Source: Chloroflexota bacterium (lineage in GTDB: Bacteria > Chloroflexota > Anaerolineae > Aggregatilineales > Aggregatilineaceae). Taken from it: DNA of 64,000 nt. Where the stretch lies: assembly GCA_012729765.1 (NCBI GenBank), contig JAAYCM010000098.1:1-64000 (forward strand), written 5' to 3'. The notes beneath the pieces are model-generated. The model was not told where the DNA came from. It made no database searches and saw only the letters and a list, made by a program, of their open reading frames with translations. Below, piece after piece: positions 1 through 64,000 of this stretch; position 1 is the first letter of the stretch; every line of letters begins with the position of its first letter. A program made the position numbers and the translations under genes.

Positions 1-1062
1 ACCATCGAAACCAAGGACGTTGAGCAGGTCCGCACCGAGCTGCAGACCGTCGCGCTGGCCGGCGAGGGTGTGCCGCACTTCCTCTGGACAGTGGCCGACC
101 ATGTCGGGCCGTTCACCGAGGTAGGCATCATTCAGCCGCTCGATGACCTGTTCGATATGACCGACTACCTGAACACCGCCAACCTCAACGGCCAGATTTG
201 GGGCATCCCCTTCAGCGCCGGCAACCACCTGATGCTGATCTACAACAAATCGATGATCGAGACGCCCCCGGCCACGGTCGAGGAGCTGATCGAAGTCAGC
301 CAGCAGCTTCAGGAAGAAATGGCCGACGTGGAAGGCTTCACGCCGTTCCTCTACAGCCACGAGGAATCCTTCTGGGTATTCCCCTGGATGCAGGCGATCA
401 ATCCGGATGGCGTGCCGTTCGTAGGCTTTGCCGAAGACGGTGTGACCCCCGACCTGAACAACGATTCGCTGATCAAGACCTACGAGCTGCTCTACGCGTT
501 CAAGAATGAGTACAACATCACCGCCAGCGAGTGCAACTACGACTGCCTCGACGGCTTCTTCAAAGAAGGCAAGGCGGCGATGACGATCAACGGCGACTGG
601 AGCCTCGGCGGTGACACGGGCATGATCGCGACCCTGGGTGAAGACCTCGGCCTCGCGCCGTACCCGATGTTCGAAGACGGCCAGCCCGCGCCCCTGATCG
701 CTGGCACCTTCGCCATGATCCCGACCGCCACCTCTGGCGACGAGCTGGATGTCACGGTTGCCTTCCTGGAATGGTACACCACCAACGTGGAAGAAGTCAT
801 CAAGTACACGGTCAACCAGGGCCGTCTGCCCGGCTACCTGCCGGCCTTCGATGACCCCGCCATCCAGGAAGACGCGCTGCTCGCCCAGAGCGCCGAAGCC
901 CTGGCGACCGGCGTACCCAACCCACTCAACGTCGAGATGCGCTGCCTGTTCGATGCCGTCAAGCAGGAATACCAGGCCGTGATGAACGGCTCGGAAACCC
1001 CCGAAGAAGCGGCTGCCAACGCACAGGACTTCGCTGAGACCTGCGTTGCGGACCTCGGATAA
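1..1062 (+). CDS. Maltose/maltodextrin-type ABC transporter substrate-binding protein (5' end missing)
   Basis: Extracytoplasmic binding protein that would capture malto-oligosaccharides and deliver them to the MalF/MalG-like permeases just downstream. The reading frame is open from base 1, so the start codon and signal peptide lie outside the window; 353 codons are visible. The visible part resembles MalE-family proteins: an early segment reading PHFLWTVADHVGPF, then a PLDDLF segment, an NKSMIETPP segment and an INGDWS motif typical of the hinge/second lobe. It is followed by an intercistronic hairpin and then the permease genes in the same direction. Family is clear from overall pattern. 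Exact sugar specificity is inferred from the GH13 enzyme in the same operon. Confidence 0.85.
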   Translation, partial: TIETKDVEQVRTELQTVALAGEGVPHFLWTVADHVGPFTEVGIIQPLDDLFDMTDYLNTANLNGQIWGIPFSAGNHLMLIYNKSMIETPPATVEELIEVSQQLQEEMADVEGFTPFLYSHEESFWVFPWMQAINPDGVPFVGFAEDGVTPDLNNDSLIKTYELLYAFKNEYNITASECNYDCLDGFFKEGKAAMTINGDWSLGGDTGMIATLGEDLGLAPYPMFEDGQPAPLIAGTFAMIPTATSGDELDVTVAFLEWYTTNVEEVIKYTVNQGRLPGYLPAFDDPAIQEDALLAQSAEALATGVPNPLNVEMRCLFDAVKQEYQAVMNGSETPEEAAANAQDFAETCVADLG

Positions 1063-1101
1063 GCTCCGAGTCCAATAACGCCGGCAGTTAAGCAGCGTCA
1101 G

Positions 1102-1140
1102 ACAGCGAGTAGAGCTTGCTTTACTCGCTGTTTCGCTTTT
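1102..1140 (+). terminator. Intra-operon hairpin between binding-protein and permease genes
   Basis: Perfect 10-bp inverted repeat (ACAGCGAGTA at 1102-1111 and TACTCGCTGT at 1122-1131) followed by a T-rich tail TTCGCTTTT. It sits 40 bp after the binding-protein stop and 26 bp before the permease Shine-Dalgarno. It looks like a partial terminator or mRNA-stabilising stem that would give more binding protein than permease. Confidence 0.6.
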
Positions 1141-1165
1141 GCCGTAGATTTGAGGAGACAACGTA

Positions 1166-3634
1166 ATGTTGCTGGCACAAGGTCTGACAGGAGAGCTGGC
1201 CCTGGAGCGCCTGCTCGATCTGCTTCCGTTGATGGCCGTGACGGTAATCGGCGTCGCCCTACTAGAGATTGCAGTCTACCTCTTCTTTAAAAAAGTTCTG
1301 CGAAGCCGTTTTACACTGCCTTATACGCTGGTGGCGCCGGCGGCGCTCGCGCTGCTGCTCTTCACCGTCTACCCGTTCGTCTACAATATCCGGCTGGCGT
1401 TCTCAGACCTGCGTCTGAAAACGATGGCCTGCTATATCCCCAACACCGACGTGACCAACGCCGAGTGCTCGCTGGGACGCGCCGCGCCGGGAGCCGAGGT
1501 GAATATCCGGGTCAATGAATATCCGGTGCGCGCCGAGCCAAACGAAACCGCCGACGTGCTCTGGACGGTTGAGGAAGGCGACGAGGTCCGCGTCACGGGC
1601 CAAAGCTCGAAGATCAATAATTACGTCCGCTATGCCGGCAGCCCGGTCCATATCAACGAGGACGGCACGCTCTCCAACCGGGTGTGCGGGGTAGACATCA
1701 ACTGTAAGCGCACCTTCGACGAGTACAAAGCCAACGTGCTCGACGTGCAGGACGAGCGCGACTGGTGGCCGATTGAAGACGGCACCGGCCAGACGGGCTG
1801 GATTCCCAACCAGATTTTCTACATCACCGAGGATACTCAGGTGTTTGGCACCTCGACCGGCGACGAGGAGATCGTGACCGAAGTCTCCCAGGGGGACGAG
1901 GCGCGGCTGGTCCGGGCCGAGCGCACGACGTGGTATGAGCTTCAACTGGAAGGCGACCAGACCGGCTGGGTCCCGGCGGAGATGATCGACAGCCGCCAGT
2001 CGTTCTTTCCCGAAGCTGAGGCCGAGGTCTATGAAGAGATGACCGCCGGCAGCCCGGTCCTGGACACGCTCTCTGCCGAGCAGGAAGTCGGGCTGGTGCA
2101 GGCTGTGACGATGACGTGGTACCAGATCTTCGCCGACGAAGAAACCATCGGCTGGATCAATATCCCGGTTCAGAACATCAGCACAATCCAGACCTTTACC
2201 CTGCCGGCTGAGGCGGAAGTCTATGCCGAGCAGAACGCCGATACCGCCCCGGTCGCAACCGTGCCCGAAGGTGTTCAGGTCACACTGCTGCAAACGATGG
2301 TCGTCACCGATGAAGAAGAAGGCGTCGATGTGACGTGGCACCAGGTCCAGCTCGAAGACGAGACAACCGGCTGGCTGACGGGCATCACGCCGACCGACTT
2401 GTCTGAGGTCGAGGTGATGACGCTCGGCGACGAAACCACGCTCTACAGCGAAACCAGCGCCGAGAGCGACGTGATCGGCACGGCCCCTGCCGGGCAGCGC
2501 GTGACCGTGATCGAGCGCGACGACTCGAACGACATCACGTGGCGGCGTGTGCGGCTGGACGGTAACGAGATGGGCTGGGTGAATGTCGGCGGCGAAACGG
2601 CGACCAACTTCTCGATTGCCGAAGATACCGGGGTCTTTGCCGAGATCGGCGGGGCCGGCGGTGTGGTGGCCGAGCGGACCGAAGGCCAGCGCGTGACGCT
2701 GGTCAACGACGATATGCGGACCTTCACGCGCTATCAGGTGCGGCTGCGCGACGGCACGGTCGGCTGGGTGAACCAGCGCCCGCGCGAAGTCACGACCACG
2801 CAGCGCGACATCGTGCTCTACAGCCTGAACTATGGCTGGACGAACTTCAAGCGCGTGTTCGTGAAGACCAACAACCAGACCGGCGAGATCGAAGGCTGGG
2901 GCCGCCTGCTTCAGACGCAAAACTCGACCTTCCCGCGCCTGATGCGTACCACCGTCGCCTGGACCAGCCTCAACGTGCTCTTCCACCTGATCTTCGGGAT
3001 GATCCTGGCGCTGATGCTCAACCGACCCGGTCTGAAGCTGCGCGGCATCTACCGCGCGATCATCATCCTGCCCTGGGCGATCCCGCAGGTGATTATCGCG
3101 CTGGCCTGGAAGGGCGAATTCCACTACCAGTATGGCTTCGTTAACAACCTGCTGGTCGACTTCGGTCTGGATCGGATCAACTGGCTCTTCTCGCCCGGCC
3201 CGGCGTTTGCCGCCGTGACCTTCGTCAATATCTGGCTGGGCATCCCGTTCTATATGGTGACGCTGCTGGGCGGCCTGCAATCGATCGCGGGTGAATACTA
3301 CGAAGCGGCGGAGATCGACGGCGCGAACTCGTGGCAGCGCTTCCGGAACGTGACGGTCCCGCTGATCCGCCCGGTGGCCGTGCCAATTGTCACACTCGAC
3401 GTGATCTGGACCTTCAACAATTTCAATGTGATCTACCTGATCACCAAAGGCGAGCCAAACGAAAGCACCAATATCCTGGTCACTGCGCTGTATAACGCCG
3501 CGTTTGGCGAGAACGGCCAGTTCCAGCTTGGCTTTGCGGCGGCCTTCTCGCTGGTGATCTTCCTGGTGCTGTTCTTGTTTGCGAGCTTCTGGGTGACAAG
3601 CAGTGGCGCGCTGAAAGGAGTGTACGAATCATGA
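1166..3634 (+). CDS. MalF-like sugar ABC permease with about six SH3b repeats inserted in the external loop
   Basis: Inner-membrane subunit of a maltodextrin-type importer, 822 aa; ordinary MalF is about 300-515 aa. Start ATG has a GAGGAG Shine-Dalgarno 8 bases upstream. Two membrane segments come first (about residues 20-42 and 50-72). A long hydrophilic insertion follows (about 105-540), built of repeated units of 60-75 residues each ending in a GW(I/V/L) turn: TGQTGWIPNQ, GDQTGWVPAE, EETIGWINIP, DETTGWLTGI, GNEMGWVNVG and GTVGWVNQR. That is the bacterial SH3 (SH3b) pattern. The permease core resumes near residue 595, with the EAA loop (YYEAAEIDGANSWQRF, about 711) that docks the ATPase. 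The insertion occupies the place of the MalE-contacting P2 loop of E. coli MalF. The stop overlaps the next gene (ATGA). No ATPase gene is in the visible operon, so a shared MsmX/MalK-type ATPase is likely. Confidence 0.88.
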   Translation: MLLAQGLTGELALERLLDLLPLMAVTVIGVALLEIAVYLFFKKVLRSRFTLPYTLVAPAALALLLFTVYPFVYNIRLAFSDLRLKTMACYIPNTDVTNAECSLGRAAPGAEVNIRVNEYPVRAEPNETADVLWTVEEGDEVRVTGQSSKINNYVRYAGSPVHINEDGTLSNRVCGVDINCKRTFDEYKANVLDVQDERDWWPIEDGTGQTGWIPNQIFYITEDTQVFGTSTGDEEIVTEVSQGDEARLVRAERTTWYELQLEGDQTGWVPAEMIDSRQSFFPEAEAEVYEEMTAGSPVLDTLSAEQEVGLVQAVTMTWYQIFADEETIGWINIPVQNISTIQTFTLPAEAEVYAEQNADTAPVATVPEGVQVTLLQTMVVTDEEEGVDVTWHQVQLEDETTGWLTGITPTDLSEVEVMTLGDETTLYSETSAESDVIGTAPAGQRVTVIERDDSNDITWRRVRLDGNEMGWVNVGGETATNFSIAEDTGVFAEIGGAGGVVAERTEGQRVTLVNDDMRTFTRYQVRLRDGTVGWVNQRPREVTTTQRDIVLYSLNYGWTNFKRVFVKTNNQTGEIEGWGRLLQTQNSTFPRLMRTTVAWTSLNVLFHLIFGMILALMLNRPGLKLRGIYRAIIILPWAIPQVIIALAWKGEFHYQYGFVNNLLVDFGLDRINWLFSPGPAFAAVTFVNIWLGIPFYMVTLLGGLQSIAGEYYEAAEIDGANSWQRFRNVTVPLIRPVAVPIVTLDVIWTFNNFNVIYLITKGEPNESTNILVTALYNAAFGENGQFQLGFAAAFSLVIFLVLFLFASFWVTSSGALKGVYES

Positions 3635-4635
3635 CGGCGATGATCGATCAATGGCAGCAGCGCTTCTGGTCCGAACGCCCCTACGAGTCGTCGGGCAACC
3701 TGTGGCTGCGCCGCCTGCGTGGTGTGGGCGTCCCGCTGATCCTGGCCGCCGGTGTCCTGCTGACACTGCTCAACGGAATCAACATCATCTACCTGCTGGT
3801 CGCGCTGTGGCTGATAATCGTGCTCACGCATCCGGCGCACGGCTTCCTGATCTTCTACAGCCTGTTCACGCTCTACCCGATCTCACGCGTGGTGACGGTG
3901 TCGCTGCGCTCCACCCAAAATCTGCTCTCGACCTCACTGGAGCTGATCCCGCCGAACGCGACCTTCAACAACTACGTCAATCTCTTCACCGAAGAGCAGT
4001 TTTCGATCTGGCTGTGGAACAGCTTCCTGATCACGATCACCGTCTCGATCATCGGCGTGATCGTGGCGGCAACGAGCGCCTATGCCTTCTCGCGCTGGTC
4101 GTTTCCGGGCCGCGCGGCAGGGCTGCTGATTCTGCTCTCGACGCAGATGATCCCCGCCGGGATGCTGCTGATCCCGATCTTCATCATCGTGGCGCGGCTG
4201 GGCCTGCAAGACAACCTGCTCGGCCTCTCGCTGGCCTATATCACGACCGCCGTCCCGCTCTCGATCTGGATTCTGCGCGGCTACTATGACACGATCCCAT
4301 TCGATCTTGAAGAGGCGGCGATGGTCGATGGCGCGACGCGCCTGTCAGCCTTCTGGCGGATCATCCTGCCGCTCTCGACGCCCGCGCTGGCCGTGATCTT
4401 CCTGTTCAACTTCCTGAACGCCTGGAACGAGTGGCAGGTCGCCAACGTGATCCTGAAGGCCGACGATATGCGCACCTGGCCGCTGGGCCTCAACGACTTC
4501 ATCGGCAACTTCCAGACGCAGTGGGGCCTCTACGCCGCCGCCTCAGTGATCATCACGATCCCGGTCGTGCTGCTGTTCCTGTACAGCTCGAAATATCTGA
4601 TCAGCGGCCTGACATTAGGCTCGGTGAAAGGTTAA
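3631..4635 (+). CDS. MalG-like sugar ABC permease
   Basis: Second membrane subunit of the maltodextrin importer, 334 aa, overlapping the MalF stop by 4 bases (translational coupling). It carries the conserved EAA-loop sequence EEAAMVDGATRLSAFWRI near residue 230 and a C-terminal GLTLGSVKG tail typical of MalG. The N-terminus is longer than in E. coli MalG and holds an extra hydrophobic pair (about residues 30-75) before the usual FTLYPISRVVTVSLR start of the permease fold. Its partner is the upstream SH3b-containing MalF; the downstream GH13 enzyme would supply oligosaccharides. Confidence 0.9.
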   Translation: MTAMIDQWQQRFWSERPYESSGNLWLRRLRGVGVPLILAAGVLLTLLNGINIIYLLVALWLIIVLTHPAHGFLIFYSLFTLYPISRVVTVSLRSTQNLLSTSLELIPPNATFNNYVNLFTEEQFSIWLWNSFLITITVSIIGVIVAATSAYAFSRWSFPGRAAGLLILLSTQMIPAGMLLIPIFIIVARLGLQDNLLGLSLAYITTAVPLSIWILRGYYDTIPFDLEEAAMVDGATRLSAFWRIILPLSTPALAVIFLFNFLNAWNEWQVANVILKADDMRTWPLGLNDFIGNFQTQWGLYAAASVIITIPVVLLFLYSSKYLISGLTLGSVKG

Positions 4636-4649
4636 ACAGGAGACTGTTT

Positions 4650-7600
4650 ATGAGACACAATCGCATATCTTTGGCCGTGCGGCGGCTGGGGCTGATCGTC
4701 CTGCTCGTGTCGCTGCTGCCGGTCGGGCTGCTCGCGGCCCAGGAACCCGAGATCGACCAGGGCGCGCTGCTGCACGACAGCCGCGACAACCTGTATCGCA
4801 CGCCGGGCGGCGCGGTGGTGCTGGAGACGCCGGTCACGCTGCGCTTCCGCACGGCGGCGGGCGACGTGGACGGCGTATCCGTGCGCGTCTTCGACGACCG
4901 GACCGATACCCAATCCGTGCTGCCGATGGCGGTCGTGACGACCACGCCGGACGGCTACGACCTGTGGGAGCTGACGCTCGACACGGGCCGCCAGCCCACG
5001 ATCTACTGGTACCGCTTCCTGATCACGAAGGGCGACCAGACGCTCTACTATGAGGACGACACGCGCCCCGATGGCGGCAACTTCGTCCCGGCGCGCGAGG
5101 GCGGCCCCGGCGCGGTCTATACCGAAAGCCCCGATCTCAGCTACCAAATCACGGTCTACCGGCCCGACTTCTACACGCCGGAATGGATGCGCAACGGTGT
5201 AATCTACCAGATTTTCCCGGACCGCTTCCGCAACGGCGACGTGACGAATGATCCCGAAGACGGATCGGAGCTGTTCTACGGTGAGCTGCCGCTGTTCTTC
5301 CACGAGACGTGGAACGAGCCGCCAATCGATGGCCGCGTGGAAACCGTGCAGAGCGGCGTGGGCTACTATAACAGCGACTTCTACGGCGGCGACCTGGCCG
5401 GGATCATCGAGAAGCTGGATTATCTCGAAGACCTGGGCGTGACCGCGATCTATCTCAACCCGATCTTCGAGGCGCGCTCCAACCACCGCTACGACACGGC
5501 GGACTTCAAGGCCATCGATCCGATCCTGGGCGATATGGAAACCTTCCAGACGCTCGTCGCGGAAGCAGAAGCGCGCGGCATGGTGGTGATCCTGGATGGC
5601 GTGTTCAACCACCTCTCCAGCGACAGCCTCTTCTTCGACCGCTACAACCGCTTCGAGGGCACTGAGGGCGCGTGCGAAAGCCTGGAATCGCCCTGGCGCG
5701 GCTGGTTCTTCTTCACGCCGCCGCGTGCCAACCAGCCCTCGCCGTGCGTTGATACGCCCAACGACGAGACGTACTATGTCTCGTGGGCCGGGTTCGACAG
5801 CATCCCCAAAATCAACAACACGCAGCTTGGGCCGCGTGAGTACTTCTTCCTGGACGAGGACAGCGTCGCGCGCCTCTGGGGTGAGGCCGGCATCGGCGGC
5901 TGGCGGCTGGACGTGGCGGGAGACATCGATCCCGGCGGCCCGGATATCATCTACTGGGAAGCCTTCCGCTCGATTGTGCGCCAGGTCAACCCCGAATCCG
6001 TGATCATCGGCGAGGAATGGGCCGATGCATCGCGCTGGCTGCTCGGCAACGAGTGGGATTCGACCATGAACTACCGGCTGCGCAACGGGATCATCGGCTT
6101 CGTGCGCGACGAGATGTTCACCGACAACGACGCCAACGGCGACCGGATCATCTATGCCCTGACGCCGAGCGAAACCGACGCGATCATCCGCGCCATCGAG
6201 GAAGACTACCCGCCGATGGCCTATCACGCACTGATGAACCTGCTCGACAGCCACGACACGACGCGCCTGTTCTTCGCCGTCGATAACGATCCCCAGCGTC
6301 AAAAGCTGGCGGCACTGCTCCAGTTCACGCTGCCCGGCGCACCAACGGTTTACTATGGCGACGAGATCGCCATCGACGCGCCGAGCATCCCCGACAGCGG
6401 CGGCAACCTGCAAGACGATCCGTACAACCGCGCGCCCTATCCCTGGCCGGACACCGCAGGCGACTTCTACCCGCCGCCCGACGAGGATATGCTGGCCCAC
6501 TACCAGCAGATCGCGGCGCTGCGCCACGCCAACCCGGCCCTGCGCGAGGGCGCGATGATCACGCTGGTGACGGATGACGCCGCCGGGGTCTACGCCTTCC
6601 TGCGTGTCGATGCGGCGGCGGGCAACGCGGCGCTGGTCGTGCTCAACAACAGCGACAGCGAGCAGGCGGTCGATCTCGACCTGGCCGGGCTGCTGCCCAC
6701 CGGCCTGACGCTCACGCCACTCTTCGAGGCCGATCCGGTTTCGACTGAAGCGGGCAGCGCCAGCGTCACGGTTGGCGCGCACAGCGGCAACGTCTGGACC
6801 GTCACCGCCGAGCCGTTCACCCCACCGGCGGCCCCGGCCAGCGTGCAGGCTGAGGGCGTGTTCGGCTCAGCCAACCTGACCTGGGAGCCGGTCGAGGGCG
6901 CGGCGGGCTACATCGTCTATCGCAGCCCGGTTGCGACTGGCGGCTTCGAGCCGATCACGGCATCGCCCGTGCAGGACACCGGCTATGCCGACGAGACGGT
7001 CGCCAACGGCTTCCGCTACTACTACGCGGTCGCGGCGGTCGGGGAGAACGGGCTGCGCGGCGAGCTAAGCGCGAGCGCCCTGGCAATCCCCAGTGCCCAG
7101 ATCGAGGCGGCGTTCTACGTGGGCGACGACGCGACGGATCCGGAGACGACCTACGAGCCGACCGTCGGCGCGACGCACACGCTGCAAGCCGCGATCCGCA
7201 TCCCCGGCATGACCGAGGCAGGAGGTCCGGCGGTAGGCGTGCGCGCTGAGGCGGCGATGGTTGCGTCCGAAGCCGAGCTGGCGGACGCGGACTGGCTGCC
7301 AATGACCTACGCGGGCGAGTTGAACAACGCCGATCTCTACGCGGTGGACCTGGCTCCCCAGGCCGCCGGAGAGTACCTGACGGTGGCGCGCTTCAGCACC
7401 AACGCGGGCGAAAGCTGGCAGGTGGTGACGCACCGCGACGGATCGCTGCCGGCGCTGGTGGTCGAGCCGTCGAACGATACCGAGCCGCCGCAAGCGCCCG
7501 CCAGTGTGACGGTGCGCCGGGCGTCGGCGTCGGGCGTGATCGTGGCCTGGGAACCGTCGCCGTCCGAGGACGTGTTCGCCTATCGCATCTATCGCAGCGG

Positions 7601-8111
7601 CGAGGATGGCGAGTCGGCGCTGGTTGGCGAGGCCGAAGCAGATGCCGCGCAGTTCGTCGATCGCACCGTGGCCGAGGGACAGCGCTACCGCTACGGCGTG
7701 GCGGCGGTCGATGCGTCGCTGAACGAGTCCGAGATCGTGTGGACCGAGGACGTGCTGGTCCAGCGGCTCAATATCCCGGTGACGTTCATCGTGGAAGTGC
7801 CGGAGTACACCGAGGGCGAGGTTTTCATCGCGGGCAGCTTCGGCACGACCGACTATCCGTCCTGGGACCCCGCCGGGCTGCAAATGGAGCAGCTTGACCC
7901 GACTCACTGGTCGATCACCCTGGACCTGCCCGAAGGCGCGAATGTCGAGTTCAAGTTCGTGCGCGGGACGTGGGACGCGGTCGAGAAGGGTACGGAATGC
8001 GAGGAGATCGCCAACCGCCGCCTCAAGGTCGAGGTGGGCGAGGACGAGGACGCGCTGACGGTCGATGATCTGGTCGTCGCCAAGTGGCGCGACCTGGACG
8101 CCTGCGGCTAA
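4650..8111 (+). CDS. Secreted multidomain GH13 alpha-amylase / neopullulanase-type enzyme
   Basis: Extracellular glycoside hydrolase that would cut starch or pullulan into maltodextrins for the upstream importer; 1153 aa. The ATG at 4650 is chosen because an AGGAGA site lies 7 bases upstream and it gives a clean signal peptide (basic start, hydrophobic core, LLAAQE cleavage region). Order: N-terminal beta domain (about 30-180); GH13 barrel (about 185-620) with region I DGVFNH, region II GWRLDVAGD (nucleophile D about 421), region III IIGEE (acid/base E about 455) and region IV LLDSHD (D about 536); beta-rich C domain; FnIII-like (about 723-815); another beta domain; FnIII-like (about 943-1030); C-terminal starch-binding-type domain (about 1042-1150) with an FIAGSFG / FKFVRGTW pattern like CBM20/CBM48. 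An open frame extends upstream into malG but lacks a plausible start there. Confidence 0.92.
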   Translation: MRHNRISLAVRRLGLIVLLVSLLPVGLLAAQEPEIDQGALLHDSRDNLYRTPGGAVVLETPVTLRFRTAAGDVDGVSVRVFDDRTDTQSVLPMAVVTTTPDGYDLWELTLDTGRQPTIYWYRFLITKGDQTLYYEDDTRPDGGNFVPAREGGPGAVYTESPDLSYQITVYRPDFYTPEWMRNGVIYQIFPDRFRNGDVTNDPEDGSELFYGELPLFFHETWNEPPIDGRVETVQSGVGYYNSDFYGGDLAGIIEKLDYLEDLGVTAIYLNPIFEARSNHRYDTADFKAIDPILGDMETFQTLVAEAEARGMVVILDGVFNHLSSDSLFFDRYNRFEGTEGACESLESPWRGWFFFTPPRANQPSPCVDTPNDETYYVSWAGFDSIPKINNTQLGPREYFFLDEDSVARLWGEAGIGGWRLDVAGDIDPGGPDIIYWEAFRSIVRQVNPESVIIGEEWADASRWLLGNEWDSTMNYRLRNGIIGFVRDEMFTDNDANGDRIIYALTPSETDAIIRAIEEDYPPMAYHALMNLLDSHDTTRLFFAVDNDPQRQKLAALLQFTLPGAPTVYYGDEIAIDAPSIPDSGGNLQDDPYNRAPYPWPDTAGDFYPPPDEDMLAHYQQIAALRHANPALREGAMITLVTDDAAGVYAFLRVDAAAGNAALVVLNNSDSEQAVDLDLAGLLPTGLTLTPLFEADPVSTEAGSASVTVGAHSGNVWTVTAEPFTPPAAPASVQAEGVFGSANLTWEPVEGAAGYIVYRSPVATGGFEPITASPVQDTGYADETVANGFRYYYAVAAVGENGLRGELSASALAIPSAQIEAAFYVGDDATDPETTYEPTVGATHTLQAAIRIPGMTEAGGPAVGVRAEAAMVASEAELADADWLPMTYAGELNNADLYAVDLAPQAAGEYLTVARFSTNAGESWQVVTHRDGSLPALVVEPSNDTEPPQAPASVTVRRASASGVIVAWEPSPSEDVFAYRIYRSGEDGESALVGEAEADAAQFVDRTVAEGQRYRYGVAAVDASLNESEIVWTEDVLVQRLNIPVTFIVEVPEYTEGEVFIAGSFGTTDYPSWDPAGLQMEQLDPTHWSITLDLPEGANVEFKFVRGTWDAVEKGTECEEIANRRLKVEVGEDEDALTVDDLVVAKWRDLDACG

Positions 8112-8139
8112 GCCGCGCACCCGTTCGAGTCACACACAG

Positions 8140-8162
8140 GGGCCGGGGATCATCTCCGGCCC
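8140..8162 (+). terminator. Hairpin after the amylase operon
   Basis: GGGCCGG (8140-8146) pairs with CCGGCCC (8156-8162) and is followed by TTGTTGAT. It lies 28 bp past the amylase stop and overlaps the 3' end of the convergent orphan gene. The T-tract is short, so termination is plausible but not certain. Confidence 0.5.
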
Positions 8163-8785
8163 TTGTTGATAATGGCTTCAAGATCATCTGCAAGCTCTAA
8201 GAACAGCTTGAGGTGAAGTTCTCTTCGCTCGACATTTTCACTGTATATTTTGACTGCCGCATCCCACCTTTGTCTATGATCTGGTCTGTCTGGTTCGGTC
8301 AAAATTCCTTCACCGTATGCGGCATATTCCTCCGGATATAACTGCCCCCAATGATCAACCACAACTGCTCCTACAAACTGGCTCACCGCACCCCCTGATA
8401 GCTCTAAGCTGAGTTTGATCTGGTTCTTTAGATAGTACTCCAAAGCTTGCTTTAGGAGATCCAAACCATCAAGAAAAGACCATACTCCAGGCACGTCATA
8501 TCTTTGGACTATCTCACCCTGCTCAGTTTCCGTAAAGTAGTTGAAGGCGGGGGTCCGATAGTTGAAAGCCTCAAGTTTTTCCAGGAGAGTTATGAATTCA
8601 TGTGTCCAGGAAAGCTCAGGATACCTGCTTTCAAAGATGGGTAGGTATTCCCTGGCTTTCTTGATGCCATATAACAGGAGGGCCTTGACATCCAGTTCGA
8701 GAAACATTTCTTGCAATAAATCGTCGCAAATATCTACATAATCATGCTGTGCAGCTTCGCGGAACTGCTTCAATTTCTCCTGCAT
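8150..8785 (-). CDS. Hypothetical protein in AT-richer DNA
   Basis: A 211-aa soluble, probably all-helical protein that I do not recognise. It is rich in Leu, Glu, Tyr and Lys with amphipathic helices throughout (for example LKQALEYYLKNQIKLSLE); no signal peptide, membrane segment or obvious catalytic motif. The DNA is visibly more AT-rich than either neighbour (runs such as TTTTTCC and ATAATCATG), and codon use includes AGA, ATA and TTA, rare in neighbouring genes. The compact coding frame and start upstream of CAGGAG-type codons support a real gene, but its function is unknown. Recent horizontal acquisition is the simplest reading. Confidence 0.7.
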   Translation of the reverse strand: MQEKLKQFREAAQHDYVDICDDLLQEMFLELDVKALLLYGIKKAREYLPIFESRYPELSWTHEFITLLEKLEAFNYRTPAFNYFTETEQGEIVQRYDVPGVWSFLDGLDLLKQALEYYLKNQIKLSLELSGGAVSQFVGAVVVDHWGQLYPEEYAAYGEGILTEPDRPDHRQRWDAAVKIYSENVERRELHLKLFLELADDLEAIINKGRR

Positions 8786-8808
8786 AGCCTTTACTCCATT
8801 TCATTACA

Positions 8809-9594
8809 TCATGCCCCGGACTTGAGCGCCCACTTGCACGGGTACGAATAGGCGAACAGCTCAAAGCCGAACCTCTCTAAAATCGGGCGGCTCATCGGGC
8901 TGGCATCCACCGTCAGGAACCGCACCCCACGCGCTCTGGCTTCCTGCGCGCGCGCGGATAGCAGCGCCGTATACAGCCCTTGCTTGCGAAAGCCGCTGAT
9001 GGTCGAGCCGCCCCACAGGCTGGCGAACTGGCTGCGCGCCGGAAAGTGTATCCAGGCGGCGCTGGCCGGCTGCCCATCGACATACGCCACATACACGCTC
9101 ATCTGGTCGGGATGATCGGTGAGTGCGCCGCCCAGCAGATCGAATACCCAGGCAGCATCCTCACCCCAGACCTGCTCCTCGATGGTCTGCACATCCGCCA
9201 GCTTTTCGGGATCGGTGAGCCGCTGCACGGTATGGCGAACGGGCTGCCACAGCCTCTCCGGCGCGTCGTCCAGATCGAGCACCATAAGCGCTTCGGCCTC
9301 TTCGACTTCGAACCCGTGCGCGGCCAGGCGATCTTTCAAGTCCGGCGGCTGATCGTAATCGTAGACTTTCCACTCGAACGCCTGCCCGATACCCTCGAAA
9401 TAGCGAATTTCCGCGCGGATCACCTCGTCGGCGTTCGCTTCCGTGAGCTGGCTGTAGACGATCATCCCCTCGCCATCGTCGGCCAGGTCGATATGGCGCA
9501 CCACGTCGGGCGTGACCTCGCGCCGCACGCCGGGATACGCAACGTCCCGGCGCTGCTCCTGGTCATACAGGGCCATGATCTGTGCTTTGTCCAT
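8809..9594 (-). CDS. GNAT-family N-acetyltransferase
   Basis: A 261-aa protein whose C-terminal half has the GNAT fold layout: a VAYVDGQPASAAWIHF strand pair, a WGGSTISGFRKQGLYTALL segment corresponding to motif A (acetyl-CoA pyrophosphate loop, here G-F-R-K-Q-G-L-Y), and a C-terminal ASPMSRPILERFGFELF segment typical of GNATs. The N-terminal half (about 1-130) has weaker GNAT resemblance, so it could be a double-GNAT arrangement. Acceptor substrate unknown. It is the last GC-rich gene of the long minus-strand run and is separated from the DHOD-like gene by 141 bp without a clear feature. Confidence 0.75.
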   Translation of the reverse strand: MDKAQIMALYDQEQRRDVAYPGVRREVTPDVVRHIDLADDGEGMIVYSQLTEANADEVIRAEIRYFEGIGQAFEWKVYDYDQPPDLKDRLAAHGFEVEEAEALMVLDLDDAPERLWQPVRHTVQRLTDPEKLADVQTIEEQVWGEDAAWVFDLLGGALTDHPDQMSVYVAYVDGQPASAAWIHFPARSQFASLWGGSTISGFRKQGLYTALLSARAQEARARGVRFLTVDASPMSRPILERFGFELFAYSYPCKWALKSGA

Positions 9595-9735
9595 CGTGTA
9601 CTACCCCCTTTTGGTGACGAAATGATCAGCGGTGATAAAGGCAGGGCGCGGGAAGAGCGCCGGCTCAGGGGTCGGGAAAGGCGTTACAACGTGAGATTGT
9701 GCCGCGGGCGTGCCCACCGGGCGTGGGTGGAGCCG

Positions 9736-10689
9736 CTACTCCGGCAGGCGGTCGGGTGGGTCGGCGGCGGTATCGTCGTCGAGCAGGGTGGGCCGATTCT
9801 GCCGCTGCTGGAACATGGTCTGGCCCATGCCGGGCTGCCACTCGTCGGCCAGTGCCCCGGTCGCGCGCGTCAGTTCCAGCCCGCCCAGGTTGCGCGCGAT
9901 CACTTCGAGCATGTGCGGCTGCGTCCAGACCAGGGTATCGACCTGCACCGCCACCGCGCCCGCTTCCAGAAAGTCGCGCGCGTCGTCCGGCGAGTGAATC
10001 CCGCCGCTGCCGATCACCGGCACTTCCACGATCGGCGCGATCTGCCCGACGGCGCGTAATGCCTGCGCCTTGAGCCAGGGACCATAGAGCCGCCCCCCGG
10101 CCAGCACGCCGGTCAGCGGATCGCGGGCCGTGCCGCGCGGTGGAGCCGCCACGACCAGCGCCCCGGCCCCGGCATCCGACGCAGCGCGCGCCAGCCCGAC
10201 CGCCGTATACAGCGGCAGGCGCACCAGCAGCGCGAGCTGCGTGTGGTCCAGCACCGCGCCGATCATCGTCTCGACATCCGCCGGGGTAGACTGATCGTGC
10301 AGGCCCAATTCAATCGCCGCCACCCCGTCGCAGCGGTCGAGCACATCGGCGCAGCGCACGACATCTTCGGGCGTGGTCGCCACGATGTGCACGATCACCG
10401 GCAGGAGCCCGCGTTTCCAGCGCGTGCCATACTGCTCGACGACGCGCGGCAGGCCGGGATTCGGCAGGCCGGTATGCACCAGCACGCCCGCCGGCAGCGA
10501 GACGAGACGCGGCCCGCGCGCCACCCGGCGTCCGCGCCAGGTGATGGGGTTGGTCACGAGCGCGCCGAGCTTGGAGAGGTCGATCAGCTCGCTGTAGGCC
10601 GAGCCATCATAGCCAAAGATGCCCGCCGCGGGCATCACCGGGTTATCGATGACCAGTGGATTTTTGCCGGTCCGGGTTATTTCTATCAT
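9736..10689 (-). CDS. Dihydroorotate-dehydrogenase-like flavoprotein, active site diverged
   Basis: A 317-aa TIM-barrel FMN protein related to class 1B dihydroorotate dehydrogenase (PyrDB): NPVMPAAGIFGYDGSAY at the start, a GLPNPG segment, an FMN-phosphate loop IGSGGIHSPDDARDFLEAGA and VAVQVDT near the end. The conserved Asn-x-Ser-Cys-Pro-Asn active-site loop, which carries the catalytic Cys, is replaced by ELGLHDQS, and the usual active-site Lys segment reads LVTNPITW. It therefore may not oxidise dihydroorotate. It sits 26 bp after an LmbE-like gene and follows a PyrK-like gene, so it probably works with that electron-transfer partner. Real function unknown. Confidence 0.75.
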   Translation of the reverse strand: MIEITRTGKNPLVIDNPVMPAAGIFGYDGSAYSELIDLSKLGALVTNPITWRGRRVARGPRLVSLPAGVLVHTGLPNPGLPRVVEQYGTRWKRGLLPVIVHIVATTPEDVVRCADVLDRCDGVAAIELGLHDQSTPADVETMIGAVLDHTQLALLVRLPLYTAVGLARAASDAGAGALVVAAPPRGTARDPLTGVLAGGRLYGPWLKAQALRAVGQIAPIVEVPVIGSGGIHSPDDARDFLEAGAVAVQVDTLVWTQPHMLEVIARNLGGLELTRATGALADEWQPGMGQTMFQQRQNRPTLLDDDTAADPPDRLPE

Positions 10690-10715
10690 CGGTCACCACT
10701 TTGGATTGGTGCAGC

Positions 10716-11498
10716 TTATGAACGGGGTGTTTCGGCTGGCCGCCATGCGCCTGCATCCAGCAGCCAGGCCGTGAACAGATCATCCGGCGGGCTGCCCGGC
10801 GCGGCGGGCCAGTGTCGATGAAAGCTCTCTGTCACACGGATCGCGTCGCGCACGTCGCTCAGCTTACGCCGCCGCATGAACAGCGCGTGCTGCGTGCGGT
10901 GGCAGAGCATCGCGGCGTGCTTGGTTTCGATCCAGGGCGTGATGTCCAGCGCCACGTGGGCCGGATCGTGCCGGTTCCACAGGCGATCCTCACCATCGGG
11001 CAGCAGCGCCGCGCCGCTGTAGAACAGCACATCCGGCGCGTGCTCCTGGATGGCGCGCAGTGTGGCGCGATGCATCTGCACATGGGCGGGATGACCGTAC
11101 TCACCGTCGCTGCCGTGCCCCAGCACGACCGCCACGTTCGTCTCGTCGATCACGTCCGCGATCTGGCGCGCCAGCCGGTCGTCGTCCGCCGCAAAGCCGA
11201 ACAGCTTCTCGTTCGGCCCCATGACCGGGTCCTCGTAGCCGAGCAGCGTCAGGCTGTCCACCTCAAGGGCATCGGCCACACAGCGCAGCTCGCACTCGCG
11301 CACACGTGCCAGGTCTGCCGGCGAGTTGATCCCCGGCACACCCCCGGACTCACCGCCCCGGCCATCCGTCGCGCACAGCAGGTGAATCCTGACGCCGTGC
11401 TGGCGCAGCATCGCCAGCGTGCCGGCGGCCATGATCGTTTCGTCGTCGGGATGCGCCCCCACAAACAGAACCGCGAGTTGGCGTGCATTCGCGCTCAC
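10716..11498 (-). CDS. LmbE/PIG-L-family deacetylase
   Basis: Predicted zinc-dependent N-deacetylase of the LmbE/PIG-L/MshB family, 260 aa. The N-terminal strand and metal motif FVGAHPDDETIMAAGTL is diagnostic (H and DD/E ligands and base), with a later GHGSDGEYGHPAHVQMHR segment supplying the third His ligand. The GTG at 11498 is the likely start because it overlaps the preceding stop as GTGA; a longer frame upstream is just the PyrK-like gene read in another frame. The substrate could be a GlcNAc-containing small molecule or glycan; nothing here decides which. The position inside the flavoprotein trio is unusual. Confidence 0.85.
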   Translation of the reverse strand: MSANARQLAVLFVGAHPDDETIMAAGTLAMLRQHGVRIHLLCATDGRGGESGGVPGINSPADLARVRECELRCVADALEVDSLTLLGYEDPVMGPNEKLFGFAADDDRLARQIADVIDETNVAVVLGHGSDGEYGHPAHVQMHRATLRAIQEHAPDVLFYSGAALLPDGEDRLWNRHDPAHVALDITPWIETKHAAMLCHRTQHALFMRRRKLSDVRDAIRVTESFHRHWPAAPGSPPDDLFTAWLLDAGAWRPAETPRS

Positions 11499-12241
11499 CG
11501 GAAGACAATATCCTTCAAATCCAGCGCCGGGCCGTGGGTGCAGGTCAGAAAATCGCTGCCCCGCCCCGGAACCTGGCACGACTGGCAGGCCCCGGTCCCG
11601 CAGGCGAGCCGCTGGTAGTACAGCCCGGACACGAATCCTTCGGGAATATCATGGTGGCGAAGCTGGCCGATCGTGCTGTAGAGCGAGCCATAGGTTTCGT
11701 TCTGGGCCTGCGGCGGGGCCAGCACGAGCACCTGATCGGCCCAGTTGAGCGTTTCCACCTGGTCGGGCCATTTCCACTCGGTATCGCTGCGCAGAATCTC
11801 GACCTCAGCCGGGAACTGCTCCAGCGGGTAGCGGGTCGCACTGCCGCCCAGCACGAGCGTCACGGCGATTCCGGCGGTCACCGCCCGCCGCGCGAGCAGC
11901 AGGAACGGCGTCGGCGCTTCGTCCTCGGCGATCAGCAGCAGGCGGCTCAGCCCGGCGCGCAGCGGGACCGGGCGGCCCACCGGAGCCAGCAGGCTGACGA
12001 CCTGCCCCGGCGCATAGACCTGTTGGGGGCGCAGCTCTACGACGAGCGTAGACGCCTGCACCGCAATCGGAATCCACTGCTCGCGCAGATACGCGCTGCA
12101 AGTGTTATTTTCCAGCACCCAGGCAAACACCGACTGTCCCGGCTGCAACTGCGACAGGGCCGGGTCGATGGAAAGCTCGAGCTGCTGGAGATCGGCAGAC
12201 AGCCGCCGAACACGCTCGATGATCGCTTGTGTTTCTCGCAT
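11495..12241 (-). CDS. PyrK-like FAD/[2Fe-2S] electron-transfer protein
   Basis: A 248-aa protein resembling the electron-transfer subunit of class 1B dihydroorotate dehydrogenase and other ferredoxin-reductase-type proteins. The C-terminus has the PyrK [2Fe-2S] spacing C-x4-C-x2-C-x11-C (CGTGACQSCQ, then CTHGP). The middle (about 90-200) is Rossmann-like with LLLIAEDEAPTPFLLLARRA and a VLVLAPPQ strand. The N-terminal domain would bind FAD. Its 3' end overlaps the LmbE-like gene by 4 bases and the DHOD-like gene follows, so the three are probably co-transcribed. Physiological electron acceptor not evident. Confidence 0.78.
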   Translation of the reverse strand: MRETQAIIERVRRLSADLQQLELSIDPALSQLQPGQSVFAWVLENNTCSAYLREQWIPIAVQASTLVVELRPQQVYAPGQVVSLLAPVGRPVPLRAGLSRLLLIAEDEAPTPFLLLARRAVTAGIAVTLVLGGSATRYPLEQFPAEVEILRSDTEWKWPDQVETLNWADQVLVLAPPQAQNETYGSLYSTIGQLRHHDIPEGFVSGLYYQRLACGTGACQSCQVPGRGSDFLTCTHGPALDLKDIVFR

Positions 12242-12313
12242 GATGCTAGCCTACATCAGGTGTACGGGTTATGCAAATGTTTCAATTGCACGAAGTGTTT
12301 TTCGGCGCGTGAC

Positions 12314-13033
12314 TCACGGCTTATTCTGCCGCACGTACATCCCGACCAGGTGCTCGGCCATGCTGCGCGGCAGGCTGCGCGCCAGCGCCGCGTTGAGCCG
12401 GTACAGCAGCGGGTGGAAGGCGAAGTAGGTCGGGTCCTCGATATGGCGCAGCGTCTCCAACTGCAACCCACACGCGCGCCCCAATGCTTCCAGCGTACGC
12501 GGCGCGTTGGCGCGGTAGACCACCGGGAAGGCGTCGCTCTCGTCGCGCCCATACAGCAGCGGGACCAACCGGCTTTGGAGCGGGTGCAGCGCCCGGTTGA
12601 GCAGAGCCGCCGGGCTGCGCGCGCCGGGCGTCAGGAACAGGAACGCACCCCCTGGCCGCAGCACGCGCGCGATCTCGCGGAAGGAGCGCGCCGGGTCGGG
12701 CAGGTGTTCCAGCACCCAACTTGCCAGCACCAGATCGACGCTGGCGGGGGGCAGCGGCAGGGCGTCGGCTGCGGCCACCGCGCGCGGCAGATCGGGCAGG
12801 CGGTGCTCGGCCAGCGAGCGGAAATCGGGGTCCAGCCCCAGCGGACGATCAACCGCCGCGCCCAACTGCTCCAGCACGCCCCCGCGCCCACAGCCCAGAT
12901 CGAGCACCCGCTGGCCGGGCCGCAGCCGGGCACGGATCAGCGCCTCGTAGACTTCGGTCGCCGGACGCCAGCCGGGATGCCGGGCGGCATAGCGCGCGCG
13001 GTAGGCGTTTTGCCGGTCGAGTGAGAGCGACAT
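12314..13033 (-). CDS. Class I SAM-dependent methyltransferase
   Basis: A 239-aa methyltransferase of the Methyltransf_11 type. Motif I VLDLGCGRGGVLEQLG (about 43-58) binds SAM, followed by LGLDPDF (acidic loop), ADALPLPPASVDLVLASWVLEHL (motifs II/III region) and a REIARVLRPGGAFLFLTPG segment. The ATG at 13033 is preferred; the frame stays open further upstream inside sbcC but the upstream translation is low-complexity shadow sequence. It begins 14 bp after the SbcC stop, so it is probably in the same transcript. Substrate unknown; a small-molecule or quinone/lipid substrate is typical for this type. Confidence 0.82.
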   Translation of the reverse strand: MSLSLDRQNAYRARYAARHPGWRPATEVYEALIRARLRPGQRVLDLGCGRGGVLEQLGAAVDRPLGLDPDFRSLAEHRLPDLPRAVAAADALPLPPASVDLVLASWVLEHLPDPARSFREIARVLRPGGAFLFLTPGARSPAALLNRALHPLQSRLVPLLYGRDESDAFPVVYRANAPRTLEALGRACGLQLETLRHIEDPTYFAFHPLLYRLNAALARSLPRSMAEHLVGMYVRQNKP

Positions 13034-13047
13034 GGCGCGGCCCGATC

Positions 13048-15612
13048 CTAGCGCACCAGGACGCGGCTGCCGTCGGGCGTCTTGCTGACCGCGATCTGGA
13101 CCGGGAAGGCGTCGCGCAGATCGTCGATGTGGGTGATCACCAGCAGCAGATCGAACTGGTCCTGCACGGAATTGATCGCCTCGACCAGGCGCTGCCGCCC
13201 GATGTCGTCCTGCGTGCCAAAACCCTCGTCCAGAAACAGCGTGCGCAGCTGCGCCCCGGCCCGCCGCGCGAGCATCTGGCTGAGCGCCACCCGCAGCGCG
13301 AAGTTGACGCGGAACGCTTCGCCGCCGGAATAGCACTCGTAGCTGCGCGTGCCCAGGTCGTCGCTGATCAGAATGTCGAGCGTTTCGGCGATGCCACCGG
13401 TACGCTTCTCGCGCTGGGTGTCCAGCCGCACGTACATCCGCCCGTCCGACATCTTATAGAGCAGGCGGTTGGCTTCCTCTTCGAGTTCGGGAATGGCGGC
13501 TTCGATCATCATCGCCGGGATGCCGTTCTTGCCAAATGCGGCGCGCAGGTCCTCATAGATGCCCTTGCTCTCGGCCAGCTCTTCCTGGCGGCGCTGCAAG
13601 TCGGCCTTGCGCTTGCGCGCGTTTTCGATGGCGGTGAGGGCCTGCTGGGCGCGGATCACCTTCTCCTGGGCCTGCTTCTCGGCGGTGCGGCGCTGGCGCA
13701 GCTCTTCGTCGCGGCGGCGCGCTTCCTCGACCAGGGTTTGCAGCGCGTCGATCTCGACCTGGGCCTCGGCGGCTTCTTTCTCCTCGGCTTCGAGCACGCT
13801 CAACCAGCGCTCGCGGCGCGCCTCGTTCGTCTCGATCTTGGTCTGGACTTCGGGAAGCTGCTGGAGCGCGGTTTCGAGATCGTGCTGGCGGCGCTCGTAA
13901 TCGTGGTAGGTCGAGAGCGTCTCGCGGGCGGCGTTGTGCGCGTCGCCGTCATAGCCCAATTGGTCGATCTCGGCCTGAATCTCGTCGCGCTGGACCGTAA
14001 GCTCGCGCGCGTAGTCGCCCGACGCCAGCGACGCCTCGACTGCTGCCAGCGCGGACCGCTCGGAGCGCGCCGTATCGGCGGCGCTCTGGGCCGATTCGAT
14101 GGTCACGCTCAGCGCGGCGGAGCGATCGCGCAGGGCTTGCAGGCGGCGCAGATCGACTTCAATTGACTCGATATCGCTGCTGTGGGCCTTGATCGTGTCG
14201 GCAATGGTCGCCATGCGTGCCTTGTTAGTCCGAAAGGCGTCGCCGCGCGCCGTGCCGTCGCCCTGCAGTTCCTCGATCAGCGCGGTCTTGTGCGCCTCGT
14301 CGAGCGGCTGGCCGCACAACGGGCAGACTGCCCCCGCCGCCTGCACATCCTCGATACGCGTCTTGATTGACTGCATTTCGTTGAAAAGCGTGGTGTTGAG
14401 CGTGCGCAGTTCGGCGCTTTCCTGGTTAAGCTGGTTGATCATCTCGCGCAGGTCGTCGCGGCGGGCTTCTTCGGCTTCCAGCCGCGCGATCTCAAGCTGA
14501 ATATCGGCCTGGTCGGAGCGCAGCGCGTCCAGCTCGGCGGACGAGCGCTCGCTGTTTTCGATCCGGTCGCGGTGGATGCCGGCCTGCTTCTCAAGCTCGG
14601 CCCGCGCCGCCTGGATGCGCGCGTTGACCTCGTTCAGCCGCTCCTTGCTGGTGCTCATGGTCTGCAGCTTTTCGCCCAACTGCTGATCGGCGGCCCGCGC
14701 GGCCTGAAGCTGGCTGTATCCCGCTTCGATGGCCTCACGCTCCGCGATCAGCTCGTTCAGCCGCACCTGGTCGGCCCGGTAGAGCATCAGCTCATTGTCG
14801 ATCTCTTGCAGGTCGGCCTGGCGCTGGCGGATGCGGTGTTGGGCCTGGATCAGCCGGTTCTGGGCGGCGGACATCTGGTCGTGCGCCCCGGCGACCTCGT
14901 TGTACCGCACCTCGGCTTCCTGGCGCAGGATGGCCGCGTCATCCAGCGCTGCCTCAGCCGCCAGCAGATCGCGCTGCAAGGCCGGCTCGTCGGCTTCCAA
15001 CTGCTCGATCTCTTCCAGGCGATAGGCGATCACGCCCAACTCGTGATCGATCTCGTGCAGTACCGCTTTGGCGCGCTCCTCATAGTCCTTCCACTGGTCC
15101 AGCCCCAGGATTTCGCCCAGAATCTCCTTGCGCCGCGACGGGGTCTTGATCGTGAAGGCGTCGGCGCGTCCCTGCTGCAAGAAGGCCGAATTGACGAAGA
15201 TGTCATAGTCCATCCGCAGCAGGCCGATAATTTTCTTCTGTGTATCGGCAATCGAGGGCGCGGTGATCGTCTCGAACTGATTGAGGGCTTCGTCCCAGAC
15301 ATAGAGTTCGAGCGCGCTGCGCCCGGTGCGCGCGTTCTTGCCCTTCTGGCGCTTGCGCACAACACGATAACGCGTCTCGTGCTGCAAGAAGTCGAGCTGG
15401 ACCAGCATATCGGTCTGGCCCTGGTAGATCAGGTCGTCGTCACTGCGGGTGCGGGCCTGGCCCCACAGCACCCAGGTAATCGCATCCAGCAGGGTGGATT
15501 TGCCCGCGCCGTTGGGGCCGGTCAGGCAGGCCAGGTGCATCCCCTCGAAGTTCACGGGGTCGGGCTGGCGATAGGCCAGAAAATTACGGATCTCAAGTCG
15601 GAGTGGCAGCAT
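13048..15612 (-). CDS. sbcC: SbcC/Rad50-family ATPase of the SbcCD nuclease
   Basis: ATPase subunit of the SbcCD (Mre11-Rad50) complex that opens hairpins and processes DNA ends. 854 aa, somewhat shorter than E. coli SbcC. Walker A GPNGAGKST near residue 34; a long coiled coil (about 180-700) interrupted by the zinc-hook CPLC near residue 427; then the C-terminal ATPase half with the signature-like YSGGEAFRVNFALR and Walker B/D-loop LFLDEGFGTQDD (about 785). The SbcD gene lies 62 bp upstream on the same strand and the methyltransferase 14 bp downstream. Confidence 0.95.
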   Translation of the reverse strand: MLPLRLEIRNFLAYRQPDPVNFEGMHLACLTGPNGAGKSTLLDAITWVLWGQARTRSDDDLIYQGQTDMLVQLDFLQHETRYRVVRKRQKGKNARTGRSALELYVWDEALNQFETITAPSIADTQKKIIGLLRMDYDIFVNSAFLQQGRADAFTIKTPSRRKEILGEILGLDQWKDYEERAKAVLHEIDHELGVIAYRLEEIEQLEADEPALQRDLLAAEAALDDAAILRQEAEVRYNEVAGAHDQMSAAQNRLIQAQHRIRQRQADLQEIDNELMLYRADQVRLNELIAEREAIEAGYSQLQAARAADQQLGEKLQTMSTSKERLNEVNARIQAARAELEKQAGIHRDRIENSERSSAELDALRSDQADIQLEIARLEAEEARRDDLREMINQLNQESAELRTLNTTLFNEMQSIKTRIEDVQAAGAVCPLCGQPLDEAHKTALIEELQGDGTARGDAFRTNKARMATIADTIKAHSSDIESIEVDLRRLQALRDRSAALSVTIESAQSAADTARSERSALAAVEASLASGDYARELTVQRDEIQAEIDQLGYDGDAHNAARETLSTYHDYERRQHDLETALQQLPEVQTKIETNEARRERWLSVLEAEEKEAAEAQVEIDALQTLVEEARRRDEELRQRRTAEKQAQEKVIRAQQALTAIENARKRKADLQRRQEELAESKGIYEDLRAAFGKNGIPAMMIEAAIPELEEEANRLLYKMSDGRMYVRLDTQREKRTGGIAETLDILISDDLGTRSYECYSGGEAFRVNFALRVALSQMLARRAGAQLRTLFLDEGFGTQDDIGRQRLVEAINSVQDQFDLLLVITHIDDLRDAFPVQIAVSKTPDGSRVLVR

Positions 15613-15674
15613 ATTCTAAACCCTAACTCGTATCGCTTCCCGGTTACAACGCAGGCACAATAATCACTGGCGGC

Positions 15675-16913
15675 TCATTCGTCGGCACCGAACAACTGCC
15701 GGGCATGGTCCAGCAGCAGCTCGATCCGTTGGGACGGAACATCTTTGCTGGCGAGATAGCGCGCCAGCAGCTCGTCTGGCGGCAGACCTTCGGGCGAAGG
15801 CCCCAGCCGCATCCGCGCCGGGCGCTCGATGTCGCGCTGGATCACGGCCACGTGGCTCACCCCGGCCCCGTACAGCGCGGCGTGGATGACGCGATCCTGC
15901 AGCAGCAGGTCGGCTTCGGGATCGGCTTTGATGATCACACGCACGACGGCTTCGCGCAGGTCGCTGCGCTCGATCTCTTCGAGCACGGCAGCGGTCGGGT
16001 CGCTGCGCCGGCGCACATCGACGCGCAGAGTCACAAACGGACGGCAGCCCAGCTCGACGAACTGCCACTGCGCCCGCCCGCGCTCCAGTTCGACCCACAC
16101 AAACCCCTTGGCGTCGCCCTCTTCGCCGAAGTCGATCCGCTCCAGGCTGCCGCTGTAGACGACCGGCGGCGCACCGGCCCGGCCCAGAGTCAGGCATTGG
16201 TGCTTGTGGATATGGCCGAGCGCGACATAGTCCCAGGCCGGATCGTCGAGCGTGCTGAGCAGAACCGTGATATCGCGCCCCAGCATGACGCTGCGCTCGC
16301 TGCCGAGCGTCGCACCGGAGACGCTGAAATGCCCGGTCAGGATGCGCGGCATATCGTGTACATCGGCCAGGCGCGCCAGGTCTTGCAGCTTCTGATCGAG
16401 CTGGTCGCCCATCACCGCGTCGATCTCCGCGATCGTGCTGCGGTGGGGCAGCTCGACATCGCGCAGCAGGTGCGTGCGCACCGGGTACGGCGCGGTCGCC
16501 ACCAGGACCGGGCCGCGCCGGGTTTCGATGACGCGCGTCGTATAGTCGCGCCCCAGGTACGTATTCGGCACATCGAGCGTCTCGTAAATCTCGATGCTGG
16601 AAGCGCGCGCCTCGATACTGGGCAGGTCGTGGTTGCCGACCAGCAGCACGACCGGGGCCAGCGTCGCCAGGTCACGCACGCGCCAGGCGAATTCACGCTG
16701 GAAGGTGGGTGTCGGGTTGCGCGATTTAAACGCATCCCCGGCGAAGATCACCAGGTCCACCTCTCCGGCGTGCGCATACTCGATCATCTCGTCCATGCGC
16801 CGCAGAAAGTCCACCACGCGCGAGCTCAGCCCGGTGCGCGGGTCGGTGCGGCCATAATTTTCCATCCCGATATGGACATCGGCGAAATGCAGCACACGTA
16901 TCGGTTCGTACAT
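15675..16913 (-). CDS. sbcD: SbcD/Mre11-family exonuclease subunit
   Basis: Metallophosphoesterase subunit of SbcCD, 412 aa. Five phosphoesterase motifs are visible: HFADVHIG (about 9), FAGDAFKSR (about 55), LLVGNHDLPS (about 94), a GHFSVSG motif (about 190) and a YVALGHIHKHQ motif (about 230). The C-terminal capping domain (about 270-412) is less conserved. It lies 6 bp after the inositol-monophosphatase-like gene and just ahead of sbcC, so it may be transcribed partly from the sugar operon promoter as well as locally. Confidence 0.93.
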   Translation of the reverse strand: MYEPIRVLHFADVHIGMENYGRTDPRTGLSSRVVDFLRRMDEMIEYAHAGEVDLVIFAGDAFKSRNPTPTFQREFAWRVRDLATLAPVVLLVGNHDLPSIEARASSIEIYETLDVPNTYLGRDYTTRVIETRRGPVLVATAPYPVRTHLLRDVELPHRSTIAEIDAVMGDQLDQKLQDLARLADVHDMPRILTGHFSVSGATLGSERSVMLGRDITVLLSTLDDPAWDYVALGHIHKHQCLTLGRAGAPPVVYSGSLERIDFGEEGDAKGFVWVELERGRAQWQFVELGCRPFVTLRVDVRRRSDPTAAVLEEIERSDLREAVVRVIIKADPEADLLLQDRVIHAALYGAGVSHVAVIQRDIERPARMRLGPSPEGLPPDELLARYLASKDVPSQRIELLLDHARQLFGADE

Positions 16914-16919
16914 GCGAGA

Positions 16920-17903
16920 TTATCCCTTGCTGGCGGCGATAGCGTCGAGCACGGCCTGGTGCAGGTGGCCGTTGGTCATCAGCACGCCGCGATTCTTCAG
17001 CATCCGGCTGCCGCTGCTAAAGTCGAGCGGGCTGCCGTCTACGTCGGTCACATAGCCGCCCGCCTCGGTCACGATGGCGTATCCGGCGGCGTGATCCCAC
17101 AGCTTCTCGACAAAGTTGGGATCGGGCGACAGGCGCAGGTAGATATCGCCCATGCCCGCCGCGAGCATACTGTGTTTGTCCTGGCTGTCGAGGCGGCGGC
17201 GCGGGGCATCGGGGCCGCGCCCCAGGGCGCGCTCGACCCGCTCGATCAGCGCGAAATCGGTATGGGCCGCTTCGAAGCTGGTCAGCAGCGTGGCGCGCTG
17301 CGGGTCGTTGATCGCCGAGACACGGATCGGCTCCGGCTCGCCGCCGCCCAGGGCTTCCATAAACGCACCGCCGCCCTGGCTGGCATAGGTCAGCGTGCCG
17401 AGATCGGGCGGCGGGTCTACTTCGTCACTATAGAAGCCAGGGCTGGCAAGCACGCCCAATACCGGCTCGCCCTGCACCAGCAGCCCAATCGCCACGCAGT
17501 AATGCCCGCGCCGCAAAAAGCCTTTGGTGCCGTCGATTGGATCGATCACCCAGGTGCGCTCGGCGATTTTCTGCTTGCCGAAGTCCAGCCAGACGCAGAT
17601 ATCGTCCTCGAAGATATAGCCGCCGATCGCGTCCGTCACAAAACGCTGAACCAACATCCGGTGTTGGTCCGAGAGCAACAGCATATATTCTTCGGAGCGT
17701 TCCTCGGCGATCACGGCATCATCGGGGAAATTATGGGCCAGGGCGTGCCCGATGAGCGCCTGGGAAGCGTAGTCGGCAATCGTGACCGGCTCGCGCCCGT
17801 TCTTCTGCGCGGCATCGACCAGTTCTTCCTGGATGCTCTGGCAGATCGAAGCTGCCATGCGGGCAATGGTCTTAATCGTTTCCAGTTCGTTTGAAAGGTC
17901 CAC
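16920..17903 (-). CDS. Inositol-monophosphatase / 3'(2'),5'-bisphosphate nucleotidase family phosphatase
   Basis: Mg-dependent, Li-sensitive-type phosphatase, 327 aa. Metal/catalytic motifs: VIAEERSEE (Glu ligand, about 74), WVIDPIDGTKGFLR (about 130; the GTKGF form is closer to Hal2/CysQ-type nucleotidases than to IMPase GTTNF) and LWDHAAGYAIVTEAGG near residue 270. The GTG at 17903 is chosen because a GGAG site lies 8 bases upstream. The frame stays open to 18011, but that extension shows no ribosome site. It follows a PfkB kinase by 100 bp and precedes sbcD by 6 bp. The substrate could be PAP or a sugar phosphate; the operon context favours neither strongly. Confidence 0.85.
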   Translation of the reverse strand: MDLSNELETIKTIARMAASICQSIQEELVDAAQKNGREPVTIADYASQALIGHALAHNFPDDAVIAEERSEEYMLLLSDQHRMLVQRFVTDAIGGYIFEDDICVWLDFGKQKIAERTWVIDPIDGTKGFLRRGHYCVAIGLLVQGEPVLGVLASPGFYSDEVDPPPDLGTLTYASQGGGAFMEALGGGEPEPIRVSAINDPQRATLLTSFEAAHTDFALIERVERALGRGPDAPRRRLDSQDKHSMLAAGMGDIYLRLSPDPNFVEKLWDHAAGYAIVTEAGGYVTDVDGSPLDFSSGSRMLKNRGVLMTNGHLHQAVLDAIAASKG

Positions 17904-18003
17904 GCGGATCGCTCCGTTCTGCCAAGATGCGTTTATTGTAGCGCAGGCCGCACGAGCCACAAAGAACAGGTGTGCAAATATCCGGTGGGATAGGCCGACC
18001 GCC

Positions 18004-18918
18004 CTAATCACGGCCCACCCACAGCCGGAGTTGTTCCAGCGTGGGGGCGGCGGTCGCCCCGCCGACGTGCGTCACCGAAAAGCCGCCGCAGATGTTGCCG
18101 TAATGCGCGCATAGCGCCAGCGGGGCCTGCTCGCACACAAAGCCGTAGAGGAACCCGGCGTTGAAGCAGTCGCCCGCCCCGGTGGTATCGATCGCCGGGC
18201 CGATGTTGATCGCGGGAACGTGCGTGATCTTCCCGTCGGTGCCGAGCCAGGCCCCGTTCGCGCCGTCCTTCACCACCACGATCCGTGTCCATTCCATCAA
18301 CTGCTCCAGCGCGCTCTTGACGGCGCTGCTGCCGCTGATCGCCATCGCCTCGCGCGCGTTGGGGATGAAGATATCGATCTGGCCGAGCAGGTCGTGCCAC
18401 AGGCACGCACTTTGCAGATCGGGCACGTCCTGGCAGTCCATCGAGATCGTGGCGTTGTGGGCGCGCGCTTCTGCGACCAGGGGGGTAAGCCGCTCGACCG
18501 ACATCAGCGCGCCCAGGTGCAGATGCCTGAACTCGGCGGCGCGCATCTGCTCCAGCCAGAACGCCAGCAGATCGAACGGCGGCGGATCGACATACGTCAC
18601 GAAGGCGCGCTCGCCCTGGTAGGGGATCGAGGTCGTGACGCGGCGGTAGGACTGCTCGACCGAGCGCGAGAGCGAGAGATCGACGCCTTCCCCCTCGGCC
18701 AGCTCGCGCACGTACTGGCTGTAATAGTCGCTTCCGAAGCAGCCCGCCCAGGCCGCCCGGACGCCCAGCCGCTTGGCGGCGACGGCGGTGATATACATCG
18801 CGCCGCCAGTGGCGATAATGCCCGTGCTGTAGACCTCGCGCCCCAACATCGGGAATTCCGGCAGGCCGGTATAGATCAGGTCGAAGAAGTAGTCGCCCGG
18901 CAGAAAAAGATCGTACAT
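18004..18918 (-). CDS. PfkB/ribokinase-family carbohydrate kinase
   Basis: A 304-aa ATP-dependent sugar or nucleoside kinase. It has the PfkB N-terminal glycine pair region (TGGAMYITAVAAKRLG, about 35-50), the AWAGCFGSDYYSQYV segment, and the C-terminal PfkB signature DTTGAGDCFNAGFLYG (about 250-265) with catalytic Asp and the anion hole. It lies 6 bp after the GH4 gene, so it probably phosphorylates the sugar released or transported by this operon. Exact sugar not deducible. Confidence 0.88.
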   Translation of the reverse strand: MYDLFLPGDYFFDLIYTGLPEFPMLGREVYSTGIIATGGAMYITAVAAKRLGVRAAWAGCFGSDYYSQYVRELAEGEGVDLSLSRSVEQSYRRVTTSIPYQGERAFVTYVDPPPFDLLAFWLEQMRAAEFRHLHLGALMSVERLTPLVAEARAHNATISMDCQDVPDLQSACLWHDLLGQIDIFIPNAREAMAISGSSAVKSALEQLMEWTRIVVVKDGANGAWLGTDGKITHVPAINIGPAIDTTGAGDCFNAGFLYGFVCEQAPLALCAHYGNICGGFSVTHVGGATAAPTLEQLRLWVGRD

Positions 18919-18924
18919 AGCCTC

Positions 18925-20301
18925 TCAGTTCCAGTCCTCGATGTAGCTGCGATGTGCGTCTAGATAGCCGCCGACCAGTTTCTCGGCCAGCGCATACGAG
19001 CCCACGAGCGGATGCACGGCCAGCGCTTCGACCGCCAGCGCCCGGTCGCGCCCCAGGATCGCCTGCACGGCCAGCCGCTCGTAGTGTTTGATACTGCGCA
19101 TCAGGAGATAGGGGCCTTCGGGCACCTCACCGATGTAGACCGGGTGAATCCCGCTGCCGTCCACCTCACACGTGACCTCGACCACGTCGTCGGGCCGGAA
19201 GCCGGTGATTGCACCGCCGTTGGGCACATTCAAGCCGATACGCAGCGGGCGATCCTGGGTGAGCGCCAGCCCGGCCCGCAGCGCCACGCCCGCATAGCCG
19301 CCGACGTGCTCCTGAGCGTGATGCACCGCCGCCGTCTCCTCAGTCGGATGGGTGCGAGCCTCGCGCAGTGCCTCGTCCGCCTCGGCATAGGCCATATAAC
19401 TCGCGCTGCGCCGCTGATTGTAGGCATCGTAGGCGGCCAGCGCTTCGCCCGGCGGCAGGCCGCGCAGCGTCTCGAACAACTGCCGGTTGAGCATCTGGAC
19501 CTCTTCGCCGCGCGTCAGTTCCTCGCCCTGAATCCGTTCGACCGCCACGTCGCGGAAGTAGAAGTAGAACAGGTACTCGTTGAGGAACATCCCGATCCGT
19601 CGAACCAGCTCCGGCCCGAAGAAGCGCAGGTGCGTATCGTTGATAAACGCTTCGTCGCGCAGCAGATCGGGCAGCACGTCGCGCCCAGCCACCAGCGCGC
19701 GGCGCGTCCACGAAAGGTGATTCAGGCCGAAGACTTCCGTCTTGACCGCGTCGGCAGGACGGCCCAGCCAGCGCGCGATGTCGTGCTGGGCGGTGTTGGC
19801 GCTGTCGCAGATACCGACCACGCGCCGGAATCCGGCGTGGTGGAGCGCCTGCGCGACCAGCCCGGCGGGATTGGTGAAGTTGAAGGTCCAAGCGCGGGGG
19901 GCCAGCGCCTCGGTGCGCGCCGCGATATGCAGCAGCGCCGGGATATTGCGCATCGCCATCGCAAAGCCGCCCGGCCCGGTTGTCTCCTGGCCGAGCACGC
20001 CCCGCCGCAGCGCGATCCGCTCGTCCAGCACGCGCCCCTGCTCGAAGCCAACGCGAATCGTGGTGACGACGATCCCGGCGTCACGCAGCGCGTCATCGAG
20101 GGTGGTGGTGTGATGCACGGCGAACGGCGCGCCCGCCTGCCGCACGATCTCGGCACACAGCGGCGCGATCAGTTCCAGCCGCGCCGCGTCCACGTCCATC
20201 AGCCACAATTCCTGCAAGTCGAGGTCGGCGGCAAAGGCCAGCGCCCCGCGTACAAATTCCGGCGCGCGGACACTGCCGCCGCCGATCAGTGCCAGTTTCA
20301 T
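18925..20301 (-). CDS. GH4-family NAD- and metal-dependent glycosidase (6-phospho-glycosidase-like)
   Basis: Cytoplasmic family-4 glycoside hydrolase, 458 aa, the usual length. The Rossmann NAD site IGGGSVRAPEFVRGAL is at the extreme N-terminus, a FNFTNPAGLVAQAL segment is near residue 140 and GLNHLSW near 198 (His metal ligand). The Cys metal-ligand motif, often C-N-x-P in 6-phospho-glucosidases, reads GICDSANT here. Family is secure but the phospho- versus non-phospho-sugar specificity is not. There is no PTS in view and a PfkB kinase follows 6 bp later, so uptake by ABC transporter with later phosphorylation is plausible. Confidence 0.9.
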   Translation of the reverse strand: MKLALIGGGSVRAPEFVRGALAFAADLDLQELWLMDVDAARLELIAPLCAEIVRQAGAPFAVHHTTTLDDALRDAGIVVTTIRVGFEQGRVLDERIALRRGVLGQETTGPGGFAMAMRNIPALLHIAARTEALAPRAWTFNFTNPAGLVAQALHHAGFRRVVGICDSANTAQHDIARWLGRPADAVKTEVFGLNHLSWTRRALVAGRDVLPDLLRDEAFINDTHLRFFGPELVRRIGMFLNEYLFYFYFRDVAVERIQGEELTRGEEVQMLNRQLFETLRGLPPGEALAAYDAYNQRRSASYMAYAEADEALREARTHPTEETAAVHHAQEHVGGYAGVALRAGLALTQDRPLRIGLNVPNGGAITGFRPDDVVEVTCEVDGSGIHPVYIGEVPEGPYLLMRSIKHYERLAVQAILGRDRALAVEALAVHPLVGSYALAEKLVGGYLDAHRSYIEDWN

Positions 20302-20311
20302 GATGTTCCGC

Positions 20312-21172
20312 CTACCGTTTGAGGCCCGACATAGAAATACCTTCGATGAAATAGCGTTGCAGCAGCATGAACAGCACCAGCATCGGCACCGTCGCCAAAA
20401 AGGACCCCATCATCAGCAGGTTATAGGGGGTGCGGCGCTCGCCCTGCAGCAGGCTGATGCCAATCGTCACGACGCGCGTATCGGGCGCGTTGGCGACGAC
20501 CAGCGGGTACAGAAAATCGTTCCAGGCCGCCTGCACGGTGATTACGCCGAAGGCCGCCAGCGCCGGAACCGAGAGCGGCAGCGTGATATGCCACAGCACC
20601 CGCAGCGGGCTGGCCCCGTCGATGGTGGCCGCCTCTTCGATCTCCAGCGGAATCTGGAGAAACGCCTGCCGCAGCAGGAACAACGCGAACGCGCTGAAGA
20701 TGCCGGGCACGATCAGCGCCCGAAAGCTGTTGAGCCAGCCCAGCTCGCGGATCAACAGGTACTCCGGGATCAGAATCGCCTGGAAGGGCACCATCAGCAG
20801 GCCCAGGCACAGCGCGAAAATGATATTGCGCCCCGGAAACGAGAAGCGCGCAAAGCCATACGCCGCCAGCGAACACGTCACCAACTGGCCGAGCGTGCGC
20901 CCAATCGTGACCAGCGCCGAGTTCAGCAGATAGCGGTTGAAGCGCGGCGACTGGTCGTAGAGCAGGTTGAAGTTCTCGACGCAGGCCGGGTTTTCGGGAA
21001 TCCAGCGCACCGGCAGCTTATTCAGCTCGATCGGCGGCTTGCAGGCGGTCGAAACCATCCAGGCGAACGGCATCAGCATCACGATCGCCCCCAGGATCAG
21101 AAGCGCGTAGGTGATGAGCCTGATCCGCCAGTCGAAATCGCGATAGGATGGGCGGGCGCTGCGATCAGCCAT
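20312..21172 (-). CDS. Sugar ABC transporter permease, MalG/UgpE type
   Basis: A 286-aa inner-membrane permease. The ATG at 21172 is used: it lies 2 bp past the stop of the other permease and gives the expected N-terminus (basic, then a LITYALLILGAIVMLMPF membrane segment). Six membrane segments; EAA loop EEAATIDGASPLRVLWHI near residue 185; tail GISMSGLKR typical of the family. The open frame continuing upstream to 21637 lies entirely inside the neighbouring permease gene and is spurious. It pairs with the 21175-22107 permease. Confidence 0.92.
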   Translation of the reverse strand: MADRSARPSYRDFDWRIRLITYALLILGAIVMLMPFAWMVSTACKPPIELNKLPVRWIPENPACVENFNLLYDQSPRFNRYLLNSALVTIGRTLGQLVTCSLAAYGFARFSFPGRNIIFALCLGLLMVPFQAILIPEYLLIRELGWLNSFRALIVPGIFSAFALFLLRQAFLQIPLEIEEAATIDGASPLRVLWHITLPLSVPALAAFGVITVQAAWNDFLYPLVVANAPDTRVVTIGISLLQGERRTPYNLLMMGSFLATVPMLVLFMLLQRYFIEGISMSGLKR

Positions 21173-21174
21173 GG

Positions 21175-22107
21175 CTACCCCTTCTCGGCCTCGTAATAGA
21201 CCCACATCCGCTGGCCGGCCAACTGCACGACCGTCACCGACAGGATGATCACGAACAGCACCAGCGCGATGGCCGAGGCATAGCCGAATTCCGAGTCGGT
21301 GAAGGCGCGCCGGTAGAGATAATAGGCGAGCGTCGTGGCGCTGCCGCCGACCCCACCCGGCACGGTGCGCAGCGTCATGACATAGACCTGATCGAAAATC
21401 TGGAAGCTGTTGATCACCGCCAGCACCATCACCAGAAACGTCGTCGGGGAGAGCATGGGCAGCGTCACATGGCGGAAGCGCTGCCAGCGGTTGGCCCCGT
21501 CGATGGTCGCGGCCTCGTACAGCACGCCGGGGATCGATTGCAGCCCGGCCAGGAAGATCACCATATCGAAGCCGAGCCGCTGCCAGACCGTGACCGCCGC
21601 AATCGGAATCAGCACCAGCCCCGGATCGACCAGCCACTTGTAATCACCCAGCCCGACCGGCTCCAGCAGGCTGCTCAGGATGCCGTAGCGCTGCTGGAAT
21701 GCCCCGGTCCACACAATCGAGGCGGCGACGGTCGAGGTCACAACCGGCAAAAAGTAGGCGGTCCGCAGCAGGCTGCGCCCGGCGAGCGGCTGGTTGAGCA
21801 GCACCGCCACCCCCATCGCCAGCACGATCTCAAGCGGCACCGTCAGGCCGAGCAGCTTGAGCGTATTGGTCAGGGCGGTGTGGAACATCTGGTCATCGAC
21901 CAGCCGCTCGAAATTCTCCAGGCCGATATACACCGGCGGCTTGAGCGCGTTCCACTGCTGGAACGAGGTCCAGAAGGCGATCAGCACGGGGATGCCGAAG
22001 AAGAACAGCAGGCCCAGCGTATTCGGGGCGATCAGCGCCATCCCCCACAGCGCGCGGCGGCGGCTGAGCGGGGTCGGGCCGAGGAAGTTCAAACGTGAGG
22101 AAGCCAT
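21175..22107 (-). CDS. Sugar ABC transporter permease, MalF/UgpA type
   Basis: A 310-aa permease partner, of ordinary size with no SH3b insertion, unlike the MalF at 1166. First membrane segment LIAPNTLGLLFFFGIPVLIA; EAA loop YEAATIDGANRWQRFRHVTLP near residue 200. It sits 100 bp after the binding-protein gene, with a strong hairpin in that gap, and 2 bp before the second permease. No ATPase gene is in this operon either, pointing to a shared ATPase encoded elsewhere. Confidence 0.92.
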   Translation of the reverse strand: MASSRLNFLGPTPLSRRRALWGMALIAPNTLGLLFFFGIPVLIAFWTSFQQWNALKPPVYIGLENFERLVDDQMFHTALTNTLKLLGLTVPLEIVLAMGVAVLLNQPLAGRSLLRTAYFLPVVTSTVAASIVWTGAFQQRYGILSSLLEPVGLGDYKWLVDPGLVLIPIAAVTVWQRLGFDMVIFLAGLQSIPGVLYEAATIDGANRWQRFRHVTLPMLSPTTFLVMVLAVINSFQIFDQVYVMTLRTVPGGVGGSATTLAYYLYRRAFTDSEFGYASAIALVLFVIILSVTVVQLAGQRMWVYYEAEKG

Positions 22108-22156
22108 AACCTAAGTATTCTAATCACAACACCGGGATCGTGCCCGGCAAGAAACA

Positions 22157-22187
22157 GGGGAGCAGCAAACGTTCCCTGCTGCTCCCC
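22157..22187 (-). terminator. Intra-operon hairpin between binding-protein and permease genes
   Basis: Perfect 10-bp inverted repeat GGGGAGCAGC (22157-22166) / GCTGCTCCCC (22178-22187) with an 11-base loop. Read on the minus strand it is followed by TGTTTCTTGC, a modest T-tract. It is the same architecture as at 1102-1140 in the other sugar operon, suggesting attenuation after the binding-protein gene. Confidence 0.6.
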
Positions 22188-22207
22188 AGCGGATGTTACG
22201 CCGTGTG

Positions 22208-23527
22208 CTACTGCTGCTGTTCGGGCAGCTGCGTCTCGATGAACTCGCAGGTCGAGGCGACGGCCTCTTCGACCGGCACGTCGAGATCGAAGATCTGGAC
22301 CACGATTTCACTGTTGATAGCATCCCAGATCTCGTCAAAGGCGGTCACGCCCTGGGAGTCTACAGTCGCGTCTACAAACGCCTGGATGTTGACATCGCTG
22401 TCACCGAACGAGTCGATCCACAACTGCTGAAGCGCTGGCGACGGGTTAGCCGGGGCCACACCGCCCGCTTCCGCGAAGTAGCGCTGGCCTTCGTCGCTCG
22501 CCAGGAAGAGGATCAGGTTGGCGGCCAGGTCGGGATTCTCGGTCCGCGACGAGGCGACATAACCGACCGCGTGCAGGATCGAGCGACTCAGCCCGGTTTC
22601 GGGGTGCGCGGGAAGCTGCACCACGTCCCAGTTGAAGGGCACTTCCTCGAAGGCGACCGGCAGCTTCCACGAGCCGCCCGCCACCATCGCGATCCGACCC
22701 GACGCAAACAGGTTGAAGGCATCGTCCGGCGAGGTGCTGCCGACAATCGAGACGCTCGGCATATAGCCCTGCTGGTAGAGGTTCTGCAGGAAGGTCAGCG
22801 CCTCGATGCTGCCCTCATCGGCCAGGGTACAGCGGGCGCGCCCGGCTTCCACTACCGGAGTCGTGCCGGTGGCGGCGATCCAGTTCGGATAACCGGCCTG
22901 GAATTCCAGGTAAACTTCAGCGCCGTAGATGTCCTCGTCGGCGTTGGTCAGCGCTTCGGCAGCCGCCGCGAAATCGTCCCACGTCCAGCCCGCGCTGGGA
23001 TATTCCAGCCCGGCGGCGTCGAACATATCTTTGTTATAGAAGATGGCGATGGTGTCCCAGTTGACCGGGGCGGCGTAGAGATCACCGGCTTCGCCCCAGC
23101 GGTAGGGATCGACCATCCCGCTGCCCCAGACAGTCGTATCGACGCCGTACTGGTCCCAATAGGGCTGCAGGTCGAGCAAGACATCGTTCGAGGCATAGAA
23201 GTAGAAGAAGGGCTGCGACATATTGAACACGTCGGGCAGGTCGCCCCCGGCAGCGTTCGTTTGCAGCAGGTCCCAATACTGGCCCCAGGGCTGAACCTGG
23301 AGATCGACCTCGGCGCCGGGGCAGTATTCCGCGGCCCACTGATCGATCGAGGCCCCGATGATCTCGGCCCAGGCTTCGTCCCAGACCCACATCGTAAGCT
23401 GGCCCGGCTCCTCGCACGGCTGAGGCTGGATCACCGGCTCGCCGTCCTGAGCATTGACCGGCAGGGCCAACGCCGACATGAGCAGCACGAGCAGCACAGC
23501 CACGAGCTGACGCTTGGCTTTTCTCAT
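22208..23527 (-). CDS. Sugar ABC transporter extracellular substrate-binding protein
   Basis: A 439-aa exported solute-binding protein of the SBP_bac_1 (MalE/UgpB) type, first gene of the second sugar operon. The ATG at 23527 is fixed by an AAGGAG site 8 bases upstream and gives a proper signal peptide (MRKAKRQ, hydrophobic core, LALPVNAQ cleavage region). Upstream in-frame ATG codons lack a ribosome site. Landmarks: LTMWVWDEAW near the mature N-terminus, NMSQPFFYFYASNDVLLDLQ, and WDTIAIFYNKDMFDAAGLE (the YNKD motif of this family). Sugar unknown; the GH4/PfkB neighbours suggest an oligosaccharide or glycoside. Confidence 0.92.
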   Translation of the reverse strand: MRKAKRQLVAVLLVLLMSALALPVNAQDGEPVIQPQPCEEPGQLTMWVWDEAWAEIIGASIDQWAAEYCPGAEVDLQVQPWGQYWDLLQTNAAGGDLPDVFNMSQPFFYFYASNDVLLDLQPYWDQYGVDTTVWGSGMVDPYRWGEAGDLYAAPVNWDTIAIFYNKDMFDAAGLEYPSAGWTWDDFAAAAEALTNADEDIYGAEVYLEFQAGYPNWIAATGTTPVVEAGRARCTLADEGSIEALTFLQNLYQQGYMPSVSIVGSTSPDDAFNLFASGRIAMVAGGSWKLPVAFEEVPFNWDVVQLPAHPETGLSRSILHAVGYVASSRTENPDLAANLILFLASDEGQRYFAEAGGVAPANPSPALQQLWIDSFGDSDVNIQAFVDATVDSQGVTAFDEIWDAINSEIVVQIFDLDVPVEEAVASTCEFIETQLPEQQQ

Positions 23528-23643
23528 TCCAGTTCTCCTTATAATTTTCAACATATCTATTGAATGGGGGCCAGGCGCAGCGAGGAAGTCACCCAAAAGC
23601 GCTCCCGCTGGTCACACATGGCTCCCTTGGAGACGCTGTTCAT

Positions 23644-23672
23644 ATTATACGCACTTGGCAGGCCCTCACCAA
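23644..23672 (-). promoter_or_regulatory. Sigma70-type promoter of the second sugar operon
   Basis: On the minus strand TTGGTG (plus 23667-23672) is followed 17 bases later by TATAAT (plus 23644-23649). The predicted transcript starts near 23637, about 110 nt before the binding-protein ATG. The -35 overlaps the T-tract of the terminator at 23671-23708, which would shield the operon from read-through. Confidence 0.65.
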
Positions 23673-23708
23673 AAACCGCCGCGCGGCGCGAAACTGCCCG
23701 CGCGGCGG
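23671..23708 (-). terminator. Rho-independent terminator upstream of the sugar operon
   Basis: Perfect 11-bp GC-only stem (CCGCCGCGCGG at 23676-23686, CCGCGCGGCGG at 23698-23708). On the minus strand the stem is followed directly by TTTTT (23675-23671). It would stop transcription arriving from the glycosyltransferase gene at 24141-26015. Confidence 0.75.
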
Positions 23709-23842
23709 CCCCCCTGGATGATACAGTATGCCATTACCTTAGTTGTAGTTTTCTTCGATAATAGAGGCCAGATCGTGAATGACTTTTGAAGTAATTCTGG
23801 TTTTGATTGCCAATCGTAATGTGTAGCGTAATGTAGCGTCGT

Positions 23843-23960
23843 TATAATGTAATTACATTTGAGTTGGATATGCTCCCGGCCCAAAAAATCCCGCTTACCC
23901 TAGAGCATCTCTTCCCCACCCCATTCAACTCAAATGTAAGGACCGCCAAGCGGTCCTTTT
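23843..23960 (+). ncRNA. Putative small structured RNA (promoter -10, long stem, terminator)
   Basis: A TATAAT box (23843-23848) lies just ahead of a 14-bp perfect inverted repeat, TTACATTTGAGTTG (23853-23866) and CAACTCAAATGTAA (23926-23939). Inside this are ATGCTC (23870-23875) and GAGCAT (23902-23907), which can form an inner stem. Immediately after comes GGACCGC-CAA-GCGGTCC-TTTT (23940-23960), a textbook terminator. The layout predicts a transcript of about 105 nt in AT-rich intergenic DNA with no open reading frame. No clear -35 hexamer is seen. I recognise no Rfam family; a small inverted-repeat element is the alternative. Confidence 0.45.
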
Positions 23961-24027
23961 CATTTCCTTAGAGCGTGTTATGTACTTCGAAACGCTGAAC
24001 GAAGTGAACGACACTACCCCCCATCCT

Positions 24028-24058
24028 AAATCCTTCCCCCAAAATGAGGGAAGGACTT
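24028..24058 (-). terminator. Hairpin downstream of the GT39-like gene
   Basis: TCCTTCCC (24031-24038) and GGGAAGGA (24048-24055) form an 8-bp stem; on the minus strand it is followed by TTTAGG. It lies about 85 bp past the glycosyltransferase stop. The surrounding 24020-24120 stretch, rich in CCTTCCCC and GGGGAAGGGG, looks like a degenerate intergenic repeat. Termination is possible but weak. Confidence 0.35.
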
Positions 24059-24140
24059 GACGAGCGCCACCATGCTCCCCTGCCCTCTGTGAAACGTGGG
24101 GGAAGGGGCCGGGGGATGGGAGGAAAGTGCATCACAGCCT

Positions 24141-26015
24141 CTAGCCCGGCGTGACCTCAACCTCGCCCAGCACGGCAAATTCACGGGTGGAGTCGTCTTG
24201 CTGCACGGGGAGCGGCTGTCCGTCGCCGTACCAGTACACTTTGACCGCCAGCCGGTACGTACCGGGAGACAGACCCTCTGGCAGGGGCAGGCGGTGCAGG
24301 TCGAAGCGCAGATCGCCCGGCTGCCAGGTGCTGGTGGGGGATGCACCGTCCAGCGGCGGACCGTCGTGCTGCGCCACCGGAACGCCAGACTCGGTCAGCA
24401 GCAGCACCGACACGCTGTAATCGAGCGGGGGAGCCTGCTCAGCGGTCCACCACAGCGCCGCGCGCAACGTCTCGCCGGGCGCGATCTGGCTGGGGGCGTC
24501 GGCCTGGCGCAGCGCCAGCAGATCGCCGAAGGTCGCCAGCGTGGTATCGGGCACGCGGTCGTAACGGTAGCTGTAGAGCCGCGTGCCAAGATGATCGACC
24601 GCCAGCGCCGCCGAGCGTTGGAAGCCCGCCTGCGCGATCAGATCGCCATACTCGTCCATCGGCTCGTCGCCCCAATACACCAGCCAGAACGCGTTGATTT
24701 CCTGCAAATAGCCGAGCAGCGTGGGCAAGAACTGCGCGCCGTAGGTGTCACGCCATTCGCGCAGCGAGACACGCGGCGTCTCACCGCCCATCTGGCGGTC
24801 GATGTAGTAGCGCAGCGGGAAATCACCGACCCACACGTCCATCAGGACCGGCTCGCCCACCAGGTGATAATCGGTCACGTTGCGCGTGACGCTGCGCCAG
24901 TCAGGATAATGCCGCCGCGCATCGACCGTCGTCAGCCCGACGATCACGATTACTGCCACCAGCATCCCCCGCGCCAGCCGATCCAGGTTCGCCAGTCCAT
25001 GCGCGATCAGCAGCAGAATCGCGGGCGTGATCACGATGAAGTTGCGTACCGTGAGAAACTGGCTGCGCGCGTTGATCACGACCGTCGCGCCGACGACCAG
25101 GACGATCCACAGTGCGAGATAGAGCGCCGGCCACACGGGGCGCAGCCGGACCTGCGGCCAGCGTTCGCGCCCGGCGTGACGATACACCAGGTAGACCAGT
25201 CCGAGCAGTAGCAGGGCCGCCAGCAGCCCGTAGTGACTGCCGAGCAGCGCGGTCCGCACGGCGCGGTAGGTTTCGACCGAGTTGGGCAGAGCGTTCTGGT
25301 AATAAAGCGGGTTGTCCCAGCGGACGCTGTTCTGCTCGATCACGACCGGCAGCCAGGGCAGGAAGCCCGCACAGGCCGTGCCGAACAGGACCAGCGCCTG
25401 CACCAGCCGCCGCGCCGGGCGCACCGTCAGCAGCATATGCGCGAGCTGCACGATCAGCACGAAGCCGCCGAGATAGTGCGTATAGAGCAGCGCGATCGAG
25501 GCCAGCACATAGCCGACTGCATGGGCGCGGGTTGGACGCCGCCACCAGCGCGCATAGAACAGGCTGGAGAGCACGATCAGCAGCGCCAGCAGGCCATAGT
25601 GACGCACTTCCTGGGAGAGATCGATGTGGTTGTCGGCCAGCGCCAGCAGCAGCGCCGCCAGCAGGCCGGTCAGTGGGCCGAACAGCGCGCGCCCCAACGG
25701 ATAAATTGCGGCCACCGCCAGCACGCCGGCCAGGATGCTGAAATAGCGCGTGGCGAACTCGGTCTCCCCGGCCACACCGCGCCACACCCGGAACAACACA
25801 AAAAACAGCGGCGGGTGCTGGTCGTCGGCCAGGGTGCGGACCACGTCGTCCAGGCCCGGCCCCTGGCTGAGCAGCATGGTCCAGCCTTCGTCAGCCCACA
25901 AGCTGCGCGCTTCGGCTTTGTGCATCCGCAGCCCCCACGCCAGCAGCAGGATCAGGGCCAGCAGCGCCAACAACACAGGCCGCGCCGCACGGTTGGACGC
26001 ACGCGCATCGATCAT
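24141..26015 (-). CDS. GT39/PMT-like membrane glycosyltransferase
   Basis: A 624-aa polytopic membrane protein of the dolichyl-phosphate-mannose or ArnT-like GT-C superfamily. The first external loop carries EARSLWADEGWTMLLSQGP, the Asp-Glu catalytic pair typical of this clan (D-E-x-x-W). About 9-11 hydrophobic segments run from residue 12 to 370, and a soluble C-terminal domain (about 400-624) ends with beta-sandwich-like sequence. The ATG at 26015 with AGGA 8-12 bases upstream is preferred over the open extension to 26078. Probably transfers a lipid-linked sugar at the cell surface. It stands alone, with its own downstream hairpin. Confidence 0.85.
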   Translation of the reverse strand: MIDARASNRAARPVLLALLALILLLAWGLRMHKAEARSLWADEGWTMLLSQGPGLDDVVRTLADDQHPPLFFVLFRVWRGVAGETEFATRYFSILAGVLAVAAIYPLGRALFGPLTGLLAALLLALADNHIDLSQEVRHYGLLALLIVLSSLFYARWWRRPTRAHAVGYVLASIALLYTHYLGGFVLIVQLAHMLLTVRPARRLVQALVLFGTACAGFLPWLPVVIEQNSVRWDNPLYYQNALPNSVETYRAVRTALLGSHYGLLAALLLLGLVYLVYRHAGRERWPQVRLRPVWPALYLALWIVLVVGATVVINARSQFLTVRNFIVITPAILLLIAHGLANLDRLARGMLVAVIVIVGLTTVDARRHYPDWRSVTRNVTDYHLVGEPVLMDVWVGDFPLRYYIDRQMGGETPRVSLREWRDTYGAQFLPTLLGYLQEINAFWLVYWGDEPMDEYGDLIAQAGFQRSAALAVDHLGTRLYSYRYDRVPDTTLATFGDLLALRQADAPSQIAPGETLRAALWWTAEQAPPLDYSVSVLLLTESGVPVAQHDGPPLDGASPTSTWQPGDLRFDLHRLPLPEGLSPGTYRLAVKVYWYGDGQPLPVQQDDSTREFAVLGEVEVTPG

Positions 26016-26090
26016 AAGGGGGTTCCTCGCCTGATGTAAGATGCGAGGAATTGTAGCGTAGGCAGCGGGTCGCGCCAACGCGCGACTATC

Positions 26091-26119
26091 TTACCATCGC
26101 GCTTTACATGCGCTATAAT
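26091..26119 (+). promoter_or_regulatory. Sigma70-type promoter for the 26183 gene
   Basis: TTACCA (26091-26096), a 17-base spacer and a perfect TATAAT (26114-26119). The transcript would start about 55 nt before the ATG at 26183. This intergenic stretch is AT-rich compared with neighbours. Confidence 0.6.
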
Positions 26120-26182
26120 TTTGTGATATGGTACTGATAGCCTAGGACATAGCTGATCGAAAGTGTAGAGGGACTTTTAGGT

Positions 26183-26602
26183 ATGATGGTCGGCGAGCGG
26201 GTTCAAGACACACGCATCTGGTGGGATGGCACCGAGGTCCGTTTCGTATGCTGGACCGAGCAAGGTCTGATTTTTAGCTGGTGCAATGTCACCGAAACAT
26301 CGGTACAGATTCCGCGCGGGGCCGTGATTCGTTTGATCAAAAAGGGCGTGCTGGAAGTCGAAGGTATTGTGCCGGAATGGATCGATCCCCAGGAGCTTGG
26401 GATTCATGGGGCACAGCCATCGTACTATGAGCCGCCCCGCCCGGCAGCATCCGGTCTGGGGGATGCCGTTCCGTATGGCAGCAACCCCTATGACACCCTG
26501 CCCTTCAAACCGGCTGAACCGGCTCCCGCCCGTCACCGCGATACGTCGAGCCGCTTTTCCGCCGTGACGCGCCTGATCCGCAAGCTGGCTGGGAATGCAT
26601 AG
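26183..26602 (+). CDS. Hypothetical 139-aa protein
   Basis: A small soluble protein that I do not recognise. The N-terminal half is a compact beta-rich segment (TRIWWDGTEVRFVCWTEQG, then FSWCNVTETSVQIPRGAVIR), followed by a short helix and a Pro-rich, probably disordered tail (about 75-139). No membrane segment or signal peptide. It has its own promoter, and a GAGGGA site lies about 10 bases before a double ATG (26183/26186). It converges with the radical SAM gene, the two stops being 6 bp apart. It could be a small regulator, but nothing in the sequence shows DNA binding. Confidence 0.65.
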   Translation: MMVGERVQDTRIWWDGTEVRFVCWTEQGLIFSWCNVTETSVQIPRGAVIRLIKKGVLEVEGIVPEWIDPQELGIHGAQPSYYEPPRPAASGLGDAVPYGSNPYDTLPFKPAEPAPARHRDTSSRFSAVTRLIRKLAGNA

Positions 26603-26608
26603 GCGGGT

Positions 26609-27754
<1,146 letters not shown>

Positions 27755-27788
27755 TTACGTCTCTCCGCCATACCGGAATTATCCCTAT

Positions 27789-27817
27789 AGTATAGCGAAC
27801 TTTTGTTCTAATCGCAA
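27789..27817 (-). promoter_or_regulatory. Promoter with LexA/DinR-type SOS box ahead of the radical SAM gene
   Basis: On the minus strand TTGCGA (plus 27812-27817), a 17-base spacer and TATACT (plus 27789-27794). The spacer contains GAACAAAAGTTC (plus 27797-27808), a perfect match to the Gram-positive SOS consensus GAAC-N4-GTTC. Binding there would block RNA polymerase. The ATG is at 27754. Confidence 0.7.
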
Positions 27818-27828
27818 CTGCTCGCCGG

Positions 27829-29247
27829 TTAGAACTGGAAGTACAGAAACGCCTTCGGATCGCCCAGCATTAGAAGCGAGATGATCAGCAGCAGGGCCAT
27901 GCCCGCCGTAAAGGCCCACCCGGCGCGCGGGCGAAGCGTCCAGGTGTCGCGCGGGAGATTGGTCAGCACGAACAGGATGCCGACAAACACGACCGTTTCC
28001 CAGTGGAGCGGCGGCACGCCCAACACGCTCCAATCGAAGCCGTGAAATCCGAACAGCGCGGCGTAGATCGAGCGGGCCATCGCCACCGAGTCACTGCGAA
28101 ACAACACCCAGCCCATCACCACCGCGAAAAAGGTTGCGGCGCGGCCCAGCCACGCGGGACCCAGCGGCCAGCGGTACATCCGCACCTGGGCATGCAGCGC
28201 CAACAGCACGCCGTGATAGGCGCCCCACGCCAGAAAGACCCAGCTCGCGCCGTGCCACCACCCGATCAGCGTCATGGTCAGCACCAGGCTGAGCGCGCGC
28301 ACCCGGTCCGGGCCGAGCCGGGGATAGCGTTTGAGCAGCGCGCGGCTGAGCGGGAAGAACAGGTAGGCGCGGAACCACGTCGAGAGCGTGATATGCCAGC
28401 GCTGCCAGAACTCGGTGATGTTCTGCGCGGTATAGGGCGCGTTGAAGTTCTGCGGCAGCCGGAAGCCGAACAGGTGCCCGATGCCGATCGCCATGTCGGT
28501 ATAGCCGGAGAAATCGAAATAGAGCTGGTAGGTGTAGCCCAGCACCGCCAGCCACGCGCTCCAGAAATTGAGCTGCCCATAATCGGCCAGCAGCGGATCG
28601 ATTGCGGCGGCGAGATAGTCGGCCACGATCAGTTTTTTGGCAAGGCCCATGATCAGCCCGAACAGCCCCAGCTCGATCTGGTCGGACTGCGGGCGCTCCT
28701 GCCCGATCGCGCTGTCGTACTGCTCGCGGTACGGCCCATATTGGATCAGCGGGCCGGACGTGATCGTCGGGAAGAAGCTCACATATGAGAAAAAGGTCAG
28801 CGGCGCGTGGGCGGGGGGAATCCGGTCCCGGTACACGTCGAGCGTATAGCTGATCAGGTTGAAGGTGTAGAACGAGATGCCGAGCGGCAGTGCCATATCC
28901 AACCCCGGCACAACTGCCGCCAGCCCGACGCGCGTCCCCAGGCCGTTGAGCGAGCTTTCGAGCAGCCCGGCGTGCTTGAAGAAGATCAGCACCAGCAGGC
29001 TGCTCAGCCCCAGGACCAGGCCGATCCGGCGGCGCGGCTGGGAACCGGCGATCAGATAGCGGGCGGCGAGATAGGTGATCGCGGCCAGCAGCAGCGCCAG
29101 GTAGTTGAGGCTGGCCGCGCCGTAGAAGATGAAACAGGCGACCAGCAGCGCCACCCGGCGCGCGAGTGTGTTGGCCCGCAGCAGCCAGAAGGCGGCCAGC
29201 ACCAGCGGCAGAAATACCAGCAGGAAGCGATACGAGTTGAACAGCAT
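27829..29247 (-). CDS. MBOAT-family O-acyltransferase (AlgI-like)
   Basis: A 472-aa polytopic membrane acyltransferase. It has the AlgI/DltB layout with about 10-12 membrane segments and the invariant-His motif LIGWWHGASWVFLAWGAYHG (about 340-360). An upstream FFPTITSGPLIQY loop is also typical of AlgI. It would move acetyl groups across the membrane for O-acetylation of a surface polysaccharide. The AlgJ-like partner gene is 3 bp upstream, and the pair is almost certainly co-translated. Confidence 0.9.
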   Translation of the reverse strand: MLFNSYRFLLVFLPLVLAAFWLLRANTLARRVALLVACFIFYGAASLNYLALLLAAITYLAARYLIAGSQPRRRIGLVLGLSSLLVLIFFKHAGLLESSLNGLGTRVGLAAVVPGLDMALPLGISFYTFNLISYTLDVYRDRIPPAHAPLTFFSYVSFFPTITSGPLIQYGPYREQYDSAIGQERPQSDQIELGLFGLIMGLAKKLIVADYLAAAIDPLLADYGQLNFWSAWLAVLGYTYQLYFDFSGYTDMAIGIGHLFGFRLPQNFNAPYTAQNITEFWQRWHITLSTWFRAYLFFPLSRALLKRYPRLGPDRVRALSLVLTMTLIGWWHGASWVFLAWGAYHGVLLALHAQVRMYRWPLGPAWLGRAATFFAVVMGWVLFRSDSVAMARSIYAALFGFHGFDWSVLGVPPLHWETVVFVGILFVLTNLPRDTWTLRPRAGWAFTAGMALLLIISLLMLGDPKAFLYFQF

Positions 29248-29250
29248 GGG

Positions 29251-30408
29251 CTAGGCGTCCGGCCTGAGATCGGACAGCATCCGCTCCAGCATCAGGCGTC
29301 CGAGCTGGCGCGTCGAGTGCACACCGTCATGAAACATGAATTCGGTCCCGCCAAACGAGTCGAGGTCGGTGAAGTCGTAGAGCGCGAACCCGTATTCTTC
29401 CTGCAAGGCTTCGAGCGTGTGCCGCGTTTCGTCCAGCAGGCGCGGGTAATTCTGCTGCTGGAAGTGCGCTTCCATCGTGGGGTGGAACGGCGGGATATAG
29501 ATGATCACGCGCGCGCCGTGCGCCTGGGCGCGATCAAGCACTTCGCGCAGATAGGCCAGTTCCGGCTCGTTCAGGTGCGTGCGTTCGTTATACAGATCGC
29601 CCCACCAATCGAGGTAGTTGTCCACAGCGGCTTCCAGCGAGATCGCCTGTTTAAAAGTGCCCAGACCGTCAGCCTCAAAACGGTAGTATGGCGCGGGGCG
29701 GTCCGCTTCAAGTTTCAGTTCCAGCGAACGCAGCGAGGCTTCGGTCTGGTCGATAGTCAGCAGCTCAGCGTACTGGCGCAGATCGTCCAACCGGCGGCCC
29801 GAGTCATCCAGGTAGCGACTGAAGGCATCGTCCGCCCTATCGGGAAACGGCGCTGTCACCTGCTCGGTCGTCAGGCCGATGATGATCACCTGGGGGAAGT
29901 GGCCTCGCTCTTGCATGAAGTTGAGGAATGCCACGAAATCGCGCGGGGCGGCACTGTCTACGCTGGCATTGAACGCGCGCAGCCCGGTCAGCGCTTCGAT
30001 GTCGGCGGGCGCAGCGGTGAAGCTGCGCGACGAGCCGAACACGATGGCGTCCGGGGCCGTTTCATACTGGGAGTAGAGCGCCAGCTTCTCGCGCCGCGCA
30101 TCGAGCGTGATCGGCTCTAGATAGCGGTGCGCGAAGGTGCCATAGGGGTTGACCACGTAGTTCAGGGCGGCGACCAGTCCGGCCAGCAGCACACCCCAGG
30201 CCAGCGTCCGCAGCACGAAGCGGCGAACATGGGCCGGCGCTTCGACCGGGGCCGCACTCGGCGCGGTCAGGGCCGTGACGAACACGAAGCCGAACACCAT
30301 CAACCCCAGCAGCGCCACGTCTCGCAGCGCCACAAAGGTTATAACCAGCAGCAGAAAGTAGGCAGTCGAGAACAGCGGTTGGCGATGCGCGCCGAACCAC
30401 TGTCGCAT
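29251..30408 (-). CDS. AlgJ/AlgX-like SGNH-type acetyltransferase partner
   Basis: A 385-aa protein with two N-terminal membrane segments (about 8-50 and 70-95) and an extracellular SGNH-like domain. Block I is IVFGSSRSFTAAP (nucleophile Ser in GSSR, about 130) and the C-terminal Asp-His pair is in FHDGVHSTRQLGR. It is the expected periplasmic/external transferase that takes acetyl from the MBOAT protein. The ATG at 30408 is my preferred start; in-frame GTG 30411 and TTG 30420 are alternatives without a better ribosome site. A def terminator lies just upstream. Confidence 0.8.
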   Translation of the reverse strand: MRQWFGAHRQPLFSTAYFLLLVITFVALRDVALLGLMVFGFVFVTALTAPSAAPVEAPAHVRRFVLRTLAWGVLLAGLVAALNYVVNPYGTFAHRYLEPITLDARREKLALYSQYETAPDAIVFGSSRSFTAAPADIEALTGLRAFNASVDSAAPRDFVAFLNFMQERGHFPQVIIIGLTTEQVTAPFPDRADDAFSRYLDDSGRRLDDLRQYAELLTIDQTEASLRSLELKLEADRPAPYYRFEADGLGTFKQAISLEAAVDNYLDWWGDLYNERTHLNEPELAYLREVLDRAQAHGARVIIYIPPFHPTMEAHFQQQNYPRLLDETRHTLEALQEEYGFALYDFTDLDSFGGTEFMFHDGVHSTRQLGRLMLERMLSDLRPDA

Positions 30409-30437
30409 CACGTGAGCCAATGATTGGAATCCTGATC

Positions 30438-30474
30438 AAAAACACGTCCCGGCGGCTGTCTTAACCGGAACGTG
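30438..30474 (-). terminator. Rho-independent terminator after def
   Basis: A 10-bp stem with one mismatch (CACGTCCCGG at 30443-30452, CCGGAACGTG at 30465-30474). On the minus strand it is followed immediately by TTTTTG (30442-30438). It lies 35 bp past the peptide deformylase stop. Confidence 0.75.
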
Positions 30475-30509
30475 CCAAACAGCTTGAGCTTGCGAGCGGC
30501 CAGCCGCCG

Positions 30510-31085
30510 TTACTCAGCCGCCTCGCTGGCGGGCTTTTCCTCGTCCTCGCGCGCGAAGACCTGTTCATCGTCTTCATCCTCACGCTCGGCCACGCGCCAG
30601 ATCTCCTTGGCGCGATCGATGAACAGCACGCCGTCAAGGTGATCGATCTCGTGTTGGAAGACGCGCGCCAGCCAGCCTTGCGCCTTGATGCGGATCTGCT
30701 TGCCGTGCCGGTCGTGGCCGCGCACGGTCACGGCGCTGTGGCGGCTCACATTTCCGTAGTAGCCCGGAATCGAGAGGCAGGCTTCATAGCCCTCTACCAT
30801 CTCGTCCGAGGTGCGGATGATCTCCGGATTGATCACGACATACAGCACCCCGGCCTGATCGCCGTATTCCTTCTGCGACTCTTCGTCGTCCGAGAGCCGG
30901 ACGGTGATCACGCGCTGGCTGACGGCCACCTGCGGCGCGGCCAGCCCGACCCCCGGCGCATCCAGCATCGTCTCGACCATGTCGTCGATCAACGTCTGGA
31001 GCTTGGGATCGTTGAAGTTCGTGACCTTGAACGCCTTCTTGCGAAGGACGGGATTCTCCGGCGTGATGATTTCACGTAGCGCCAT
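30510..31085 (-). CDS. def: Peptide deformylase
   Basis: Metalloenzyme that removes the formyl group from nascent proteins, 191 aa. All three motifs are present: GVGLAAPQV (motif I), EACLSIPG (motif II, with Ala where most have Gly; the metal-binding Cys is kept) and QHEIDHLDG (motif III, two His ligands and catalytic Glu). An acidic C-terminal tail (about 160-191) is unusual. The ATG at 31085 has an AGGAAG site 11 bases upstream; a GTG at 31097 is possible but sits directly on that site. Monocistronic, with its own terminator. Confidence 0.95.
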   Translation of the reverse strand: MALREIITPENPVLRKKAFKVTNFNDPKLQTLIDDMVETMLDAPGVGLAAPQVAVSQRVITVRLSDDEESQKEYGDQAGVLYVVINPEIIRTSDEMVEGYEACLSIPGYYGNVSRHSAVTVRGHDRHGKQIRIKAQGWLARVFQHEIDHLDGVLFIDRAKEIWRVAEREDEDDEQVFAREDEEKPASEAAE

Positions 31086-31262
31086 TTTGACCAACACTTC
31101 CTATCCCTGTTTTGCACGTAGTCCGATTGTAGCGGATTCACACCCCACCGTAAAGCTAATATCCTGTTAGATCGAAAGGGTGGCTCACTGGCAGGCGGCG
31201 GGCAGGTGCGCTATTCTTCTAGGCGACTACGTTGCCCCGTTCAGCATGAACCAGCGAGAAGT

Positions 31263-32720
31263 ATGATGACAGCTTACGAACCCGTGATCGGCCTTGAGGT
31301 CCACGCCGAGCTTGAAACGGCATCGAAGATGTTCTGCGCGTGCGAGGTGGTAGATAGCACCTCGGCCCGGCCCAATACCGCGATCTGCCCGGTGTGCCTG
31401 GGGATGCCCGGCGTGCTGCCCGTCGTCAACCGGCAGGCAGTCGAATATGGGCTGATGGTCGGGCTGGCGCTCCACTGTGAGATTCCGGCCTTCAACCAGT
31501 TCGCCCGCAAAAGCTATTTCTATCCCGATCTGCCCAAAGGCTACCAGATCAGCCAGTACGAGTACCCGCTGGCGGTCAACGGCTGGCTGGAGATCGATCT
31601 GCCCGATGGCGCATCCCGGCAGATTCGCATCCGGCGCGCGCACCTGGAAGAGGACACCGGCAAGCTGACCCACGTAGACGGGCACAGCCTGGTCGATCTC
31701 AATCGGGCGGGCGTGCCGCTGCTGGAAATCGTCTCCGAGGCAGACATCCACAGCGCGGAAGAGGCCGAAGCCTATGCCCGCAAGCTGCGCGCGATCCTGC
31801 AATACCTGGGGGTCAACAGCGGCGATATGAGCAAGGGCGTGCTGCGCTTCGAGGCGAATGTCAGTGTGCGCCCGGTGGGTTCGGACGAGCTGCGCACGCG
31901 GACCGAGATCAAGAACCTGAACAGCATCCGCAGCCTGGCGCGCGGCGTGGCCTACGAGATCGAGCGCCAGACCGCCGTGTGGGAGTCAGGCGGCGCGGTC
32001 CAGCAGGCGACGATGGGCTGGGACGAAACCCGGCAGGTGACGGTCGTCCAGCGCGTCAAAGAGAGCGCCGACGATTACCGCTACTTCCCGGAGCCTGATC
32101 TGCCCGTGCTGGAAATCAGCCCCGAATGGGTCGAGACGGTGCGCGCGCAGCTTCCGGAGCTGCCCGACGCCAAGCGCGACCGCTACATGAACGCGCTGGG
32201 GCTGACGCGCTATGACGCCTCGGTGCTGGTGGCCGAGCGCGCCGTCGCGGAGTATTTCGAGGCGGCGCTGGCTGCGGGTGGTGATCCCAAGCAGCTCGCC
32301 AACTACATTACCGGCGACGTGTTCCGCCAGATGAACCTGGAAGGCCGCGAGCGCGAGGAGATCGGCAGCCTCAGGCTCACCCCGCAGGCGCTCGCCCAAC
32401 TCGTCACGCTGGTGCAGCAGGGGACGATCAATCACGGCATCGCCAAGCGGCTGCTCGAAACACTCTATGCCGAGGGCGGCGATCCGGCGGCGCTGGTCGA
32501 GCAGCAGGGACTGGCCCAGGTGACGGATGAAAGCGTGCTGGCCGGAGCGATCAGCGCCGTGCTGGACGAGAATCCCGACGAGGTAGCGCGCTATCTGGCC
32601 GGTGAGGACAAGCTGATCAAGTTCCTGATGGGCAAGGTGATGAAGGCGCTGCGCGGCAAGGGCGACGCGCAGATCGTGCAGCGCTTGCTGGCAGACCAGC
32701 TTGAGGCGCGCCGCGTATAA
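31263..32720 (+). CDS. gatB: Aspartyl/glutamyl-tRNA amidotransferase subunit B
   Basis: Subunit of the GatCAB complex that converts Glu-tRNA(Gln) and Asp-tRNA(Asn) into the amidated forms; 485 aa, the usual length. [13 protein letters not shown] at the N-terminus, the zinc-site cysteines CAC and [31 protein letters not shown] (about 75-95), and the C-terminal Yqey/tail domain (about 330-485). The ATG at 31263 starts the conserved N-terminus, although an open frame reaches 31206. gatA and gatC are not in the window. The next gene starts 24 bp later. Confidence 0.95.
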
Positions 32721-32744
32721 GATATAAAGGCAGGTACAGGGGGG

Positions 32745-34418
32745 ATGAAACGGCCGCAGTTTTTTCTGGGGTTGATTGTTGTTGCTTATATTGTTTACGC
32801 GGCCCTATTTATTTTGCGCACCAGCGCCGTGGTGGAGCGCACCCCGGATAAGTTCTGGGTGCCCGAAACCCGGCGCTATTTCGTTCTGTTTGACGACATG
32901 ATGATCTCGATGCGCTATGCCCGCAACCTGGCCGAGGGGCACGGTCTGGTGTGGAATCCGGAGGGTGAGCGCATTGAGGGCTTCACCAATCCGCTGTGGG
33001 TCGGGTACATGGCGTTCATTGCGCTGATCGAGCACGATGCGGCGCAGACCAGCCTGTATGTCCAGGCTACCGGCGCGCTGTTCCTGATCGCCAATCTGCT
33101 AATCGTGTGGCAGATCGCCGGGTTGGTGGGGCGCAGCGGCTGGGTACGTGTAGGTGCAGTTTTATTCACCGCTGTCTATTTACCGCTCAATACCTGGAGC
33201 CTGCAAGGTACGGAAGTCAGTGTGCTCACACTGCTGTTGAGCACAGCGGTATGGCTCGCACTCAGACAGCTGGCGGCAGGGCGTTTTGGGTTGTGGCCCT
33301 ATCTCCTGCTCGGCTTCAGCACGCTCATCCGCATGGATATGGCTGTGCCGCTGGTGCTGCTGTCCATCTTCCTGTTCTTCGCTGATATCCCCCACCGCTT
33401 CAGACATCTGCTGGCCGGACCGCTGCTGGTCGTGATCTTTCTTGGCCCGCTGACCGCTTTCCGCCTGTGGTACTACGGCGAGTGGTTCCCAAATACCTAC
33501 TACCTTAAGCTGGTCGGCTACCCGTTCGTGCTGCGGGTTTTGCACGGTCTGGACGTGACTCTACGCGTGTTCATCAAGCTCGGCGCGCTGCCGTTTCTGG
33601 TATTTGTGTTCCGGCGCGACCGGTTGGTACGCCTGCCGGCCTGGATGTTTCTCGGCCAGGTGCTATACAGCATTTACACCGGCGGTGATGCCTGGGAATG
33701 GTATGGCGGAGCCAACCGCTATGTCAGTATCGGCATGCCGCTGTTTTTCGTGCTGTTGGCGTGCGCCCTAGAAGAAATTTACAGCTTGCTGATGATAGCG
33801 GGACAGCAATCACCCCGGCGAGTGAATCCGGTAGTGGCACGGACAGGACTTCCGGCGTTTGCCTTGTTTTTGCTGATCAGCTACAACGCGATCTACGGAC
33901 CCGGGGCGCTGGCCGAGTGGCTGCTGCTCAAACCCTCACTCGACGCGGGCGATAATGGCCGCAAGGTCGAGCAGGCGCTCTGGCTCGACCGATATACCGC
34001 GCCCAGTGCTACCGTGGCGCTGGCCGGGGCCGGAATCATTCCCTACTTCACCGAGCGCACCTACATCGATCTGCTGGGCAAAAATGACCCGGTCATCGCG
34101 CGCCTGCCGATGGATCAAACCGTGATCCCTGAGCTGAAACCCGGCCACATGAAGTGGGACTACGCCTATTCGATCGGTGAGATACAGCCGGACGTCGTCC
34201 TGGAGCTTTGGATTAATGAGCCGGATGCGCTGCAATATCTCAATGCCGCCGACGGCGCGCAGGTCACGCCCCGCTATCTGAGCATCTGGTGCAGCCCCTG
34301 CAACGGCGCGATCTACATGCGCAGTGGCTCGCCGCACGTCTGGTGGGAGCTGATCTTCGGCAGCCAGCCTACAGGCGATGGAAGTTCAGCGGCACGCAGC
34401 CTGCAAGGCGATAGTTGA
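32745..34418 (+). CDS. GT-C membrane glycosyltransferase, AftB-like
   Basis: A 557-aa polytopic membrane protein. The first external loop reads [18 protein letters not shown], then [17 protein letters not shown], the characteristic loop of AftB-like bacterial arabinofuranosyl/mannosyl transferases (Asp-Asp in place of Asp-Glu). About 10 membrane segments run from residue 8 to 405, then a soluble tail (about 420-557) with a WGxx-type C-terminal segment. It probably adds sugar to a surface glycan or glycolipid using a polyprenyl-phosphate donor. GC content in its middle is a little lower than that of its neighbours. It may share a transcript with gatB. Confidence 0.78.
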
Positions 34419-34434
34419 GTATCCCAAGCAGAAT

Positions 34435-34463
34435 TTGAACAAACGTTCTAGCTGTGCTATAAT
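34435..34463 (+). promoter_or_regulatory. ssb promoter with LexA/DinR-type SOS box
   Basis: TTGAAC (34435-34440), a 17-base spacer and TATAAT (34458-34463). GAACAAACGTTC (34437-34448) is a perfect GAAC-N4-GTTC box overlapping the -35 and spacer, ideally placed for repression. The predicted transcript start is about 70 nt before the ssb ATG. Confidence 0.75.
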
Positions 34464-34540
34464 CTGACTCCTTTGACAAGCGAAACCGGCGCGCCTAAGA
34501 TAAGTGGTAAGCGCAGTGTAAACCAGAAGGAGCAAGCAGC

Positions 34541-34942
34541 ATGGCCGGTTACCAGTACACCATTATTATCGGCAATGTCGGGCGCGACCCGGAGCTGAAG
34601 TATACCCAGAGCGGCGTGGCTGTTTGCGACTTTAGCGTCGCCGTCAGCCGCCGTTGGAGCGACCGCAATACCAACGAGCAGCGCGAGGAAACCACTTGGT
34701 TCAAGGTGACGGCCTGGCGCGGCCTGGCTGAAACAACCAGCCAGTTCGTCCACAAAGGGATGCAGATTATGGTCACAGGCCGCATAACCGCCAGTGCCTA
34801 TATCGCCCAGAACGGTGAAGCCCGCGCCAGCCTGGAGCTGACCGCCCAGGATATTCAGTTCCTCGGCCAGCGTGGCGAATACGCTGGTGAGCCGGGAGAC
34901 TACGCCCCCGGCGGTGGCGATCCGGAAGACCTGCCCTTCTAA
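34541..34942 (+). CDS. ssb: Single-stranded DNA-binding protein
   Basis: A 133-aa SSB. OB-fold residues 1-105 begin with YQYTIIIGNVGRDPELKYTQSG and carry the TTWFKVTAWRGLAE and KGMQIMVTGRI segments of bacterial SSBs. A short Gly/Pro/acidic linker follows, ending with DPEDLPF, the acidic-hydrophobic tip that recruits repair and replication proteins. The ATG has an AGAAGGAG ribosome site 12 bases upstream. The SOS-type promoter suggests damage induction. Monocistronic. Confidence 0.95.
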   Translation: MAGYQYTIIIGNVGRDPELKYTQSGVAVCDFSVAVSRRWSDRNTNEQREETTWFKVTAWRGLAETTSQFVHKGMQIMVTGRITASAYIAQNGEARASLELTAQDIQFLGQRGEYAGEPGDYAPGGGDPEDLPF

Positions 34943-34972
34943 GGCTGTCAGCCGGTTAGCATGCTCCGAGTA

Positions 34973-35113
34973 TCAGGCGGCTGGGGCTGCACACTGCCTG
35001 CCGCCTGAGCTATCCTCATGTGCAGCACGGATTGAACCTGCGGTGTAGGGTGCAGTGTAGTATCATTAGGGGCGAGACAACCGCCAAACCCGCTGGGCTT
35101 GCGGCTGGTTGTC
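34973..35113 (+). other. Two hairpins between ssb and the DUF3467 gene
   Basis: The 217-bp gap after ssb holds TCAGGCGGC (34973-34981) / GCCGCCTGA (35000-35008), a 9-bp stem possibly ending ssb transcripts but without a T-tract. It also holds GACAACC (35076-35082) / GGTTGTC (35107-35113), enclosing a CCGC/GCGG inner stem, 47 bp before the next ATG. No open frame or clear promoter is seen between them. Confidence 0.4.
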
Positions 35114-35159
35114 ATCCTGCCCGGTTTGCCCAAACGCGCGAAGGAGCGTGTCCTGAATC

Positions 35160-35522
35160 ATGACCGAGCCTAAGAAACCGGCTCCCCGGCGGCTTGAGCT
35201 GGAAATCCCCGCCGGACTCGCGGCGACCTACACCAATTTTGCCGTCATCAGCCATTCCCCCTGGGAAGTCTTTCTCGACTTTGCGCAGATTTTGCCCAAC
35301 GTGCCCAAGGCGCGAGTGCAGGCGCGCATCGTCCTGACGCCGACCAACGCCAAGATGCTGCTGCAGGCGCTTCAGGAGAATATCGCCCGCTACGAGAAGC
35401 AGCACGGCGAGATTCGGATGCCCGCCCGCCCCGCGTCGCTGGCCGATCAGCTTTTTCGCTCCATTCGCTCCGAGGGTCACGACTTTAACACCGACGACGA
35501 CGAGGAGTCCGATCATGACTGA
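35160..35522 (+). CDS. DUF3467 protein
   Basis: A small 120-aa soluble protein of the DUF3467 family. The diagnostic stretch YTNFAVISHSPWEVFLDF (about 25-43) is followed by AQILPNVPKARVQARIVLTP and a helix KMLLQALQENIARYEKQHG, then an acidic, probably disordered tail. Function of the family is unknown; members are widespread and resemble ribbon-helix-like dimers. The ribosome site AAGGAG is 13 bases upstream. Its 3' end overlaps the translin-family gene by 8 bp, so the two are co-translated. Confidence 0.85.
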   Translation: MTEPKKPAPRRLELEIPAGLAATYTNFAVISHSPWEVFLDFAQILPNVPKARVQARIVLTPTNAKMLLQALQENIARYEKQHGEIRMPARPASLADQLFRSIRSEGHDFNTDDDEESDHD

Positions 35523-36225
35523 TCTCGGCGCGCTGGATGCCATCGCGGACCGGATCCGCGAAGATTTTGAAGCCAAGAATGCCGCCCGCGATGCGGCGAT
35601 CAACCAGTCGCGCACCTTGATCCGCTACTGTGCCAACGCAATCAGGGCCGTGCACCGCCGCGAGTGGGATGCCGCACAGGCCGGGCTGGCGACCGCGCGC
35701 CAGGCCGCCGACGAGATCCGCGCCCAGGTGGTCGATTACCCCGACCTGTATCACAGCGGCTACACCCAGGACGCGCTCAAGGAATACGTCGAAGGCTACG
35801 TGACCTATGCCCTCGTGCGCGGCGACGCGCTGCCCTCGCCGGAATCGCTAGGCGTCGAGTCGTCCACCTATCTCAACGGGCTGGCCGAGGCTGCCACCGA
35901 GCTGCGCCGCCAGATTCTCGACATCATCCGGCAGGGGCATTCGGTCGAGGCCGAGCGGCTGCTCGACGCGATGGACACGATCTACGGCGTGCTGATCACG
36001 TTCGACTTCCCCGACGCGATCACGGGCGGGCTGCGCCGCCGGGTGGATACCGTGCGCGGCGTGCTGGAGCGCACACGCGGCGACGTGACGACCAGCCTGC
36101 GCCAGAACCAACTGCGCGAGGCGCTCAGGCAGTTCGAGCAGCGGATCGGACTGGATGCGGCGTATCCTGACGCGGCTGAACCGCTGGACGAAGAAGAGAA
36201 CGGCGGCGATAGCGGGACGACCTAG
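35515..36225 (+). CDS. Translin/TRAX-family protein
   Basis: A 236-aa all-helical protein with the translin-fold layout: a long N-terminal helix (about 5-65), KEYVEGYVTYALVRG (about 88-102), YLNGLAEAATELRRQ (about 118-132) and a C-terminal GVLITFDFPDAITGGLRRRVD segment. In eukaryotic TRAX an E-x-x-E pair in EYVEA plus a third acidic residue form the RNase site. The same E-Y-V-E is present here and the third position aligns by eye to Glu. This hints at an RNA-cleaving or RNA-binding oligomer, but alignment from memory is not proof. It overlaps the DUF3467 gene by 8 bp. Confidence 0.8.
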   Translation: MTDLGALDAIADRIREDFEAKNAARDAAINQSRTLIRYCANAIRAVHRREWDAAQAGLATARQAADEIRAQVVDYPDLYHSGYTQDALKEYVEGYVTYALVRGDALPSPESLGVESSTYLNGLAEAATELRRQILDIIRQGHSVEAERLLDAMDTIYGVLITFDFPDAITGGLRRRVDTVRGVLERTRGDVTTSLRQNQLREALRQFEQRIGLDAAYPDAAEPLDEEENGGDSGTT

Positions 36226-36296
36226 CGCGACAGCCGCCGTAGAGCAGTTAATGAGGTGAAGCTTATTTATTGAACCGGGCGGTTGGAAGTACACCT

Positions 36297-36938
36297 ATGC
36301 CTTCAGTACAGCGTTTTCTCATTCAAGAGGGCGAGCACGCCGGTAAGACGATTGAGCTGGCGCACTTTCCGTTCACCATCGGGCGCTCGCGCGAGTGCGA
36401 CGTGGTGCTCGACAGCTCCAGTGTCTCGCGGCTGCACGCCCAGATCATCAGCGATCATCTGAATATCTTTCTGGCCGACATGGGCAGCACCAACGGCACC
36501 TTTGTGAATGGCCGCCGCCTCGATCCCGGCGAGGAATATCGCCTGCGGGCCGGCGACGTGGTGAGCTTCGCGCAGATCTGCGTGTGGGTTTTCGACGACC
36601 CGGCCACGACAGCCCAGATCGAAGCGGTCCAGATCGGCGGTTCGGGCCTGGAGCTGGATGTCGCGGCGGCGCGCGTGACGATCGCCGGGACGCTGCTCTA
36701 TCCGCCGCTCAGCCCCAACCAGTTCGCGCTGCTGGCGCTGCTGGTCGAGAACGCCGGGCGTATTGTCAGCCGCGAAGAAATCTGCGATCATGTCTGGGGG
36801 CCGGGCGAGGATGTCACCGATCAGACCATTGACGCGCTGGTCAGCCGGCTGCGCAAGCGCCTTTCTGAGGTCGATCCTGGCCACGAATATCTGGTCACGC
36901 GGCGCGGCTTTGGGATGATGTTCGAGAACCGGCGCTAA
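36297..36938 (+). CDS. FHA domain fused to OmpR-type winged-helix DNA-binding domain
   Basis: A 213-aa regulator. The FHA domain (about 5-95) has GRSRECDVVLDSSSVSRLHA and the LADMGSTNGTFVNGRRL core that binds phosphothreonine. It is followed by an OmpR/PhoB C-terminal winged helix (about 118-213: LSPNQFALLALLVENAG, DHVWGPGEDVTDQTIDALVSRLRKR). It would link Ser/Thr kinase signalling directly to transcription; no kinase gene is in view. The ATG at 36297 with GGAAG 7 bases upstream is preferred to TTG 36270. Confidence 0.88.
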   Translation: MPSVQRFLIQEGEHAGKTIELAHFPFTIGRSRECDVVLDSSSVSRLHAQIISDHLNIFLADMGSTNGTFVNGRRLDPGEEYRLRAGDVVSFAQICVWVFDDPATTAQIEAVQIGGSGLELDVAAARVTIAGTLLYPPLSPNQFALLALLVENAGRIVSREEICDHVWGPGEDVTDQTIDALVSRLRKRLSEVDPGHEYLVTRRGFGMMFENRR

Positions 36939-36968
36939 CCGTCATCGTAGACACAAGGTACTATCGTT

Positions 36969-37643
36969 TTGAGCACGAGCCAGGACCGTCTAATTCTGCT
37001 CGCGTCGGCCTCACCCCGCCGGCGCGCATTATTCACCCTGCTAGGGCTGCCCTTCCAGGTGGCGACCGCCGACATCGACGAGACGCCGCTGCCCGGTGAG
37101 GCTGCCGACGCCTATACTGCCCGGCTGAGCCATGAAAAAGCGCGCGCCGTGCAGCAGCGCTCCGGCGATCAGCGCGCCCTGGTGCTGGCCGCCGACACGA
37201 CCGTTGCCGACAGCGGCGTGATCCTGGGCAAGCCCGCCGATCCCGACGAGGCGCGCGCCATGCTGCGGCGGCTGCGCGGGCGAACGCACCAGGTTTATAC
37301 CGCCCTGACGCTGCTCGATGACGCGAGCGGGCGCAGCCTGACCGATGTCGCGCAGACCGATGTGCACATGCGCGAGTATGACGACGCCGAGCTTGAAGCC
37401 TATATTGCCAGCGGCGACCCGTTCGACAAGGCCGGCGGCTACGCGATCCAGCATCCCGGCTTCCACCCGGTCGAGGCGCTGCACGGCTGCTATACCAACG
37501 TGGTCGGCCTGCCGCTGTGCCACGTGGTGTGGGCGCTGCGCCAGTTTGGAGTCGAGCCGAATCCGCAGGTACCGCTGCTGTGCCAGCGCCATCACGACGG
37601 CGTGTGCAGCCTGGCCGACGATCTGCTGGCGGGCCGGCTCTGA
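36969..37643 (+). CDS. maf: Maf-like nucleotide pyrophosphatase
   Basis: House-cleaning nucleotide pyrophosphatase of the Maf/YhdE family, 224 aa. Start signature LILLASASPRRRALFTLLG, then the DTTVADSGVILGKPADPDEA catalytic segment and DKAGGYAIQHPG (about 150-162), all typical. It would hydrolyse modified or standard nucleoside triphosphates such as dTTP/UTP, and homologues affect septum formation. A TTG start is used; the C-terminal 30 residues (CQRHHDGVCSL region) are longer than usual. It lies 30 bp after the FHA regulator. Confidence 0.92.
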   Translation: MSTSQDRLILLASASPRRRALFTLLGLPFQVATADIDETPLPGEAADAYTARLSHEKARAVQQRSGDQRALVLAADTTVADSGVILGKPADPDEARAMLRRLRGRTHQVYTALTLLDDASGRSLTDVAQTDVHMREYDDAELEAYIASGDPFDKAGGYAIQHPGFHPVEALHGCYTNVVGLPLCHVVWALRQFGVEPNPQVPLLCQRHHDGVCSLADDLLAGRL

Positions 37644-37783
37644 TGCCCGGCGCACCGCAACCTTTCGAATCCCAGCGCGATCTGCGCTAGAATAACGCCG
37701 CTGTCAGACCAGACATGATCAGAAGGCGGGGATACAGCGCGATGATCGCTGCGCGCTCTATCCCTCAATTGGCGCAAGGGCGT

Positions 37784-40048
37784 ATGCAAAAACAACACAT
37801 CGTGCGGATGCTGTGGATCGGGATCGTGGCGGCGCTGCTGCTGGCCGCGTGCGGGGGTCGATCCGCCAGCGGGACGCAGCTTGAGCAAAACGGGCCGAAT
37901 CCCTCGCCGCAGCTCACGCTGGAAGAAGCCGATCAGGTCGCGCAGACCTTTCTCAGCGCGTGGCAGGCCGCCGACTATGGCGCGATGTATTCTCTGATCA
38001 CGCCCAACAGCCGCGACGCTTTTGGCCCGGAAGCCTTCACCGCCCAATACGAGAATCTCCGCACACTGTTTACCCTGCAATCCCTGGACACACAGATCGT
38101 CAGCTCGCTGCGCGAGGGCACGACCGCCGCCATCCTATATGATGTTACGTTCCACTCCGAGCGCTTCGGCGCGGTGATGGACAGCGGGCGGCTGCTGCGC
38201 CTGATCGAGACGCCCGAAGGCTGGCGCGTGGCGTGGTCGCTGGGCGATATCTTCGCGGCGATGCAGGGTGGCGGGCGGCTGGAGCTGCGCCAGGTGTTGC
38301 CGGGACGCGGCAACATCTACGACCGCAACGGGAATGTGCTGGTCGATCAGAACGGGCGCGCGATCACGATCTTCGCCGTCAAGCGTGATATGCCCGACGT
38401 CGCGCAGTGCATCACCGCCCTGGCGCGCATTCTGGATCGTGAAGAAGTGGATTTGCAGGAAGTGTTCGACCGCTACGCGCCGGAGATTCGCTTCCGTGTG
38501 GGGGAGATCACGCCCGAAAAGTATCAGGCCGAGGAACAAACGCTGCGCCAGGTGTGCGACGTCGGCGACGATCCCGGCGACACACAGACCCGCCCCACCC
38601 GGCGCTATTTCGGGACGCTGGCCCCGCACGTCGTCGGCTATGTCGGGCCGATCCGCCCCGACCAGATGGAAGAATACACCCGGCGCGGTTATCCCCCCGA
38701 CGCGCTGATCGGCCAGGAAGGGATCGAGCGGTCCTACGAGACGGTGCTGGCCGGGACCATCGGCGGGCAGTTGGTGGTCGCGTCGGCGGGCGGCGAGATA
38801 CTGCGCGTGGTGGCCGAGATCGAGGCGGAGCCGGGCCAGAGTGTCTATCTGACCATCGACCGCGATCTGCAACAGGCGCTCCAGGAAGCCATCGTGGACG
38901 CCTATCGCTACGCCGGGCCGACCTGGGCCATCACCTCACCGGGCGCGGCGGCGGTCGTGCTGGATGTGGACACGGGCGAAGTGCTGGCGATGGTCAGCTA
39001 TCCCTGGTTCGATCCGAGCGTGTTCAACCCGGACTCGGGGATCGAGAACCGGGACGAACAGGTAACCGCACTCGAAAACAATCCGCGGACGCCGCTGCTC
39101 AACCGCGCCACGCAGGGCGCGTTTGCGTCCGGATCGGTCTTCAAGATCGTCACGCTGACCGCCGGGCTGGACAGCGGGGTCTATACGCCCGGCGCCGGGG
39201 TCACGTGCAGCGGCATCTGGTATGGCGGGCAGTATGGCGACTGGCTGAACGCGCGCACCGACTGGCTGCGCACCGGGCATGGCTGGGTCGATGCCAGGCG
39301 CGCGCTGACCTATTCGTGTAACCCGTATTTCTGGCAGCTTGGCGTGGCGTTGCACAATGAGGATCCGACCCTGCTCGAACGCTACGCGCACGAGATGGGG
39401 CTGGGCGTGCCCACCGGCCAGACCGATATTCCTGAAGCAGCCGGCCAGATTCCGAACGACGCGCTCGTCTTCCGGCTGAATGGGCGCGGCTGGCAGATGG
39501 CCGATACGCTCAACCTGGTGATCGGCCAGGGCGAGACGTTGAATACGCCGCTGCAAATCGCGCGGATGGTGGCTGCCGTCGCCAATGGCGGCACACTCTA
39601 TACGCCCCAGTTCGTGCACAAAATCCAGTTGATCAGTGAGGAGCCGTCCTATATCGCCGCGCCGGAGATCGGCAGCCAGCTCGACGTCGATCCCGCAGTC
39701 CTCGCGCTGGTCCGTAACGCGATGTGTGATGTCACGCTGGACCCCAACGGCACCGCCCGCTATATCTTTGAATCCTGGTATGACTTTCAGGGCGAACAGG
39801 TGATCGTGTGCGGCAAGACCGGCACCGCCCAGATTGGCAGCACGGGCATCAAGCCGCAGGCGTGGTTCACCGCGTTCGCGCCCCAGGACGATCCGGAGAT
39901 CGCAATCGCCGTGATCGTCGAGAACTCGTGCGAAGGCTCCGAAGTCGCCGCCCCGCTGGCGCGCCGCATTGTCGAGGACTACTACGGGATGCCACATTCC
40001 GATTGGCCCTCGTTCTGGCAGTCGGCCTGCTTCGATCTGGGCGAGTAG
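37784..40048 (+). CDS. Lipoprotein class B penicillin-binding protein with MecA-like N-terminal domain
   Basis: Peptidoglycan transpeptidase, 754 aa from the ATG at 37784 (AAGGGCG upstream). The first 25 residues form a lipoprotein signal ending LLLAAC, so it is lipid-anchored rather than held by a membrane helix. An NTF2-like MecA_N-type domain follows (about 40-155: EEADQVAQTFLSAWQAADYG, GWRVAW). Then come a PBP dimerisation domain (about 160-370: LPGRGNIYDRNGNVL) and a transpeptidase domain with S-x-x-K (GSVFK, Ser about 451), S-x-N (SCN, about 511) and KTG (CGKTGTAQ, about 678). The architecture matches MecA/PBP2a-type enzymes. This hints at low beta-lactam affinity but does not show it. 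Confidence 0.9.
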   Translation: MQKQHIVRMLWIGIVAALLLAACGGRSASGTQLEQNGPNPSPQLTLEEADQVAQTFLSAWQAADYGAMYSLITPNSRDAFGPEAFTAQYENLRTLFTLQSLDTQIVSSLREGTTAAILYDVTFHSERFGAVMDSGRLLRLIETPEGWRVAWSLGDIFAAMQGGGRLELRQVLPGRGNIYDRNGNVLVDQNGRAITIFAVKRDMPDVAQCITALARILDREEVDLQEVFDRYAPEIRFRVGEITPEKYQAEEQTLRQVCDVGDDPGDTQTRPTRRYFGTLAPHVVGYVGPIRPDQMEEYTRRGYPPDALIGQEGIERSYETVLAGTIGGQLVVASAGGEILRVVAEIEAEPGQSVYLTIDRDLQQALQEAIVDAYRYAGPTWAITSPGAAAVVLDVDTGEVLAMVSYPWFDPSVFNPDSGIENRDEQVTALENNPRTPLLNRATQGAFASGSVFKIVTLTAGLDSGVYTPGAGVTCSGIWYGGQYGDWLNARTDWLRTGHGWVDARRALTYSCNPYFWQLGVALHNEDPTLLERYAHEMGLGVPTGQTDIPEAAGQIPNDALVFRLNGRGWQMADTLNLVIGQGETLNTPLQIARMVAAVANGGTLYTPQFVHKIQLISEEPSYIAAPEIGSQLDVDPAVLALVRNAMCDVTLDPNGTARYIFESWYDFQGEQVIVCGKTGTAQIGSTGIKPQAWFTAFAPQDDPEIAIAVIVENSCEGSEVAAPLARRIVEDYYGMPHSDWPSFWQSACFDLGE

Positions 40049-40220
40049 CGCATCCCAGGCCCCCACGACCGGAAATTAATCTATGCTGGCGGTTTCACCG
40101 AATTATTTTTATCGTTTGTATACTGGTACTCATACCTTTTTTATGATTATACCCTTGCGTCATGAGTTCAGTAACCGTAAGCTAGATTAAGCCCAGGTGC
40201 GCACAGGCGGTGAGTGTTTC

Positions 40221-41912
40221 ATGCAGAATTTGCTGCCCACCCTGCTCGATCACGATATTGGGATGCTGGAGATCATCGCCCGGCGCTGGGATGTCGATCT
40301 GGCATCCCTCGACAAGCGTGAAGCCGCCGAGATGCTGGCCTCGGCCATGCTCGACCCGGAGCGGGCCAGGATCGAGTGGGGACGGCTCAACGATACGGAG
40401 CGCGGCGCGCTGCAAATGCTGCTCAGTGCCCCCGACCACAAAATGACCGAAGCGCAGTTCAGCCGGCTGTTTGGGGAAATCCGCCGGATGGGACCGGGAC
40501 GCCGCGACCGCGAGAAGCCGCACCTCAGCCCGGCCAGTGTCGCCGAAACGCTCTATTTTCGCGGGCTGGCGTCGCTGGCCTACGACCAGGGCAAGAAGGA
40601 TATGCAGAGCTTCGTCTATATGCCGCCCGACCTGGCGAGCGTGCTCCCGGCCCACGAAACCGGCTTCGATCTCAGCGCCGAACCAGCCGCCGCCCCAGAG
40701 TGGAGCGACGAGCGCGACGAGCCGGAAACGGTCCAGCACGCCACGACCGCCCTGGTCGATGACCTGACGACGCTGCTGGCCTATTTGCAGATTGAGCCGG
40801 TGCCCACCGAAAAGGACGCGCTGCACGCCGAGATCGGTGCGGCGCTGGAGCCGTACTGGCTGGGCGATCACGATCCGGCGCGGGTGGCGCTGATGATCGC
40901 GCTGGCCGGCACGCTGGGGCTGGCCGCCGCCGAAGAGGGTATTTTCAAGCCGGTCCCGGCGCATCTGCGCCCCTGGCTGGAACAGAGCCGTCCCCGGCAG
41001 GTGCGCGCGCTGGCCGAAACCTGGCGCGACACGATGCTTTTCAACGAGCTGTGGTACACGCCCGGCCTCGCGCCGGAGCCGACCGGCTGGCGCAACGATC
41101 CGCTGCTGCCCCGCCAAACACTGCTCGCCTTCATGGAGATGGTGCCGCCGAACAGCTGGTGGCTGGTCGATGACCTGATCGAAGTGATCAAGGCCGAGGA
41201 GCCAGACTTCCAGCGCCCGGCAGGCGATTATGCGAGCTGGTACATCCGCGACGTGGAGACGGGCGACTATCTGGACGGCTTCGAGAATTGGGATCGTGTC
41301 GATGCCGCCGTGCTGCGCTTTATCCTGACCGGGCCGATGCACTGGCTGGGCCTGATCGACGTGGGCGACCGGGGGCTGTTCTGCCGCCTGACGGCCTATG
41401 GGCGCGCGCTGTGCGGCGAGATCGAGTGGCCGGACCCGCCCGACGAGCGCTCGCCGCTGATCGTCGAGAGCGATGGCACACTGCGCGCCCCACGCACGCT
41501 CAGCCGCTATGAGCGCTTTCAGGTGGCGCGCATTACCGACTGGCACGCAGTCGGCGATCCATACGTATATGGATTGACGGTTGGTGGACTGCGCCGCGCC
41601 GCGCAGCAGGGCTTGCAGGTCGAGGCGATCCATGCCTTTCTGCGGCGCGCCAGCGGTGAGGCCCTGCCGGAGCCGGTCGTGCAGATGCTCGCGCAGTGGG
41701 GCAAGGTCGGCCAGGCCGATGTCTGGCTGACTTCAGCCGTGATCCTGCGCACCACAACGCCCGAAGCACTGCAAACGATGCTCGAAACACCCGAAATACG
41801 CCGCTATCTGGGCGCGACACTCGGCCCGATGGCGGTTATTGTCCGCGAAGGCCAGGAGCACGCGCTGGCCGCTGCCCTGCAGGAACATGGAATCCTGGTA
41901 GAACTCGCATGA
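40221..41912 (+). CDS. XPB/Ssl2 N-terminal-like (Helicase_C_3) protein
   Basis: A 563-aa protein without helicase motor motifs that resembles the non-catalytic N-terminal part of bacterial XPB-like helicases. The N-terminal helices (about 1-160) have LPTLLDHDIGMLEIIARRWD and a winged-helix-like pattern. The C-terminal 130 residues hold RYERFQVARITDW, GLQVEAIHAFLRRASG and VQMLAQWGKVGQADVW (the beta-alpha Helicase_C_3 module). The role is probably DNA or protein scaffolding. The ATG at 40221 is used; the stop overlaps the next gene (ATGA). The 172-bp upstream gap is AT-rich but no confident promoter was seen. Confidence 0.7.
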   Translation: MQNLLPTLLDHDIGMLEIIARRWDVDLASLDKREAAEMLASAMLDPERARIEWGRLNDTERGALQMLLSAPDHKMTEAQFSRLFGEIRRMGPGRRDREKPHLSPASVAETLYFRGLASLAYDQGKKDMQSFVYMPPDLASVLPAHETGFDLSAEPAAAPEWSDERDEPETVQHATTALVDDLTTLLAYLQIEPVPTEKDALHAEIGAALEPYWLGDHDPARVALMIALAGTLGLAAAEEGIFKPVPAHLRPWLEQSRPRQVRALAETWRDTMLFNELWYTPGLAPEPTGWRNDPLLPRQTLLAFMEMVPPNSWWLVDDLIEVIKAEEPDFQRPAGDYASWYIRDVETGDYLDGFENWDRVDAAVLRFILTGPMHWLGLIDVGDRGLFCRLTAYGRALCGEIEWPDPPDERSPLIVESDGTLRAPRTLSRYERFQVARITDWHAVGDPYVYGLTVGGLRRAAQQGLQVEAIHAFLRRASGEALPEPVVQMLAQWGKVGQADVWLTSAVILRTTTPEALQTMLETPEIRRYLGATLGPMAVIVREGQEHALAAALQEHGILVELA

Positions 41913-43129
41913 TAAACCCAAAAATCAAACCCGACATGGTTTCAAATGGTGGATTGCCCCGGTCGCTGCTGACCCGGTTTCACCGGGCCTATCCCGGCCA
42001 CACGCCCGATGTCGTCGTCCGTGCCCCTGGGCGCGTCAACCTGCTCGGCGGACACGTCGATATCCAGGATGGCTACGTCATCAACATCACCATCAACCGC
42101 GAAATCTGGCTGGCCGCCGCCTATGGCGCGGCGGAGCTGGTGCAGCTTCATGCCGCCGACCTGGATGAATCGGCGGCGCTCTCGCTGCGGCGGCTGGACG
42201 AGCGCGCCGATATCATGGGCGGCGAGCTGCCGCGCTGGGCACGCTATCCGGCGGGTGTGGCGTGGGCGCTTCAGCGGCGCGGGCTGGCGCTGAACGGGAT
42301 GGATGCCGTTTTTCTGGGCGATGTGCTGATGGGGGCCGGACTCAGTTCGTCGGCAGCGGTCGAGGAAGTGTTCGCCATCGCGTGGCAGGCGCTCGAAGGC
42401 TGGCGGCTCGACTCGCAAGAGCTGGCGTTCGTAGGGCGCGAGGCCGAGCGCGAGTATATGGGCCTGGGCACCGGGATTCAGGATCAGTTCACCTGCCTGC
42501 ACGCACGGCGCGATCATGCCCTGTGGCTGGACTGCCGCACGCTGGAGCACCGCCACCTGGCGTTCCCCGATTCGGTGCGTGTCGTTGTATGTGACACCAA
42601 CACCCGTCGCGAGCTGGTCGGGACCCGGTATAATGGGCGCGCCGAGGATGGCCATGCCACCGTGCGCACCATCAGCCTGATCGACCCTGAGGTCAAGGCG
42701 CTGCGCGATGTGAGCTATGAGCGGCTGCTGGAATTCGAAGCGGTGCTGACCGAGAGCCAGTTCCGGCGCTCGCGCCACGTGGTGACGGAGAATGCGCGCG
42801 TGCAGGAAGGTGCACAGGCATTGGCATTGGGCGACGTGGCCGCGTTCGGGGAACTAATGAACCGCTCGTACTGGAGCGCGCGCAACGATTACGGCAGCAG
42901 CTCGCCCGCCCTGGACGCGATGTGGCAGGCCGCGACCGAGCACCCCGGCTGCTATGGGGCGCGCTACAGCGGCGGCGGCGAGGCGGGCGCGGTCGTCGCC
43001 CTGGTGGATGCCAACGCCCTCGCAGACTTTATCGACCAGACCGGGGCGCGCTATTATGAGATGGCGGGACGCTCCGGCAACCTGTTCGCCGTCGAAGCGG
43101 TGGACAGCGCGGGCGTATTTACGTCCTGA
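41909..43129 (+). CDS. galK: Galactokinase-like GHMP kinase
   Basis: A 406-aa GHMP-family sugar kinase, closest by eye to galactokinase. Motif 1 APGRVNLLGGHVDIQDGYV (about 34-52), ATP loop MGAGLSSSAAVEE (about 145-157) and motif 3 YSGGGEAGAVVALVD (about 350-365). Galactokinase normally reads G-E-H-T-D in motif 1, where the Glu contacts sugar hydroxyls. Here it is G-G-H-V-D, so substrate could differ (galactose, GalNAc or another hexose). The true start is the ATG at 41909 overlapping the upstream stop; an open frame extending to 41696 is a shadow of the preceding gene. Confidence 0.82.
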   Translation: MINPKIKPDMVSNGGLPRSLLTRFHRAYPGHTPDVVVRAPGRVNLLGGHVDIQDGYVINITINREIWLAAAYGAAELVQLHAADLDESAALSLRRLDERADIMGGELPRWARYPAGVAWALQRRGLALNGMDAVFLGDVLMGAGLSSSAAVEEVFAIAWQALEGWRLDSQELAFVGREAEREYMGLGTGIQDQFTCLHARRDHALWLDCRTLEHRHLAFPDSVRVVVCDTNTRRELVGTRYNGRAEDGHATVRTISLIDPEVKALRDVSYERLLEFEAVLTESQFRRSRHVVTENARVQEGAQALALGDVAAFGELMNRSYWSARNDYGSSSPALDAMWQAATEHPGCYGARYSGGGEAGAVVALVDANALADFIDQTGARYYEMAGRSGNLFAVEAVDSAGVFTS

Positions 43130-43189
43130 GCCAGCCCGGCCCGCTATCGATCGCGCTGCGCGGCAGTCGAGACACAGCAGGAGCACAGC

Positions 43190-43927
43190 GTGGCAGACCG
43201 AAACCAGGCGTATCAGTCCAACTGGAACACCTTCCGGCGGCTCAGCCAGACGCAGGACTCCGCCGTTCTGGAGCGGCGCGGTTTCCGGCGCTGGCTGCTG
43301 CTGCCCTATATCGCCTTCGTCATCCCGATCGAAGCGCCGGACGTGGTCACACAACTGCTGGCGTGGCAGAGCGCACTGCAAAACCTGATGGCCTACGAGC
43401 CGCAGCCCGCCGAACGGCTGCATATCACGGTGCATTTCGTCGGGCTGCTGCGCCGCAACCCGTTCCTCTTTCTGCCGAATATGTGGTCGCGCGAGCGGCT
43501 GCCCGTGCTGGCCGAGCGTGCGCGGGCGGCCCTGGCCGAGATGTGCCAGTTCGATCTCAAGCTGGGGCCGCTCAACGCCTTCCCGAACGTGCTGTTTGCC
43601 GAGGTGCAGGACGAGCACGAATGCCTGCGGACGCTGCGCGCCAAAATCCGCCGCGCGATGCCGCTGCGCGCCCGCCCGCCGCTCACCTGGAGCTATGTGC
43701 CGCACGTCACGCTGGGGCTGTGGGGCCAGCAGCCCGTCCGCCCGATCGTCGCCGCCATGCAGCCCTATCGCCACGTGCCGCCGGTCACGCTGCGTGTCGA
43801 GAAGGTCAAGCTGACGCTCTATGTGCGCGACGTTTCGCCCGCCGAGCCAGACATCCTGAGCAGCGCGCGCGAAGAGATCGTGACCGAGATCGCGCTCCCG
43901 CCCCGGCCCGCCAATGCCGCATGTTGA
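43190..43927 (+). CDS. 2'-5' RNA ligase/LigT-family 2H phosphoesterase
   Basis: A 245-aa member of the 2H phosphoesterase superfamily with both H-x-T/S-x motifs: LHITVHFVGLL (about 83-93) and PHVTLGLWG (about 171-179). Family members hydrolyse or form cyclic 2',3'- or 2',5'-phosphodiesters on RNA or small nucleotides. An N-terminal 45-residue extension precedes the fold. GTG start with AGGAG 7 bases upstream. It lies 60 bp after galK with no obvious functional tie. Confidence 0.85.
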   Translation: MADRNQAYQSNWNTFRRLSQTQDSAVLERRGFRRWLLLPYIAFVIPIEAPDVVTQLLAWQSALQNLMAYEPQPAERLHITVHFVGLLRRNPFLFLPNMWSRERLPVLAERARAALAEMCQFDLKLGPLNAFPNVLFAEVQDEHECLRTLRAKIRRAMPLRARPPLTWSYVPHVTLGLWGQQPVRPIVAAMQPYRHVPPVTLRVEKVKLTLYVRDVSPAEPDILSSAREEIVTEIALPPRPANAAC

Positions 43928-43960
43928 CGATCCCCGCACAGCAAAGCAGGTGAATCCGAA

Positions 43961-45211
43961 ATGTCCACGCCGGAGCTAAGCCCATCCCCCAGCGGCTCAA
44001 CCACCACGCCTGCCGCGTCCGCCCCCTCTCGCCCGGCGCGGCTCTGGATCGGGCGTGCCGCCGGGATCGTGTTTGGGCTGCTGCTGGCCTGGCTGCTGAT
44101 TGAAGTGCTGCTGCGCGTGCTGTTCTTCTCGCTGCCGCCGCGCTTGCAGCTCGTGCTCGACCAGGTGCGTGTCACGCCGTTCAGCGACCGGACACTGCTG
44201 CCCGACCCGGTCTGGCAGCCGGATAACGAATACCTCACCATCGCGCGCCCGGTGCAGGGCTATGAGCAGTTCGGCAGCGCGGAAGTGCGCTTCGAGGTGG
44301 ACACCGAGACGCTGTGGGGATCGCGCGCGGCCTTCCGCACGCAGCAGGCGTTGGTCGATCAGCACGTGGACGGCGTGGCGATCGGTGACTCGTTCACGTT
44401 CTGCTTCACCGAGGCGGACGACTGCTGGGTTCAGCAGTTGAGTACGCTCACCGGGCGCAACATCATCAACCTGGGGATCGTCAGCACCGGATCGGTCAGC
44501 CATGCGCGCGTGCTGGCGAACTTCGGAATGCCACTCCAGCCGCCGCTGGTGATCTGGCAGTGGTGGGGCAACGACGCCAACGAGGATTATGGGCTGGCGG
44601 CGCTGCGCGGCGAAACCGAGGTGCAGTCTCCCCACCCGCCCGCGCCCGCCCGCGCGCCAAACTGGTGGGATCGCAACTCGGCGGTGTACGTGCTGCTCAA
44701 ATTGTTCCTGGGCGAAGAGGACGAGTTCGAGGGATCGCTCCAGTTTCTCGACCGCGAGACGGCCACCGAAGGCGATCTGCGGCTGGCGTTCGGGCGGCCC
44801 TACCTGTGGGACGCCTTCGACATGGCGCAGCCACACAACCAGTATGGCTGGGAGCGCACGCAGCAGGCGTTGATCGAGGCGCAGGGCATGGTCGAGTCCT
44901 ACGGTGGGACGCTGCTGGTGGTGCTGATCCCGACCAAAGAGCAGGTCTACCGCGAACTGGCCGGGCCGCTGATCGGCGCGGAGCGAATGGCGCTGCTCGA
45001 TAGAAATTACGCGCTGATGCAGGACTTTTGCGAGGGGCAGGCGCTCACGTGCCTGGACCTGCTGCCCGTGCTCCGCGAGGTTGCGCAGCGGGGCGAGCAG
45101 CTTTACTACACGACCGATATTCACCTCAACCCGCGCGGCAATGCGGTCCTGGCGGAGACGCTGGCCGCGTGGCTGGACGCTCACCCGGATGTGTTCGGCA
45201 GCGCCCCGTAG
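43961..45211 (+). CDS. SGNH/AlgX-like membrane-anchored esterase or acetyltransferase
   Basis: A 416-aa protein with one N-terminal membrane anchor (about 35-60, IVFGLLLAWLLIEVLLRV) after a Ser/Pro-rich tail, and an external SGNH-like domain. Block I VDGVAIGDSFTFCF (nucleophile Ser in GDSFT, about 145), a WWGNDANEDYG block with Asn, and the C-terminal DIHLNPRGNAVLAETLA block supplying Asp-His. It resembles the AlgX/DHHW and other SGNH proteins that act on surface glycans. A second such protein is at 29251. The ribosome site AAAGCAGGTG is about 10 bases upstream. Substrate unknown. Confidence 0.75.
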   Translation: MSTPELSPSPSGSTTTPAASAPSRPARLWIGRAAGIVFGLLLAWLLIEVLLRVLFFSLPPRLQLVLDQVRVTPFSDRTLLPDPVWQPDNEYLTIARPVQGYEQFGSAEVRFEVDTETLWGSRAAFRTQQALVDQHVDGVAIGDSFTFCFTEADDCWVQQLSTLTGRNIINLGIVSTGSVSHARVLANFGMPLQPPLVIWQWWGNDANEDYGLAALRGETEVQSPHPPAPARAPNWWDRNSAVYVLLKLFLGEEDEFEGSLQFLDRETATEGDLRLAFGRPYLWDAFDMAQPHNQYGWERTQQALIEAQGMVESYGGTLLVVLIPTKEQVYRELAGPLIGAERMALLDRNYALMQDFCEGQALTCLDLLPVLREVAQRGEQLYYTTDIHLNPRGNAVLAETLAAWLDAHPDVFGSAP

Positions 45212-45220
45212 CCGCACATC

Positions 45221-45248
45221 AAAACGGGGCGTCGTGTGTGACGCCCCG
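45221..45248 (-). terminator. Terminator between convergent SGNH gene and tsaD
   Basis: Perfect 9-bp stem CGGGGCGTC (45225-45233) / GACGCCCCG (45240-45248) with a 6-base loop. On the minus strand it is followed by TTTTGATG, so it fits as the tsaD terminator. The plus strand lacks a T-tract, but the stem may also slow the SGNH transcript. Confidence 0.65.
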
Positions 45249-45278
45249 CCTGATTCACGTTCAGCAGCCGGATCGCGC

Positions 45279-46373
45279 TCAATCCAGTTCTTCGAGCGGC
45301 TCTTCGGTCTGCGTCATGGCGTCCTTGATCGACAGCAGCGGCCACATCGGGCGGATGTCCATCGCCAGATCGTCGCGGAAGCCCTGCACATAGCGGAAGT
45401 AGCCGGCGGCGGCGATCATCGCGGCGTTATCCCCGCACAGGCTCAGCGGCGGATAGCGCACCGGGATCGGACTGCGCTGCTGCATGGCCTTGCGGAGCGC
45501 CTGGTTCGCGCTCACCCCGCCCGTGATCCAGATCGCGTTGGCGTCGTGCGCAGCGGCGGCGCGCACCGTCTTTTCGACCAGCACATCGACCACCGCCGCC
45601 TGGAAGCTGGCCGCCACGTCCGCCACGTTGACGCCGGGCGCAAGCTGATCGGGCGTCATGCCCTCGCCTTTGGGCGGACGCGGTCCGCTCTGGGGCGGCT
45701 GGACGGCACGCAGCACCGCCGTTTTGAGGCCGGAGAAGCTGAAATCATAGCCATCGCCCTGCAGCGCGCGCGGGAAGTGATACGCCTGGGGATTGCCCTC
45801 ACGCGCCGCCCGCTCAATCGATGGGCCACCGGGATAGGGCAGGCCCAGCAGCCGCGCCACCTTGTCGAACGCCTCGCCCGCCGCGTCGTCAATCGTGCTG
45901 CCGAGCAGCCGGTATTCGCCGTGCCCGGTGATCAGTACGATCTCGCTGTGCCCGCCGGAGACGATCAGGCACATCACCGGGAACTCGATGGGATCGGCGC
46001 TCTCGACCAGCCACAGGGAATAGACGTGCCCTTCCAGGTGATTCACGCCCACGATCGGCAGGTCGCGCCCCAGGGCCAGCCCCTTGGCGTAATTCATGCC
46101 GACCAGCAGCGATCCGGCCAGGCCCGGCCCGCGTGTCACGGCAATCGCGTCGATGTCGTCCAGCTCGACGCGCGCCTCGTCCAGCGCTTCCTGCACGATG
46201 TGGCTGATCGCCTCGATGTGGGCGCGCGAGGCGACTTCCGGGAAGACGCCGCCATACTGCGCGTGCAGGTTGATCTGCGAGGCGACCACGTTCGAGAAGA
46301 TGCGCTCGCCGTCTTCCACGACGGCGGCGGCGGTTTCATCACATGATGTTTCGATACCCAGAATCAGCGTCAT
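45279..46373 (-). CDS. tsaD: tRNA N6-threonylcarbamoyladenosine synthase subunit TsaD
   Basis: Universal ASKHA-fold protein that transfers the threonylcarbamoyl group onto A37 of ANN-reading tRNAs; 364 aa. ILGIETSCDETAAAVVEDG at the N-terminus, AVTRGPGLAGSLLVG, the metal-binding H-x3-H in VNHLEGHVYS (about 110), CLIVSGGHSEIVLI (about 132-145) and WITGGVSANQALRKAM (about 275-290). A 25-residue spacer with PKGEGM (about 235-245) is slightly longer than usual. The M24 peptidase gene lies 42 bp upstream. Confidence 0.96.
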   Translation of the reverse strand: MTLILGIETSCDETAAAVVEDGERIFSNVVASQINLHAQYGGVFPEVASRAHIEAISHIVQEALDEARVELDDIDAIAVTRGPGLAGSLLVGMNYAKGLALGRDLPIVGVNHLEGHVYSLWLVESADPIEFPVMCLIVSGGHSEIVLITGHGEYRLLGSTIDDAAGEAFDKVARLLGLPYPGGPSIERAAREGNPQAYHFPRALQGDGYDFSFSGLKTAVLRAVQPPQSGPRPPKGEGMTPDQLAPGVNVADVAASFQAAVVDVLVEKTVRAAAAHDANAIWITGGVSANQALRKAMQQRSPIPVRYPPLSLCGDNAAMIAAAGYFRYVQGFRDDLAMDIRPMWPLLSIKDAMTQTEEPLEELD

Positions 46374-46415
46374 AATGATTTACAGTCGGTGATGCTGTTA
46401 CCGCCCGATAGCAGG

Positions 46416-47645
46416 TTATCCCTTCAATTCGATAACCAGATCATACGGACAGTCGGTCAAAATTTCCACCTCGCCCGCCTCGTTGAGGTACACCGTGTCC
46501 TCGACGCGCATGCCGAATCCCCGGTCGGGATAGTACAGCCCCGGCTCGATGGTGAAGAGGTTGCCGGGCCGCAGCGTGTGCGTGTCGGAAAAGGTCGGGA
46601 AGTAGGGCGCTTCGTGCACATTGAGGCCGACGCCGTGCGCCAGGCTGTGGACATAGCCGCTTGAGGTGCCGGGCGTATTGAGCACGGTCGGATGCCCGAA
46701 TTCCTCAAAGTATTCGCACACCAACACCTGCACCTCACGCGTCGAAACACCCGGCTTGCACGCCAGAATCGAGTGGCGGTAGGCTTCCATCACGTGATCG
46801 TAGGCGGCCTGGACTTCGGGCGCGGCGTGGCCGATGCTCCACGTGCGCGTCATGTCGTGGAAGTAGCCGCCCGGCTCGCGGGGGAACAGGTCGAACACAA
46901 TCGACTGGCCGAGTCTGAGCGGCTCCGCATCGTCGCCCTTGCTGTGCGGCAGCGCCGCGTCGCGGCCCTGGGCGAAGATCATGCCTTCCGCGTCTTCCAG
47001 GTTGCGCTCGAACAACTGCATCCGCACATAATGCTTGACATCGCCAATCGTTAGCGGCGTGCCATCGGCCTGCACCACCACGCCATCCGCCGCCCGGTGG
47101 CCCGCGATCCACTCGCGCGCGGCACGCATCACGGCGCTGGTCCGCTGGCCGACATCGCGCAGGCGCGCCAGCTCGTCAGCGTCCTTCGTCTCGTAGGCGC
47201 GGTCGAACAGGTTGTTGCGCACCTGGGCCGGCACGAACTCAACCATATCGCCGAGGTGCTGGCTCAGGTTGAGGATCGTGCTGTAGGCCGCGTTGATATC
47301 GCCCACACCGTAGACTGTGATCCGGCCCTGTACGCCCAGCTTCTCAAAGACGTGCCGGTACCACGCCGCCTGAAACGCGTGCGGATCGTCCTTATACTCG
47401 CGGCTGAGCCGGCCATAGTCGAAATCCTCGAAGCTGTAGACGGTCAGGCCACTGTGGGCCGCCTCTTCGACTTCCATCAGGTTTGCGATCAGCACCGGCG
47501 CGGCCCCGCACTGCTTGATCGCCATACCTGAAAAATGCGCCCCGTTGCTCAGATAGGCGCGGTAGGGGTCCGGGTGTTCGCCGGGCAGGATCAGAATCGC
47601 GTCGATCCGGTCAGCTTCCATCAAACGGTCGAGATCGGCTTTCAT
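46416..47645 (-). CDS. M24-family (Xaa-Pro) aminopeptidase
   Basis: A 409-aa metallopeptidase of the pita-bread fold. N-terminal creatinase-like domain (about 1-165) and catalytic domain with the five metal ligands: Asp in SIVFDLFPR and Asp in YFHDMTRTW, His in YVHSLAHGVGLNVHEAPYF, Glu in FTIEPGLYY and Glu in MRVEDTVYL. Probably removes an N-terminal residue ahead of proline. It lies 42 bp upstream of tsaD on the same strand and 56 bp after the small membrane protein. Confidence 0.88.
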   Translation of the reverse strand: MKADLDRLMEADRIDAILILPGEHPDPYRAYLSNGAHFSGMAIKQCGAAPVLIANLMEVEEAAHSGLTVYSFEDFDYGRLSREYKDDPHAFQAAWYRHVFEKLGVQGRITVYGVGDINAAYSTILNLSQHLGDMVEFVPAQVRNNLFDRAYETKDADELARLRDVGQRTSAVMRAAREWIAGHRAADGVVVQADGTPLTIGDVKHYVRMQLFERNLEDAEGMIFAQGRDAALPHSKGDDAEPLRLGQSIVFDLFPREPGGYFHDMTRTWSIGHAAPEVQAAYDHVMEAYRHSILACKPGVSTREVQVLVCEYFEEFGHPTVLNTPGTSSGYVHSLAHGVGLNVHEAPYFPTFSDTHTLRPGNLFTIEPGLYYPDRGFGMRVEDTVYLNEAGEVEILTDCPYDLVIELKG

Positions 47646-47701
47646 AGGTTGGTCCTCGTCACAAACAGATTATGGTATCGGCTGGCGCGGGCTGGCCGGG
47701 A

Positions 47702-48127
47702 TCAGGCTTCTGGCTGGTCGTGCTCGCGGATGCGCAGGAAGACCTCGATCACAACCAGGCTGAGCGCCAGGAAAAACGCGATCAGCGGGTTGAGCACGCG
47801 CGGAATCTGGAGCCAGGCGCACGCCACCACAAACAGCCCGATCCAGATGCTCTGGCGCAGGATCACGGCCCCCGATGGCGGCGGCGCGTCCTGGCTGGTG
47901 AAGCGCAGATTCAGAAAGCGCACGAAGGGCAGCACAGTGCCGGTCACGGCCAGGTAGAGCAGCACGAAGAACAGCCACCGGGGAAAGGCGGTTGGCAGGT
48001 AAGCCGTCACCAGGACCCACAGCCCGATCCACCCGGCCAGCGCCATCAGCGCGGCGGCGATCAGGACGCCAATGTGATCGGGTGTGGTGGTCGAATGCGG
48101 TTGGGTCGGGTCGGTCTGCTTGCTCAT
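47702..48127 (-). CDS. Small membrane protein, unknown function
   Basis: A 141-aa protein with about four hydrophobic segments (HIGVLIAAALMALAGWIGLW, LFFVLLYLAVTGTVLPFV, QSIWIGLFVVACAWLQI, LIAFFLALSLVVIEVFLRI) and short charged ends. The ATG at 48127 is preferred; the frame remains open to 48163. I recognise no family. It is the first gene of a short minus-strand run ending in tsaD. It may help assemble a membrane complex, but this is only suggested by size. Confidence 0.65.
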   Translation of the reverse strand: MSKQTDPTQPHSTTTPDHIGVLIAAALMALAGWIGLWVLVTAYLPTAFPRWLFFVLLYLAVTGTVLPFVRFLNLRFTSQDAPPPSGAVILRQSIWIGLFVVACAWLQIPRVLNPLIAFFLALSLVVIEVFLRIREHDQPEA

Positions 48128-48256
48128 GCGGGCAATTATAGCCACGCCGTCACCGGCCCACAATCCCCGCTACCGCCCACTGCGGCGATGGTTTAGAATG
48201 CCAGGGGATACGTGCAAAAGGCTAAATATTCTAACCCATTCCTAATTAATTCCTGT

Positions 48257-48286
48257 TTGACATTAGTAGCCCATTTGTTCTATGAT
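48257..48286 (+). promoter_or_regulatory. Strong sigma70-type promoter for the DUF5131 gene
   Basis: Perfect TTGACA (48257-48262), an 18-base spacer and TATGAT (48281-48286), in AT-rich DNA. The predicted transcript starts near 48293, about 34 nt before the ATG at 48327. Confidence 0.7.
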
Positions 48287-48326
48287 AGATTTCAGTATTC
48301 AATGTTGTGTTAAATGGTGACAAAGT

Positions 48327-49133
48327 ATGAACAAGCAGCGAAAAAATGCAGGTGGCCGAGGAATTGAATGGACTGATTGGACCTGGAATCCGACTGCGGG
48401 CTGCATGCATGGCTGCACCTGGAAAATGCCTGACGGCAGTATTGCCGAGTGCTATGCAAAAAAAATCGCTGAAGGGCTAGCTCGCGCTGCTTATCCCCAG
48501 GGATTCGAGCATCATTACTGGCGAGAGCATACTTTACAGGAACCGCTGAAAGAAAAGACTCCCAGCAAAATTTTTGTGGGTAGTATGGCCGATCTCTTTG
48601 GACACTGGACCCCTGCTGAACAGATCAGGCAAGTGCTCGATGTCATGCGTCAAGCACACTGGCATACCTTCCAGACTTTGAGTAAGTACCCGATCCGTTT
48701 GCCGGAATTTAACCCCTTCCCATCTAACGTGTGGGTTGGTGTCAGCCTGCCCGCTGGTCATCTCATGTCAGAAACGGGTGGTGCTCGTGCACTGAAGTCC
48801 TACTTAAAACAGATGACCAAGATTGAAGCCGGTATTCGGTTTATGAGCGTCGAACCGTTGTGGTTTGATGCGAGCCGGGTTTTTCAGGAGTGGCTAGAGA
48901 CAAACGAGAGCCTACCCTTTTAATGGATCATTATCGGAGCAGCGACAAATGGGCGTAAAGCTTATCAACCCGATCCGGCATGGGTAGAAAATCTAGTCGC
49001 TGTTATGGAGGAGCAAAAGATCCCCATCTTTTTCAAAGGGAATCTCGTCTGGCCTACATGGCGTGAGGAATTTCCAGCGAGCTTAGAACCAGTGATGCTT
49101 GAAACTCACTATATGCAGGAGATTACGGTGTAA
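48327..49133 (+). pseudogene. DUF5131 (Gp37/Gp68) radical-SAM-like protein interrupted by an in-frame TAA
   Basis: Full frame of 268 residues with one stop (TAA at 48921-48923) after residue 198. The upstream part has the family start EWTDWTWNPTAGC and a three-Cys motif C26-C30-C42 (GCMHGCTWKM, then ECYAKK), a SMADLFGHWTP segment, LTKYP-like LSKYPIRLPEF, WVGVSLP and RFMSVEPLW. In the same frame after the stop the sequence continues WIIIGAATNGRKAYQPDPAW, PIFFKGNLVW and ends at 49133, the conserved C-terminal part of this family. The gene is intact apart from that codon. Its 3' end overlaps the convergent tcmP stop. It could be a recent nonsense mutation, a sequencing error or read-through. Confidence 0.75.
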
Positions 49134-50376
49134 AAGAAACTATCTCCGGGTTTCTTAGCTCTGTATATTGGGCACGTTTTTGGCGTTTAAGCAGGCTCAT
49201 GGCGCTTCTAATTTCGTCATGATGGTATGTTTCGTTAACTAAACGTCTCAGAACCTCTCGATACTCGATTACTTCACCTCTGCATAACTCATAAATGTGG
49301 TCCGCTATGACGTCCTTCGACGGTCTTGCTGGAACATTTGGGACCAAACCCATATGGTCTCCAAAGCCAGGCATAACTTGTGGTAGAACTCCGCCGCTGC
49401 TTTCTTGAAACTTCTCATCTTTCCACTGAATTCTAAGATTGTGTTCCCGTAACTTAGCATCATCAAGAATTTCATTCATTGCAAGTCCCCCTGTTGGATC
49501 GTGAGTTGTCAAAAATAAGTAGAACATTGTTCTTTCCTTGTCAGGGAACTTTAACGGTACAAGCTTGATGGCTAAACTCTCATCGGTGCTTTGTAGACTC
49601 CGTATGTATTCTTGAACGAGCCTTGTTTCCATTTCATCAGGAGTGTCTAAATAATCTGTGGCAATATTTCTCCAATTTCTATCACCGTATAGTTCGTCGT
49701 AGTACTGAAGATGTAATCCATGCTCCTGAGTACCCCTTACGACTGAGCCTGTTTTCTTATGCAAATCTTGATAGGGGAAATTAATCATTACATCTGCACG
49801 ATCCTGACCGACAATACGAGCCACTACGTCTAACGGTATGCCAAGCGGACCATATGGATCCAGCAGGTAAAAAGACCAGGTATATGGGGCAGAAGTGAAC
49901 GTTAACAGGTCTGCGGCGAAATCACGATAGTCTCCACAAACCGTTGCTATTTCACCGCTTCTGAGTGTTGAAAAGTCTGAAGTTTCCCGGATCCTGTTTG
50001 CTAGGCCAGCCCACTCTAAAGTATCAAGCAAGTCTTGGTAAATGCTTTTATCTTTTTCAATCAGTATCGCAAAAACTTCCGGAGTAAACCCGGCGGTAGT
50101 GCGCGCCGACTCACTGACCTTTTCCAACTCACTGATCCCAATCAAAGGGGAACCCGGTACTATATCTCTTGTGTTCCGCCCAGCCGAATATCTTCCCTTG
50201 TGGGCAAAACAGTCAACATATACAAATCTGACCCTGAAAGATCCACCTCGATTACGTGCTTTTAGATAAGGTCCTCTAAGTCCATTGATAATTATATTTC
50301 CCCAACGTGTAAGATAGCTCTCCAAAATTTCATGCTTTACAATTGTCTGCGTATCGCGAGGAGATAAGTTAGCCAT
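49123..50376 (-). CDS. tcmP: Three-Cys-motif partner protein TcmP
   Basis: A 417-aa protein matching the TcmP family, which is typically encoded next to three-Cys-motif DUF5131 proteins, as here. The N-terminal half has a Rossmann methyltransferase-like fold: FVYVDCFAHKGRY at the glycine-loop position, AILIEKDKSIY (acidic strand end), VCGDYRD and FYLLDPYGPLG (motif IV-like D-P-Y-G). The C-terminal part (about 245-417) is helical with a winged-helix-like end. ATG at 50376 with a GAGAGA site. An open extension to 50763 is shadow. The gene is AT-richer than its flanks. Function of the pair is uncharacterised as far as I know. Confidence 0.82.
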   Translation of the reverse strand: MANLSPRDTQTIVKHEILESYLTRWGNIIINGLRGPYLKARNRGGSFRVRFVYVDCFAHKGRYSAGRNTRDIVPGSPLIGISELEKVSESARTTAGFTPEVFAILIEKDKSIYQDLLDTLEWAGLANRIRETSDFSTLRSGEIATVCGDYRDFAADLLTFTSAPYTWSFYLLDPYGPLGIPLDVVARIVGQDRADVMINFPYQDLHKKTGSVVRGTQEHGLHLQYYDELYGDRNWRNIATDYLDTPDEMETRLVQEYIRSLQSTDESLAIKLVPLKFPDKERTMFYLFLTTHDPTGGLAMNEILDDAKLREHNLRIQWKDEKFQESSGGVLPQVMPGFGDHMGLVPNVPARPSKDVIADHIYELCRGEVIEYREVLRRLVNETYHHDEIRSAMSLLKRQKRAQYTELRNPEIVSFTP

Positions 50377-50560
50377 TGATCTCTCTTTTCCAACCCATTC
50401 ATAGAAGTAGCTTTTTAATATTGTAGCTATTGTTGAAAATATGCAAATCAACGAGTCGTAGTTGACTGGCTCTGAAGGACAGTACATCGGTGAAGCAGTT
50501 CGTCTATGATTTGGTATAATAGCAAGGTTGCAGATCGAACGAACGACACGAGATAAAACG

Positions 50561-52456
<1,896 letters not shown>

Positions 52457-52502
52457 CCTGGCAGGACACGGCGCGGCGGCGCGAGTTTTAGGGAGAGAAC
52501 CT

Positions 52503-54359
52503 GTGGCCGAAAACCCCATGGTCGGACTGGCCAGCATCATCGTCCTTGGCATCGGTGCGCAGTGGCTCGCGTGGCGGCTGAAACTCCCCTCGATTTTGCT
52601 GCTGCTGCTGTCCGGATTCGTGGCCGGGCCGGTGACAGGCCTTGTCGATCCCGATCGCCTGCTGGGCCAATCCCTGTTCCCCGTTGTCTCGATCTCGGTC
52701 GGGATCATCCTGTTCGAGGGCGGGCTGACGCTGCGCCTGCCTGAGGTGATGGGGATGCGCCGGGTGGTCATCCGTCTGATCACGATCGGGGCGCTGATCA
52801 CCTGGGTCATCGGCACGCTGGCGGCCTACTTCATCATCGACGTGGCGCTCGATCTGGCCCTGCTGATCGGCGCGATCTTCGTCGTGACCGGGCCGACCGT
52901 CGTGATACCGCTGCTCAAGCATGTGCGGGTCAATGCCCCCACCGGCCCGGTGCTCCGGTGGGAAGGGATTCTGATCGACCCGGTGGGCGCAACGCTGGCC
53001 GTGCTGGTCTTTGAGGTGATCCTGATCGACCAGGCGGGCGAGTTAAGCCCGGCGCTGATCCTGGTCGGCATTTTGCGGGTGCTGCTGGTCGGGGGCCTGA
53101 TCGGGTTTGTATCGGCCCGGCTGCTGATCGAAGTGATCCGGCGGCGTTGGGTGCCGGAATTCCTGCACAACGCGCTCACCCTGATGGTGATCGTGGCCGC
53201 CTTCACGCTTTCAAACGAGCTGCAGGTCGAGTCCGGCCTGCTGACCACCACCCTGATGGGCGTGGTTTTGGCAAACCAGCGCACGATTGAGGTCAAACGC
53301 CTGTCGCACTTCAACGAGGAGATCGGCATCCTGCTGCTGTCGAGCCTGTTTGTGCTGCTGGCGGCGCGTCTCGATCTGGACTCGCTCTCCTCAATCGGGG
53401 TCCGCGCGCTGGCATTTTTTGGCGTGCTGGTCTTCATCGCGCGCCCGCTGTCGGTGTATGTATCAACGTGGCGCTCGCAGCTTACCTGGCGCGAGCGGTT
53501 GTTCCTGGCGTGGCTGGCCCCGCGCGGGATCGTCGCGGTGGCGGTAACTTCATTGTTTGCCCTGGAGCTGGCCGAGCACGGCAATCCTGAAGCGGAAAGA
53601 ATGGTGCCGCTCACCTTCCTGGTCGTCATCGGCACGGTGCTGATCTACGGCCTGACCGCTGGCCCGCTGGCGAGCCGATTGGGGCTGGTGCTGCCGGAGC
53701 CACACGGTTTTCTGATCGTCGGGGCGCACGACTGGGCGCGCACCCTGGCCGCCCGGCTGCGCGAAACCGGGCGCGATGTGCTGCTGATCGATACCAACTG
53801 GAGTAATGTCAACGCGGCTAAGCTGGACGGCCTGCCGGCGGTGTACGCCAGCGTGCTCTCCGATCACGCGCTGGACGAAATCGATCTGAGCCGGATGGGC
53901 AATCTGTTGGCGCTGACCCGTAACGACGAAGTGAATGCCCTGGCGGCGCTGCGCTTTGCCGAGATTTTTGGCCGGGAGAACATCTACCAACTACCGCTGC
54001 AAGCCGAAGAGTCGCGCAAAAGCATCAGTACGGCGCAGCATGGCCGCTGTCTGTTCAGCAGCAAGGCCACTTTTCCATATCTGGTGCACCGCTTCAACAG
54101 CGGGGCCGTGATCAAAAAAGTGAAGCTGACCCAGGAATTCGCGTACCGGGATTTTCTCGCGCTCTATGGGGATGGCATCGTGCCGTTGTTCCTGGTCCAT
54201 GAGAGCGGCGAGGTGAGCGTCTTCACGACGGATACGGCGCTGACTCCGCGCGCCGGTCAAACGCTGCTCGCGCTGGTCGATCCGCTGCCGGACGAAGCGG
54301 CGACCCTGCCCGATGCCGTTCCATCGGCTGCATCCGAAACACCGCTCTCTCACCTGTGA
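52503..54359 (+). CDS. CPA-type cation/proton antiporter with cytoplasmic TrkA-N-like domain
   Basis: A 618-aa Na+/H+ or K+/H+ antiporter. About 12 membrane segments (residues 5-395), including SGFVAGPVTGLVDPDRLLGQ early and AIFVVTGPTVVIPLLK (about 118-133), typical of NhaP/KefB families; LAWLAPRGIVAVAVTSLFAL near 340. A soluble nucleotide-binding-type domain follows (about 400-600: FLIVGAHDWARTLAARL, LLIDTNWSNVNAAKL), resembling TrkA-N. GTG start with GGGAGAGAAC upstream. It could be KefB-like, but the ligand-binding residues were not checked. Monocistronic. Confidence 0.88.
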   Translation: MAENPMVGLASIIVLGIGAQWLAWRLKLPSILLLLLSGFVAGPVTGLVDPDRLLGQSLFPVVSISVGIILFEGGLTLRLPEVMGMRRVVIRLITIGALITWVIGTLAAYFIIDVALDLALLIGAIFVVTGPTVVIPLLKHVRVNAPTGPVLRWEGILIDPVGATLAVLVFEVILIDQAGELSPALILVGILRVLLVGGLIGFVSARLLIEVIRRRWVPEFLHNALTLMVIVAAFTLSNELQVESGLLTTTLMGVVLANQRTIEVKRLSHFNEEIGILLLSSLFVLLAARLDLDSLSSIGVRALAFFGVLVFIARPLSVYVSTWRSQLTWRERLFLAWLAPRGIVAVAVTSLFALELAEHGNPEAERMVPLTFLVVIGTVLIYGLTAGPLASRLGLVLPEPHGFLIVGAHDWARTLAARLRETGRDVLLIDTNWSNVNAAKLDGLPAVYASVLSDHALDEIDLSRMGNLLALTRNDEVNALAALRFAEIFGRENIYQLPLQAEESRKSISTAQHGRCLFSSKATFPYLVHRFNSGAVIKKVKLTQEFAYRDFLALYGDGIVPLFLVHESGEVSVFTTDTALTPRAGQTLLALVDPLPDEAATLPDAVPSAASETPLSHL

Positions 54360-54420
54360 GCACAGCCCGGCAGTGATCGTAAGTCTTTGCAAATTTTTCA
54401 CACAGTGGGCGCGTTTACGT

Positions 54421-54449
54421 TTGACCGAAAACCACGCGCAAGATACAAT
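54421..54449 (+). promoter_or_regulatory. Sigma70-type promoter of coaE
   Basis: TTGACC (54421-54426), a 17-base spacer and TACAAT (54444-54449). A GGAGGG ribosome site and the GTG start at 54491 follow about 40 nt later. Confidence 0.7.
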
Positions 54450-54490
54450 GATCCCACCACTGCGAGATCAAACCATCTGGAGGGAATGCC

Positions 54491-55660
54491 GTGGGTCGCT
54501 GGGAAAACAAGTACGTGATCGGCCTCACGGGGAATATCGCCACCGGCAAGAGCCTGGTACGCCGGATGCTGGAGCATCTGGGAGCATACACTATCGACGC
54601 CGACGGGCTGGCCCACCAGTCGATGGCACCGGGCGCTCCGGCTTACCAGCCGGTCATCAAGGCGTTTGGCGACTGGATTCTGGATGCTGAGGGGCGGATT
54701 GACCGGGGTAAGCTGGGTGCGGTCGCCTTTGCGCATCCCGACGCGCTGAACCGCCTGGAAGCGCTAACCCATCCTGTCGTCGGGCAGGCCATCGACACGC
54801 TGATTCAGCGCTCACGACACAAAGTGGTCGTGGTCGAGGCGATCAAGCTGCTGGAAGGGCATCTGGCCGGCCAGATGGATGCGATCTGGGTGGTGGACGC
54901 CGACGAGGCGCACCAGCTTGAGCGGCTCGCCAAGCGCGGGCTGTCGCAGGCCGAGGCGATCAAGCGCATCCGGGCGCAGAACCCGCAGGCCGAGAAGCTG
55001 GCCCAGGCGAACGTCGTGATCAAGAACAGCGGCAGCCCAGAAGATACCTGGGCGCAGGTGCGCAAAGCCTTGCAGGGGATTCAAGGCACGGCAGAAGCCG
55101 AAGCCGAGCAGGCGACGGTGCACCGCGTCCAGATGCAGGTGGGCAGCGCAGGCGCCGGTCAGCATGAGATCAAGGCGCTCGACATCGTGCGCGGGCTGCC
55201 GCGCAACGCCGATCAGATCGCGGGGCTGCTGCGCCAGGCGTCAGGCCGCGTGCTCACGCGTGAAAACGTGCTGATGCTGTTTGGGCAGAAGTCGTACATG
55301 ATGGCGATTGCCGATAACGAGCCGGTCGGGCTGGTCGGGTTCCTGGTCGAGAACCTGGTGACGCGTGTAGACGAGTTTTTCGTCAGCCCACAGGTGCCGA
55401 TGGCTCCCATTACGGCGGCGCTGGTAGACGCCATCGAGCGCGCCTCGAAGGAGCTGCAAAGCGAAGTCGGCTACATTTTTGTGCCGCAGGGCGCGGCCCC
55501 GGCGCTGCTCGACACGCTGAAGAAGCAGGGCTACGAGCGCCAGGAGCTTGACGATATTCGCGTCCCGGCCTGGCGCGAAGCCGTGCGCGAATCGCGCCCC
55601 GATGGCACGCTGATCATGGCAAAGAAGCTGCGGGCAGAGCGCGTGCTCAAGCCGCTTTAG
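54491..55660 (+). CDS. coaE: Dephospho-CoA kinase fused to a C-terminal GNAT-like domain
   Basis: A 389-aa two-domain protein. The N-terminal CoaE domain (about 1-195) adds phosphate to dephospho-CoA, the last step of CoA synthesis. Its P-loop is GLTGNIATGKS (about 11-21), with YTIDADGLAHQ and VVVVEAIKLLEGHLAGQMDAIW typical. The C-terminal 190 residues (about 196-389) resemble a GNAT acetyltransferase fold (MAIADNEPVGLVGFLVENLV, then a DEFFVSP strand and ALLDTLKKQGYERQE). Ordinary CoaE is about 200 aa. The acetyltransferase-like domain would use acetyl-CoA, so a product-sensing or coupled role is conceivable but unproven. GTG start with GGAGG 7 bases upstream. Confidence 0.88.
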   Translation: MGRWENKYVIGLTGNIATGKSLVRRMLEHLGAYTIDADGLAHQSMAPGAPAYQPVIKAFGDWILDAEGRIDRGKLGAVAFAHPDALNRLEALTHPVVGQAIDTLIQRSRHKVVVVEAIKLLEGHLAGQMDAIWVVDADEAHQLERLAKRGLSQAEAIKRIRAQNPQAEKLAQANVVIKNSGSPEDTWAQVRKALQGIQGTAEAEAEQATVHRVQMQVGSAGAGQHEIKALDIVRGLPRNADQIAGLLRQASGRVLTRENVLMLFGQKSYMMAIADNEPVGLVGFLVENLVTRVDEFFVSPQVPMAPITAALVDAIERASKELQSEVGYIFVPQGAAPALLDTLKKQGYERQELDDIRVPAWREAVRESRPDGTLIMAKKLRAERVLKPL

Positions 55661-55716
55661 GCGGCGCACGCCGGTCTTTGGGGCCGGATGCCCGCCTAAG
55701 ATAGACGAGGCGACCT

Positions 55717-55998
55717 GTGGAACGTATGAGACAACAGCCAGTGCTTGGCCCGGTGATCCGCGTGTTCGAGACGTGGCCGCGCATCACCGCCTGGGCCGTT
55801 CTGTCGTTGGGCTGTATCCTGCTGCTGATCTACGAGGCCCGCGACGTGGGCCTGACGACCGGCAACTGGATCGCGCTGATCGTGGCGACCATCGCCGTTG
55901 CCGGGCTGTGCATCTGGATCGTCAGTTGGGAAGACGAGCCGGAGACTGCCGAAGCCGGTGTGAAGGCAGACGGTGGGGCCGAGCAGACCGACATCTAG
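55717..55998 (+). CDS. Small two-helix membrane protein
   Basis: A 93-aa protein with two membrane helices (ITAWAVLSLGCILLLIYEA and WIALIVATIAVAGLCIWIVSW) and an acidic, probably disordered cytoplasmic tail. GTG 55717 has GAGG 8 bases upstream; an ATG at 55726 is possible. I recognise no family. It lies 56 bp after the CoaE fusion. Confidence 0.6.
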   Translation: MERMRQQPVLGPVIRVFETWPRITAWAVLSLGCILLLIYEARDVGLTTGNWIALIVATIAVAGLCIWIVSWEDEPETAEAGVKADGGAEQTDI

Positions 55999-56029
55999 CC
56001 AGTATCCCCCCAACCATTCAAGGAAGTGC

Positions 56030-56062
56030 CAGCCCGCCCGCCAGACCGGACGGGCTGATTTT
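56030..56062 (+). terminator. Terminator between convergent small membrane gene and rsgA
   Basis: CAGCCCG (56030-56036) pairs with CGGGCTG (56051-56057), with further GC pairing possible in the loop, followed by ATTTTG on the plus strand. It fits as the end of the coaE/small-membrane-protein transcript. Confidence 0.55.
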
Positions 56063-56072
56063 GTATCCCGCG

Positions 56073-57017
56073 CTAATACACGTACTGCTCTTCAAGCTCT
56101 TCGCGCAGGCGCAGATAGCTGTCGTAGCGCTCCGGGCTGATCGCGCCGCGCTTGACCGCCGCCAGGACCGCGCAACCCGGCTCGTGGGTGTGCGTGCAGT
56201 CGGGGAATTTGCAGTCGGCCACATGATCCGCGATCTCGATGAAGTAACCGTCCAGCTCGTCCGGCTCGACATCCCAGGGCGAGATGGCGCGAATTCCCGG
56301 TGTGTCCGCGATCCAGCCGCCTTCGGCCAGCGGGACCAGCTCGCTGTAGCGCGTGGTGTGGCGGCCTTTGGTCGTCGCGCGGCTGACCGCGTTCACCCGC
56401 CGCCCCAGGTCCGGCTCGACGGTGTTGAGCAGGCTGGTTTTGCCCACACCCGAAGACCCGGTGAATACCGAAATTTTGCCGAGCAGCGTCTCGCGCAGGG
56501 CCGCGATCCCCGCGCCAGTGTGCGCGCTGACGTACAGCACCGGGTAGCCGATGGCGACATACGGCTCGAAGATGTCGCGGACCGGCTGCGGATCATCTTG
56601 CACCAGGTCATACTTGTTGACGCAGATCAGGATGTCGGGGATGCTGGCTTTTTCAGCGGCAACCAGGAAGCGGTCGAGCATCCGCACGTGCGGATCGGGC
56701 CGGGCGGCGGCAAAGACAAAGATCGCCTGGTCGGGGTTGGCGATGATGACCTGCTCGCGCTCGGCAGACGTGCCGACCGCCGAGGATGGGGCCACCCGCG
56801 AGAGCACGCGCTCGCGCTCCTCGACGGCGATAACCGTGCCGGTGCCGTCGGGCTGGGCCTCGATGGTGACCCGGTCGCCAATCGCGACCAGATCGGTATC
56901 CTTATACGCTTCTTTGAGCTTGCCTCTAAGCTGGCAAACGATGGGGCCGTTTGGGGTTTGAACGGTGAAAAAACCGCTTTGCGTCCGGGTGACCAAGCCT
57001 TGTAATTGTTCGCTCAA
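56073..57017 (-). CDS. rsgA: Ribosome small subunit-dependent GTPase A
   Basis: Circularly permuted GTPase that helps late 30S maturation; 314 aa from TTG 57017. An OB fold at the N-terminus (about 1-75: SGFFTVQTPNGPIVCQL). The G motifs are in permuted order: NKYD (G4, about 130), then GSSGVGKTSLLN (G1, about 180) and DTPG (G3, about 227). The zinc motif is at the C-terminus (DCKFPDCTHTHEPGCAV, about 262-278). TTG 57017 is preferred because GAGGAA lies 8 bases upstream; ATG 57047 and GTG 57092 are open but lack a good site, and the latter lies in a terminator. A structured leader precedes it. Confidence 0.9.
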   Translation of the reverse strand: MSEQLQGLVTRTQSGFFTVQTPNGPIVCQLRGKLKEAYKDTDLVAIGDRVTIEAQPDGTGTVIAVEERERVLSRVAPSSAVGTSAEREQVIIANPDQAIFVFAAARPDPHVRMLDRFLVAAEKASIPDILICVNKYDLVQDDPQPVRDIFEPYVAIGYPVLYVSAHTGAGIAALRETLLGKISVFTGSSGVGKTSLLNTVEPDLGRRVNAVSRATTKGRHTTRYSELVPLAEGGWIADTPGIRAISPWDVEPDELDGYFIEIADHVADCKFPDCTHTHEPGCAVLAAVKRGAISPERYDSYLRLREELEEQYVY

Positions 57018-57077
57018 TGCAGATTCCTCAACCCACCTCTCACTCATCGACTGCGGGTAAACGCTCGGATACGGCTC

Positions 57078-57272
57078 TAAAAAGAACGCCACGAAATCCT
57101 GACTCGTGGCGTGGGGAATGTTATGTGATTGAGCTTGAATTCGGCTAATTCAATCTGTCACATTCCTCCACGCTGCGGCGACACTGGCCGGGCCGCCGGA
57201 TCACGCCGCGCGGTCCCGCCTCGGATCAGTCATAAACCGCGCCCTCACGGCGCAGTCCCGATATTCATGCTG
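57078..57272 (-). ncRNA. Structured RNA: free small RNA or rsgA leader with attenuator
   Basis: A promoter (57279-57307) and a terminator (57079-57111) bracket about 195 nt with no open reading frame. Read on the minus strand it has a GCGCGGT/ACCGCGC stem, then a long hairpin from GCGTGG to CCACGC. Within that are ATGTGA/TCACAT and a strong TTGAATT (plus 57147-57153) / AATTCAA (plus 57135-57141) stem with a 5-base loop. The 3' arm CCACGC overlaps the terminator's 5' arm by 3 nt, so the two may be partly exclusive. Length suits a 6S-type RNA; placement 60 nt before rsgA suits attenuation. No Rfam family recognised. Confidence 0.5.
57079..57111 (-). terminator. Terminator just upstream of rsgA
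   Basis: Perfect 8-bp stem CGCCACGA (57087-57094) / TCGTGGCG (57104-57111) with a 9-base loop. On the minus strand it is followed by TTCTTTTT. It ends the RNA at 57078-57272 or acts as an attenuator for rsgA. Confidence 0.7.
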
Positions 57273-57278
57273 TTCTTA

Positions 57279-57307
57279 AGCATAGCATGAGAGCCAGGCC
57301 GGGTCAA
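57279..57307 (-). promoter_or_regulatory. Sigma70-type promoter upstream of the structured RNA/rsgA
   Basis: On the minus strand TTGACC (plus 57302-57307), a 17-base spacer and TATGCT (plus 57279-57284). It is preceded by the ABC-2 permease stop (57376), so it is the natural start for this transcript. Confidence 0.65.
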
Positions 57308-57375
57308 TTCGTCTGCACGCGAAACACGGGAACAGAGTCGGGGCGCAGCCAACAGACCGCGCCCCGTGATGTACC

Positions 57376-58170
57376 TTAGCTCGACGCGCTGGCGTAGCGC
57401 TGCAGCCCAACGCGGAACAGCCACGACGCCGCGATCAGCAGTCCGGCGGCCAGCGCCAGGCTGCCGCCCAGCATCGCCGGCTCCAGATCGCCCGTCAGCG
57501 CCTGGACCGGCACAGTCGTGATCAGCCCGACCGGAATGATCCACGTCAGCACCAGCCGCAGCCAGCCGGGATACAGGCCCAGCGGGTAGCGCGCCATCTG
57601 GAAGACGCCGCTGAAAACCCACGTGAACAGGAAGCCCGGACTCCAGAACACCATCGCGGTGAAGGCGAGCAGGATCGCGTAGAGCACGACCATGCCCGAT
57701 GCCAGCAGCACGACGAACGTGATCAGGCCGGTTGAAGTGACCGATGACCCCATCCGCGTAATGGCGACGACCAGCACACCCAGCCCCAGCGCGAGATCGA
57801 TCAGGGCGAAGGGCTGCCACCGCCGGAAACTCACCAGGAACTGCTTATTGACCGGGCGCAGCAGGGTAAAGTCGAGCTGGCCGCTCAACACGTCGCCGCC
57901 GATGCCCGCCAGCGATTCCAGGCTGGGGCTGATGAACAGGTTTTGCAGCGCGCCCACCGTCATGAAAACGCCCAGCACGGCCAGCGTCGCGGCGAACTCC
58001 CAGCCCTGGATCGACTCGACCTGCTCGAACAGCACCGCCAGGCTCAGCACGCCAGTGCCCAGGCTGAGCAGCGAGTGCAGTAGCCCGATCAGAAAGTTGG
58101 AACGGTAGGCCAGCTCCTGCTGGAACGAAGCCTGAATGAACTGCCGGATCAGGTTGAGGTAGTAGCGCAT
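57376..58170 (-). CDS. ABC-2 type exporter permease
   Basis: A 264-aa membrane protein with about six hydrophobic segments (for example WEFAATLAVLGVFMTVGALQN and MVVLYAILLAFTAMVFWSPG) and no ATPase motif. By position and pattern it is one of two ABC-2 permeases next to an ATPase (59958-58960). ATG 58170 has a GGGGGC site 7 bases upstream and lies 1 bp after the other permease stop; TTG 58182 is an alternative. Cargo unknown. Related exporters move drugs, lipids or polysaccharides. Confidence 0.82.
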   Translation of the reverse strand: MRYYLNLIRQFIQASFQQELAYRSNFLIGLLHSLLSLGTGVLSLAVLFEQVESIQGWEFAATLAVLGVFMTVGALQNLFISPSLESLAGIGGDVLSGQLDFTLLRPVNKQFLVSFRRWQPFALIDLALGLGVLVVAITRMGSSVTSTGLITFVVLLASGMVVLYAILLAFTAMVFWSPGFLFTWVFSGVFQMARYPLGLYPGWLRLVLTWIIPVGLITTVPVQALTGDLEPAMLGGSLALAAGLLIAASWLFRVGLQRYASASS

Positions 58171-58171
58171 C

Positions 58172-58963
58172 TCAGCCCCCAATCGCCGTATAGCGCCGCA
58201 GGCCGCGCTGCCACATCACGCGGTAGAGCAGCATCGCCGCGACGGTCCAGCCGATCTGAATCACGAACCCGGTGATCATTGCCGACCCGCTCACCTGCCC
58301 GGTGATCACCTCGACCGGGAAGCCGACCATGTAGCGGAACGGAAGGGCGATCGCCAGGTCTTGCAGGGCGCCCGGCAGCAGCGCCACCGGCGCGATCTGG
58401 CCCGCCAGCAGGAATACCAGCGCATCCTGCACGGCCACCAGCGCATCGGAGCGCGCCGCCCAGAAGGCCAGCAGCGCCAGCCAGTAGCCCCAGAAGAAGC
58501 GCAGCAGCCACGCCAGCACCAGCGCCGGGATGAACGCCAGCACCTCGCCCGGCCCGGCGTGCAGCTCCGGGCGCAGGACGAGCGCCAGCACCACCGTCAC
58601 CGGCACGACGAAGATCATGTAGACGACCTTGCCCGCGATCTCGCTTGCCAGCGCGTGATAGAGCGGCGACATCGGGTAGAGCAGCATCTGGTTCATGCGC
58701 CCATAGCAAATCTCGTCGCCGACCGTCCAGTTGGTCTGCGAGTAGGTGAGCTGGTTGACCAGGATCAGGATCAGGTAGTAGGCCACGAACTCGCCCCGGC
58801 TGATCCCGCCCACATCCTGGCTGCCCGCCGCCGTTGACCACACGAACAGGTAGATCAGCGGGGGAATCATCCAGCCGAAGGCCAGCAGGAAGAAGAAGCT
58901 GCGATACTGCATCCACGACAGCCAAGTTCGCTGGATCAAGGCCCAGCCGCCCCGGTGGTTCAT
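58172..58963 (-). CDS. ABC-2 type exporter permease
   Basis: A 263-aa permease partner with six membrane segments (SFFFLLAFGWMIPPLIYLFV, then LALVLRPELHAG in a loop, and ALAWLLRFFWGYWLALLAFW-like segments). It overlaps the ATPase stop by 4 bases (ATGA), so the ATPase and the two permeases form a coupled operon. Functional specificity unknown. Confidence 0.82.
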   Translation of the reverse strand: MNHRGGWALIQRTWLSWMQYRSFFFLLAFGWMIPPLIYLFVWSTAAGSQDVGGISRGEFVAYYLILILVNQLTYSQTNWTVGDEICYGRMNQMLLYPMSPLYHALASEIAGKVVYMIFVVPVTVVLALVLRPELHAGPGEVLAFIPALVLAWLLRFFWGYWLALLAFWAARSDALVAVQDALVFLLAGQIAPVALLPGALQDLAIALPFRYMVGFPVEVITGQVSGSAMITGFVIQIGWTVAAMLLYRVMWQRGLRRYTAIGG

Positions 58964-59958
58964 ACGTTGCCTTCCTGGTAAATCTGATCGATCACCGCTT
59001 CGATGGGCGGGTCCTCAACGGCCAGATCGAGCACCGGCAGGGTGCTGAGCAGCCGGGCCGTGATCGCCGGGGTCGCGCTGCGCGCTGTCCGCAGCACCAG
59101 CCGCCCGGCCTCGCGCTCCAGCACGTCGATCTCATCCGTCAGGGCGCGATCGACCGCGCCGTTGCTGTTCTCCGGGTTGATCGTCAGCCGGATCAGCTTG
59201 AACGGGGCGAGCCGCTCGACCAGCCCGCCCAGTGCGCCATCGTAGAGCAGGCTGCCATGATGGATCAGGATCACGCGCGGGCACAGCTCGACCACGTCGG
59301 CCATGTAGTGGCTGGTCAGGATGATGGTCGCGCCGGTTTGCTGGTTGTACTCGCGCACGAAGCGCCGCAGCCGCCGCTGGGTCGAAACGTCCAGCCCCAG
59401 AGTCGGCTCGTCCAGAAAGAGGACCGCCGGGCGGTGCAGCAGCGCGGCGACCATCTCGCACTTCATCCGCTCGCCGAGCGACAGGTTGCGGACCGGCTTG
59501 GTGAGCAGCTCGTTCATGTCGAGCAGATCGACCAGCAGATCGAGGGTCGCGTGGAACTCGTGCGCCGGCAGCCGGTAGATTTCGGCCAGCACCCGGAAGC
59601 TGTCCAGCGGCGGGATGTCCCACAACATCTGGCTCTTATTGCCCATCACCATGCTGATCTGCCGCAGGTAGGCGGGCTGGCGCTCCCAGGGCGTGCAGCA
59701 GGCGACGGTCGCCTCGCCGCCGGTCGGATACAGCAGCCCGGCGAGCATCTTCAGCGTGGTGGTCTTGCCCGCGCCGTTGGGGCCGATGAAGCCGACGATC
59801 TCGCCCGCCTCGACCCTGAAGCTGATATCCTGCACGGCAGGCACATCGGTATGAGTGGGCCGCACCAGGCTTCGCAGTGAGGCGGCGAGGCCCGGCTGGC
59901 GTTCCGGTACACGGTAGGTCTTGGACAGATGTCGAACGTCAATCTGTGCCTGGGTCAT
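58960..59958 (-). CDS. ABC exporter ATPase subunit
   Basis: A 332-aa ATP-binding subunit. Walker A GPNGAGKTTT (about 58), ABC signature LSLGERMKCEMVAALLH, Walker B AVLFLDEPTLGLD, H-loop TSHYMADV and a C-terminal tail (about 250-332) with a regulatory-like pattern. The ATG at 59958 with AAAGGAAA upstream is used; an open extension to 60156 is in the leader. The two ABC-2 permeases follow immediately. The leader holds two hairpins (60058-60098). Confidence 0.92.
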   Translation of the reverse strand: MTQAQIDVRHLSKTYRVPERQPGLAASLRSLVRPTHTDVPAVQDISFRVEAGEIVGFIGPNGAGKTTTLKMLAGLLYPTGGEATVACCTPWERQPAYLRQISMVMGNKSQMLWDIPPLDSFRVLAEIYRLPAHEFHATLDLLVDLLDMNELLTKPVRNLSLGERMKCEMVAALLHRPAVLFLDEPTLGLDVSTQRRLRRFVREYNQQTGATIILTSHYMADVVELCPRVILIHHGSLLYDGALGGLVERLAPFKLIRLTINPENSNGAVDRALTDEIDVLEREAGRLVLRTARSATPAITARLLSTLPVLDLAVEDPPIEAVIDQIYQEGNV

Positions 59959-60057
59959 GGTTTCCTTTGTACCTCGTTGAATCAGACTGGCAGACGACAC
60001 GACAGGCGTCGGAGCGCACACGCGCAGGCATACGCTCCGGCGGATGGGGTTGACAGT

Positions 60058-60098
60058 CCCGGCGCGAAAGCCGGGTAGATTCGGTTGAACTAAACCGA
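60058..60098 (-). other. Two hairpins in the ABC exporter leader
   Basis: CCCGGC (60058-60063) / GCCGGG (60070-60075) and TCGGTT (60081-60086) / AACCGA (60093-60098) form two adjacent perfect 6-bp stems in the 161-bp gap upstream of the ATPase ATG. They may be a structured 5' UTR or the weak end of the RibD-like gene transcript. No T-tract or clear promoter was seen. Confidence 0.4.
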
Positions 60099-60119
60099 GA
60101 ACGGGATAGCCGGTCCGTT

Positions 60120-60884
60120 TTATCCGACCGGGGGGACAACCTCGTAACGCAGCCACACGTTGCCGCCGTCACGGACCTGGGCGGCGAGCAGCCGCAGCCG
60201 GGCAGGCGCTTCATCGGGCCGGAGATCGGGCGACGCAAACAGGGTCGATGTCTGGAAGCCGCCGATCAGCGCGGGGAAAAGATCGATGTTCACCTCATCG
60301 ACGAGCCCGGCCCGCAGCAGTGCGCCGTTCAGCCGCCCGCCGGCAGTCGAGAGCAGGCAGGTCACGCCCAGGCGGTGCGCCATTTTTTCGAGCACGCAGC
60401 CCAGATCGACGTGCCCTTCGCCGCCGACAAGGTAGGGAATCTCCTCGCGCCGCAGGTAGGCCAGGTAGGCGGGCGGAGTCGTGCGCGCGACGAGCACCAG
60501 CAGATGCCAGCCCTGCCATTCCTCGCTTGGAAACTCTTTGTACAGCCAGCGAATCCGTCCCCGGCCATCCACCGTTGTGAACCAGCCGCGGTGTCCGGGC
60601 CGATTGACGATGTGCTCCGGCAGAAAATCCTCGTAGAGCGGCGCGGGGTCGCCCTCGAACGGCGGCAGCGCTTCCGGCTCCTGCCCGTCTACGACGAACG
60701 AGCCGCTGCCTTCGAGCGTGGCCTGGGGCTGGTAGGTGAGCTTGAGCCAGTCGAGAGCATCCTGGCTCGACCCGGCGACGTTGGTCCAGCGCTCGTCGCC
60801 AAACAGCAGCAGCGTATCCGCCGAGAGCGCGACTCGCCCATCCGCCGACGCCGAGTTGAACACCACCACTTTCGGTCGATTCAT
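60120..60884 (-). CDS. RibD C-terminal/dihydrofolate-reductase-like reductase
   Basis: A 254-aa NADPH-dependent-type reductase of the RibD_C/DHFR fold. KVVVFNSASADGRVALSADT at the N-terminus, a PYLVGGEGHVDLGCVLEKM segment (nucleotide-binding turn, about 155-173) and LSTAGGRLNGALLRAGLVDEVNIDLFPALIGG (about 185-216), the typical RibD_C core. Start ATG 60884 has a strong GGAGGACAAG site. There is no RibD deaminase domain, so it may reduce a related pyrimidine or another substrate. It is downstream of the tandem-MerR gene and operator-like repeats. Confidence 0.8.
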   Translation of the reverse strand: MNRPKVVVFNSASADGRVALSADTLLLFGDERWTNVAGSSQDALDWLKLTYQPQATLEGSGSFVVDGQEPEALPPFEGDPAPLYEDFLPEHIVNRPGHRGWFTTVDGRGRIRWLYKEFPSEEWQGWHLLVLVARTTPPAYLAYLRREEIPYLVGGEGHVDLGCVLEKMAHRLGVTCLLSTAGGRLNGALLRAGLVDEVNIDLFPALIGGFQTSTLFASPDLRPDEAPARLRLLAAQVRDGGNVWLRYEVVPPVG

Positions 60885-60937
60885 CTTGTCCTCCAGTCCG
60901 TGAAACCGATCCAATCCCATCTTACACCCCTGGTGTG

Positions 60938-61017
60938 CAAATGGAGGGTTTGCGACTTTTCAGGCGAGGATGAGCGGATCAACCCTGGTCGACAAATGGA
61001 GGGTTTGCAGCCAGGGT
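60938..61017 (-). repeat. Operator-like direct and inverted repeats ahead of the reductase gene
   Basis: The 16-mer CAAATGGAGGGTTTGC occurs twice (60938-60953 and 60993-61008), 55 bp apart. Each copy lies near a CCCTGG element, and the right copy is enclosed by ACCCTGG (60982-60988) and CCAGGGT (61011-61017). They lie between the tandem-MerR gene and the reductase start, where a MerR-type operator would be expected, but no good -35/-10 pair was found. Confidence 0.55.
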
Positions 61018-61024
61018 GAGAAGA

Positions 61025-61042
61025 CTGCCGGAAACGCGGCAG
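61025..61042 (-). terminator. Hairpin after the tandem-MerR gene
   Basis: CTGCCG (61025-61030) / CGGCAG (61037-61042) with a 6-base loop, 9 bp past the MerR stop, followed on the minus strand by TCTTCTC. A weak terminator at best. Confidence 0.35.
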
Positions 61043-61050
61043 AGGGGGTG

Positions 61051-61800
61051 TTAGAAATGGCTTTTCGCCAGCAGCGCCTCTAGCTGGTCGATCACGTCCA
61101 GCCCGATCTGCTCGGCCTCGGCTAGCGCCGAGAGCCAACGGTCGGCGGCGTAGTAGACATCTTCGTCGGGGCGCGGCGTGTCGAGCATCGCGCCCAGGTT
61201 GTGACGCTGGCCCTGGTCGAACTGGATCATCATTCGCAGAATCGCCATAACGCTATAGCCCGCCTGCCGCAGCATCCGGATCACGCGCACGCGGCCCGCT
61301 TCCGCCGGGCCATACAGCCGGTAGCCGCTGTGCGGGTCGCGCGGGACTTTGAGCAAGCCGTTGCGCTCCCAGTTGCGCAGCATATCGGGCGAGACGTGCA
61401 GCCGGCGCGCCGTCTCCCCGATCCGCGAGGGTGAGCCGCCGCGATCGAGCGCTTTGCCCTGCGCCCACGCTTCGAGAAACGCGATCGCGGCCTCGGCCTG
61501 CACACGCTCGGAGCGCACCTGGGCCAGGTAGTTGTAGGCCCGCTCCAGCGCGCCGCCCAGATCGCCGGCGGCAGCGGTCCGCACCGTGTCGAGCAGCAGC
61601 GGCTTGCAGATCCACGTGTTGTGCAGCGCGGTCCAGGCCAGACGCATATGCTCCAGATGAGTCTCGGAAAACTGGCGGTAGCCGCTGGGAGTGCGCGGGA
61701 CGGGCGGCAGGAAGCCCCACGCCTCATACAGCCGGACAGTGTTGGGGTGAGCGCCGACAGCCTTGGCCAGATCGGTCGTGTATAGAAATCGTCGGGGCAT
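61051..61800 (-). CDS. Tandem MerR-family transcriptional regulator (two HTH domains)
   Basis: A 249-aa protein with two MerR-type winged-helix units. The first (about 5-75) has DLAKAVGAHPNTVRLYEAWG and PSGYRQFSETHLEHMRL; the second (about 125-195) has GETARRLHVSPDMLRNWERNG and PHSGYRLYGPAEAGRVRVIR. The C-terminal helix pair and a short effector region (about 200-249) follow; no metal-binding Cys cluster. ATG 61800 with GAGG 7-8 bases upstream; a GTG at 61809 is open. The repeats at 60938-61017 lie between it and the reductase gene, so it may control that gene and the ABC exporter further down. Confidence 0.85.
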   Translation of the reverse strand: MPRRFLYTTDLAKAVGAHPNTVRLYEAWGFLPPVPRTPSGYRQFSETHLEHMRLAWTALHNTWICKPLLLDTVRTAAAGDLGGALERAYNYLAQVRSERVQAEAAIAFLEAWAQGKALDRGGSPSRIGETARRLHVSPDMLRNWERNGLLKVPRDPHSGYRLYGPAEAGRVRVIRMLRQAGYSVMAILRMMIQFDQGQRHNLGAMLDTPRPDEDVYYAADRWLSALAEAEQIGLDVIDQLEALLAKSHF

Positions 61801-61985
61801 GGTCCTCACCGGATGAACACTCGAAGCACCGACCGCTTAGTATACCCGGTCTGGAGTCGCCTAACAGCCCTGGGTGCGCCATCGTCAAAATTGCTCAATC
61901 CCCGCCGCGCCGGGCGGGTGTACAATGATTTTTCAGAGCCTGAAAGCTGTCGTTAAGGGAATAAGGATGGCGAGTCAACACACCT

Positions 61986-62411
61986 ATGCATCGAGCAAAC
62001 CCTTGCCTCACCTGCGGCGCTTGCTGCGCTTTTTTCCGCGTGTCGTTTTATTGGGGTGAAGCCGACGAAGCCCAGGGGGGAACCGTCCCGCCGGATCTGG
62101 TCGAAGAGGTCGATAGTTTCCGCAGTTGTATGAAAGGGACCAACCAGAAGCACCCGCGCTGTATCGCGCTGCACGGGGAGATCGGGCAGGAAGTGCGCTG
62201 CACGATTTACGACCGGCGCGCGACGACGTGCCGCGAGTTCGGCGTGACGTGGGATCGCGGGCACATCGTTTTCAGCGCCGAAGACCTGGAGCGCTGCACC
62301 CGTGCGCGGGCAGCGTGGGGCCTGCCGCCGCTCTTCGGTCCCGCCGAGGACCAGCCGCCCACGAACACCGGGAACACCCCGGAGAACGGCCCGCAGCGCA
62401 TCGCCAGCTAG
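61986..62411 (+). CDS. YkgJ-family cysteine-cluster protein
   Basis: A 141-aa protein of the YkgJ/UPF0153 zinc- or iron-chelating type. C-x2-C-x2-C-C at the N-terminus ([13 protein letters not shown], about 7-19), further Cys in [10 protein letters not shown] and [16 protein letters not shown] (about 58-82), and CTRARAAW (about 101). The exact role is unknown; a metal-cluster structural role is likely. ATG 61986 is the only start that keeps the cluster. It converges with the 62433-63143 gene. Confidence 0.82.
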
Positions 62412-62432
62412 AGCGGCTTCGCCGCAATACCG

Positions 62433-63143
62433 CTACGCCAGCCGCCGGATCGCGTTCACGATCTCCGGCGGCGTTTTGTGCCGGGCGAGCGCGTTGAGCC
62501 AGATCACGATCTCGCCCGGCTGCCGCAGCACGATCCCACTGAGGTGCTGGTACTGCTTCAGGAAGGCCGCCGCGCTGGCAAACCCGCGCCGGGTAAAGAA
62601 TTCCTCGGTCTTGCGCTCGGCAAGCTGGCGCAGCGTGACGCCCGCCTCGTTCAGATCGGCTTCGGAGATCGCGTCTTCGGCCACCAGCCACAGCAGGTTG
62701 ACGATGCTGGGCGGCATCTGCCCGACTTTGTCACACAGCACGGCGGTCAGCTTGGTGGTGCGCGCCTCGGCGCTGCCGCCGTCCAGTTCCGTGCTGCGGA
62801 TGCGCCGCACCTCGACATTGAAGGGCGTGTGTGTCCGGAACGTGACGGTGAAATCGGGGCCGCGCTGCTTCAGGGCAGCGTACTTCTCGTATTCGAGCGT
62901 AAAGCGCTCGTCGCGCAGCAGCAGCGCGGCGGTTTCCAGCTCGGCGCGCAGGTCCTGCACACGGCCAGCTTCACTGCGCGCGTTCTTCAGCTTGGCGCGG
63001 ATCTTCGTGCGATAATCGGTGGCGAAGGCCCGGTAGCGCCGCGAGCCGCGCACCCACGCTTCGAACTCCGGGTAGAAGCCGGGCCGGTAGCCGTCGAAGA
63101 TGTCGTTGAGCAGGTCGTCGATGGCGGCCATCGTGTCGTGCAC
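62433..63143 (-). CDS. Hypothetical protein, possible PD-(D/E)XK-like fold
   Basis: A 236-aa soluble protein that I do not recognise. Helical N-terminus (about 1-85, RYRAFATDYRTKIRAKLKNA), then a strand pair GPDFTVTFRTHTPFNVEVRRIR (about 93-114). Its P-D...E-V-R arrangement recalls the D...E-x-K core of restriction-like nucleases (Arg in place of Lys). A helical C-terminus follows. The nuclease idea is only a pattern impression. GTG start, 6 bp after the cupin gene. The run continues into a cupin and a metal ATPase. Confidence 0.65.
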   Translation of the reverse strand: MHDTMAAIDDLLNDIFDGYRPGFYPEFEAWVRGSRRYRAFATDYRTKIRAKLKNARSEAGRVQDLRAELETAALLLRDERFTLEYEKYAALKQRGPDFTVTFRTHTPFNVEVRRIRSTELDGGSAEARTTKLTAVLCDKVGQMPPSIVNLLWLVAEDAISEADLNEAGVTLRQLAERKTEEFFTRRGFASAAAFLKQYQHLSGIVLRQPGEIVIWLNALARHKTPPEIVNAIRRLA

Positions 63144-63149
63144 CCGGCG

Positions 63150-63455
63150 TTAGTAGGCGGGCGGCGCGTAGATGCTGAACGTCTCCAGCGGCGCGCCACC
63201 GGTGCAGCGGATCTCGTGCGCCTCGCCTGTCTCGATCAACAGCAGCACGCCCGGCGCAAGATCGACCGTCTGGCCTTCGACCACTGCCCGCCCCTCGCCG
63301 GACAGGATATAGAGCCACTGGTCCTGGTCGGGATGCCGGTTGTCCGGCCCGCCCGTCGATTCGCCCACCGCCAGGACCATCGTCGCCATCTGCGAGCGGG
63401 CGGACGTGGTCAGGACGTTGAACCCTTCGGCGGGCTGGATAGTGTGTCGTTTCAT
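63150..63455 (-). CDS. Small cupin-domain protein
   Basis: A 101-aa single-domain cupin (beta-barrel) protein. Motif 1 HPDQDQWLYILSGEG (about 41-55) has one His and a Glu/Gln-rich pattern, and motif 2 LLLIETGEAHEIRC (about 71-85) has the His. Metal binding and substrate are not clear. Good AAGGATCACG ribosome site; 19 bp after the ATPase gene. Confidence 0.78.
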   Translation of the reverse strand: MKRHTIQPAEGFNVLTTSARSQMATMVLAVGESTGGPDNRHPDQDQWLYILSGEGRAVVEGQTVDLAPGVLLLIETGEAHEIRCTGGAPLETFSIYAPPAY

Positions 63456-63474
63456 CGTGATCCTTCCTTATAGG

Positions 63475-64000
63475 TTATGTGCTCAGTTCCAGGCGGCGCA
63501 AAAGCTGCGCGTTGAGCGCGACGATCACCGTGCTGAGCGACATCAGCAGCGCGCCCACCGCCGGCGAGAGCAGAATCCCGAACGGGGCCAGGACGCCCGC
63601 CGCCAGCGGCAGCGCGAACACGTTGTAGCCGGTCGCCCAGACCAGATTTTGAATCATCTTGCGGTAGGTCGCGCGGCTTAGCTCGAAGATGTTGACCACG
63701 TCGAGCGGGCTGCTGCGCACCAGGATGATACCCGCCGACTCGATCGCCACATCGGTCCCGCTGCCGATGGCGATCCCCACGTCGGCGCGCGTCAGAGCCG
63801 GAGCGTCGTTGACGCCGTCGCCCACCATCGCAACCTGCTTGCCCTGGCGCTGAAGCTCGGCCACCTTCTCACTCTTGTGCTCCGGCAGCACCTCGGCAAA
63901 ATAGGTATCGATCCCCAATTCCTGCGCGACGGCCTGCGCCACCGCCCGACTGTCGCCGGTCAGCATAGCGACTTCGATCCCCATCGCGTGCAGGCGGCGC
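63475..64000 (-). CDS. copB: CopB-type P1B-3 heavy-metal-translocating P-type ATPase (N-terminus off the right edge)
   Basis: C-terminal 174 codons of a P1B ATPase; the start lies beyond base 64000. Motifs [10 protein letters not shown] (P-domain hinge, about 95 residues from the visible start) and [10 protein letters not shown] before it. The last two membrane helices match the P1B-3 (CopB) signatures: TM7 reads N-x5-GYN-x4-P ([14 protein letters not shown]) and TM8 reads P-x6-MSxST-x5-N ([18 protein letters not shown]). These signatures point to Cu/Ag-type export rather than Zn/Cd. The missing part holds the phosphorylation site (DKTGT). Confidence 0.88.

Follow-up and report, generated by a model that had tools for sequence, protein, structure and literature searches.

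An AT-rich gene pair of Anaerolineae combines a conserved DUF5131 protein with an exchangeable TcmP partner in a tail-to-tail layout

Comparison of related genomes indicates, with high confidence, that the DUF5131-TcmP gene pair of Anaerolineae is built from a constant enzyme and an exchangeable partner. At fixed chromosomal loci the DUF5131 genes and the flanking genes are orthologous, with about 70-90 % protein identity, and the TcmP proteins encoded beside them belong to mutually unrelated types with 16-25 % identity. We found no earlier description of such an exchange of the tcmP slot at fixed loci, including in the open literature on PDC-M30 and PDC-M41, the entries under which the pair is listed by PADLOC. 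This widespread pair is catalogued as a defence candidate but has no mechanism assigned to it, and the exchange pattern provides a testable idea, namely that TcmP is under pressure to change and DUF5131 is the shared machinery. The window analyzed here is a stretch of 64,000 nucleotides from a 4.7 Mb assembly of a Chloroflexota bacterium of the class Anaerolineae (GCA_012729765.1, contig JAAYCM010000098.1), and it carries one such pair within a small island.

The island at 48190-50520 has a GC content of 44.8 %, compared with 65 % in the flanking 3 kb to its left and right and 65 % in the genome, which bears out the AT-rich stretch of about 2.3 kb noted in a preliminary description made from the sequence alone. 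Its AT-rich core covers about 48200-50520. Alignment to six genomes of the same family in which the site is empty (G002, G007, G008, G010, G013 and G014) placed the inserted segment at 48164..50551: on the left the alignment stops between 48142 and 48163, with one weak extension to 48177, and on the right it picks up again at 50552-50561. At these empty sites a small membrane protein gene adjoins the ABC-F gene, with about 140-400 bp between them. Both genes flank the pair in the window without being part of it. Of the 17 other family genomes, 16 have a clear orthologue, complete or partial, of the ABC-F gene on the right (50561..52456, + strand; 71-80 % identity), and the small membrane protein gene on the left (47702..48127, - strand) has matches in 16 of the 18 family genomes. 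Of the core genes named in the preliminary description, the ABC-F gene lies directly on the right and the tsaD-like gene is the third on the left, behind the small membrane protein gene and an Xaa-Pro-peptidase-like gene. The island ends just upstream of the TATAAT of the ABC-F gene (50515..50520, + strand), which was located by sequence comparison and is kept in the empty sites as TGGTATAAT.

Six family sites are empty, and in another family member, G015 (locus L168), a pair precedes the same ABC-F gene. Gain at this site beside a core gene is therefore the most likely history, the alternative being loss from the other family genomes. The GC content of the pair is below that of its flanks in every locus compared, and this recurring base composition together with the empty sites supports the earlier proposal of acquisition by transfer. 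In a search for transposon terminal repeats, the direct repeats near both island ends were all short and imperfect, such as 48229-48244 and 50388-50403 (14/16 positions), and are likely due to chance; no tRNA or RNA family was found at the island site.

The DUF5131 gene of the window (48327..49133, + strand) is interrupted. Its open reading frame covers 48327-48923 and ends at an in-frame TAA at codon 199 (48921..48923), after which the frame stays open up to a second TAA at 49131-49133. The read-through frame matches PF07505, the phage Gp37/Gp68 family, with 128.6 bits (gathering threshold 28.9; E 3.7e-37). The strong promoter reported upstream was readily found as a sigma-70-type TTGACA-18-TATGAT site (48257..48286, + strand; 11/12 positions), the best among eight promoter-like sites where 3.7 were expected by chance; it is a consensus match and not proof of use. 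The codons for the three Cys residues, C26-X3-C30-X11-C42 in the translation (CMHGCTWKMPDGSIAEC, 48402..48452, + strand), are invariant in the alignment of the subclass that shares this spacing. The three-Cys DUF5131 gene of the preliminary description is therefore present with its motif and its family, but it is not intact. In subclass relatives the gene is full-length and codon 199 encodes Glu or Gln within LPFEW/LQW, with GAA being one base off TAA. Because the frame beyond the stop is still open and conserved (20 nonsynonymous and 22 synonymous differing codons among 54, compared with L168), the stop would either have arisen by a recent nonsense mutation or be an error of the assembly. As it stands, the open reading frame encodes 198 aa, and 199 bp separate its end from the 3' end of tcmP, so the 11-bp overlap of 3' ends described earlier (49123..49133) holds for the read-through frame only. 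Since the nonsense codon cuts away the last quarter of DUF5131, the module of the window is probably inactive.

The tcmP gene (49123..50376, - strand), convergent as previously described, is intact and encodes 417 aa with an extra C-terminal domain. Its product matches TIGR04474 with 107.7 bits (cut-off 53; E 9.6e-31), so both proteins of the window pass curated family cut-offs. A promoter-like site at 50420..50447 (- strand) is weak (9/12 positions), and such sites are expected by chance. The protein carries motif I as YVDCFAHKG and motif IV as LDPYG, and it belongs to a TcmP type, t3, that it shares with L170, L182 and L202. When the window TcmP alone was used to scan genomes, no relatives were returned because TcmP diverges too fast; DUF5131 profiles served for the search of relatives in its place.

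The models of both proteins point to enzyme classes, with the fold scores giving class and not function. The intact DUF5131 of L168 was modelled by AlphaFold with a pLDDT of 89.9, and its eight best PDB matches were all radical SAM enzymes (best E 1.5e-4; TM only 0.33-0.48), with spore photoproduct lyase in the top six places besides lysine 2,3-aminomutase and RlmN. DUF5131 shares with these enzymes a three-Cys motif near the N-terminus, but differs from them in its sequence identity of about 10 %, in the distance of the match (TM 0.41-0.48 for spore photoproduct lyase) and in the Cys spacing. The classical radical-SAM signature is CX3CX2C, whereas the subclass of the window has an invariant CX3CX11C, the X11 of which aligns with the X2 of classical members such as CLHTCEYCYA; other aligned PF07505 members have CX3CX2C or CX6CX2C. 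The window DUF5131 also matched TIGR04471, radical SAM mobile pair protein A, but at 42 bits against a cut-off of 355 it is not a member. For the window TcmP (pLDDT 92.8), the top five Foldseek matches were RlmJ/DUF519 and the leading matches were all methyltransferases. The best of them was RlmJ with E 1.8e-6 and TM 0.54 by target, a distant match within the range of 0.46-0.55 by target for RlmJ. RlmJ is the 23S rRNA m6A2030 methyltransferase. The family alignment agrees with a class I SAM-dependent methyltransferase fold, with D173 invariant and P174 and G176 nearly so. However, TcmP is set apart from the RlmJ family by its extra C-terminal domain, by the absence of an RlmJ profile match and of a sequence match to the PDB, and by DPYG in the window and DPxG across the family in place of DPPY. 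The models thus support the radical-SAM-like and methyltransferase-like pair proposed in the preliminary description, suggesting a radical SAM fold for DUF5131 and pointing to an RlmJ-like methyltransferase fold for TcmP.

Among 101 genomes of the same order, TIGR04474 occurs in 40 and PF07505 in 44, largely the same genomes. The DUF5131 profile scan of 84,980 species yielded 77 loci, and the CX3CX11C subclass is nearly confined to metagenome-assembled genomes (MAGs) of Chloroflexota with a few Planctomycetota, the closest named relatives by the window DUF5131 being Anaerolineae MAGs. The two genes are arranged tail to tail in the window and in all 45 CX3CX11C relatives with a detectable TcmP (45/45), with 3' ends lying between -59 (overlap) and +39 bp apart. 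The subclass loci without TcmP comprise three at contig ends (L210, L213 and L214), the decayed L215, and three that lack it (L195, L217 and L218). Outside the subclass the order varies between co-directional TcmP-DUF5131, co-directional DUF5131-TcmP and convergent. We did not find a prior description of the constant tail-to-tail layout of the subclass. It may also occur in a phage: in Synechococcus phage Ssp-JY39 (L245, 2501-4119) TcmP is convergent with the next gene with a 46-bp overlap. The pair is intact in most relatives; one of its genes is broken or split in L180, L204, L219, L215 and G068, so decay of a single member is not rare, although some of these broken genes may be MAG sequencing errors.

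The TcmPs of 43 loci were divided into seven types at a 35 % identity threshold, and all types belong to TIGR04474 (46/46 TcmPs of the set match at E 0.001). Mapped on the DUF5131 tree with its 43 leaves, the TcmP types require 17 changes, against a least possible number of 6 and a mean of 19.3 for shuffled labels, and the starred branches of the tree alone force 11 changes for the largest TcmP type. DUF5131 identity and TcmP identity show a rho of 0.016 over all 903 pairs, but 0.58 within type. The exchange can be followed directly at one locus represented by L182, L184 and L191, where the main flanking blocks are collinear with 84-93 % DNA identity and the DUF5131 proteins are 88-93 % identical, and the TcmPs are of types t3, t2 and t1, respectively, with 16-20 % identity. 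Homology is lost in the last DUF5131 codons and regained beside the tcmP start. A second locus is shared by 16 genomes; over its 92 pairs of different type, identity by global alignment is 80 % for DUF5131, 69-89 % for the flanking proteins and 27 % for TcmP. Divergence at this locus follows that of the flanks with a rho of 0.36-0.59 for DUF5131 and a weaker 0.24-0.33 for TcmP, and this weak but kept correlation means that not every TcmP difference is recent. Two of its genomes, G099 and G068, have lost tcmP and retain a damaged DUF5131. The third case is the window itself compared with G015, in which DUF5131 is kept (71-76 % identity) and TcmP is only 16 % identical.

One breakpoint of the exchange falls in the last DUF5131 codons, after a WREEFP motif, and the other a short distance upstream of the tcmP start. 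Because of the position of the former, each tcmP exchange also swaps the C-terminal tail of DUF5131, and the tail beyond WREEFP follows the TcmP type, with 2 residues in t4, 1 in t5 and usually 5 in t2. Relics of earlier TcmPs beside the present ones were not found at E 1e-3, and the replacement is therefore clean. Replacement of the whole pair was rejected as the cause, since DUF5131 shows the same level of identity as the flanking genes whatever the TcmP type, and assembly chimeras were rejected because numerous independent MAGs, collinear in the left and the right flank, show the pattern. Pairs of the same type show a slightly higher similarity from about codon 140 of DUF5131 onwards, too weak a signal to claim homologous recombination within this gene. 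At L205 (4568-7506), two TcmP genes in tandem, of types t6 and t5, lie opposite one DUF5131 gene, a single case that is possibly an intermediate of a gain-then-loss route of exchange.

Combining these results, the reading that we favour, tentatively and at slightly less than even odds, is a transferable nucleic-acid-modification module in which DUF5131 is constant, TcmP is exchangeable, and the likely use is anti-phage or anti-mobile-element. A nucleic acid is probably the target of the pair. In this proposal, DUF5131 would be the constant arm, acting as a radical-SAM-like iron-sulfur enzyme, and TcmP with its RlmJ-like N-methyltransferase fold would be the exchangeable arm, probably setting the nucleic acid or the sequence acted on. 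The tail-to-tail order puts tcmP between the conserved DUF5131 and the next chromosomal gene, and because of this position recombination could exchange tcmP as part of one cassette that includes the variable C-terminal tail of DUF5131, with the enzyme and the locus staying in place. Anti-phage or anti-mobile-element defence would then select for repeated change of target recognition. A constant enzyme, an exchangeable partner, a fixed layout and mobility are all consistent with pressure on a recognition arm to change, and defence is a frequent setting of such pressure. Type I restriction-modification offers a parallel, in which the recognition gene hsdS is swapped at a fixed locus and the catalytic subunits are constant; unlike that system, the pair has no nuclease or helicase and no homology to it, and the recognition role of TcmP is a putative one. 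It is possible, though doubtful, that the pair represents a new immunity architecture, with a constant radical-SAM enzyme, a target set by an exchangeable methyltransferase-fold partner in a tail-to-tail cassette, and CX3CX11C as the mark of the subclass. If so, radical-SAM-plus-methyltransferase chemistry with modular recognition would be added to known defence. With near-identical DUF5131 proteins and three unrelated TcmPs, L182, L184 and L191 form a natural set for asking whether TcmP sets the target. Several observations weigh against the favoured reading: CX3CX11C departs from the radical-SAM signature, the fold matches are distant and the gene neighbours are mostly ordinary. The exchange could also reflect neutral gene replacement or selection unrelated to defence. 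Since many phages carry DUF5131 and only two phage records matched the TcmP probe used, DUF5131 may also have some role alone.

The anti-phage role suggested in the preliminary description is plausible, and the chances that defence is the purpose of the pair are about even. The preliminary description regarded the pair as one of undescribed function, and indeed no phage assay of it was found in the open literature (preprints and subscription papers were outside the scope), but the pair is already listed among the PADLOC phage-defence candidates PDC-M30 and PDC-M41. Within the same scope, no mention of DUF5131 by name was found in the open PMC literature, and TcmP in this sense appears there in tables only. 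The window DUF5131 matches PDC-M41B with 132.6 bits (3.6e-39) and PDC-M30B with 127.6 bits (1.4e-37), and the window TcmP matches PDC-M30A weakly but significantly (25 bits, 1.8e-6); the A and B genes are adjacent. Like these guilt-by-embedding candidates, the pair consists of two genes, a TcmP-like A and a DUF5131-like B, and the other TcmPs of the group match M41A/M30A strongly; the pair of the window differs in being tail to tail, in lying outside a defence island and in having its DUF5131 broken by the in-frame TAA. PDC-M30 has been reported in P. aeruginosa by two papers, in one of which it was predicted in 32 of 100 strains, 68.8 % of them phage-resistant, a correlation only (PMC10855318). 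A TcmP gene of Sinorhizobium has been listed alongside the Hna defence gene.

The association with defence genes in relatives, which had been suggested as a check, was weak. Among 125 distinct Anaerolineae proteins encoded within three genes of the pairs, at most about nine match PADLOC at 1e-10 as a raw count; these matches represent 25 PADLOC families with one member each, many of them redundant, and Pfam assigned the neighbours mostly to ordinary metabolic and regulatory genes. Mobile elements are a further setting. More than 400 plasmid records carry DUF5131, plasmid pairs adjoin integrases and transposases, and in one case, on a Rhodococcus plasmid, the pair has an integrase as a neighbour, together with DUF262 and an EcoRI-like methyltransferase. 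The Pseudomonas plasmids pP9Me1 and pCAR1 (L249 and L250) each carry a site-specific integrase, DUF5131 and TcmP, all co-directional. Between the two plasmids these proteins are 92 %, 94 % and 78 % identical, respectively, TcmP being the fastest-changing here too.

Four other explanations were considered. It is unlikely that the pair serves DNA repair or hypermodification, with a DUF5131 like spore photoproduct lyase acting on DNA bases of the cell or of phages and TcmP methylating the product, for genome maintenance or restriction evasion. The six leading DUF5131 folds would suit this explanation, as would the frequency of DUF5131 in phages (131 records) and the convergent TcmP of the Synechococcus phage. 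However, the CX3CX2C of spore photoproduct lyase is absent here, repair does not foresee an exchange of partners, and TcmP was undetected in most phage copies with the probe used, which matched two phage records only. Modification of the cell's own RNA, with TcmP as an RlmJ-type rRNA adenine methyltransferase and DUF5131 as its partner protecting against ribosome-targeting compounds or stress, is improbable as well. RlmJ provides the best TcmP folds and RlmN is among the DUF5131 matches, but own rRNA targets are conserved and would not predict a repeated swap to unrelated methyltransferase types; moreover, TcmP has DPxG and not the DPPY of RlmJ, and the ABC-F neighbour is accidental, given that relatives have an empty site here and that the neighbours differ at other loci.

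There is only a small chance that the pair is a neutral passenger, a decaying accessory without a present role in the lineage of the window. The in-frame stop, a GC content still far from that of the host and several broken copies in relatives speak for such decay, but tcmP is unbroken, conservation of DUF5131 extends before and after a stop that may be an assembly error, and most relatives keep both genes intact. A toxin-antitoxin-like addiction pair, in which a harmful protein is neutralised by its partner and addiction dynamics underlie the exchange, would account for the tight pairing, small size, mobility and overlapping 3' ends, but is very unlikely: an antitoxin should be lost only together with its toxin, yet each gene also occurs in broken form beside an apparently intact partner (the window for DUF5131, L180 and L204 for tcmP, MAG errors being possible), L215/G099 and G068 have a damaged DUF5131 without tcmP, both proteins look like enzymes, and the genes do not form one operon.

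Elsewhere in the window, the gene at 26612-27754 (- strand) encodes a radical SAM protein whose C-terminal part has a helix-hairpin-helix motif (PF04055 and PF12836). It resembles radical SAM enzymes of DNA modification or repair, a similar theme unrelated to the island. At 1166-3631 (+ strand), a single frame of 822 aa joins bacterial SH3 domains to an ABC transporter permease domain that follows them, and an open reading frame of 389 aa at 54491-55660 (+ strand) appears, by eye from the translation, to have a CoaE-like N-terminal part fused to another domain.
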